Shown: positions 1 through 33,062 of the stretch, piece by piece
Layout of the letters: each line of letters begins with the position of its first letter
How positions within the stretch are numbered: position 1 is the first letter of the stretch
Notes under the pieces: generated by a model
What the model was told of the DNA's origin: nothing
Seen by the model: only the letters and a program-made list of their open reading frames with translations
Database searches by the model: none
NCBI GenBank assembly: GCA_029262315.1
Contig: JAJCZP010000008.1
Coordinates: forward strand, 1-33,062
Source of the DNA: Deltaproteobacteria bacterium
GTDB lineage: Bacteria; Desulfobacterota; Binatia; UTPRO1
DNA length: 33,062 bases
Reading direction: 5' to 3'
Translations under genes and position numbers: made by a program

Positions 1-1
1 C

Positions 2-1054
2 GAGGTGTTCGACGCCGCGGCGTTCAGCCGCGAGCACGACGCCCCGAACGCGCTAGCCAGTGGCACTCAGACAGCGGCGCCACCGCAGCGAGAGGCCTCG
101 GGGATCGCGATGCGTCCGGGCCGATCCGGCAGCCGCAAGGCCGTCGCGCCCGCGGCGCGTGCCCTCGCCAAGGCACTCGGCATCGCTACGGAGCCGATTC
201 CGGGCACCGGGCCCGGTGGGCGGGTCATTCGGGCCGACGTCGCCGCATGGGCGGCCGCTCGCGAGGCACTCGTCGAGGTCGCCGACGGCGTCCGTCTCGA
301 GGTGCCGACGAGCGGCGCCGGCGACGAGGTCCTCCTCCTCCCCGGATTCGGCACCGATGCTTCGGTGTTCGCGTTGCAGACCGCCGAACTGACGAAGCAG
401 TACCGTGTACGCGGCGTCAATCCGCGTGGCGTCGGACTCTCGGACGCACCGGAGCAGGAGGCGTATGACCCCATCCTGCAAGCCGCCGACGCCGCCGCCC
501 TGATCGACGACGCTGCGCACGTCGTCGGCGCCAGCATGGGCGCCGCCGTCGCCATCGAGCTCGCGCTCGGCCATCCGGAGCGCGTGCGCTCCCTGACACT
601 GATCACACCCGTACTCGACGTCAGCCCGCGGTTGGCCGCAGTACTGGACGCCTGGTGCCGTCTCGCCGCCGAGTCGAGCCCCGCCACGTTGGCAACCGCG
701 CTGTTGCCGTGGATGTTCGCCGACGAAACGCTCGCCGACTCCCACACCCGCGACCGACTGCGCCGTGGCTTGGCCAGCATCGTCGCGCGCGTACCGTGCG
801 TCGTACTCGAACGCTACGCCCTGGGATTGCAACGATGGTCCGGACGGCGCACGCGTGATCTCGGACACCTCACCCCGCCCACCCTGATCCTGACCGGCGG
901 TGCCGATCTCCTGGCAACCGACGCCGCGCGCGTCGCCGCGGCCATTCCGGGGGCAACGTCGCACGTCGCACCGCACGCCGGGCATGCCTTGAGCCTCGAG
1001 GCAGCCGACGTCGTCAACCAGGCGATGCTGTCTCACATCGCCGGCAGGAGGTGA
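2..1054 (+). CDS. AcoC-like dihydrolipoamide acyltransferase / alpha-beta hydrolase fusion (5' partial)
   Basis: The frame is open to the left edge, so the N-terminus is missing. Numbering from the GTG at 5, a proline/alanine-rich linker (1-42) leads into a peripheral subunit-binding domain (about 45-80; core GTGPGGRVIRADV), then an alpha/beta hydrolase fold (about 95-349) with nucleophile elbow GASMG (Ser177) and a likely catalytic His near 327 (HAGHA). E2 enzymes of acetoin-dehydrogenase type (AcoC) are known to carry a lipoyl domain, this binding domain and a hydrolase in place of the usual acyltransferase domain, at about 370 aa. The lipoyl domain is presumably just outside the window. 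It would act in a cytoplasmic 2-oxoacid or acetoin dehydrogenase complex. Its stop lies 3 nt before the next start, suggesting translational coupling to the GMC gene. The family is clear; the substrate is not. Confidence 0.85.
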   Translation, partial: EVFDAAAFSREHDAPNALASGTQTAAPPQREASGIAMRPGRSGSRKAVAPAARALAKALGIATEPIPGTGPGGRVIRADVAAWAAAREALVEVADGVRLEVPTSGAGDEVLLLPGFGTDASVFALQTAELTKQYRVRGVNPRGVGLSDAPEQEAYDPILQAADAAALIDDAAHVVGASMGAAVAIELALGHPERVRSLTLITPVLDVSPRLAAVLDAWCRLAAESSPATLATALLPWMFADETLADSHTRDRLRRGLASIVARVPCVVLERYALGLQRWSGRRTRDLGHLTPPTLILTGGADLLATDAARVAAAIPGATSHVAPHAGHALSLEAADVVNQAMLSHIAGRR

Positions 1055-1057
1055 GTG

Positions 1058-2662
1058 ATGGCAGACGCGCCCGTCGACGTCCTGATCATCGGTGCCGGGG
1101 CATCGGGCGCCGCCCTGGCGTGGAGCCTCGCGGACACCCGCATGAACATCCTCTGCCTCGAGCAAGGCGATTGGATGGATCCCGAGAAATACCCGGCAGC
1201 CGGACGCGATTGGGAGATCCGAGGGTTCGGCGACTTTAGCGTCAGCCCCAACACACGCGGTCGGCCCGAGGACTACCCGGTCAACGACAGCGATTCGCCG
1301 ATCGCCGCCTCGATGTTCAACGCCGTCGGTGGCAGCACGATTCTGTATGCGGCCCATTTCCCGCGCTTTCGCCCATCGGACTTCAAGGTGAAAACCCTCG
1401 ACGGGATCGCCGACGACTGGCCCCTCGACTACGAACGGCTCGCACCTTACTACGACGAGAACGCTCGCATGATGGGCGTCGCAGGTTTGGCGGGCGACCC
1501 CGCATACCCGCCGAAGGCGTTGCCGCTGCCGCCGGTCCCGCTCGGCAAGCTCGGCGAAACGCTCGCCGGCGGCTTCAACAAGCTCGGGTGGCACTGGTGG
1601 CCCTCGGACAGCGCCATCGCCACGCAGGACTACGAAGGCCGCGCCGCCTGCATCAACGCGGGACCGTGTCTCACCGGCTGCGCCCAGGGCGCCAAAGCCA
1701 GCACCGACATCACCTACTGGCCAGTGGCGATCCGGCGCGGCGTGACGCTCAAGACCCGCTGTCGCGTGCGCGAGATCACCGTCGGCCCCGACGGCCTGGC
1801 CGATGGCGTCGTTTACTACGACGCCGACGGCGCCGAGCGGAAACAACGAGCCGAAGTCGTCGTGCTCGCGTGCAACGGCATCGGCACGCCGCGCCTGCTC
1901 CTGAATTCGCGCTCCAAACGTTTTCCCGAAGGACTCGCCAATCGCAGCGGCATGGTCGGGCAAAACCTCATGTTCCATCCGTACGCCATGGTCACCGGCC
2001 TCTTCGAGGACCGACTCGAGGGCTACAAGGGACCCATGGGATGCTGCCTCATGAGTCAAGAGTTCTATGAAACCGACCGCACACGCGGATTCGTCCGCGG
2101 CTATTCCATCGAGACGTTGCGCGGCCTGCCCCCGGTGTCGACCGCGCTCTGGGGCATGACGCAGGGCAGGATCCCCTGGGGTGCGGAGCATCGGCGCGCC
2201 TACGATGCGATCTTCGACCGCACCGCCGGCATGGTCATCATCTGTGAGGATCTCCCAGAGGGCCACAACCGTGTCACACTCGATCCCGAGCTCGTCGATA
2301 CCGACGGAATCCCGGCCCCCAAGGTCACCTACCGCTTGAGCGAGAACAGCACCCGAATGCTCGCCCACGCCGTCGCCCGCGGTAAGGAGGTGCTGGAAGC
2401 CGCCGGCGCCACCGAGACGTTCGCGGAGGCGCCCTTGCCGATCGCCGGCTGGCACCTCATGGGAACGGCGCGCATGGGAACCGACCCCGCGACCTCGGTC
2501 GTCAACGAGTGGGGCCGCGCCCACGACGTCAAGAACCTCTTCATCATCGATGGCAGCATCTTCGTCACCGCGGCGGGCGTGAATCCGACGAATACGATCC
2601 AGGCATTGGCCCTCTACATCGGGGATATGATCAAGAAGAACCTCGCCAATCTCTTCGACTAG
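1058..2662 (+). CDS. GMC-family FAD oxidoreductase (gluconate 2-dehydrogenase large-subunit type)
   Basis: A 534-aa flavoprotein with an N-terminal Rossmann FAD motif GAGASG (about 12-17), a VGGSTILYAAHFPRF segment near 90-105 typical of the GMC FAD-binding region, and a C-terminal catalytic block with His466 (GWHLMGTARMG) and Asn509 (GVNPTNT). GMC enzymes oxidise alcohols or sugars with FAD as hydride acceptor. The ATG at 1058 follows AGGAGG (1046-1051) by 6 nt and is preferred to the GTG at 1055. No signal peptide is visible. The next gene encodes a gluconate-dehydrogenase subunit-3-like protein, the usual partner of this clade, so the two probably form a complex. The substrate is unknown; an alcohol or aldehyde feeding the upstream E2 complex is only a guess. 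Confidence 0.93.
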   Translation: MADAPVDVLIIGAGASGAALAWSLADTRMNILCLEQGDWMDPEKYPAAGRDWEIRGFGDFSVSPNTRGRPEDYPVNDSDSPIAASMFNAVGGSTILYAAHFPRFRPSDFKVKTLDGIADDWPLDYERLAPYYDENARMMGVAGLAGDPAYPPKALPLPPVPLGKLGETLAGGFNKLGWHWWPSDSAIATQDYEGRAACINAGPCLTGCAQGAKASTDITYWPVAIRRGVTLKTRCRVREITVGPDGLADGVVYYDADGAERKQRAEVVVLACNGIGTPRLLLNSRSKRFPEGLANRSGMVGQNLMFHPYAMVTGLFEDRLEGYKGPMGCCLMSQEFYETDRTRGFVRGYSIETLRGLPPVSTALWGMTQGRIPWGAEHRRAYDAIFDRTAGMVIICEDLPEGHNRVTLDPELVDTDGIPAPKVTYRLSENSTRMLAHAVARGKEVLEAAGATETFAEAPLPIAGWHLMGTARMGTDPATSVVNEWGRAHDVKNLFIIDGSIFVTAAGVNPTNTIQALALYIGDMIKKNLANLFD

Positions 2663-2690
2663 GAATGCGACAACACCAGAGGCAGACCCG

Positions 2691-3158
2691 ATGAGCGCAA
2701 CGACGACCACACAGCCGATCTCCGCCGCGCAGGTCCGGACGCTGGCAAGCGTGCTCGACGAGATCGTCCCGCCAAGCGACGATGCCAGGTTCCCGGGCGC
2801 CGGCGCGCTTGGGCTCGCAGCCTATGTGGAGCAGACGATGGCGCACACGCCCGATCTCCACCAGATGACCATGCAGGGGCTCGCAGCTCTCGATCGGCTG
2901 GTGCAGGCCAAAGGCGCCGAGAGCTTCACGGCGCTTTGCCGCGCGGACAGGCTCGCGATGCTGCATGCGCTGACGACAACGGAGCCGGCGTTCCTCCCAA
3001 CGCTGACCTTCCACACGTATGTCGGCTACTATCAGCACGAGCGTGTACTCGAGGCGCTCCACCTCGACCCACGGCCGCCCTACCCCAAGGGATTCGAGAT
3101 GCCACCGAGCGACCTAACGACGCTGTTGGCACCGGTGCGGCGGCGGGCAGAACGATAG
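2691..3158 (+). CDS. Gluconate 2-dehydrogenase subunit 3 family protein
   Basis: A small 155-aa helical protein matching the subunit-3 family, with the recognisable C-terminal signature VGYYQHERVLEAL followed by DPRPPYPKGFEM. It starts 28 nt after the GMC gene with an AGAGG ribosome site, consistent with an operon. In characterised complexes subunit 3 accompanies the flavoprotein and a cytochrome c subunit and often has a Tat signal. Here there is neither a Tat signal nor a cytochrome gene alongside, so the pair may be cytoplasmic or use another electron acceptor. It probably stabilises the GMC partner. Function is inferred from family and neighbour. Confidence 0.85.
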   Translation: MSATTTTQPISAAQVRTLASVLDEIVPPSDDARFPGAGALGLAAYVEQTMAHTPDLHQMTMQGLAALDRLVQAKGAESFTALCRADRLAMLHALTTTEPAFLPTLTFHTYVGYYQHERVLEALHLDPRPPYPKGFEMPPSDLTTLLAPVRRRAER

Positions 3159-3207
3159 CGGGAAGACGCTCGGTGCCGACCCCCTCGCGCCTGAGACATC
3201 ATTGACG

Positions 3208-4410
3208 ATGCTGAATCCCGACGAAACGCGCATCGCCCTGGCCATCCCGCCGCTCTGGCGCCTGGCGTTCCGCCCGCTCTTTCTCGCGGGACCGCTGTTC
3301 TCGATCGTCGCGGTCGCTTGGTGGGTTTATTTCTGGTCGGGGATTCCATCATGGCAGCCCTACGGCGATCCGATCTGGTGGCACGGCCACGAAATGCTCT
3401 TCGGCTTTGCCGCCGCCATCGTCGTCGGCTTCCTCCTGACCGCCGTCCAAACCTGGACCGGCGTGACCGGCATGCGCGCGCGGCCGTTGATGGCATTGGT
3501 GTCGATCTGGTTGCTCGCACGCTTCCTGATCGCGTTCGGGAACACGCTGCCCCCAACGGTGGTCGCGGTTGTCGACTGCCTGTTCCTCCCGGCTGCGGCG
3601 CTGGCACTCGCGCGCCCGGTCGTCCGCGTCCGACAGTGGCACAACCTCTCGCTCGTCGCCCTGCTTCTCTTGCTCGCGCTCGTCAACGTCGCCAGTCACG
3701 CCGCCCTGCTGTCCGATGACCGCGCCATGGCCACCCGCGCCCTGCACGGCGCCGTGATCTCGATCACTATCATCATGGCGGTGATGGGAGGGCGCGTGAT
3801 TCCGTTCTTCACCGCCCGAGGCACGAGCAGTAAGCCGCCCCCTCCGCTCCCGTGGCTCGACGTACTGAGCCTGACCTCGCTCGCCGCACTGTTGGTGGCG
3901 GCTGCCGTCGGCATGACGACGCGCCCCTCCGGGTGGCTGACGGCCGTGGCGCTCCCGAGTGCGGTCCTGAACGGCGGGCGCTTTGCGCGCTGGGGTTTCC
4001 AGCGGACCCGGCGCGTGCCGCTCCTCTGGTCACTCCATCTCGCCTACGCGTTCATTCCCCTCGGCCTATTCGCGCTCGCGTTGGCCGGCTCGACGCATCT
4101 GGTCAGCGTCGGCGCAGCGATTCACTGCTTCACGGCCGGCGCCATGGGCAGCCTCATTCTGGCCATGATCGCGCGCGTGTCACTAGGGCACACGGGGCGC
4201 CCGCTGAGCCTGCCACGTGCCATGCCCGTCGCCTTCGCGCTGATCGTAGCTAGCGGCATCGTGAGACTCGCCGCGGCATTCGTGGCCCCCGGCCACGCGC
4301 CCGAAGCCATCATCATCGCTGGCGGCCTCTGGATCCTCGCGTACGGGATCTACTGCTGGAACTATGCCCCGATGTTGTGGGCGGCGCGCATCGACGGCCG
4401 TCCCGGCTGA
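3208..4410 (+). CDS. nnrS: NnrS family polytopic membrane protein
   Basis: A 400-aa, mostly hydrophobic protein with about 12 predicted membrane spans. The N-terminal hallmark WHGHEMLFGFAAAIVVGFLL with a following QTWTG motif identifies NnrS. Members are haem- and copper-containing inner-membrane proteins linked to nitric oxide tolerance and denitrification, relieving nitrosative stress by an unclear mechanism. Conserved His residues are visible at WHGHE and in the later Ala/Gly-rich spans (HCFTAGAMG, LGHTGRPL). The ATG at 3208 is chosen over the in-frame TTG at 3202; no strong Shine-Dalgarno is evident. No nitrite or NO reductase genes are nearby, so here it may serve detoxification alone. 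Confidence 0.9.
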   Translation: MLNPDETRIALAIPPLWRLAFRPLFLAGPLFSIVAVAWWVYFWSGIPSWQPYGDPIWWHGHEMLFGFAAAIVVGFLLTAVQTWTGVTGMRARPLMALVSIWLLARFLIAFGNTLPPTVVAVVDCLFLPAAALALARPVVRVRQWHNLSLVALLLLLALVNVASHAALLSDDRAMATRALHGAVISITIIMAVMGGRVIPFFTARGTSSKPPPPLPWLDVLSLTSLAALLVAAAVGMTTRPSGWLTAVALPSAVLNGGRFARWGFQRTRRVPLLWSLHLAYAFIPLGLFALALAGSTHLVSVGAAIHCFTAGAMGSLILAMIARVSLGHTGRPLSLPRAMPVAFALIVASGIVRLAAAFVAPGHAPEAIIIAGGLWILAYGIYCWNYAPMLWAARIDGRPG

Positions 4411-4568
4411 AGCGCGCCGCTCATGCCCGGGCTTCGGGCGGGCACGAGCCGACAAGCGTTTTCGTTCCCGACATGACAAACGTCATCGATTCGCATGACC
4501 AGTCCACCGCGGAGGCTGGTTTCCTGCTGGCGCTGCTTGACGCGATGTCCCACGGCTCTTACGGTTCT

Positions 4569-4584
4569 AAACAAACGTTTGTTT
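4569..4584. promoter_or_regulatory. Perfect 16-bp palindrome, probable repressor operator
   Basis: AAACAAACGTTTGTTT is a perfect 8+8 inverted repeat, centred at 4576/4577 and 32 bp upstream of the hydrolase start, in otherwise GC-rich DNA. Palindromes with AAAC/GTTT half-sites are typical of TetR-family operators. No regulator gene lies next to it, so the binding protein is unknown. Confidence 0.55.
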
Positions 4585-4615
4585 GTTCTGCCAACATCCT
4601 GCGAGGAGCCCACAC

Positions 4616-5614
4616 ATGCACTCTGCTGAGCCGGTCACTGCTTCCACGTTCGCGGGCGAATGCGCCACGGCCGAGGCCGCCGCACTGGAAGTCCCGGGCC
4701 CCAGGTTCGAGGGAACCGTCAGACTCCGAGGCGGCCGCTCCATCGGCCTCGCCGAGTATGGATCGCGCACGGGTATGCCCATCCTCTGGTTTCACGGCAC
4801 TCCCGGGGGACGCCGGCAGATACCGCCGCTGGCGCGCCAGCGAGCGAGCGAACAGGGCGTGCGTCTGGTCGCGCTTCAACGACCCGGAATGGGGGATTCG
4901 ACGCCCCACCTCTACCGGTCCGTGCTCGAATGGGCCGACGACGTCGGCGAGATCGCCGACCAGCTCGGCATCGACCGCTTCGGACTGGTAGGGCTCTCCG
5001 GGGGCGGACCCTACGTTCTCGCCTGCGCACATCGCATGCCCGGGCGGGTCATCGCGGGCGCGATCCTGGGCGGCGTTGCACCGGCGCGCGGGCCCGATGC
5101 TCCGCTCGGCGGCGCGGTCGGCTTTGCCGCCCAGAATCGACTCCTCCTACGTGTGCTGCGCGAGCCACTCGCCCGAATCTTGTGGGCGACGAGCGCGGCC
5201 CTGCGGCCGCTCGCCTCGCAAGCCTTCGATTTTGCCATTAAGGTGCTTCCGTCCGGCGACCAGGACGTCATGGGCCGGGCCGAGATGAAAGGCATGTTCA
5301 TCGACGACATTCTGCACGCAGCGCGGTACCAGATGCACGCACCCGTGTACGACCTGATCCTGTTCACGCGCCGCTGGGGTTTCTCCCCGCGGGACGTGCG
5401 GGTGCCCATTAGACTCTGGCACGGCGACGCTGACAATCTGGTACCTCTGGCGCACGCGCAGCACTTGGCGGAGATCATTCCCGACGCGGAGCTGCAGGTC
5501 CGGCCCCGTGAAGGCCATCTCGGAAATCTCGACGCGGTCGACGAGATCTTCAGCGCGATCGCTCGCCACTGGCCCACCGATGCCTCGGGGGACGCGTCGG
5601 CCACGAGCCACTGA
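4616..5614 (+). CDS. Alpha/beta fold hydrolase
   Basis: A 332-aa cytoplasmic hydrolase. The oxyanion-hole loop HGTPGG, the nucleophile elbow GLSGGGP, an acid residue in WHGDADNLVP and a C-terminal His in REGHLG make a complete Ser-Asp-His triad. The longer open frame begins at 4583, inside the upstream palindrome; the ATG at 4616 is preferred because GAGGAG (4603-4608) sits 7 nt before it. The family covers esterases, lactonases and haloalkane or epoxide hydrolases, and I cannot assign a substrate. The operator-like palindrome directly upstream suggests inducible expression by a TetR-type repressor encoded elsewhere. The radical SAM gene follows after 80 nt. Confidence 0.9.
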   Translation: MHSAEPVTASTFAGECATAEAAALEVPGPRFEGTVRLRGGRSIGLAEYGSRTGMPILWFHGTPGGRRQIPPLARQRASEQGVRLVALQRPGMGDSTPHLYRSVLEWADDVGEIADQLGIDRFGLVGLSGGGPYVLACAHRMPGRVIAGAILGGVAPARGPDAPLGGAVGFAAQNRLLLRVLREPLARILWATSAALRPLASQAFDFAIKVLPSGDQDVMGRAEMKGMFIDDILHAARYQMHAPVYDLILFTRRWGFSPRDVRVPIRLWHGDADNLVPLAHAQHLAEIIPDAELQVRPREGHLGNLDAVDEIFSAIARHWPTDASGDASATSH

Positions 5615-5694
5615 ACCCGCACCCAGGGTCGCGCTGCGGCCCCGCAAGGCGAGTCCGTTCGTTTCATCGGGCGCGAGGAAAGCGAGAGGTCACC

Positions 5695-6768
5695 GTGCAC
5701 CGGCCGCAAATGCAGTTCGAGAACAATCCCTTCATCGTCTTCTGGGAGACCACACAGGCCTGCGACCTGGTCTGCAAGCACTGCCGTGCGGACGCGCAAC
5801 CCGCACGCGATCCCGACGAGCTCGACACGGCCGAGGGCCGACGCCTGCTCGAGGACATACGCGCCATGGGCTGCCCGCTCGTGGTGCTGACCGGAGGTGA
5901 CCCCGCCAAACGACCCGACCTGGTGGATCTGGTCCGCTATGGCACCGACATCGGCCTGCGTGTCGCCCTGACCCCGAGCGCGACACCGTTAATCACCCGC
6001 GATCTCCTGACGCGACTCCGGGACGCCGGGCTCGCCCGCCTCGCACTCAGTCTCGACGCCGCGGATGCCGCGACGCACGACGGCTTTCGCGGCGTCGACG
6101 GCTCGTTCGCGCGAACACTCGAGATCCTGCACACCGCCCGCGCGGTCGGACTCACCACGCAGGTGAATACGACGATCACCGACCTGAATGCCGACGCACT
6201 GGAACGGATCGCCGACGTGCTGCAGTCGCTCAAGATCACCCTCTGGGGCGTCTTCTTCCTGGTCCCCACTGGGCGCGGCGAGCAACTCCAGGCCCTCGAT
6301 CCCGTCGCCGCCGAAGCCGTCCTCGAACGCCTTGCTTCGCTCGCGTGCACGGCCCCCTTCGACATCAAGACGACGGCCGCCCCACACTTCCGTCGCGTGC
6401 TGCTCCAACACAAAGTGAAGCGGCGCGAGATCGTCGGGATCAGCGACGGCATCGGACGCGCCCCCCGCGGCGTCAACGACGGCCAGGGGGTGGTGTTCGT
6501 CTCCCACCGCGGCGAGGTCTTCCCGAGCGGCTTCCTGCCGCTCGCGTGCGGCACGGTCCGCGACGGCGGTCTCGCGACCGTCTATCGCGAGCATCCAGTC
6601 TTTCAGGCGCTGCGCGACCCCGAGCGACTCGAGGGTAAGTGCGGGGTGTGCGAGTTCCGACGCATCTGCGGCGGCTCCCGCGCACGCGCGTACGCATTGA
6701 CCGGTAACCTCTTCGCCGAGGAGCCGGCGTGCGCCTACGAGCCAGGACCACCGCCGAGCCCCCAATGA
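5695..6768 (+). CDS. Radical SAM/SPASM protein (TIGR04053-like), haem-locus associated
   Basis: A 357-aa radical SAM enzyme with the [4Fe-4S] motif CxxxCxxC at Cys23, Cys27 and Cys30 (ACDLVCKHC), a TGGDP motif, and a C-terminal SPASM-type cysteine cluster including Cys316, Cys319, Cys325 and Cys346. The order and length match the TIGR04053 family, often found beside haem-biosynthesis genes and related to AhbD/NirJ-like enzymes. The start is GTG at 5695 behind GAGAGG. Its TGA stop (6766-6768) lies in an ATGA overlap with a 9-codon ORF produced by a tandem duplication; before the duplication it would have overlapped hemY directly. A role in tetrapyrrole maturation is inferred from family and neighbour; the reaction is unknown. 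Confidence 0.88.
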   Translation: MHRPQMQFENNPFIVFWETTQACDLVCKHCRADAQPARDPDELDTAEGRRLLEDIRAMGCPLVVLTGGDPAKRPDLVDLVRYGTDIGLRVALTPSATPLITRDLLTRLRDAGLARLALSLDAADAATHDGFRGVDGSFARTLEILHTARAVGLTTQVNTTITDLNADALERIADVLQSLKITLWGVFFLVPTGRGEQLQALDPVAAEAVLERLASLACTAPFDIKTTAAPHFRRVLLQHKVKRREIVGISDGIGRAPRGVNDGQGVVFVSHRGEVFPSGFLPLACGTVRDGGLATVYREHPVFQALRDPERLEGKCGVCEFRRICGGSRARAYALTGNLFAEEPACAYEPGPPPSPQ

Positions 6769-6815
6769 GCGCGCCGCGGGTCGCGATCGAATGAGCGCGC
6801 CGCGGGTCGCGATCG
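6764..6815 (+). repeat. Perfect 26-bp tandem direct repeat across the hemY start
   Basis: Bases 6764-6789 and 6790-6815 are identical, each beginning AATGAGCGCGCC. The unit holds the first eight hemY codons and its ATG. Because 26 is not a multiple of three, the two ATGs (6765 and 6791) are in different frames. Both copies generate an ATGA stop/start overlap. Confidence 0.97.
6765..6794 (+). CDS. Nine-codon mini-ORF duplicating the HemY N-terminus
   Basis: Reads MSAPRVAIE and then TGA. Its ATG overlaps the radical SAM stop (ATGA at 6765-6768) and its TGA overlaps the hemY ATG (ATGA at 6791-6794). It exists only because of the 26-bp duplication. It could pass terminating ribosomes to hemY, acting as a small coupling relay, or reduce hemY translation. 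No independent function is expected for the peptide. Confidence 0.5.
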   Translation: MSAPRVAIE

Positions 6816-8173
6816 TCGGCGCCGGCGTTGCCGGGCTCGCCGCGGCCTGGACCCTCACACGCGAGGCGCCCGAGGTGGAGGTCGTCGTCCTCGAGCGTGC
6901 ACCGCGGGCGGGGGGCCTCATTGCGACCGAACGAACGCCCAATGGGTTCCTCGTCGAGCACGGCGCAGACTGTCTGGTGACGACCAAACCCTGGGGAGTC
7001 GAACTCGTCCGTGCCGCGGGGCTCGGAGGAGCGGTCGTGACGGGCGCCGAACCGCGCCGAAGCTTCATCGCCGTCGACGGAAAGCTCGTCCCGCTGCCGC
7101 CGTTGTTCGCCGCGCATGGGCTCGACGTTGCGCGAGGACTCGCGCAGACTCCGCTGCTTACGGTGCGGGGCAAGCTGCGCCTCTGCACGGAGCTGTTCAT
7201 CGGCCGCCGACACGGCGGGAGCGACGAAAGCGTGGGGGCGTTCGTCACGAGACGGTTCGGACGCGAGCTGCTCGAGGCGATCGTCGCACCGCTCATGAGC
7301 GGCATCTACGGCGGGCATGCCGATCTGCTCAGTGCCGAGGCATGCCTTCCACGGCTGCGTGAACTCGAACGCCGGCACGGCAGTATCGCGATCGGAATGC
7401 GCCGTATGCTCCGTGCGCGTCAGCAGCGCGCCGCCCACGAGCAGATCCTGCCCCCCATGGTCAGCCTACGTGACGGGATGGAGTCCCTCACGGGAGCCCT
7501 CGCCCACGCGCTCGGGCACCGGCTGACACTCGGCGTCGCGGTCGGGGGCATCACGCGGCTCACCGGGGGACGATTTCGCATCGCGACATCGGCTGGGAAT
7601 GTGGACAGCGACGGCGTCATCCTCGCGGTCCCCGCCTGGGGGGCGCCGGCGCTCGTCGCCGAGCTCGATCCCGACCTCGCGGACACGCTGGCCACCCTCC
7701 CCCACAAGGCGCTCGACTGCGTGACCCTTGCGTGGCGTGCGCGAGACATTCCTGGCTCGCTCGCGGGAACCGGTTTCGTGACGGCCCCGACCGGCGCACG
7801 CCCCACGATCGCGTGCACCTGGGCGAGTCACAAGTGGCCGGGCCGGGCCCCCGAGGACTCCGTACTCGTCCGCAGTGTCCTCTCGAATCCCGACGCGAGT
7901 GAGGCCGATCTGTTGACGCTCGCGCGCAGTGACCTGCGCGACCTCCTGGGGATCACCGCACCGCCCACTCTCACGCGGGTACGCCGCCTCCCGCGGGCCA
8001 CGCCCATCTACCAGGTCGGCCATCTGGGGCGAGTCGCGTGGATGCGTGAGCGCACCCACGCGATCGGCGCGTTCGCGCTTGCGGGCAACGCCCATGGGGG
8101 TATCGGCATACCCGATTGCGTCCAGAGCGGTCAGGTCGCGGCCCGGTCGGTGCACCAAGCGCTGCTTGGCTGA
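6791..8173 (+). CDS. hemY: Oxygen-dependent protoporphyrinogen/coproporphyrinogen oxidase (HemY/PgoX type)
   Basis: A 460-aa FAD enzyme of the amine-oxidase fold. It has an N-terminal dinucleotide motif (VGAGVAGLAAAW), the ERAPRAGGLIATER segment that binds the FAD ribose and pyrophosphate, VAPLMSGIYGG in the middle, and a C-terminal FAD loop (LAGNAHGGIGIPDCVQSG). These features and the length match HemY/PPOX, which oxidises protoporphyrinogen IX or coproporphyrinogen III in haem synthesis. It is coupled to the upstream radical SAM gene, but the initiation region is duplicated so a 9-codon ORF now sits between them. The second ATG (6791) is the true start, because the first copy runs out of frame to a TGA. 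No other haem genes are in the window, so substrate choice cannot be settled. Confidence 0.93.
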   Translation: MSAPRVAIVGAGVAGLAAAWTLTREAPEVEVVVLERAPRAGGLIATERTPNGFLVEHGADCLVTTKPWGVELVRAAGLGGAVVTGAEPRRSFIAVDGKLVPLPPLFAAHGLDVARGLAQTPLLTVRGKLRLCTELFIGRRHGGSDESVGAFVTRRFGRELLEAIVAPLMSGIYGGHADLLSAEACLPRLRELERRHGSIAIGMRRMLRARQQRAAHEQILPPMVSLRDGMESLTGALAHALGHRLTLGVAVGGITRLTGGRFRIATSAGNVDSDGVILAVPAWGAPALVAELDPDLADTLATLPHKALDCVTLAWRARDIPGSLAGTGFVTAPTGARPTIACTWASHKWPGRAPEDSVLVRSVLSNPDASEADLLTLARSDLRDLLGITAPPTLTRVRRLPRATPIYQVGHLGRVAWMRERTHAIGAFALAGNAHGGIGIPDCVQSGQVAARSVHQALLG

Positions 8174-8440
8174 GCGCGCCTCCGGGCGAAGGGCGAGACG
8201 ACACGGCGTCGGAGAGCGCGTGGTGTCCGCAGCACGCGCGAAAGCACATGGCCTTCGGCAGCGATCGTGGAAGTACGGCGCCGCTCCAGTGTGCGCCATA
8301 ATGACGCGCTCGATGGCGATGCACGCGCGCCGCACTATCGTATTGGTACTTGTCCGCAATATCTCGATTTAATGCTTTCTTCGACTTTCTGCGGCCTGCT
8401 ATGGGGAGGTTTTCGGCATGTATCGATAAGGAGCTACGCT

Positions 8441-9655
8441 ATGCAAATGTACTTAGGTCTCGTTGGTCGAATCACTGTCGGTCTTCTCACCGCGATCTGC
8501 TTCGTCGCACTTTCGATGTCCCCCGCTGCCGCACAGGGCACCTTCAATGGTCAAGCAAAGGCCAAGGGCGGCAAGCTCGACTGCCCACGCCTCTTCGAGG
8601 AATGTCCAAGCGACGACATACCCGCACCCAACACGGTGACCGAAGGCGGACTGGATGCGTGCAGTCCCCCGGCTACGCTCTCCCCGTTCAGGTTCGGGCC
8701 CAAGGGGACGTGTCAGATCAGCTACAAGCCGAAGCTGACGTCTTCTGCGGTGAACTGCACCGCGCCGCTATGCGTCGACATGAAGATCAAGGCCAAGTGC
8801 TCGGATATCAGAGAGCCGGGTTCGCCCGACCCCAATACTGACGGCCCTCCCATCGACGACGGCAGCGACGCCAGCGCGAGCGGGTGGTTCCTGCGCCTCG
8901 CACTCAACGTAACCACCGCCGATGTGACCGAGGACATGACGGCTCCTTTGACCATCTATGCTCCTTTCGGAGCCGCCAAGAACGGGAAGATGCAACTGAA
9001 AACCACTCTCAGCGAGATCCTGGAGGGGGACCAGGACTTGTTTCCTGCGCCCACCTCCTACCAGGTGCGCACCATCGACGTCGTCGACACCGAGATCGTC
9101 GGCTTTTGTGGGCAGGGCGACGACGGGGGCGCCTCGTTGTTCGCCGTGGAGGAGACGGGGGCAGGGGGTGCCGATGTTCCGGGTGGTGGCGGACCGCGTG
9201 CGCCGATCGACCTCAAAGTGACGTACCGCCACTTCGGAAAGAACCGCAACACGGCCAGGAACGTCACGGTTGCGCAGGTTGGTACTGGCATCGACAACGA
9301 CAACGAGGGGACATGTACCCGGAGACGCGCCGCCTCGCTGCTCGCAAACTCCACCCTAGGTCCCGCGTTTACGGGCACTCTGGATCAATCGACCTGCACC
9401 GTCGATGCCCTAGTGGCGCAAGTCAGCGCCACGGCCCTCACCTGTCCGCCGGGTGCCGTAGGCAACGTGGGTCCCATCGTCGCGGGTCCCGTGCCTCTCA
9501 GGAACACTTCCTGGCGCGGCGTGGGCGTGCGGATTGCGAATCCGGGCGCGCCGGCGACCGCCGTAACGAGGACCGTCGCTGCAGGCAGCGCGGTCATCGA
9601 AGGCACGACCACGACGGCAAACGGAATACGGGTGAGGGTGAGCTGCATCTGGTAG
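8441..9655 (+). CDS. Secreted cysteine-containing protein of unknown function
   Basis: I do not recognise this 404-aa protein. It starts at ATG 8441 with AAGGAG 7 nt upstream; the longer frame from 8267 has no support. A signal peptide with hydrophobic core ITVGLLTAICFVALSM ends near AAAQG (about residue 29), so it is exported. The mature part has many cysteines, several in the first half (LDCPRLFEECP, DACSPP, GTCQIS, VNCTAPLC), suggesting disulfides outside the cytoplasm. It also has an acidic DDGSDAS stretch and a Gly-rich linker near the middle (GAGGADVPGGGGPR). The segment FGPKGTCQISYKPKL precedes beta-strand-like repeats. It stands alone after a 267-bp gap with an AT-rich dip at about 8341-8375 that may hold a promoter, and ends at a tandem repeat and hairpins. 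Confidence 0.8.
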   Translation: MQMYLGLVGRITVGLLTAICFVALSMSPAAAQGTFNGQAKAKGGKLDCPRLFEECPSDDIPAPNTVTEGGLDACSPPATLSPFRFGPKGTCQISYKPKLTSSAVNCTAPLCVDMKIKAKCSDIREPGSPDPNTDGPPIDDGSDASASGWFLRLALNVTTADVTEDMTAPLTIYAPFGAAKNGKMQLKTTLSEILEGDQDLFPAPTSYQVRTIDVVDTEIVGFCGQGDDGGASLFAVEETGAGGADVPGGGGPRAPIDLKVTYRHFGKNRNTARNVTVAQVGTGIDNDNEGTCTRRRAASLLANSTLGPAFTGTLDQSTCTVDALVAQVSATALTCPPGAVGNVGPIVAGPVPLRNTSWRGVGVRIANPGAPATAVTRTVAAGSAVIEGTTTTANGIRVRVSCIW

Positions 9656-9663
9656 CGCCCGGC

Positions 9664-9708
9664 GTCCTGAGTCCGATGGTGTCCTAAGTCCGATGGTGTC
9701 CTGAATCC
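9664..9708 (+). repeat. 17-nt tandem repeat (about 2.6 copies)
   Basis: Units at 9664-9680 (GTCCTGAGTCCGATGGT), 9681-9697 (one base different) and a partial unit at 9698-9708 lie 8 nt after the stop of the secreted-protein gene and before the terminator hairpin. This looks like recent slippage expansion in a non-coding gap. Confidence 0.85.
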
Positions 9709-9729
9709 AACAGTCGCTCTGCCGGCGAG

Positions 9730-9768
9730 CACGGGAGCGGGGCTCGATCCTCCCGCCCCGCTCCCGTG
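9730..9768. terminator. 13-bp perfect hairpin after the secreted-protein gene
   Basis: CACGGGAGCGGGG (9730-9742) pairs without mismatch with CCCCGCTCCCGTG (9756-9768) around a 13-nt loop. It lies between convergent genes. There is no T-run, so it may be a Rho-assisted or U-tract-less terminator, or a 3'-end stabiliser, for either strand. Confidence 0.7.
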
Positions 9769-9799
9769 GCACGTCGGTCGTCCGCCCGTGATGGAGCGA

Positions 9800-9830
9800 C
9801 TCGGGGGATGCCCGTCGGGCACCCCCCGAG
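9800..9830. terminator. 13-bp hairpin after the protease gene
   Basis: CTCGGGGG (9800-9807) pairs with CCCCCGAG (9823-9830), and an inner TGCCC/GGGCA stem closes a 3-nt loop, with one A-C mismatch between the two stems. It begins 16 bp past the minus-strand protease stop and probably ends that transcript. No U-tract follows on either strand. Confidence 0.65.
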
Positions 9831-9845
9831 CTTCCACGTCTACAC

Positions 9846-12590
9846 TTACGGACAGCCGACGAGCGCCGCTGGCGCCGCACCCGTCGCAACGATGGTCGAC
9901 ATCCGCGCGTCATCCCGGGTCACCGCACCACCCGCTGCACCGCCGAGTCGGAAGCAGTAGGACACGCCATCGCCGAGCGTGAGACGGATCCCGCCGTCGG
10001 TGATGGAGTCGGCGGGCACGACGTCGAGGTCGTCCGTCCCCCGCTTGCCCTGGAGCAGCACGTGCAGGGAGAACTTGCCGCCGTAGTTCCTGATGCTCAC
10101 ACGGGCGACGGGACTCGACTGCGGGACGCGGGTCGAGTTCTTGAACTTGAAGCCGCCCCTGACGGCACTCCAACCGCGGGCACCGAGGTCGTAGGTGTCG
10201 TCCGACACCGTGGTTCCGTTGATGACCACCCGGAGCGTCGCACCGTCCAGCGTCGGATCGTCCTCAATCGGCGGCACGGTCGTCGGCCGCTCCCGCGCTT
10301 CGGCACTGACGATCCGCCGCGGCTCCTCCTCCGCCTGCCCTGCCCCGGCCTTGGGATTCCTCACGACCAGCTTCTTGCCCAGCACGATCACGCTACACGA
10401 CGACGGCTCGTCGGCGCATGCGAACCCGGGCTCGACCTCGCAAGCGGCATCGCAACCATCGCCCGGCAGCAGGTCGCCGTCGTCACAGACCTCGCCAACG
10501 TCCACGGCGCCGTCGCCGCAGGCGCTGGTGACGGCCGCGCCGGTCGCCATGCCGAAGGCGGTCGCGTTCAAGGTATCCTCGACGCCGGTAAATCCCTCGA
10601 GCGGCCGGTAGGCGCCGATGCCGAAGTCGACGTCCACATCGTCAGCCGTGCCGAGCGTGCGGTCACGACCGACACCGATCGAGCCCGCCAGATTGCCACC
10701 GGGGTCCATGATGTTGGCCGACCCATCGAAAAGATCGGTGTGGAAGTTCGCGAGGAAGTGACCTGCCTCGTGCGCGGTGATGTTGCCGACGCCCACGCCG
10801 ACCAGATCCACCTTCGTGGCACTGCCGCCCAGCCGAAACTGGTTCAACGTGTCCCGACCTCGGGCCGCGCTGAGCAGGTCGAGGAGCACGACGGCGGTCT
10901 CTTCGGTGGCGAAGTTTCCGGGGTCGACGGATTCCGCGAGCCCGATCGTTTGGATGCCGGAGAACTCGGCGATGGTTCCGCCGACGACGACGCGACTGAC
11001 GTTCGGGCCGCCGAACGGGTCCGCATGATCCCGACTGTTCAGGACGACGACGTCGAACTCACCGGCAGTTCCCGACGTATCGAAGTCGCCGTTCAACGCC
11101 ATCACCCGCATGTCGGTCGACAAGTTCTCCACGACGGTCGCGACGACCGCATCGATCACGGCACTCTCGTCCTCCGCACTCAGGCCCCACGCCGGGAGAA
11201 AGGACGACATGGGCGACAACACGACCGTCTCGGGCGGATTGTTGAAGGTCGCCATATCGAGGGTCGCCCCGTCGAAGTCCACGAACAGGATTTGCTGACT
11301 ACCGGACGCCTGCCCCTCCAGCACGCTCCGGAACACACGCAGCTCGAGGATGTACGTACCGGCCTCCGTTGACGAGACCGCCACGGCGTAGCTGCCGGCC
11401 TCCTCGACGACATATGCCAAGGAGGCGTTGCCACCCCTCGGGAACGGTCCAGGCGTGATCGGGTTCAGCTCGGAGGTCGAGCCGATACGCTCCTCACCGC
11501 GCGGATCGAACAGACGCAGCCGTTGCCCCACGCCGCTGACGTTGGCGGCGATGATGTCTCCCGCCTCCAGCGCGACGCTGAAGATGTCCGTGTCGGGGGC
11601 CGGGGGATTGACCGAGATGAGGACGTCGTAGTCGCCCTCGCTGAACGCGCCCGCCCCCGTCGACGAATCGAAGGGATCGAGCGGCACCGGCGCGTTGTGG
11701 CCCGCGATCAGGACGTAGAAGGTCCCCGCGGCTGGCGCGACGGTCTCCAGAAAACTGTCCGTGATCCTGCCGCGCTCCTGGTCGTCATTCTGGCCGACGG
11801 GCGCGCCCGTGCTGCTCAAGATCGTGACGACGGGATCCAAACCATCGACCTGACTCGGCGTGTTCACGTCGACGCGGATCAGGTCCCCAGCCGCGACGTC
11901 CGTGATCTCGAAGACGTCGAAGTCACCGCTGCCCGTTCCCGCTATCCCATAGGGGCCATCGCCGATCGTACCTCTGGCAAGGACGATTTCACCGCTGGCG
12001 ACGCCGGTCGGATTGGCGAGAGGAATCGAGCCGTCATCCTCCGCGAAGGGCCCGATCGCCCTGACCAACGACTCCAGTTCGCCGGTGACGTCCGCCTCGT
12101 CGTCGTCGTCGACCCCGGTGCCGAAGCCCACGATGGGATTGGCGGTCGCCAAGGTGTTGTTGGGCTCCGATTCAGATCTCAGGATGACCTCCCCAAACGC
12201 GCGGCTCTGCGCGCGGGCGGCGCGCTGAGCCCTCCCCTGCTCCTTCAAGAACGCTTGCCAGTGCTCGAAATCCGCCGGGACCCCTTCGGGAAGGAATGCC
12301 AGGTAGGGGTTCGGGGTGCGGGGGCGGGTCTTGCCGTCGACCGACGACGTCCGCACCGGCGGCTTCGCGTCACGACGTTGGTCCTCGATCATGGCGCGAA
12401 ACCGTGCTTCCTGTGTGGCCCTGACGGCCGTTGATCTTGGGCTCTGAAGCACCGGAGACGATGCCTCCTGGCCGTAGCCGAGAGACGGAGAGAGTGCGAG
12501 CGCGGAGTGCGCCATCAGCGCGAGCGCCAGCATCCGCGGGTTTCTCGTTGCGCACAAAGTGGCGATCGGAAGCCGATCCGTCCAAGACAA
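9846..12590 (-). CDS. Secreted metzincin-like zinc protease with PPC-like domains and DUF4215 repeat
   Basis: A 914-aa exported multidomain protein. After a signal peptide (to about residue 42) and a linker come a bacterial pre-peptidase C-terminal-like beta domain (about 140-315, opening with SEPNNT), a second one (about 340-425), and a protease domain with zinc motif [11 protein letters not shown] (His607, Glu608, His611, His617). A probable Met-turn follows (NIMD, Met628), placing it near the metzincins although the usual Gly of HExxHxxGxxH is Ala. A Myxococcus-type cysteine-rich DUF4215 repeat follows (from Cys691, [16 protein letters not shown]), then an approximately 165-aa C-terminal module starting near KKLVVRNPK. 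The start used is TTG at 12590; ATG at 12531-12533, just before the hydrophobic core, is an alternative. Probably a surface or extracellular peptidase. Confidence 0.88.
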
Positions 12591-12767
12591 CGTTCCTATG
12601 TCGATGATAGGCGACGGCTATGCGACGCCGCGGCCAAGACCGGGGCGTCGTAGGTTCTTCACGGACTCGCTCGTTGCGAATGCCGAGGAACGATTCGACG
12701 TCATGATGCTCGCGTACCACCATGGCGCCTAACCGAAGCTGGCTTCACTGAGCGAGAAAACCTGTCA

Positions 12768-13031
12768 TCACAGGCTGCGACCGGAGGCCCCGCCGCGCCG
12801 AAGATCCTGCCTCTGGCGCATCCAGCGAACGCGCAGCGCCGAGGGCTCCAGATCGAGTGCGTGACAACCGACATACTCGAACAGCAGGTCGGGCGTGCGG
12901 TGCGCGGAGACGATCTTCGACTCGGTCGAAACATCGAGCAAGTCCAGGACGCCTACCGCACGTTTCATCGTCGGCCAGTCGCTCTTGCTGCCCATGATCA
13001 CAGCTACCCGAGGAGCCTCTTGCCCGCCCAT
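12768..13031 (-). pseudogene. purE: purE remnant (N-terminal part of N5-CAIR mutase)
   Basis: The minus-strand ATG at 13029-13031 opens an 87-codon frame. Its first half is unmistakably Pur[18 protein letters not shown] followed by [15 protein letters not shown], the substrate-binding segments of the AIR carboxylase/mutase fold. Homology stops near 12862. The remaining 35 or so residues do not match PurE and the catalytic C-terminal two thirds (GAGGAAHLPGM region) are absent. PurE is normally about 160 aa. A ribosome-site-like GGAAG/AAGGAAA precedes the start. It is therefore a truncated copy left by deletion or rearrangement. A working purE must lie elsewhere if the strain makes purines. Confidence 0.75.
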
Positions 13032-13313
13032 CTTCCGATTTCCTTTCGTTGCGACCAGGACACCGCGTGCTCGAAGTGCCTGTCCTTCCGCCGGAGTTCC
13101 CGCCCCCAGAAACGGGGCTACGGCCTCGAAACATGCGAACATTCTCGTGCTTTCGCATTCATGTGCGGGTTCAAGTACCCTCGCTGGTGACTCGGGCGCT
13201 GACCCCGCTCCCATCCAAGCCGGGTGCGCGCAGCACCTTGGCCGGGTTTGGCGAACCCAGCCGGGTTATGGTCTAGGAACGCCCAAGAGCCTTTTGGAAA
13301 GCGTACGCGGAAC

Positions 13314-13790
13314 ATGAATCGACCTTTGGGTATCGTGCGCAGCACGGACGCGAGCCTCGGCACACTCGTCGTGCTCGCGTTGCTGGCGACAGTCGTCGCG
13401 CCGCGGACGGGAGTGCGTGTCCACCACCACACCGGGGGCGATCACCTGCATGTCCATTTCGAGGACATCGAGCGGCACGGCCACCACGGCGACGCACACC
13501 CTCACGACGGCGCCGACTTGCGGTCGACAGAGAAAGCCGCGGGATGGCACGCACTTCGCGACGAGGCGCCCAGCGCCGATGGCGTTACCCCGGCGGTCGT
13601 TGCCGCCTGCCCGACCAACGACCACCTCCATGCATTCGATCCTTTCCTCCGCGGCATGCGCAGCGAGCGCATGCGCGTCGCGGTCACCTCGACAACCGAG
13701 GCCGTCGACCTACGAGCGGTCTCCCGACCGCCTGAGCGGAACCAGATCGTCGCTCTCGCCCGCGGGCCTCCCACCCCACCTCCGTCCTGA
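13314..13790 (+). CDS. Exported histidine-rich protein (putative metal binding)
   Basis: A 158-aa protein with one N-terminal hydrophobic segment (about 14-30, LGTLVVLALLATVVAP) acting as signal peptide or anchor. A His-rich stretch follows with eleven His between residues 37 and 64 (VHHHTGGDHLHVH, then ERHGHHGDAHPHD). The C-terminal half is polar and Pro-rich. ATG 13314 is chosen because the hydrophobic segment follows directly; no clear Shine-Dalgarno is seen. Such stretches bind Zn, Ni, Co or Cu. It heads a same-strand run with DUF4198, an outer-membrane barrel and two HupE proteins, so a periplasmic metal buffer or chaperone role is likely. I do not recognise a named family. Confidence 0.75.
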   Translation: MNRPLGIVRSTDASLGTLVVLALLATVVAPRTGVRVHHHTGGDHLHVHFEDIERHGHHGDAHPHDGADLRSTEKAAGWHALRDEAPSADGVTPAVVAACPTNDHLHAFDPFLRGMRSERMRVAVTSTTEAVDLRAVSRPPERNQIVALARGPPTPPPS

Positions 13791-13879
13791 CCCGAAGACA
13801 GCTGGTCAACTGATTCCATCGCCGACAAGGTGCGGCCCGGACGGCACCGCCGCGCCTGCCGGTAGAGGAGGTGTGCATC

Positions 13880-14623
13880 GTGGATCGCCCAATGCGCCCG
13901 CGCCGGACGGACGGCGGGTCGTTGTTTCTTGCCATCGCACTCGTGCTGCTCAGCGGTAGTTCGCTGTGCGCGCACGACTACTGGCTCGAACACGACGGCG
14001 CGGACTATCTCTTGTTTCGCGGACACCGCTACGCCGAGCATGCGGGCGCGGAGGTGGTGCCCTACGACCCCACGATCGTGCGTGAGGTTGTCTGCGTCGA
14101 GGCAGCGGGCTCCCTGCGACGTGCCGCTTCCGCCACCGAGTATCCGACGCGCATCACGGGCCCGTGCGCGGCGGTGCTCGTGCGCGCAGACTCCGGGCGC
14201 TGGTCGCAAACGCTCACGGGGACCAAGAACCAAGCACCGCAGGAGCTCTTCGGCGTCTTGCGGAGCTGGCGGGCGCTCGAGAGCGTGAAGCTGCTCGAAC
14301 GATGGACCCGCGACCTCGCACGACCGCTCGCCGATGGTCTCGAGCTGGTGTCCGAAACCGACCCCTTCGCGCTCCGCCCCGGGCGGAAGCTCCGCTTGCT
14401 GGTCGTGCTCGAGGGCAAGCCACAGACCGGGGTCGCCGTGGCCTACGATGGCGTGGCGCGCGGCGTCACTGGCAAGGACGGGCGCATCAACGTCCGCGTT
14501 CGCCACGGCGGACTGCAGCGAATCACGGCCAGTATCGACGAACCGGCCGCCGACGGGCACACGGACAAGCTCGTCCGCTCTACCGCGCTGTTCCTGACGC
14601 TGCCCGAGACGAGCGAGCCATGA
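13880..14623 (+). CDS. DUF4198-like periplasmic protein (metal uptake-associated)
   Basis: A 247-aa exported protein with signal peptide core LFLAIALVLLSGSSLCA, cut before HDYWLEHDGADYLLF, which resembles the AHxxWLEP opening of DUF4198/NikM-like proteins. The C-terminal half (about 160-240) looks like an Ig/CNA-type beta domain (LRPGRKLRLLVVLEGKPQTGV, then TGKDGRINVRV). DUF4198 proteins often accompany nickel or cobalt transporters. The start is GTG 13880, 8 nt after AGGAGG (13866-13871); GTG 13871 is too close to that site and ATG 13892 is an alternative. Its stop overlaps the next start as ATGA, showing tight coupling. The mature N-terminus contains several His residues. Confidence 0.8.
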   Translation: MDRPMRPRRTDGGSLFLAIALVLLSGSSLCAHDYWLEHDGADYLLFRGHRYAEHAGAEVVPYDPTIVREVVCVEAAGSLRRAASATEYPTRITGPCAAVLVRADSGRWSQTLTGTKNQAPQELFGVLRSWRALESVKLLERWTRDLARPLADGLELVSETDPFALRPGRKLRLLVVLEGKPQTGVAVAYDGVARGVTGKDGRINVRVRHGGLQRITASIDEPAADGHTDKLVRSTALFLTLPETSEP

Positions 14624-15642
14624 GGGCACAGTGGATGTGCCGCGGGGCACGCTGGCTTGCGTGCGGAATTGGGGCGAGCGTCCAGCTCGGTTGGGCGACT
14701 CCTGCCGTCGCGCACCACGGCGTGGCTGGACTCGGGGCGGCGGGACTGCAGGGTCCGGGCGCGCCAATCGAGGCCGCGACATCGGTCACTCTACCCGCCC
14801 GGAAGCTACTCCTCTACCTCAAGCTCGATCGAGCCGAGTACGATACCTTCGACGACGACCCGGCCAATCCTGAGAGCGACCACGCAAACTTCTGGATCTT
14901 CGGCCTCGGCTACGGTGTGACACCGTGGCTCTCCGCCTACCTGTTCGTTCCGTACAACGAGAAGGTCGATGAGCCTGGCGGATTCGATACCTACGGCTTC
15001 GCCGACCTCTCGCTGTTCGGTCAGCTCGGTTGGAAGTGGGATGAGGGGCTCCGCTTGATCCCGGAAACCGAGAGTCTCGACGACTTGGAGGACTGGCACT
15101 TCACCTTCTTCGGCGGCGTGACCGTTCCGACGGGCGACGCGAACAAGAGCGACCGCGACGGCAACATCGACCCCGGCAAGTCGACGGGCTTCGGGAAACC
15201 GTCCTACTCCCTTGGGCTGACCGCAACGAAGATGCTGACCGACCGCGTGACCTTCAACATCGAGCTCTCCCGCACCGCCTTCATCGAGAACACCTACGAC
15301 GACGGCAACCGGACCCGTTTCGGTACTGAGTACCGGATCAACCCGGCGGTGATCTGTCGCGTCTGGGAGAACTCGCCGCTCCAACTCCGTCTGGACGTCG
15401 CCTTGGAGCCCCAGTACCTCAACCTCGGGCGCGATCGCACCAACGGCGAGGACGAGCGCGCGACGGGCGGTCACATTGTCTACCTGTTGCCCGGGCTCCG
15501 CGCCTACTGGAAGCAGCTGAGCGTGGGACTCGGCATCAAGATGCCGGTCTGGACCGACCTCAACGAGGAGCGCGAGCAGCAAGGAGGCGAGGGCACGGAG
15601 CAGTTCCGTTTCCTCTTCACCTTCTCGGCGTTGTTGCCATGA
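14620..15642 (+). CDS. Outer-membrane beta-barrel transporter of the HupE-linked type
   Basis: A 340-aa protein with a signal peptide ending near TPAVA, a mature start HHGVAGLGAAGLQGPGAP, and alternating aromatic beta strands throughout, ending in a strand with terminal FRFLFTFSALLP, as in barrel proteins. The conserved stretch SLDDLEDWHFTFFGGVTVPTG and the closing PVWTDLNEE match an outer-membrane transporter family, distantly like the phenol-degradation MetA/porin group, that I associate with HupE-containing metal loci. Only the ATG at 14620, overlapping the previous stop by ATGA, gives a proper signal peptide; the longer open frame to 14164 is antisense noise within the previous gene. A role in metal entry across the outer membrane is inferred. 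Confidence 0.8.
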   Translation: MRAQWMCRGARWLACGIGASVQLGWATPAVAHHGVAGLGAAGLQGPGAPIEAATSVTLPARKLLLYLKLDRAEYDTFDDDPANPESDHANFWIFGLGYGVTPWLSAYLFVPYNEKVDEPGGFDTYGFADLSLFGQLGWKWDEGLRLIPETESLDDLEDWHFTFFGGVTVPTGDANKSDRDGNIDPGKSTGFGKPSYSLGLTATKMLTDRVTFNIELSRTAFIENTYDDGNRTRFGTEYRINPAVICRVWENSPLQLRLDVALEPQYLNLGRDRTNGEDERATGGHIVYLLPGLRAYWKQLSVGLGIKMPVWTDLNEEREQQGGEGTEQFRFLFTFSALLP

Positions 15643-16313
15643 TCGCAAGGGACGGGGGAAACGTGTTCGGGACGGTCGCTGCGCGAGCACGCGCCGACGC
15701 GAACGCGATCGGCCACTGGATGCTCCGACACGCGTTGGCGTGGTCGCTGGTCCTGCTTCCGACCGTGGGCTTCGCGCACGTCGACCCAGCTGGCGCAGGT
15801 GACGGCGGCTTCGTGAGCGGCCTGTGGCATCCAGTCACGGGCCTCGACCACGTCGCGGCGATGGTCGCAGTCGGTCTGTGGGGGGCACAGCTCGGCACGC
15901 CGGCCATGTGGCTCCTGCCGGTGGTGTTTCCGCTGATGATGGCGATCGGCGGCGTGCTCGGCGTGATCGGCACGGCGGTGCCGGGCGTCGGGGTCGGCGT
16001 CGCGGCCTCGGCCATCCTGCTGGGCAGCGTGGTCGCCGCGGAGGCACGGCCGCCGCTCGCGGTGGCGATGCTGATGGTCGGCAGCTTCGCCATCTTCCAC
16101 GGCCATGTGCACGGGACGGCGCTCCCGACCTTCGGAGTACCCGTGCTGTTCGCCAGTGGCTTCGTGCTCGCCACCGGCGTACTCCACCTCTGTGGCATCG
16201 TGATCGGCCTCCTGCGTCGCTGGCCGGCGGGCCGGCTGATGATCCGTGGCGCTGGCGTGGTGGTCGCGCTCGTCGGTGCCTACTCCTTGGCGATCCCCTC
16301 GTGGTGGCGATGA
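15639..16313 (+). CDS. hupE: HupE/UreJ family metal permease
   Basis: A 224-aa protein with an N-terminal signal or first span, then about six membrane helices. Family hallmarks are HPVTGLDHVAAMVAVGLWGAQ (metal-binding His and Asp), FAIFHGHVHG and the C-terminal GFVLATGVLHLCGI. HupE and UreJ are nickel or cobalt permeases associated with hydrogenase, urease or cobalamin use. The start overlaps the upstream stop (ATGA at 15639-15642), and ATG 15720 would also leave a signal sequence. No hydrogenase or urease genes are in the window, so the metal is undetermined. It is the central inner-membrane transporter of the block. Confidence 0.9.
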   Translation: MIARDGGNVFGTVAARARADANAIGHWMLRHALAWSLVLLPTVGFAHVDPAGAGDGGFVSGLWHPVTGLDHVAAMVAVGLWGAQLGTPAMWLLPVVFPLMMAIGGVLGVIGTAVPGVGVGVAASAILLGSVVAAEARPPLAVAMLMVGSFAIFHGHVHGTALPTFGVPVLFASGFVLATGVLHLCGIVIGLLRRWPAGRLMIRGAGVVVALVGAYSLAIPSWWR

Positions 16314-16909
16314 GCCGTGTCGCCCTCTTCGTCGCCTGGGCCTGCGGGCTCGTACTCGTGCCGGTATCCGCATGGGCCCAGGACGCCGTACCGCCCGCCG
16401 CTCGTGTCGCGGCAGGGGCGAGGCATGTGTTGACCGAACCCGACCATCTGCTGGCGATCCTTGCGCTCGCTTTGCTGGCCGGTCAGGTCGGTCGGCGCGC
16501 TCTGTTGTGGACGCCAGTGTGCCTGGCCGCCGGTCTCGTCGTCGGCGCGCTTTCCGGCTCCGCCTTACCGCTCCTGGCGCAGGTCGAAACGGTCAACTTG
16601 ACGTCGGTCGCGATCCTGGGTGCGCTGGTCGCGTTGCATGCACCTCTGCCGATCGCGCTTCCCGGCGTGCTCGGCCTGGTCTTCGGCTGGAGTCATGGCT
16701 ATGCGAACGTGCTCGATCTCGGGGGGACGACGCCGCCGCTGGCGTTCGTGCTCGGTCTCGTCGCCGGCGGCCTAGGAGTCGTTGTGGCGGTGTCGCTGTC
16801 GACGAGCGCTTTGCGGGCCGGTTGGCAGCAGATTGCGGTGCGGACCGTCGGAAGCTGGATCTGCGCGATCGGCGCCATGGTCCTCGCCCTCCAGCTCTCT
16901 GGCGAGTGA
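16310..16909 (+). CDS. Second HupE/UreJ-like membrane protein
   Basis: A 199-aa protein starting at ATG 16310, overlapping the hupE stop as ATGA. It has a signal peptide (VALFVAWACGLVLVPVSAWAQ), then ARHVLTEPDHLLAILALALLAGQVG, a divergent version of the HPxxGxDHxxAM metal site that keeps Asp-His, and GWSHGYANVLDLGG in a later span, equivalent to the second HupE histidine motif. About six helices. Two adjacent HupE-like proteins may work as a heteromeric permease or carry different metals. The longer open frame back to 15824 is out-of-frame read-through of hupE and is rejected. Confidence 0.82.
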   Translation: MSRVALFVAWACGLVLVPVSAWAQDAVPPAARVAAGARHVLTEPDHLLAILALALLAGQVGRRALLWTPVCLAAGLVVGALSGSALPLLAQVETVNLTSVAILGALVALHAPLPIALPGVLGLVFGWSHGYANVLDLGGTTPPLAFVLGLVAGGLGVVVAVSLSTSALRAGWQQIAVRTVGSWICAIGAMVLALQLSGE

Positions 16910-17159
16910 CGGGCAACTGTTTGGCCACGCGCTGGATGCTCACGCCGGCCGGCCAGACTTGGCGCCAGCCTGCGCGCGTCGGACTGGCAGGGGCAGGCGT
17001 GGGTAACCCAAGGGTGGCGCGCGGCTCGATGTCAACGAAACACGGCCGCTGCGGCGACTCCTCGTGCATTCGTGCAGCATCGAGCGTCCGCGCGCTCGGG
17101 CTGCCCAGCTCGCACGGGGCCCGTTCCTGGCGTATGGCTTGCATCGTTAGGGAGTCGTC

Positions 17160-18026
17160 TTGCGCCTCCGACTGCTCCGCTCCCGATCACCACGCATTCT
17201 CCGGGCCAGCGTCCACCTGCTCGGAGCCCTCTGCGCACTCTCCGCCCTGCCCGCGGCCGTGCATGCGCTGCACCGAGAGACCCCGCCCGTGGTGCAGGTC
17301 ACGGGGGCGGCCTCGACCGTCCTCGGCGGGCAGCGCTACATCTCCAACTCCTCGAAAGTGGTCTTCCACTCCGACGCCGATCTTCTCGGCAACGGCAACG
17401 AAGTTTCACAGATCTTCGCGTTCGACCTGGAAGACCGCGTCGTCGACGGACTCTCCGGCCTCACCCAGCTCACGGAAGCGGACGCGCCGAGCCAGGCGCC
17501 CTCCCAAGTGAAGCGGGGTGACCTCGCGTTCGAGTCGCAGGCCGACCTCCTCGGCAACGAGCGTGCGGGCTGGCAGATCTTCCTCGTCCGACCAGCACGT
17601 CCGAACATCGGACGTGGGCCGATCGTCCAGCTTACTGACGCGGCGGGTGAGGCTCGCGCGCCGCTGATCAACGACATGGCGAAGTACGTTTTCTTCGAGA
17701 CGACGCTCGACCTGTTGGGGCTCGGCCTGCCGGCGGGTTCCTACCTCTACCGGTCGGAGATGGGGCGGGTCGGGGGCACGATTGGCAACACCGCCTGCCC
17801 ATCGTACCCGTGCGTGGGCAATCCAGGCCTCGAACTCGTCGCCCCCGTTTCGGCGACCAACCCGACGGGCGACGAGGTGCATGCGGGCGACGTAGTGCTC
17901 ACGCTCGAGTCGATGAAGATGCAAAGTGGCGTGGCGGTCTCCGGCGACGGGCGCGTGGTACGAGTGCACGTCAGCGATGGGCAGACCGTGGATTCCGGAG
18001 ACGTGTTGGTCGAGCTCGAAAGGTAG
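17160..18026 (+). CDS. Secreted PD40-like protein fused to a partial biotin-carrier domain (probable chimera)
   Basis: A 288-aa open frame starting with TTG 17160 after AGGGAG. A signal peptide (LLGALCALSALPAAVHA) precedes PD40/TolB-like beta-propeller repeats (about 50-205) with recurring DLLGN and QIF motifs. The protein then changes character: residues 237-288 are the C-terminal part of a biotinyl domain with GDEVHAGDVVLTLESMKM (biotin-accepting Lys253) and a closing GDVLVELER. Only about 52 of the usual 70-80 residues are present and the first strands are missing. Biotinylation is cytoplasmic, so a Sec-exported biotin acceptor makes little sense. The simplest reading is a recombination joint near 17860-17870 between a secreted-protein gene and an acyl-CoA carboxylase alpha gene; an assembly join is also possible. 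Confidence 0.75.
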   Translation: MRLRLLRSRSPRILRASVHLLGALCALSALPAAVHALHRETPPVVQVTGAASTVLGGQRYISNSSKVVFHSDADLLGNGNEVSQIFAFDLEDRVVDGLSGLTQLTEADAPSQAPSQVKRGDLAFESQADLLGNERAGWQIFLVRPARPNIGRGPIVQLTDAAGEARAPLINDMAKYVFFETTLDLLGLGLPAGSYLYRSEMGRVGGTIGNTACPSYPCVGNPGLELVAPVSATNPTGDEVHAGDVVLTLESMKMQSGVAVSGDGRVVRVHVSDGQTVDSGDVLVELER

Positions 18027-18087
18027 CGAGCCGGGATGTGGACGAAAACGCACGGATGCTCGTGAGAGATCATCGCCGAATCACTAG

Positions 18088-19026
18088 CTAGCCCAGGGCC
18101 TCTTCGAAGAGATCCAACGTACGCGCAACCAGTGGGCGCGACCACGCGTAGTTCGCGGGGAATCTCAGCGCCCGTCCCTGCTGGACGAAGCGCTCGACAC
18201 CCCAACGCACAGCCGCTTGAGGCTCAGCTTGCGCGCTGACGAGGGCGAGCCTGGTGGCGGAGCACGGATGCTTGTTCGTCAGGCTCCACACCTGCCCCGG
18301 CAGGGTCACGACCCGCAACGCGAACGGCCGGCGATCGAAGAGCCTTGACGCGTGCACGTGGTCGACGACGTCGTCGAGCCTGGGATGACAACGCATCAAT
18401 CTCGGCGTGATGCCGTAGTTGTTGGTCTGAAACAGGAACTTGATCGATTCCACTGGCAGGCCGTCGGTGCCGTTGGCGCCTCGAAGGTGCCGCGCGGCCC
18501 TGACCATGGAGCTGAGAAGCAGCTTGCGTACCAGCCTCCCGCCCCGCACCGAGCAGCGCGGCCAGCGTCGGTGCACTCGCCTGGGAATGAGCGCGCCTCG
18601 AAAGATCGGAGCCGACCAGCGGACCGCGTGTCCGGTCAGGTCCGCGTCTCGGAGCTCAGCTGCCAACCGCGGTGAAAACCAGTCGTCGTCATCGACGAAG
18701 AGACACACCGATGCGGTGCGCTCGGAGAGCGCACGCCCGACTTCCGGCAGGCGGCCGACGTCGAGAGTCCGCGCGCCATCGACGGCATGACAACTCGACA
18801 GAGCGATCTCCGCGAGTCGCGCCCGGCAACGAAAGAAATCCAGCGTGAAGGACTCGTTCCACAGCGCGATCAGCTCCACCATATTGCCCGGGAATCCCGG
18901 TGGTAGTGGATCGGGTAAAAACTCCCCGCCGTCGTACTGCCTCGTCTCGGCGAAGCGGGCCGCAAGCCCGCTCCAATCGGGGGAATGTCTGCGGACAATG
19001 ATCGCCTGGGTCTGCATCGGTCGCAT
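18088..19026 (-). CDS. Hypothetical protein, possible glycosyltransferase
   Basis: I cannot firmly assign this 312-aa soluble protein. No signal peptide or membrane span is visible. ASVCLFVDDDDWFSPRLAAELR near residues 106-127 resembles the DxD metal/nucleotide-sugar motif of GT-A glycosyltransferases, particularly the putative rhamnosyltransferase type that writes DDDDW. Other features are WNESFTLDFFRCRARL near 56-71, FLFQTNNYGITPRLM in the second half and many Arg and Trp residues. The ATG at 19024-19026 follows GGAAGGG. It is convergent with the PD40 chimera (61-bp gap) and lies downstream of oxyR on the same strand after a 105-bp gap. No other sugar genes are nearby. Confidence 0.6.
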   Translation of the reverse strand: MRPMQTQAIIVRRHSPDWSGLAARFAETRQYDGGEFLPDPLPPGFPGNMVELIALWNESFTLDFFRCRARLAEIALSSCHAVDGARTLDVGRLPEVGRALSERTASVCLFVDDDDWFSPRLAAELRDADLTGHAVRWSAPIFRGALIPRRVHRRWPRCSVRGGRLVRKLLLSSMVRAARHLRGANGTDGLPVESIKFLFQTNNYGITPRLMRCHPRLDDVVDHVHASRLFDRRPFALRVVTLPGQVWSLTNKHPCSATRLALVSAQAEPQAAVRWGVERFVQQGRALRFPANYAWSRPLVARTLDLFEEALG

Positions 19027-19131
19027 TCTCTACACCCTTCCGGTGTTCGATCGAACGCTCGACCTTCTGCGTGACGACACGATGCATCATGAGTGCTGAC
19101 CTACGAACGAGGATATTCGGCGGTTTCGTGC

Positions 19132-20052
19132 TCAGCGATGCGATCGCGGCCGTGCCGCGGGGGCACACGACGAGAGCACCTTCGCGAGTAGGTGAAACTC
19201 GGCAGCCCGTGCCGAACCGCGCCGCCACGCGAGACCGATCGTGCGATGCGGCTCGGGCGACACGAATCGCCGATAGGCAAGCTGCGTCTGACGCTCAGTC
19301 TCCACGGGAAGTGCCATTGCCGGGAGCAGGGTGACGCCGAGGCCACTGGCAACCATCTGGACGAGGGTTCCCAGACTCGTAGCCCGGACGTCACCGAATT
19401 CGTGGACGCCGGCACGGTCGCACACGGCTAGGGCCTGGTCGCGCAGACAATGGCCATCGTCGAGCAGCAACACCTCTTGCTCTTCGAGATCGGCCTCCGT
19501 GATCAGCCGGCGTCGGGTCAGCGGGTGATCGACGGGCATCGTCAGCACGAACGGATCCTCGAACAACGGCAGCGTCGCGACATCTCCGAGATCGGCCTCG
19601 AGCGCAAGTAGCACGACATCCAACCGGCCGGCGTTGAGCAGGGCGAGGGACGTGGCCGTCTGCTCCTCACGGAGAAGCAGGCGCAAGGCTGGATAGCGGG
19701 TGCGCACGTCGGGAAGCACGCGCGGCAACACGAACGGAGCGACCGTCGGAATGACCCCGAGGCGAATGGTCCCGGTGAGCGGTTGCGCCAGGCCGCGGGC
19801 AGCCTCGACGAGTTCATCCACCGCGGCCAGAATCGCGCGCGCGCGTGGGAGGAGGGCCTCTCCGACAGCCGTCGCGATCACTCGCCGACGATCGCGTTCG
19901 AACAAGCGCACCCCCAACGTCGTCTCCAACTCGCGGAACTGCGCGCTTAGCCCCGGTTGACTGACGTGACAGGCGTCGGCCGCTCGATGAAAGCTGAGAT
20001 GCTCCCCCACCGCGCTGAGGTACTCGAGTTGGCGTACCGTTGGCCTGCTCAT
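19132..20052 (-). CDS. oxyR: OxyR, LysR-family peroxide sensor
   Basis: A 306-aa LysR-type regulator with an N-terminal winged helix-turn-helix (about 1-60: RQLEYLSAVGEHLSFHRAADACHVSQPGLSAQ) and a regulatory domain carrying GHCLRDQALAVC with Cys202 and Cys211. These correspond to the redox pair Cys199/Cys208 of E. coli OxyR, which forms a disulfide with H2O2. It is divergent from a peroxiredoxin-glutaredoxin hybrid, the classical target arrangement. A consensus half-site lies 2 bp upstream of its own start codon, so autoregulation is likely. Length and motifs are complete. Confidence 0.95.
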   Translation of the reverse strand: MSRPTVRQLEYLSAVGEHLSFHRAADACHVSQPGLSAQFRELETTLGVRLFERDRRRVIATAVGEALLPRARAILAAVDELVEAARGLAQPLTGTIRLGVIPTVAPFVLPRVLPDVRTRYPALRLLLREEQTATSLALLNAGRLDVVLLALEADLGDVATLPLFEDPFVLTMPVDHPLTRRRLITEADLEEQEVLLLDDGHCLRDQALAVCDRAGVHEFGDVRATSLGTLVQMVASGLGVTLLPAMALPVETERQTQLAYRRFVSPEPHRTIGLAWRRGSARAAEFHLLAKVLSSCAPAARPRSHR

Positions 20053-20054
20053 TG

Positions 20055-20069
20055 ATAGCTCGTACTTAT
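20055..20069. promoter_or_regulatory. Candidate OxyR-binding half-site
   Basis: ATAGCTCGTACTTAT fits the OxyR element ATAGnTnnnAnCTAT except for one C-to-T change. It is embedded in TGATA-N9-TATCA (20053-20071). It sits in the 124-bp AT-rich gap between oxyR and the peroxiredoxin start, abutting the oxyR start codon. The second half-site expected one turn away towards the peroxiredoxin is poorly matched. Confidence 0.6.
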
Positions 20070-20176
20070 CACAGTAGTCCGATTTTTCAATTGGACATTA
20101 TCACACTCCTCCGCGAAGAATGCCTTCCAAGACAGCCGTCCGCAGGCGGCCTGAGACGCGGAAAGAGAGGAACTCC

Positions 20177-20911
20177 ATGCTGAAGAGTCGCGAAGGACAG
20201 CGCGTCCCCGAGGTCACGTTTCGGACCAGGGAGGGGGGCGATTGGGAAGAGATCACCAGTAGCGACATTTTCGCGGGCAAGACCGTGGTCTGTTTCGCAC
20301 TCCCGGGCGCCTTCACGCCCACCTGCTCGTCCACGCACCTGCCTCGGTACGATGAGCTTGCAGGGGCGCTCGGCGCCGAGGGCGTCGATGACGTCGTGTG
20401 CTTCTCGGTGAACGACGGCTTCGTCATGGAGGCCTGGAAGCAGCACCAGGGCGTCCGGGCTGTTCGCGTGATCGCCGACGGCAACGGAACGTTTGCCGAG
20501 CAGATGGGGATGCTGGTGGACAAGTCGGATCTCGGCTTCGGGTCGCGGTCGTGGCGTTACTCGATGTTGGTGCGCGACGGCGTGATCGAGAAGATGTTCA
20601 TCGAGCCGGAGCAGGCGGGGGATCCGTTTGTGGCGTCCGATGCGGATACGATGCTCGACTACTTGAATCCCAATGCCTCACGTCCGAGCGACGTGACGAT
20701 TCTCTCCAAGCCCGGCTGCCCGCATTGCGCCACCGCCAAGGCGATGCTCGACGAGCGCGCCCTGACCTACGAGGAAATTCCCATCGCGGGCGACGTCACT
20801 GCCCGCTCGCTCCGCGCCGTCGCGGGCGCCGATTCCGTGCCGCAGGTCTTCATCGATGGGCGTAGGATTGGTGGCGCCGACGACCTTGCGAACTACCTGG
20901 GCAGCACGTAG
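20177..20911 (+). CDS. Hybrid peroxiredoxin 5-glutaredoxin
   Basis: A 244-aa fusion. Residues 1-165 are a Prx5-type peroxiredoxin with peroxidatic Cys50 in ALPGAFTPTCSSTHLP. Residues 172-244 are a glutaredoxin with CPHC (Cys181/Cys184), SVPQVFIDG and the C-terminal GGADDL glutathione-binding loop. Such hybrids reduce H2O2 and alkyl hydroperoxides with glutathione directly, implying that the organism makes glutathione. The ATG at 20177, with GAGGAA 5 nt before it, is preferred to the longer frame from 20120. Divergent from oxyR, so very likely OxyR-activated, and in line with a cytochrome gene 64 nt downstream. Confidence 0.93.
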   Translation: MLKSREGQRVPEVTFRTREGGDWEEITSSDIFAGKTVVCFALPGAFTPTCSSTHLPRYDELAGALGAEGVDDVVCFSVNDGFVMEAWKQHQGVRAVRVIADGNGTFAEQMGMLVDKSDLGFGSRSWRYSMLVRDGVIEKMFIEPEQAGDPFVASDADTMLDYLNPNASRPSDVTILSKPGCPHCATAKAMLDERALTYEEIPIAGDVTARSLRAVAGADSVPQVFIDGRRIGGADDLANYLGST

Positions 20912-20975
20912 AGGCGTCTCCACGGGGACGGAAGCGAGCATGGCAATAGCGCAGCACGAGAAGGGGGAGCGATCG

Positions 20976-22337
20976 ATGGAAAGAACGAATGAGCGACGCG
21001 GTGAATGTCAGGTTCGATGCGGGGGGCTCCGACTGATTCTCGTCGGACTGGTGGTGCTGGGAAGTTCTGTTCCGGCGCCAGCCTCCGAGACGAGCTATGC
21101 CCCCGTGAGTATCACGACGTCCTTCGAGGAGACGCGGGCGGCGGACATCAAGAAGAAGCCCGCGTTGATGAAGCGACATCGGCGGCTGCTGGAGGAACGC
21201 TACGACCTCTCCGGCAGGACGGACCCCAAGGCGACAATGGCGGGCGGGAAGCCGCTGCCACTCGGGCCGACCGCTCGTCTTGGCAAGGGCGTGAGCTTCG
21301 ACGGTCTGGCGAAGATGGCACCCGCGGACATCAAGAAGAAGAATCTGTTTCCATACCTTCCGCTGCCGCATGTGAGTCCCGCAGGGGGCGGGCTCGTCGT
21401 GCCTCCGATGCAGCTGAAGACCCATCCGGAGTTGGCGCGGTTCGACATGGAGTTCGACCTGCCGGAAGCGTTCTTGCCCGAGTTCCCCCCACCGCTCTAT
21501 TTGATCTCACGCCCCGACCTCGGCGATGTCTCCGGCGGCGAGGAAATCACCCTCGACAACTACTATCGAAAGCTGAATGGCGTGCTGACGCCGTTCCAGC
21601 TGGAGGGCATGCGCCTGCTGGTTACGCCGGTGGCTCAGCAGCAGTTCAACGTCACCGCTGACCGCAAAGCTGAGATCGCTCGGGACGCGGTCTCCTGCTT
21701 TTCCTGCCACGTCAACGGTCACACCTCGGGGGTGTTCCACCTGAATCCGGACAATCGGCCCCAGGAGACGCGCTTTCGCATCGATACGGTGAGCCTCCGG
21801 GGCGTGAACATCCAACATTTCTTCGGATCAAAACGGGCGCTCCGCACCCTGGAGGATTTCAGCGAAGTCGAGGCCAAGACGGCATACTTCGATGGTGACC
21901 CGGTCATTGCTCTGAAGAAGGGTGCACGTCGCTTCACGCGCGAAGAGGTTGCGGCGATGGCCGCCATGCAGAACATGGTGGCGTTTCCTCCGGCACCGAA
22001 GCTCAACGTCCATGGGCGACTCGATACGACGAAGGCCACGGCATCGGAGATGCAGGGTGAGAAGCTCTTCACGGAGCACTGCGCGTCCTGCCACGCGCCG
22101 CCGTACTACACGGACAACTCTGCCCACGACCTGCAGGTGGAGCGATTCTATGCGGGTCGCGCGGAGGGTTTGATCAAGACCTTCGCGCTGCGAGGTATTA
22201 AGGATTCACCTCCCTATCTTCACGATGGCAGGCTCTTGACGCTCGAGGACTCTGTCGAGTTCTTCAATCTGGTGCTCGAACTGGGGCTCGACCAGGCAGA
22301 GAAGGACGACCTCGCCGCGTTCTTGCGCGTCCTCTGA
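20976..22337 (+). CDS. Exported two-CxxCH cytochrome c, possibly peroxidase-like
   Basis: A 453-aa protein with a signal segment (LRLILVGLVVLGSSVPAPAS) and two c-type haem motifs, CFSCH (241-245) and CASCH (369-373). The second is followed by a C-terminal cytochrome fold with ALRGIKDSPPYLHDGRLLTLEDSVEFF, a stretch typical of bacterial di-haem cytochrome c peroxidase/MauG relatives (Tyr and His near the C-terminal haem, Glu-Phe-Phe end). The N-terminal half contains lysine-rich repeats (ADIKKK at two places). ATG 20976 is supported by a GGGGGAG site; ATG 20940 is an alternative. Placed after the OxyR-linked peroxiredoxin, it may reduce periplasmic peroxide, but the two haem domains are not the canonical pair and the function is inferred. 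Confidence 0.8.
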   Translation: MERTNERRGECQVRCGGLRLILVGLVVLGSSVPAPASETSYAPVSITTSFEETRAADIKKKPALMKRHRRLLEERYDLSGRTDPKATMAGGKPLPLGPTARLGKGVSFDGLAKMAPADIKKKNLFPYLPLPHVSPAGGGLVVPPMQLKTHPELARFDMEFDLPEAFLPEFPPPLYLISRPDLGDVSGGEEITLDNYYRKLNGVLTPFQLEGMRLLVTPVAQQQFNVTADRKAEIARDAVSCFSCHVNGHTSGVFHLNPDNRPQETRFRIDTVSLRGVNIQHFFGSKRALRTLEDFSEVEAKTAYFDGDPVIALKKGARRFTREEVAAMAAMQNMVAFPPAPKLNVHGRLDTTKATASEMQGEKLFTEHCASCHAPPYYTDNSAHDLQVERFYAGRAEGLIKTFALRGIKDSPPYLHDGRLLTLEDSVEFFNLVLELGLDQAEKDDLAAFLRVL

Positions 22338-22365
22338 AGCGGAGCTTGCCGCGGGCAGGGGGACG

Positions 22366-23853
22366 TCAGTCGGCGGCCTCGCGAGCGCGGCGCGCGGGCG
22401 TGCCGGAACGTGCGATCCCAGCAAGCATCCCGTGGAAGACTGCAGCGTGCAACGGATAGATGCCGTACCAATACACGAGACCTAGGAGACCGGTGGGATC
22501 GAAAACCGCCGTCTGGCGAATCGTGCTTCCGCGCTCAGTAGGCGTCACTTCAAACTCGAGCCAGGCACGCCCCGGCAGCTTCATCTCTGCCCGCAAACGG
22601 AGGAGGCGGTCGGGCTCGTATTCTTCCACACGCCACCAATCGACCGTGTCTCCGACCCGCAGACGCTCGGGATCGCGCCGCCCTCGACGGATTCCCACAC
22701 CAGCGAAGAGCAGGTCGAGAAACCCTCGCACCCGCCACAGCCAGTCGTAGGCGTACCAGCCCGTCCTGCCCCCGATGCGCCGGATCGGGGCGAAGGCCTC
22801 CGCCGGGGACACGGGCAGCTCGCACTGCCGCGAATCAGCAAGGCGCCGCCCACGACGCACGCCTCCGTAACTGCCGAACATCCCCGGATCGGTGCCTCCA
22901 GCGGAGATCGCGTCCGACCACCGCGTCTCCGCGAACTCGCGGTCCTCGTTCGCCAACGCGCTCACGAGCGCGTCCTGGACACCCATCGGCTCGACCGTGA
23001 AATCACGCCGAGCTCGATCGTCACACACCACAGTCTCGTGACAGATGCTCTCGATGAGCGCGCGCCCCACCCGCGCATAGAGCGGCGTCACCAACCCCAG
23101 CCAGAGACTACTGAGACCGGGGGTCAGCACCGGCACCGGCACCATGACCCGGCGAAGCCCTCGACACCGCGCGTATCGCCGCATGAGCTCGCCATAGGAG
23201 ACACGCTCGGCGCCGCCGATCTCGTAGACGCGGCTCTCCTCGGCCTCGAGATCGAGCGCACACTCGAGATACGAAAGAAGGTCATCGATGGCGATCGGCT
23301 GCGCCGTCACGGACACCCATCGCGGCGTCACCATCACGGGGAGCCGCTCGACGAGTGCACGAAGCATCTCGAACGAGAGGCTCCCCGATCCGATCACGAC
23401 CGAGGCACGGAACTCGATGACGGGAATACCGGACTCGCGCAGCACCTCGCCGACCTCGTGGCGGCTCCGCAAATGGGGCGACAGCCCCGCGCTTTCATCG
23501 CCAAGAGCACCCAGATACACGATGCGTCGTACCCCGGCAGCCCGGGCCGCACGCGCGAAGTTCTCGGCCCCTAGCCGGTCCTGCGCCTCGAAACCCTCGC
23601 GGCTCAGCGTGCCCATTGAATGGACCAGGTAGTAGGCAGTGTGCACCCCCTCGAACGCCAGAGGAAGCGTCTCCTCGAGCAACACGTCGCCTCCGATCAC
23701 CTCGCTCTCCGAGCCAAGCCGGTCTGCGATGAACTCCGGCCGGCGCGCCAGACAGCGGACGGGACACCCGCGATTCTCCAACCGCGGCAACAACCGACCG
23801 CCAACGTATCCGGATGCGCCCGTCAGGAGAATCCGCTTCTCGGGAGAGGTCAT
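22366..23853 (-). CDS. SDR-DUF2867 two-domain protein (YbjT-like)
   Basis: A 495-aa protein. The N-terminal half is an atypical SDR with NAD(P)-binding motif TGASGYVGGRL and YYLVHSM instead of a catalytic YxxxK, as in NmrA-like proteins. The C-terminal part (about 330-480) is a DUF2867 START-like domain with GWYAYDWLWRVRGFLDLLFAGVG and a later WLEFEVTP segment. Length and order match E. coli YbjT. It begins 31 bp after the photolyase stop on the same strand and probably shares its transcript. The reaction is unknown; membrane or quinone-linked redox roles have been suggested for the family. The C-terminus is convergent with the cytochrome gene after only 28 bp. Confidence 0.88.
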   Translation of the reverse strand: MTSPEKRILLTGASGYVGGRLLPRLENRGCPVRCLARRPEFIADRLGSESEVIGGDVLLEETLPLAFEGVHTAYYLVHSMGTLSREGFEAQDRLGAENFARAARAAGVRRIVYLGALGDESAGLSPHLRSRHEVGEVLRESGIPVIEFRASVVIGSGSLSFEMLRALVERLPVMVTPRWVSVTAQPIAIDDLLSYLECALDLEAEESRVYEIGGAERVSYGELMRRYARCRGLRRVMVPVPVLTPGLSSLWLGLVTPLYARVGRALIESICHETVVCDDRARRDFTVEPMGVQDALVSALANEDREFAETRWSDAISAGGTDPGMFGSYGGVRRGRRLADSRQCELPVSPAEAFAPIRRIGGRTGWYAYDWLWRVRGFLDLLFAGVGIRRGRRDPERLRVGDTVDWWRVEEYEPDRLLRLRAEMKLPGRAWLEFEVTPTERGSTIRQTAVFDPTGLLGLVYWYGIYPLHAAVFHGMLAGIARSGTPARRAREAAD

Positions 23854-23884
23854 GGTGCCGCCTTTGCCGTCACGACGCCGCCCC

Positions 23885-25297
23885 TCACCGCCGCACCATA
23901 CGCGAACGAGCGTTGCGAAAGCGATCTAGGGCGAGGGCTCGCCGCTCGGCATGGTCGACGATGCGTTGGACATAGGTGGTCGCGATCCCGGACTCCCAGG
24001 GCGAGTGAACGGACTCGTCGGGAACGTCGCGCAGCTCGGGAATCCAACGTCGGATGTACCGACCCTTGGGATCCCAGCGCTTTCCTTGCACAATGGGGTT
24101 GAAGATCCGGAAGTACGGCTGGGCGTCGGTTCCTGTGGACGCCGCCCATTGCCACCCGCCGTTGTTCGACGCCGGGTCGCCGTCGACGAGATGCGTGAGA
24201 AAGAACCGTGCGCCAGCCCTCCAGTCGATCAGCAGATCTTTCGTCAAGAAGCTCGCCACGACCATGCGCGCTCGGTTGTGCATCCACCCCGTCGCCCGCA
24301 GTTGCCGCATGCCGGCATCGACGATCGGGAATCCTGTCTGTCCGTCACACCACGCGCGAAAACCCTGCGGGTCGTCGTTCCACACCATCGGATCGTATTC
24401 GCGTCTGTAGTTTTCGCGCAGTACGCGCGGGTGCTGCTCGAGAATACCGGCGTAGAACTCACGCCACACCAACTCGTCGAGCCACTTCGCAACCCCTCCG
24501 CGCAAGACGGCGTCCGTACGCGCCGCCTCCTCTGCCCGCCCGATACACTGCCGCACTGAAATCACACCGAACCGGAGATAGGGCGAGAGGCGCGAGGTTC
24601 CGTCACGATCCGGTCGGTCGCGATCCTCCCGGTAGCGGCGGACTTCCGTGTCGAGAAAGCGCGTGAGTCGTCGCCTTGCGGCCGCCCCCCCCCCGGTGGG
24701 CAGGTAGCCCGCGCCTGTGCCGCCGCCGTCCGCCCGCAAGTCGCGAACCGCAACGGCGGCGATTCCCGGGATCGGGGCCGGCAAACGCGCGAGCCTGGCC
24801 GCGTACCGCGGCTCTTTCGCCCAGCGTTTCCACCACGCGTTCCGGTAGGGCGTATAGACCGCGTAGGGTTCACCCACGGCCGAGAGCACATCACTGGCCC
24901 GAAAGACGACGCGGTCCGAGCAGGCCACAACCCGCCCGCCGCTGCGTTCGACTACTCGCCGTACCGCCGCATCCCGGCACGCAGCGAACGGCGTCGTATC
25001 CTCGTTGAACGAGAGCAGACTCGCGCGAGTCTCGTGCAGGAGCTTCGGCAACACCTCTTCAGGGATGCCCTCACGCACCAGAAGCGGCACGCCTCGCTTC
25101 TGCAGATCGCACCTCAGACGCTCCAGGCAATCAAGGAGAAACCTGATCCGGGGCGCCTGACGACGCGCCCCGCCAGCCAATCTCGGATCCAGCACGAATA
25201 CAGGCAGCCATTGGTCGACTCGTGCCGCCAACGCGTTCAGCGCCGTGTTGTCCTGCAACCGTAGATCGTTCCGGAACCAATGCAGCCCGCGAGTCAT
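23885..25297 (-). CDS. phrB: Deoxyribodipyrimidine photolyase
   Basis: A 470-aa class I photolyase. The N-terminal antenna domain begins MTRGLHWFRNDLRLQDNTAL and the C-terminal FAD-binding helical domain carries SRLSPYLRFGVIS, WREFY, GFPIVDAGMRQLRATGWMHNRARM and GDPASNNGGWQWAASTGTDAQPYF. These include the FAD-contacting Arg/Asp/Asn residues and the Trp electron-transfer chain. It repairs UV cyclobutane pyrimidine dimers with blue light. The only suitable ATG (25295-25297) has no clear Shine-Dalgarno upstream. It is followed by the SDR-DUF2867 gene, a pairing known from other bacteria where it hints at a light or UV response. A run of eight Pro-type C residues around 24690 shows high local GC bias only. 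Confidence 0.95.
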   Translation of the reverse strand: MTRGLHWFRNDLRLQDNTALNALAARVDQWLPVFVLDPRLAGGARRQAPRIRFLLDCLERLRCDLQKRGVPLLVREGIPEEVLPKLLHETRASLLSFNEDTTPFAACRDAAVRRVVERSGGRVVACSDRVVFRASDVLSAVGEPYAVYTPYRNAWWKRWAKEPRYAARLARLPAPIPGIAAVAVRDLRADGGGTGAGYLPTGGGAAARRRLTRFLDTEVRRYREDRDRPDRDGTSRLSPYLRFGVISVRQCIGRAEEAARTDAVLRGGVAKWLDELVWREFYAGILEQHPRVLRENYRREYDPMVWNDDPQGFRAWCDGQTGFPIVDAGMRQLRATGWMHNRARMVVASFLTKDLLIDWRAGARFFLTHLVDGDPASNNGGWQWAASTGTDAQPYFRIFNPIVQGKRWDPKGRYIRRWIPELRDVPDESVHSPWESGIATTYVQRIVDHAERRALALDRFRNARSRMVRR

Positions 25298-25757
25298 GAC
25301 GGAGGCTGGCGCTCAGCCGCTCACACATCGACCAAAGCGGTGCGCGATCTTCGAGCGGAAGACGCTGCCGATGCCTATCCGCACGACCGCAACCTCGGCA
25401 CCGGTTTGGAGTATGGGCTCTGCAGACATTTCCAGCCGTCTAGCGGATCAGGCGCTCGGTTGCCGCCCGGTTCAATGTCGTCCGGCGCCCCATCCTCGCC
25501 ATAGAACGTAGGGTGAAGACGGTCGGGTGGCAAGCGCCAGGGCGGGGGCGGCGCCAGTCGACCTGCCGAGCCGCCGGGGGCGTGAGATCGCCGCGCCGGG
25601 TGCGTTTGAGGTCCCGACGCCGCTCAGATATTCGAGCGCGACGGGAAAGGCATGGGCACCCCCACGGTGATCGCTGGAAGCGATGGCCGTTTCATCGCCA
25701 GGTCGCTCAACTGGAAGCTATAGCGGCGCTCCGCGGGGGCCCACTACAGGAGGAACT
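25298..25757. other. 460-bp intergenic region between divergent photolyase and lipoprotein genes
   Basis: No open frame here looks like a protein: small frames on both strands give Arg/Pro-rich nonsense. A short perfect hairpin ATCGCT-GGA-AGCGAT occurs at 25670-25684, and GCTATAGC at 25718-25725 could contain a -10-like TATAGC for the lipoprotein gene, but no matching -35 was found. It must contain both divergent promoters. No light-responsive regulator site could be identified. Confidence 0.6.
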
Positions 25758-26459
25758 ATGATGCAAGCCGAATCGATGAAGCGTTGGGGGCGGATCGTCG
25801 CAGTGGCGATTGGTACGAGCCTGCTGCTGAGCGCATGCGCGACGACGCGCGCCACCCGCAAGGCGGTCACACCGTCGGGATTCCTTGATGACTACGGTCA
25901 GCTCCGCGAAGGGAAGAAGGGCGAAGCACAGCTCATCTTCATCGATCCCGCGACCGACTTCTCGCAGTACAAGGGTATCATCGTCGAGAGCGTGACCCTG
26001 TGGGAGGGGCCGGGCGCGTCCAAGCTGTCGGCCGAGGAGCGCCAGGCGCTGACCGACTACTTCTACCTCGCGCTCGTCCGGGAGTTCGAGAAGGACTTCC
26101 AGGTCGTGGTCGAACCGGCGCCGGGGGTGATGCAGCTCCGGGCGGCCATTACCGAGGCCGCGGGAGCCAAGGTCGTCGCCAACACGATCACGTCGGTCGT
26201 GCCGCAGCTCCGCCTCCTGACAACGCTCGGGGGCATGGCTACGGACGCGGCCGTCTTCGTCGGCGAAGCCGGAATCGAGGTCGAGGTTCGCGACTCAGTC
26301 ACGCTCAGGCGCCTTGGTGCCGGCGTCGACCGGCGCGCCGGCACCAAGGCGCTCCGGAGCGGCCTCAAGACCTGGAGCGATGCCAAGACGGCCTTCGACT
26401 ACTGGGCCGACAAGATCCACCAGCGACTCGCCCGCCTGCGTGACCAGGACTCGGTGTAG
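25758..26459 (+). CDS. DUF3313 family lipoprotein
   Basis: A 233-aa protein starting ATGATG (25758/25761) behind AGGAGG. A lipoprotein signal peptide has the lipobox LLSAC with Cys27, so it is lipid-anchored. The mature part FLDDYGQLREGKKGEAQLIF, followed by YKGIIVESVTLW, and the C-terminal region (EVEVRDSVTLRRLGAGVDRRAG then W..FDYWADKIHQRL) are characteristic of DUF3313, whose members are outer-membrane or periplasmic lipoproteins of unknown role. The gene stands alone and is convergent with the acyl-CoA dehydrogenase (30 bp). A perfect 17-bp inverted repeat lies within the coding sequence (26309-26352). Confidence 0.9.
   Translation: MMQAESMKRWGRIVAVAIGTSLLLSACATTRATRKAVTPSGFLDDYGQLREGKKGEAQLIFIDPATDFSQYKGIIVESVTLWEGPGASKLSAEERQALTDYFYLALVREFEKDFQVVVEPAPGVMQLRAAITEAAGAKVVANTITSVVPQLRLLTTLGGMATDAAVFVGEAGIEVEVRDSVTLRRLGAGVDRRAGTKALRSGLKTWSDAKTAFDYWADKIHQRLARLRDQDSV
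26309..26352. repeat. Perfect 17-bp inverted repeat inside the DUF3313 gene
   Basis: GCGCCTTGGTGCCGGCG (26309-26325) is exactly mirrored by CGCCGGCACCAAGGCGC (26336-26352) with a 10-nt loop. It falls within the codons for RRLGAGVDRRAGTKAL and would form a very stable mRNA hairpin or a DNA cruciform. Confidence 0.9.
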
Positions 26460-26489
26460 CCGATTGCAGGGCGCTGTTTGACCAAGCGT

Positions 26490-27665
26490 CTAGAAGTTGC
26501 GCGTGTTGAAGGGCACGTACGACTCGCTGAGGCAGTCCCGGCTCACGATGATCTTCATCACTTCACTCGAGCCGGCGTAGATTGGCGCGACTCGCGCGTC
26601 GGTGAATTGCCGCGAGATCGGGTACTCGTCCATGTAGCCCGCGCCACCGTGGAGCTGCAGCCCGACATCCGCCGCCTTGACCTGGAGCTCTGACGTCGCG
26701 AGTTTCGCCTTCGCCGCATCGACGGCAGTCAAACGGCCTGCGTTGAACGATGCGACGCATTGATCGACGAAGACCTGCTGGATGTCGAGTTCCGTCCGGA
26801 GCTCCGCGAGCTTGAACTGAGTGTTCTGGAAACTTGCGAGCGACTTGCCAAAGACGTGTCGCTCCCGGACGAATTCCACGGTGAGATCGAAAGAGAGCTG
26901 GGCAGCCGCCAGATAGCCCACCGAACCGATCAGACGCTCTTCTGCGAGCCCCTCCATCAGACAGACGAAGCCCCGCCCGGGCTCGCCGAGCACGTTCGCT
27001 TTCGGAACGCGCACGTCCCGGAAGAAGAGCTCCGAGGTGTCCTGCGCCTTGAGCCCGATCTTCTTGAGGTTCCGACCGCGCTCGAAGCCTTCCATCCCGC
27101 GTTCCACGACGAAGAGCGTCATCGAGTGGCGGTTGTCGGAGTCACCGGTCTTGGCCGCGACGATCACGACGTCCGCGTTGATTCCGTTCGAGATGTAGGT
27201 CTTCGCCCCGTTCAAAATCCAGAAATCCCCGTCCTCGATCGCCGTCGATCGCATCCCGGCAAGGTCCGAACCCGCGTCAGGCTCGGTCATCGCGATCGCC
27301 AGGATGGTCTCGCCCGTAACGCAGTTCGGAAGAAACCGGTCGCACTGTTCCTGGCTCCCGAAGCGCGTGAAGTAGGGGCCGACCAGCCGACTATGGAGCG
27401 TGTTGTACCAGTCGGCCACGCGCGCGTAGGCCGTCTCCTCGATGATGACCTGCTCGAAGCGAAAGTCGGGGTCTCCCATCCCGCCGTACTTCTCGTCCGG
27501 CCAGACCATGAGAAACCCCTGACGCCCGGCCCTGCGGAACACGTCCCGGTCGACGATCCCCGCATCGCGCCACTGCTCCATGTACGGAACGACCTCGTGG
27601 GCCAGAAACTGGCGATACGACTCCCGGAACATCTTCTGTTCGTCGGTGAAATCTCGTTCGAGCAT
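26490..27665 (-). CDS. Acyl-CoA dehydrogenase (long-chain/isovaleryl-type catalytic site)
   Basis: A 391-aa flavoprotein with the standard N-terminal helical, central beta (AIAMTEPDAGSDLAGMRSTA; WILNGAKTYISNG) and C-terminal helical domains (LQLHGGAGYMDEYPISR). The usual medium/short-chain catalytic Glu just before GTSQ is absent: the motif reads IYAGSSEVMK. Instead Glu243 in GLAEERLIG matches the alternative catalytic Glu of long-chain and isovaleryl enzymes, so it should be active. It oxidises an acyl-CoA to the 2-enoyl-CoA and passes electrons to ETF. The start ATG (27663-27665) has GAGGAG upstream. It is divergent from the P450 across 67 bp, so the two may share control in fatty-acid, terpenoid or sterol side-chain catabolism; the substrate is unknown. 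Confidence 0.95.
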   Translation of the reverse strand: MLERDFTDEQKMFRESYRQFLAHEVVPYMEQWRDAGIVDRDVFRRAGRQGFLMVWPDEKYGGMGDPDFRFEQVIIEETAYARVADWYNTLHSRLVGPYFTRFGSQEQCDRFLPNCVTGETILAIAMTEPDAGSDLAGMRSTAIEDGDFWILNGAKTYISNGINADVVIVAAKTGDSDNRHSMTLFVVERGMEGFERGRNLKKIGLKAQDTSELFFRDVRVPKANVLGEPGRGFVCLMEGLAEERLIGSVGYLAAAQLSFDLTVEFVRERHVFGKSLASFQNTQFKLAELRTELDIQQVFVDQCVASFNAGRLTAVDAAKAKLATSELQVKAADVGLQLHGGAGYMDEYPISRQFTDARVAPIYAGSSEVMKIIVSRDCLSESYVPFNTRNF

Positions 27666-27732
27666 CGATGAATCTCCTCTATACGCGGCCGCCTTGACGT
27701 GACCCCTAGCACAAACTTAAGGAGGACTCGCC

Positions 27733-29001
27733 ATGAGCATTGCGACGACCAGGACTCTCGATGGACCAGGCGGCATCTTCGTTGATACCGCCGCCTACAC
27801 CGATCTCGCGAGCTGGCATGCGAAGGCCGATGCGCTACGACGCGCTGACCCCGTGCATCGGGTCGAGATTGACGGCTACATGTCGTTCTACGCGTTGACG
27901 CGCCACGCCGACGTGTTCGAGATCGAGCGCCAGCCCGAGCGGTTCCTGAACACCCTGCAATCCGTGTTGCTGCCCACCACCTTCTACGATCAGCAGATCG
28001 CGACCGGGCTCGTCATCAAGTCGCTGGTGCACATGGACGGCCAGGAGCACCTCGGGCATCGGAAGATCACCAACGATTGGTTCAAGCCCGGCAACCTCCG
28101 GAAGGTCATCGAGCAACGGGTCAACGAACTCGCGCGTCAGTTCGTCGACCGCATGATGGCGCGCGCCCCGGAGTGCGACTTCGCGCGCGAGATCGGCCTG
28201 ATGTTCCCCCTGCACGTCATCATGTCGATTCTGGGCGTGCCCGAGCCCGACGAGCCGTTGATGCTACGACTCACCCAGGAGCTCTTCGCCAGCGAGGATC
28301 CCGAGTTCGGCGAGGGCGACGCACTCGAAGTCATCGCGAACGCCAGCCGTACCTTCTTCGAGTACTTCAACAACTTGACGGAGGATCGAAGAAGGAGTCC
28401 GGCCCACGACATCGCGACGGTGTTGTCCGAGGCCACGATCGACGGCGCACCGCTCGGAGAGATCGAGCGGGTCGGGTACTACATGATCGTCGCGACCGCG
28501 GGCCACGACACGACCTCGAACTCGATCAACGGTGGCCTCGAGGCGCTCATGCGCCATCCGGACCAGCTCCGATCCCTGCAGGACGATCCAACCAAAATCG
28601 ATCGAGCGGTCGACGAGATCATCCGCTGGGCGACCCCCGTGCGACACTTTCTTCGGCACGCGACCGAAGACTACGATCTCCACGGCGTACGCATACGCAA
28701 AGGTGAAGCCGTCTTGCTTTCCTATCTAGCCGCGAACCGCGACGACGCCGTCTTCGAAGACCCGCACAGTTTCGATATCGAGCGCGCCAACGCGTCGGAG
28801 CATCTCGCGTTCGGCACCGGCGTCCATTTCTGTCTCGGGTCGCACCTGGCGCGAATGGAGCTCCGCGCGTTCTTCCGCGAACTGCTGCCTAGACTCGAAT
28901 CGATCGAGCTCACCGGCGAGCCCACGCACAGCGTGTCGAACTTCGTGGGAGGTATCAAGAACCTCCCAGTCCGGTACTCGCTTCGAGCTGGACAACAATA
29001 A
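27733..29001 (+). CDS. Cytochrome P450
   Basis: A 422-aa soluble bacterial P450 with all hallmarks: I-helix oxygen-binding AGHDTTS (256-262), ExxR in the K-helix (EIIR, Glu295/Arg298), and haem loop FGTGVHFCLGSHLARME with ligand Cys367. No membrane anchor is seen, as usual for class I enzymes that need a ferredoxin and reductase, neither of which is adjacent. The strong AAGGAGG site (27718-27724) supports ATG 27733. Divergent from the acyl-CoA dehydrogenase and 75 bp upstream of the selenoprotein gene on the same strand. Hydroxylation of a terpene, steroid or fatty-acid type substrate is plausible but unproven. Confidence 0.95.
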   Translation: MSIATTRTLDGPGGIFVDTAAYTDLASWHAKADALRRADPVHRVEIDGYMSFYALTRHADVFEIERQPERFLNTLQSVLLPTTFYDQQIATGLVIKSLVHMDGQEHLGHRKITNDWFKPGNLRKVIEQRVNELARQFVDRMMARAPECDFAREIGLMFPLHVIMSILGVPEPDEPLMLRLTQELFASEDPEFGEGDALEVIANASRTFFEYFNNLTEDRRRSPAHDIATVLSEATIDGAPLGEIERVGYYMIVATAGHDTTSNSINGGLEALMRHPDQLRSLQDDPTKIDRAVDEIIRWATPVRHFLRHATEDYDLHGVRIRKGEAVLLSYLAANRDDAVFEDPHSFDIERANASEHLAFGTGVHFCLGSHLARMELRAFFRELLPRLESIELTGEPTHSVSNFVGGIKNLPVRYSLRAGQQ

Positions 29002-29076
29002 CGAAACGATCCTGCTCGGCATCGGTGACGCGGAGGAGCCTTGCGAACCCGGTCGCCGGCGTGAGAAGGGACATCT

Positions 29077-29820
29077 GTGCCGCGATCCATCCTTTCCGTT
29101 CTGCTCGCCCTGTGCCTCGTGGCAACCGGGTTTCCCGTGTCTCGAGCGGACGCGGTGGGCGGTCCCGGGGATGGGCCGGGGACGCGAATCGGCGGGTTCT
29201 TTCGCGAGCTCGTCGGATATCTAAAGCGACGCGACCGGGTCAGCGTCGGCGACATGGCGCCGGATTTCGACCTGGTGCCGCTGCGCTTCCATGACTTCGC
29301 ACGCGACGAGCCCGACGAACAGCGGAACGCCCGCGCCGACGCGTATCGCGGAGTGGCACTCCGCAGCTTCCGGGGCGTGAGGCCGGTGGCGCTGATCTTC
29401 GGGAGCTACACCTGACCACCCTTTCGGGACCAGGTGGGTGCCCTCGACAAGCTCTATCAGCGATACCGCGACCGGGTGGAGTTTCTGCTCGTCTACATCC
29501 GCGAGGCGCATCCCGCTGATGGTTGGAGTGCGCAGGTCAACCCCAGGCTCCGCTACGTGAAGCAGCCCGCGACGAGCACGCAGCGATTCCAGGTCGCCAA
29601 CAGCTGCGTTACCGATCTCCAGATCTCGATCCCGTGTCTCATCGACAGCATGGATGACGCCACCATGAAGGCCTACAATGCCCTCCCGGATCGTCTCTAT
29701 CTGGTCGGCAAGAACGGTCGCATCGCCTTCAAGGGCCGACATGGCCCTTTCGGATTCAAGCCCAGGGAGCTCGAAACAGCGATCGAAGCCGAGCTCGCCG
29801 CGCTCGAGGGCGCGCCGTGA
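29077..29820 (+). CDS. Exported iodothyronine-deiodinase-like selenoprotein (in-frame TGA read as Sec113)
   Basis: A 247-aa thioredoxin-fold protein read through an in-frame TGA at 29413-29415. A conventional caller would split it into 29077-29415 and 29434-29820, both in the same frame. The TGA falls in GSYT-U-PPFRDQ, matching the GSCTUPPF active site of vertebrate deiodinases. The deiodinase signature YIREAHPADGW (near 137-147) and the C-terminal YNALPDRLYLVGKNGRIAFKG also align with that family, so homology continues on both sides of the codon. GTG 29077 follows GAGAAGGG, and a signal peptide (ILSVLLALCLVATGFPVSRADA) indicates export. A bSECIS-like hairpin follows at the expected distance. 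The reaction in bacteria is unknown; reductive dehalogenation or peroxide/thiol chemistry is possible. The last base of its stop is the first base of the paralog's ATG. Confidence 0.9.
29424..29447 (+). promoter_or_regulatory. Candidate bacterial SECIS element
   Basis: Hairpin inside the coding sequence: outer stem 29424-29428 with 29443-29447 (TCGGG with CCTCGA-type pairing, one G-U), inner stem ACC (29429-29431) with GGT (29437-29439), and apical loop AGGUG (29432-29436). The loop begins 16 nt after the UGA. E. coli formate dehydrogenase has a CAGGU-containing apical loop about 17 nt after its UGA, which SelB recognises. Folding was done by eye. Confidence 0.65.
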
Positions 29821-30506
29821 TGCGCCGCGCCCGAGCGGTGAACGAGTGCGGAGAGGAGCGCTGGCGACGCGTTCTCGTCGGCGTCGCTCTCGTCGGGCTG
29901 GTCGTTGGGGCCTCACGCGGAATCGCAGAAACCGATAACGCAGACCTGGAACCACCCGGTCCCGCCGTCGGCGCACTGGCACCGGACTTCGCGTTGACGC
30001 CCCTGCGCTTCTACGACTTCCGACTCGACGAGCGCGAGATCACTCGCCAAAACGCGTGGGAGCTCTACGAGCCCGTGCGCCTCGGCGACTTTCGGAACAA
30101 GTGGCCAGTGGCTCTGGTGTTCGGGAGTTCCGCATCCGTGCTCCGCGCCGATGCCCGCGCGCTGGAGGCGCTGCACCGGAGCTACGCGGATCGGGTACAG
30201 TTCCTGTTCGTGTACATCCGGGAGGTCAGGCCACCCCCCGGCGCCGAAGCGCCTCGCGACCCGGAGACCGATCTGGAGCGGATGCGGATCGCCAACGCCT
30301 TCGTAGGCCGGATGGGTCTCTCGATCGCCTGTGTGGTCGACGCGATGGACGACGCCGCCATGAAGATCTACGCAGCGGAGCCGGCCCGCCTCTATGTGGT
30401 GGAGAAGGAGGGAGGGATCGCGTTCGCGAGCGATCCCACGACTGCGGGGCTGGATCTCGGAGCGTTCGAGGCGGCGTTGGTGTCGGCGACCGCGAGTCCA
30501 CGCTAG
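29820..30506 (+). CDS. Deiodinase-like paralog lacking the Sec/Cys active site
   Basis: A 228-aa exported protein starting at ATG 29820, sharing one base with the previous TGA. The signal segment is VLVGVALVGLVVGASRGIAE. It aligns with the upstream selenoprotein along its length: AVGALAPDFALTPLRFYDF, WPVALVFGS, YADRVQFLFVYIRE, VDAMDDAAMKIYAAEPARLYVV. However, the active-site stretch reads GSSASVLR where the paralog has GSYTUPPFR, so a Ser replaces Sec and one residue is lost, and the EAHPADGW motif is replaced by EVRPPPG. It therefore lacks the redox residue and is probably catalytically inert: a partner, regulator or structural subunit, or a decaying copy. The frame is intact over 228 codons, which favours a maintained function. 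Confidence 0.85.
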   Translation: MRRARAVNECGEERWRRVLVGVALVGLVVGASRGIAETDNADLEPPGPAVGALAPDFALTPLRFYDFRLDEREITRQNAWELYEPVRLGDFRNKWPVALVFGSSASVLRADARALEALHRSYADRVQFLFVYIREVRPPPGAEAPRDPETDLERMRIANAFVGRMGLSIACVVDAMDDAAMKIYAAEPARLYVVEKEGGIAFASDPTTAGLDLGAFEAALVSATASPR

Positions 30507-30576
30507 CGAGGGTGGTCTTCAAGCAGCGGTTTGGTTCGTTGCGCGCGATTCTCTACTTCTTTTTCCCGGTTACCTC

Positions 30577-30605
30577 TTGACGTTCCGGCGTTACCTGCAT
30601 ATACA
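30577..30605 (+). promoter_or_regulatory. marR promoter (leaderless)
   Basis: -35 TTGACG (30577-30582) and -10 TATACA (30600-30605) are separated by 17 nt. The predicted start of transcription coincides with the ATG at 30613, and no Shine-Dalgarno lies in between, so the marR mRNA is probably leaderless. The -10 lies inside the operator at 30592-30606. Confidence 0.7.
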
Positions 30606-30606
30606 G
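30592..30606. promoter_or_regulatory. MarR operator copy 1
   Basis: TACCTGCATATACAG contains the near-palindrome CTGCATATACAG and overlaps the marR -10 box. It matches the site at 31081-31095 in 14 of 15 positions. A repressor bound here would block RNA polymerase, giving autoregulation. Confidence 0.65.
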
Positions 30607-30612
30607 TTACCC

Positions 30613-31065
30613 ATGGCACGACTCGACAGTATGGATCCCCGGGGAATCGCGAACATCTGCGCGTACCACAATCTCCGGAAGACGGCCCGCGTCGTCACCC
30701 AGCTGTACGATGACCTGCTCCGCCCCACGGGCCTCCGCGCAACCCAGTTTCCCCTTCTCGTAACGCTCCAGGCTCGTGGACCACTGACGGTGAACGAACT
30801 CGCCGATGCCATAGGGAGTGATCCCACAACCATGACACGTAATCTGCGACCGCTGCAGAAGCGCGGTCTGGTGCGGATCGAAACCGGTGAGGACCGGCGA
30901 GTGCGCGTCGCGAGCCTCACACGCACCGGAAGAACCACTCTGACCAACGCGTTGCCGCAATGGCAACGGGCACAGCGCCGGATGGTGAAGGGCCTCCGAC
31001 CGGAGCGACTCACTCGTCTGTTGAGCGATCTGTCCGTCGCGGTAGCGGCCGCGCGACCGACATGA
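30613..31065 (+). CDS. MarR family transcriptional regulator
   Basis: A 150-aa winged helix-turn-helix repressor of MarR type: an N-terminal helix (HNLRKTARVVTQLYDDLLRPTGL), DNA-binding region ARGPLTVNELADAIGSDPTTMTRNLRPLQKRGLVRI, a wing with TGEDRRVRVASLT, and a C-terminal dimerisation helix. The start is ATG 30613, directly downstream of a strong promoter without a ribosome site, hence a probable leaderless mRNA. An identical operator type precedes both this gene and the membrane protein at 31158, so it probably controls itself and the operon 31158-32766. The inducer is unknown. Confidence 0.93.
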   Translation: MARLDSMDPRGIANICAYHNLRKTARVVTQLYDDLLRPTGLRATQFPLLVTLQARGPLTVNELADAIGSDPTTMTRNLRPLQKRGLVRIETGEDRRVRVASLTRTGRTTLTNALPQWQRAQRRMVKGLRPERLTRLLSDLSVAVAAARPT

Positions 31066-31080
31066 GTTTTTTTCGGCCTC

Positions 31081-31095
31081 TACCTGCATATGCAG
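31081..31095. promoter_or_regulatory. MarR operator copy 2 (perfect CTGCATATGCAG palindrome)
   Basis: TACCTGCATATGCAG is a second copy of the marR operator with a perfect 12-bp palindrome (31084-31095), 62 bp upstream of the membrane-protein ATG and 15 bp after the marR stop. A TATGCA -10-like box falls at the same place within the site; no good -35 is visible. Confidence 0.65.
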
Positions 31096-31157
31096 CTTTT
31101 GACCGGCCTCAACCCCCCAACCCCGCGCTACCTGGCGGGATCGAAAGGAGACTCGAC

Positions 31158-31565
31158 ATGCGTGCATTCATGAGATTCAACCAGGGACTGTTGGCGATGC
31201 CCCTGCCTTGGCGGGGATGGGTTCTTCTCCTGATCGGCGCCAACATCCTAGCGCCGCTCTACTTTCTCGAACGCATGGAAGCGCAGGTCGTATTGGCCGC
31301 AGGCATGCTGGGGATGGGTCTGATGACAGCGCTCACCGCCCGCTTCGGTTTTAGCCGAATCATCGGCATGGGACACATCGCCTGGGTACCCCTCCTCGGA
31401 TTCCTCTGGAGTCAGCTCCCCGATGTCCCGGCGACCGATAGCTTCGGCCTCTGGCTCCGCGCGGTCATCGTACTCGATGCCACCTCGCTGGTGATCGATG
31501 CCATCGATGCGACGCGGTTTTTCCGGGGGGACCGCGCCGAGACTGTCATCGGCCTGCCCGCGTAG
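31158..31565 (+). CDS. Small polytopic membrane protein of unknown function
   Basis: A 135-aa protein with about four predicted membrane helices (WRGWVLLLIGANILAPLYFL; VVLAAGMLGMGLMTAL; IAWVPLLGFLWSQL; WLRAVIVLDATSLVIDAI). The charged ends and FFRGDRAETVIGLPA tail are probably cytoplasmic. I do not recognise a named family. AAAGGAG (31144-31150) supports ATG 31158. The upstream marR operator and the 41-bp gap to the SDR gene suggest one MarR-controlled operon. A role in membrane stress or in helping the SDR product is only a guess. Confidence 0.8.
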   Translation: MRAFMRFNQGLLAMPLPWRGWVLLLIGANILAPLYFLERMEAQVVLAAGMLGMGLMTALTARFGFSRIIGMGHIAWVPLLGFLWSQLPDVPATDSFGLWLRAVIVLDATSLVIDAIDATRFFRGDRAETVIGLPA

Positions 31566-31606
31566 CACGTGAAACCGCGATTGATCATAGCAAAGGAGAA
31601 AGCGCG

Positions 31607-32356
31607 ATGGGAAAATTGAAGGATAAGATCGCAGTCATCACTGGGGGAAGCAGCGGGATCGGGCTGGCGACCGCGCATCGGTTCATCGCAGACGGCGCTC
31701 GAGTGGTGATCACTGGTCGCAGCCAAGAGGCACTGGATGGCGCGGTTGCAGAACTCGGTGATCGCGCCACGGGCTTTTGCGGGGACGTCGCCCGCCCCGA
31801 AGATTCAGAGCACTTGTTCGCTCTGGTCCAGGACAAGTTCGGTCACGTGGACGTGCTCTTCGCGAACGCGGGGATCGCGCCATTCGTTCCGTTCGCGGCC
31901 GTGACCGAAGCGCACTTCGACGAACTGTTCGACATCAACGTTCGAGGCCTCTTCTTCACGGTTCAAAAGGCCCTGCCCCTGCTCTCCGAAGGCGCGTCAG
32001 TCATTCTGAACGCCTCCGTCGTTGCTCAGTCTGGCCTGCCGAACACGAGTGTCTACTCCGCAACGAAAGCCGCAGTGCGTTCACTGGGCCGCACGCTGGC
32101 GGCGGAACTCTCGCCTCGCGGCATCCGTGTCAACGTCGTCAGTCCCGGACTCATCGCGACCCCATTCTGGGGCAAAGTCGGTCTGAGCCAAGAGGACGTC
32201 GACGCGTTCGGCGAGCAAGTCGTCCGACAAACTCCGCTCGGGCGCCCGGGCCAGCCCGGGGAGATCGCCGCGACCGTCGCGTTCCTCGCCTCCGACGACG
32301 CCAGCTACTTCACCGGCGCCGACCTCGTCGCCGACGGCGGAATGATTCAGGTCTAA
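31607..32356 (+). CDS. Short-chain dehydrogenase/reductase
   Basis: A 249-aa classical SDR with cofactor motif TGGSSGIG, the NAG motif (FANAGIAPF), an active-site Ser (NASVVAQSG) and catalytic YSATK, plus the C-terminal FTGADLVADGGM. The Arg after the second strand (ITGRSQ) suggests NADP(H) preference. A strong AAGGAGAAA site precedes ATG 31607. It forms a cluster with an NTF2-like protein 26 bp downstream and the membrane protein upstream, under the MarR operator. A ketone or alcohol substrate is expected but cannot be named. Confidence 0.95.
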   Translation: MGKLKDKIAVITGGSSGIGLATAHRFIADGARVVITGRSQEALDGAVAELGDRATGFCGDVARPEDSEHLFALVQDKFGHVDVLFANAGIAPFVPFAAVTEAHFDELFDINVRGLFFTVQKALPLLSEGASVILNASVVAQSGLPNTSVYSATKAAVRSLGRTLAAELSPRGIRVNVVSPGLIATPFWGKVGLSQEDVDAFGEQVVRQTPLGRPGQPGEIAATVAFLASDDASYFTGADLVADGGMIQV

Positions 32357-32382
32357 GGCGAGGAAGCCACGAGGTGAAATCC

Positions 32383-32766
32383 ATGAGTGATGGACCGATA
32401 AAACTGCGCGAGTACGACGCGATCGCCGATGTCGTTCAGCAATACATCGATGGCGCCATATCCGGCCGCGGCAGCGACATGAAACCCGCCTTCCACGAGG
32501 ACGCGACGATCTTCGGCTACGTTGGTGGCGACCTGCTCTCCGGGCCAATCCAGCAGCTCTTTGACTGGAATGACGCGAACGGCCCGGCGGCAGAACTCCG
32601 CGCGCGAATCGCCCACATCGACCTCATTGACACGGTCGCCACGGTGCGGCTCGAACTGGACGACTGGACCGGTCATCGGTTCACCGACTTGTTCACGCTG
32701 CTACGGATCAATGAGAAGTGGAAGATCACGAACAAGGTCTTCCACCTGCACCCGACTACGGCGTAG
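32383..32766 (+). CDS. NTF2-like / lumazine-binding-domain protein
   Basis: A 127-aa protein of the SnoaL-like/NTF2 superfamily, closest to the Lumazine_bd_2 group: DAIADVVQQYIDGAISGRGSDM, HEDATIFGYVGGDLLSGPIQQLFDW and a C-terminal FTDLFTLLRINEKWKITNKVFH strand. These alpha+beta cone folds bind small hydrophobic ligands or act as isomerases or cyclases. ATG 32383 has GAGG 8 nt upstream; GTG 32374 is an alternative. It follows the SDR in the same operon, so it may act on the same metabolite. Confidence 0.88.
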   Translation: MSDGPIKLREYDAIADVVQQYIDGAISGRGSDMKPAFHEDATIFGYVGGDLLSGPIQQLFDWNDANGPAAELRARIAHIDLIDTVATVRLELDDWTGHRFTDLFTLLRINEKWKITNKVFHLHPTTA

Positions 32767-32807
32767 GCCGCAGTATCGGCGATGTGCTCTCGGCGCCCCC
32801 CGTCGCG

Positions 32808-33062
32808 TCACATCCCCCGGAAGATGAAGTACGCCGCGCCCGCGAGGCACAGAGACGCCCACAGGTAGTCGGTCTTCAGCGGAGCACCCATCACGAACAC
32901 GGCGAACGGAATGAAGATCAGCAGCGACATCCCGATCTGAAGAATCTGTAGCTGGCTGAGCGTGAGCGCGCCGTAGCCAATGCGATTGGCTGGAACGTGC
33001 ACCGTGTACTCGAAGAAGGCGATGCCCCAGCTGACGAGTGCCGCGATGTACCAGGGTTTGTG
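32808..33062 (-). CDS. DUF486 membrane protein (5' end beyond the window)
   Basis: Minus-strand frame open to the right edge, ending with TGA at 32808-32810, giving the last 84 residues. The sequence contains WYIAALVSWGIAFFEYTVHV, PANRIGY, LSQLQILQ and GAPLKTDYLWASLC, typical of the small DUF486 family with four membrane spans, about 115 aa in full. It is a drug/metabolite-transporter-like inner-membrane protein of unknown role. The GTG at 33002 is internal, not the start. It converges on the NTF2-like gene after 41 bp. Confidence 0.88.
   Translation of the reverse strand, partial: HKPWYIAALVSWGIAFFEYTVHVPANRIGYGALTLSQLQILQIGMSLLIFIPFAVFVMGAPLKTDYLWASLCLAGAAYFIFRGM

Follow-up and report, generated by a model that had tools for sequence, protein, structure and literature searches.

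Introduction

In 2005, selenocysteine (Sec) proteins resembling the deiodinases were described from bacteria, along with bacterial SECIS elements and cysteine-containing counterparts, and were proposed to act in redox reactions (PMC1088965). The family is also treated in a later survey (PMC2398784) and in two reviews, which assign it a UxxC motif (PMC9312934, PMC13188914). As for the mammalian enzymes, they must be dimers, and the relay of Dio2 has been described as consisting of Ser127, Thr129, Tyr157, Glu160, His162 and His182 (PMC11592359). A first-pass annotation of the locus studied here had stated that deiodinase-like selenoproteins occur in bacterial genome and metagenome surveys, and this is borne out by the surveys published since 2005 (PMC1088965); the gene at 29077-29820 is a further member of this known group. 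Our literature searches joining Binatota with selenoproteins, and those on "deiodinase family protein", returned nothing.

Results and Discussion

A single reading frame across a TGA codon

The window, i.e., the whole stretch of DNA analysed (33,062 nucleotides of contig JAJCZP010000008.1, class Binatia), very probably encodes at 29077-29820 a single selenoprotein related to the thyroid-hormone deiodinases of animals (Table 1). On the plus strand, this stretch can be translated as a single frame of 247 codons with a GTG start and a terminal TGA (29818-29820). Only one further TGA is present, at codon 113 (29413-29415), in the context GSYT-TGA-PPFRDQ, and there is no frameshift, just as the first-pass annotation had read it (two in-frame halves around one TGA). 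It had also expected standard annotation to split the gene; indeed, table 11 yields two ORFs of 112 aa (29077-29415) and 128 aa (29434-29820).

Table 1. Features of the deiodinase-like locus (positions in the window).
Feature	Position	Strand	Remarks
Ribosome-binding-site-like GAGAAGG	29063..29069	+	7 bases upstream of GTG; inferred from the sequence
Sec-containing deiodinase-family gene	29077..29820	+	247 codons and stop
Putative signal peptide	29077..29154	+	~26 residues; hydropathy, cleavage place guessed by eye
In-frame TGA, Sec113	29413..29415	+	frame reading and TGA in relatives
SECIS-like hairpin	29426..29442	+	6 pairs, 5-base loop AGGTG; covariation in relatives
His145	29509..29511	+	equivalent of Dio3 His202; invariant in 45/45 (alignment)
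Cys177	29605..29607	+	candidate resolving cysteine; Cys in 38/45, role inferred
Sec-less paralogue (P0002)	29820..30506	+	start overlaps stop of the Sec gene (TGATG)

Relatives were sought in genome contigs with peptide patterns that omit the Sec codon, which gave at least 563 stretches, and the 80 best were retained. In every one of these 80 loci, the main copy carries TGA as the Sec codon, and none of the loci stops there or loses homology behind it; being the most similar ones, these loci say little about more distant relatives. The closest bacterial relatives, judged by these best 80 loci, come from many phyla; they are Sec forms, and annotation with table 11 breaks them up. Within the class, the deiodinase profile PF00837 found 19 matches in 12 of 78 genomes; 16 of these matches contain one in-frame TGA and three contain none, among the latter the window's own paralogue (see below). 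An alignment search with the gene pair gave matches in 34 of 148 genomes of the class. The protein was matched in 18 of 395 genomes drawn from the phylum, mostly weakly, and the plasmid collection held one weak match only (30.6% over 49% of the query).

Comparison with the two closest relatives revealed 105/133 and 98/131 identical residues after the TGA, and less conservation before it (48/100 and 45/100). The mismatches after the TGA are distributed over codon positions 1, 2 and 3 as 21/12/58 and 26/16/75, respectively. By these counts, the part downstream of the TGA evolves as protein. A sequencing error at this codon, in what would otherwise be an ordinary thioredoxin-like gene with Cys, is practically refuted as an explanation, as the TGA is present in all 80 best relatives, from many assemblies, with a hairpin behind it; the sole point in favour of an error is the absence of selC discussed below.

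Several of the relatives' loci have features of their own. In L032 and L033, the Sec domain stands behind several CxxCH-like motifs, reminiscent by eye of a fusion to a multihaem cytochrome, and in L068, L075, L076 and L077 it follows a hydrophobic segment resembling, again by eye, a membrane domain of MauE/DoxX type. L140 (positions 1783-5492, recorded as Planctomyces sp.) carries three deiodinase-like copies, in which the Sec codon is TGA twice and TGC once. In L073 (minus strand, from ~597 on; WUPFC) and L104 (3015-3185; TUPVC), nearby frames of the peroxiredoxin/thioredoxin type contain an in-frame TGA in the redox motif and are perhaps further selenoproteins.

The SECIS-like hairpin

In ten sequences from the class, a hairpin of six pairs occupies bases 14-30, counted from the T of the TGA, and is paired in 91.7% of the cells. 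The helix was first drawn by eye, and the same helix was then obtained from RNAalifold. None of 500 shuffles attained its covariation score or its number of cells with double changes; the number of pairs with double changes (three) was equalled in 377 of the 500 and is thus no more than shuffles give. In a survey of downstream hairpins in 92 distinct sequences (of 99), the best hairpin scored 16.6 on average vs 11.6 in codon shuffles, and a sequence's own score was reached by 12.5% of its codon shuffles. The loop has a G in its first two bases in 88/92 sequences, compared with 38.5% of the shuffles.

The copy in the window has one G.G mismatch among its six pairs. In the survey of 92 sequences, a different hairpin was preferred for the window (score 13, shuffled mean 11.6), the hairpin region folded alone had no unusual stability (z +1.20), and an Rfam scan around the gene gave no match up to E 1. 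The family thus has a SECIS hairpin directly 3' of the TGA with a G early in the loop, and the copy in the window is weak if taken alone. On comparative grounds, SelB and Sec-tRNA, guided by this hairpin 3' of the codon, would insert Sec113 at the TGA.

Selenocysteine machinery and the missing selC

The first-pass annotation had named selA, selB, selC and selD as the genes to be looked for. Three of them were found by profile search of the genome with scores above the cut-offs, i.e., selA (541.5 bits) and selB (357.1 bits), adjacent on contig C145, and selD (306.2 bits) on contig C79, so that Sec machinery is not altogether absent; SelA and SelB carry the expected Pfam domains. The selD gene (L018) lies in a 760-residue frame whose N-terminal half looks NADH-dehydrogenase-like by eye; where SelD itself has either Sec or Cys, the protein reads RCGGCAAK, with Cys (again by eye).

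The fourth gene, selC, was not found in the draft assembly (298 contigs) with the Rfam model, with a model constructed from ten tRNA-Sec genes found in relatives or with a sequence pattern. The two model searches scored 150 of 861 (Rfam) and 150 of 6425 (relatives-built model) first-look candidates. The usual tRNA-Sec of this group reaches at least 69 bits and should therefore rank first among the candidates. The best Rfam matches were tRNA-Ser and tRNA-Leu, and those of the relatives-built model were tRNA-Ser, other tRNAs and unnamed pieces; Rfam gave no match on the two contigs with sel genes. ARAGORN, which was run on the fetched loci and on three stretches of the genome, classified the top matches as tRNA-Ser, -Leu, -Tyr and others. 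Nine of the ten loci matched by the relatives-built model (all but L210) were passed through it, and L209, L211, L213 and L214 gave no tRNA; in L209, L211 and L214 the letters read CTTGAAA (anticodon TGA), not TCA. L214 and L211 are tRNA-Ser-like pieces 14 kb apart (contig C87, 8356-8436 and 22373-22459) with a common 3' end, which resembles the attachment sites of an integrated element.

Among the 12 relatives' genomes with the gene, 11 have a tRNA-Sec match above the cut-off, and ARAGORN identified the 11 best loci as tRNA-SeC with the anticodon TCA. The exception is G448 (1200 contigs), which possesses the same gene pair as the window. The class searches found no copy of the gene in five other genomes of the window's taxonomic family, and ARAGORN recognised no tRNA-Sec among their 13 best loci. 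We consider a gap in the assembly the likeliest explanation for the missing selC, and absence throughout the taxonomic family is a possible alternative.

Another reading is that of a decayed gene, in which the TGA is a real stop and the species has lost Sec decoding along with selC; the unsuccessful selC search in the 298 contigs, the five gene-less genomes of the same family and a hairpin weaker than most would all agree with such a loss. We regard it as very improbable, because the 247 codons contain one TGA and no other damage, the codon-position bias downstream of it is strong, selA and selB keep their domains, and G448 likewise has the pair and no selC match in its 1200 contigs, as gaps would give. 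With TGA in all 80 best relatives, homology across it, the hairpin and selA/selB/selD, Sec at the deiodinase position, as claimed in the first-pass annotation, holds up well: incorporation of Sec at codon 113 is, on sequence evidence, highly probable.

Family membership and predicted fold

The read-through protein matches PF00837 over residues 85-237, TGA included, with E 8.5e-32 and 110.8 bits (curated cut-off, 27 bits). Mouse DIO3 is matched over residues 85-239 (4.5e-24) with FGS-x-T-U/C-PPF aligned, and mouse DIO2 with 5.4e-19. A value of 3.5e-57 was obtained with NF038285, "deiodinase family protein", at profile positions 190-340 of 347; the score of 194.4 bits is below the whole-protein cut-off of 250, and the N-terminal half of this profile has no counterpart in the protein. 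A comparison of the recoded 247-aa protein with redoxin profiles had also been proposed; PF00578 scored narrowly below its cut-off (24.9 vs 26 bits).

An AlphaFold2 model of the Sec protein (45 sequences, mean pLDDT 82.4) was compared with known structures. Foldseek placed DIO3 (5.4e-13) and DIO2 (7.3e-13) ahead of all others (next, 3.7e-9), and so did VIA-align (Z 19.7 and 19.2; next, 16.9). The product is thus predicted to have the deiodinase fold, which is thioredoxin/peroxiredoxin-like. Family assignment by the first-pass annotation is supported in this respect, with PF00837 matching across the TGA and DIO2/DIO3 nearest in predicted fold; as the name of an enzyme, "deiodinase" fares less well, since several substrate-site residues of the animal proteins are not kept.

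The active site and the probable reaction

In the alignment of 45 proteins, S110, Sec113, Y140, E143, H145, R206, G223 and P224 are invariant. Somewhat less strict are W150, conserved in 37 of the proteins, position 177, with Cys in 38, and T112, for which conservation is at least 90%. The Ser, Thr, Tyr, Glu and first His of the Dio2 relay (as given in PMC11592359) are all present in the window protein. The second relay His (Dio2 His182, Dio3 His219; Dio3 residue numbers counted from Sec170) is absent: Pro164 aligns there, and Pro occupies this position in 9/9 rows of alignment A3. Furthermore, Dio3 Phe258 and Arg275 are replaced by Pro204 and His222, respectively, and the proximal Cys of the animal deiodinases by Tyr111. 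The protein is thus deiodinase-like around the selenium and not around the hormone. As several of the animal residues around the thyronine are missing, thyroid-hormone deiodination by this protein appears unlikely.

The same residues bear on the possibility that the enzyme is a strict reductive dehalogenase, stripping iodine or bromine from halogenated aromatics outside the cytoplasm as the animal enzymes do from thyronines. The family, the Sec, the retained equivalents of Dio2 Ser127, Thr129, Tyr157, Glu160, His162 and Trp167 (PMC11592359) and a predicted fold nearest DIO2/DIO3 are compatible with it. However, His219, Phe258, Arg275 and the proximal Cys of Dio3 correspond to Pro164, Pro204, His222 and Tyr111, and no gene for halogenated compounds was recognised adjoining the Sec gene, so we consider this strict version quite unlikely; dehalogenation as the physiological reaction is likewise improbable.

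The most likely reading is a redox enzyme outside the cytoplasm and not a thyroid-hormone deiodinase. It is probably a Sec-dependent enzyme, which would reduce peroxides, disulfides or organohalides. The target of Sec113, which is surrounded by Ser110, Thr112, Tyr140, Glu143, His145 and Trp150 as in the deiodinases, would be an electrophilic atom of the substrate (oxygen, sulfur or halogen). Resolution of the oxidised selenium would then fall to an outside thiol or to Cys177, a candidate resolving cysteine located in the predicted helix 167-180.

Export

Hydropathy is compatible with a signal peptide, and on this basis the protein is likely to be exported: the N-terminus that follows the GTG is hydrophobic, with a Kyte-Doolittle mean of 3.1 in its best stretch of 12 residues. 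A candidate hydrophobic N-terminus was found in only 44 of the 80 best relatives (of at least 563); export is therefore not a family trait. Exported Sec enzymes are not unusual, as periplasmic formate dehydrogenases and NiFeSe hydrogenases illustrate. Export as such, proposed in the first-pass annotation, is thus compatible with the hydrophobic N-terminus, and its remark that this is unusual for a Sec enzyme is not upheld.

The overlapping Sec-less paralogue

The gene directly downstream encodes a paralogue sharing 42% identity with the Sec protein over 187 columns. An in-frame TGA that would make it a second selenoprotein was sought and none was found. According to the alignment, it has neither Sec nor Cys in the motif, Arg for His145 and Phe for Cys177. 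Its model (pLDDT 81.9) is closest to DIO2 and DIO3 (3.2e-9 and 6.3e-9), with ResA close behind (9.7e-9). A P450 gene precedes the pair and a MarR-like gene follows it; neither is claimed as part of it.

The same gene order with overlapping stop and start is found in two other genomes of the class, G409 and G448; the start of the G448 paralogue would be TTG, and the ORF upstream of that pair is short-chain dehydrogenase-like (by eye). A search with a Sec-less profile detected such a partner among the best 80 loci in L095 and L096 only, which are the loci of these two genomes; the profile also matched the extra copies in L140 and a very weak piece in L104. A further paralogue on contig C50 of G448 was not counted, since by eye it seems to repeat the truncated contig end C1058 almost exactly. 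In 94% of 200 bootstrap trees, a branch separates the three Sec-less proteins from all others. As the tree is midpoint-rooted and the Sec-less branch of L096 is very long, the Sec-less group probably, though not certainly, arose only once.

Loss of Sec, His145 and Cys177 together could mean that 29820-30506 is a dying duplicate without function and not a partner, and the divergence of its relatives (74/192, 84/210 and 69/192 identical amino acids; long tree branches) could be read in the same way. However, three genomes from two families keep the frame open, each with the stop/start overlap, the mismatches favour codon position 3 (93/77/125, 93/75/122 and 91/83/127 for positions 1/2/3), and a block around PLRFYDF...EITR.NA is shared, which makes decay somewhat unlikely. 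The recurrence of the overlapping pair in G409 and G448 suggests that the paralogue acts as a regulator or as partner in a heterodimer, and the dimers needed by the mammalian deiodinases make a heterodimer a natural hypothesis. We tentatively propose that the paralogue is a stable partner of the Sec protein, as half of a heterodimer or as a regulator. The complete two-gene system, with an active Sec half and an inactive, co-translated Sec-less half forming a heterodimer outside the cytoplasm, is a more speculative and on balance improbable version of this. Overall, one selenoprotein gene for a probably exported Sec-dependent redox enzyme accompanied by a candidate Sec-less partner is in our opinion the best explanation of the locus, and a quite probable one.

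Comparison with known systems

The peroxiredoxins AhpE and Bcp and the ResA-like thiol oxidoreductases share the fold predicted for the window protein (Z 15-17), which, unlike them, has no CxxC and resembles them less than it resembles the deiodinases, both in sequence and in fold. Animal DIO2 and DIO3 (4tr3, 9h48) are its top matches in sequence and in predicted fold. The likeness is concentrated in FGSxTUPPF and in the Ser/Thr/Tyr/Glu/His/Trp surroundings of the selenium; in contrast to the animal genes, the window gene has a bacterial SECIS inside the gene. With the deiodinase-like selenoproteins of the Sargasso Sea and GOS surveys (PMC1088965, PMC2398784), the protein has in common the Pfam family, Sec at a TGA, a bacterial SECIS and a bacterial host, as far as these proteins are described there. 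The UxxC motif assigned to the family in the two reviews differs from the UPPF of the window, and Cys at +3 occurs in 0/80 of the best copies. To this known group, the present analysis adds a SECIS consensus, the residue differences between the bacterial and animal proteins and the Sec-less overlapping neighbour. The alignment, the consensus hairpin, the residue list and the occurrence of the Sec-less neighbour in three genomes make the function of these proteins testable.
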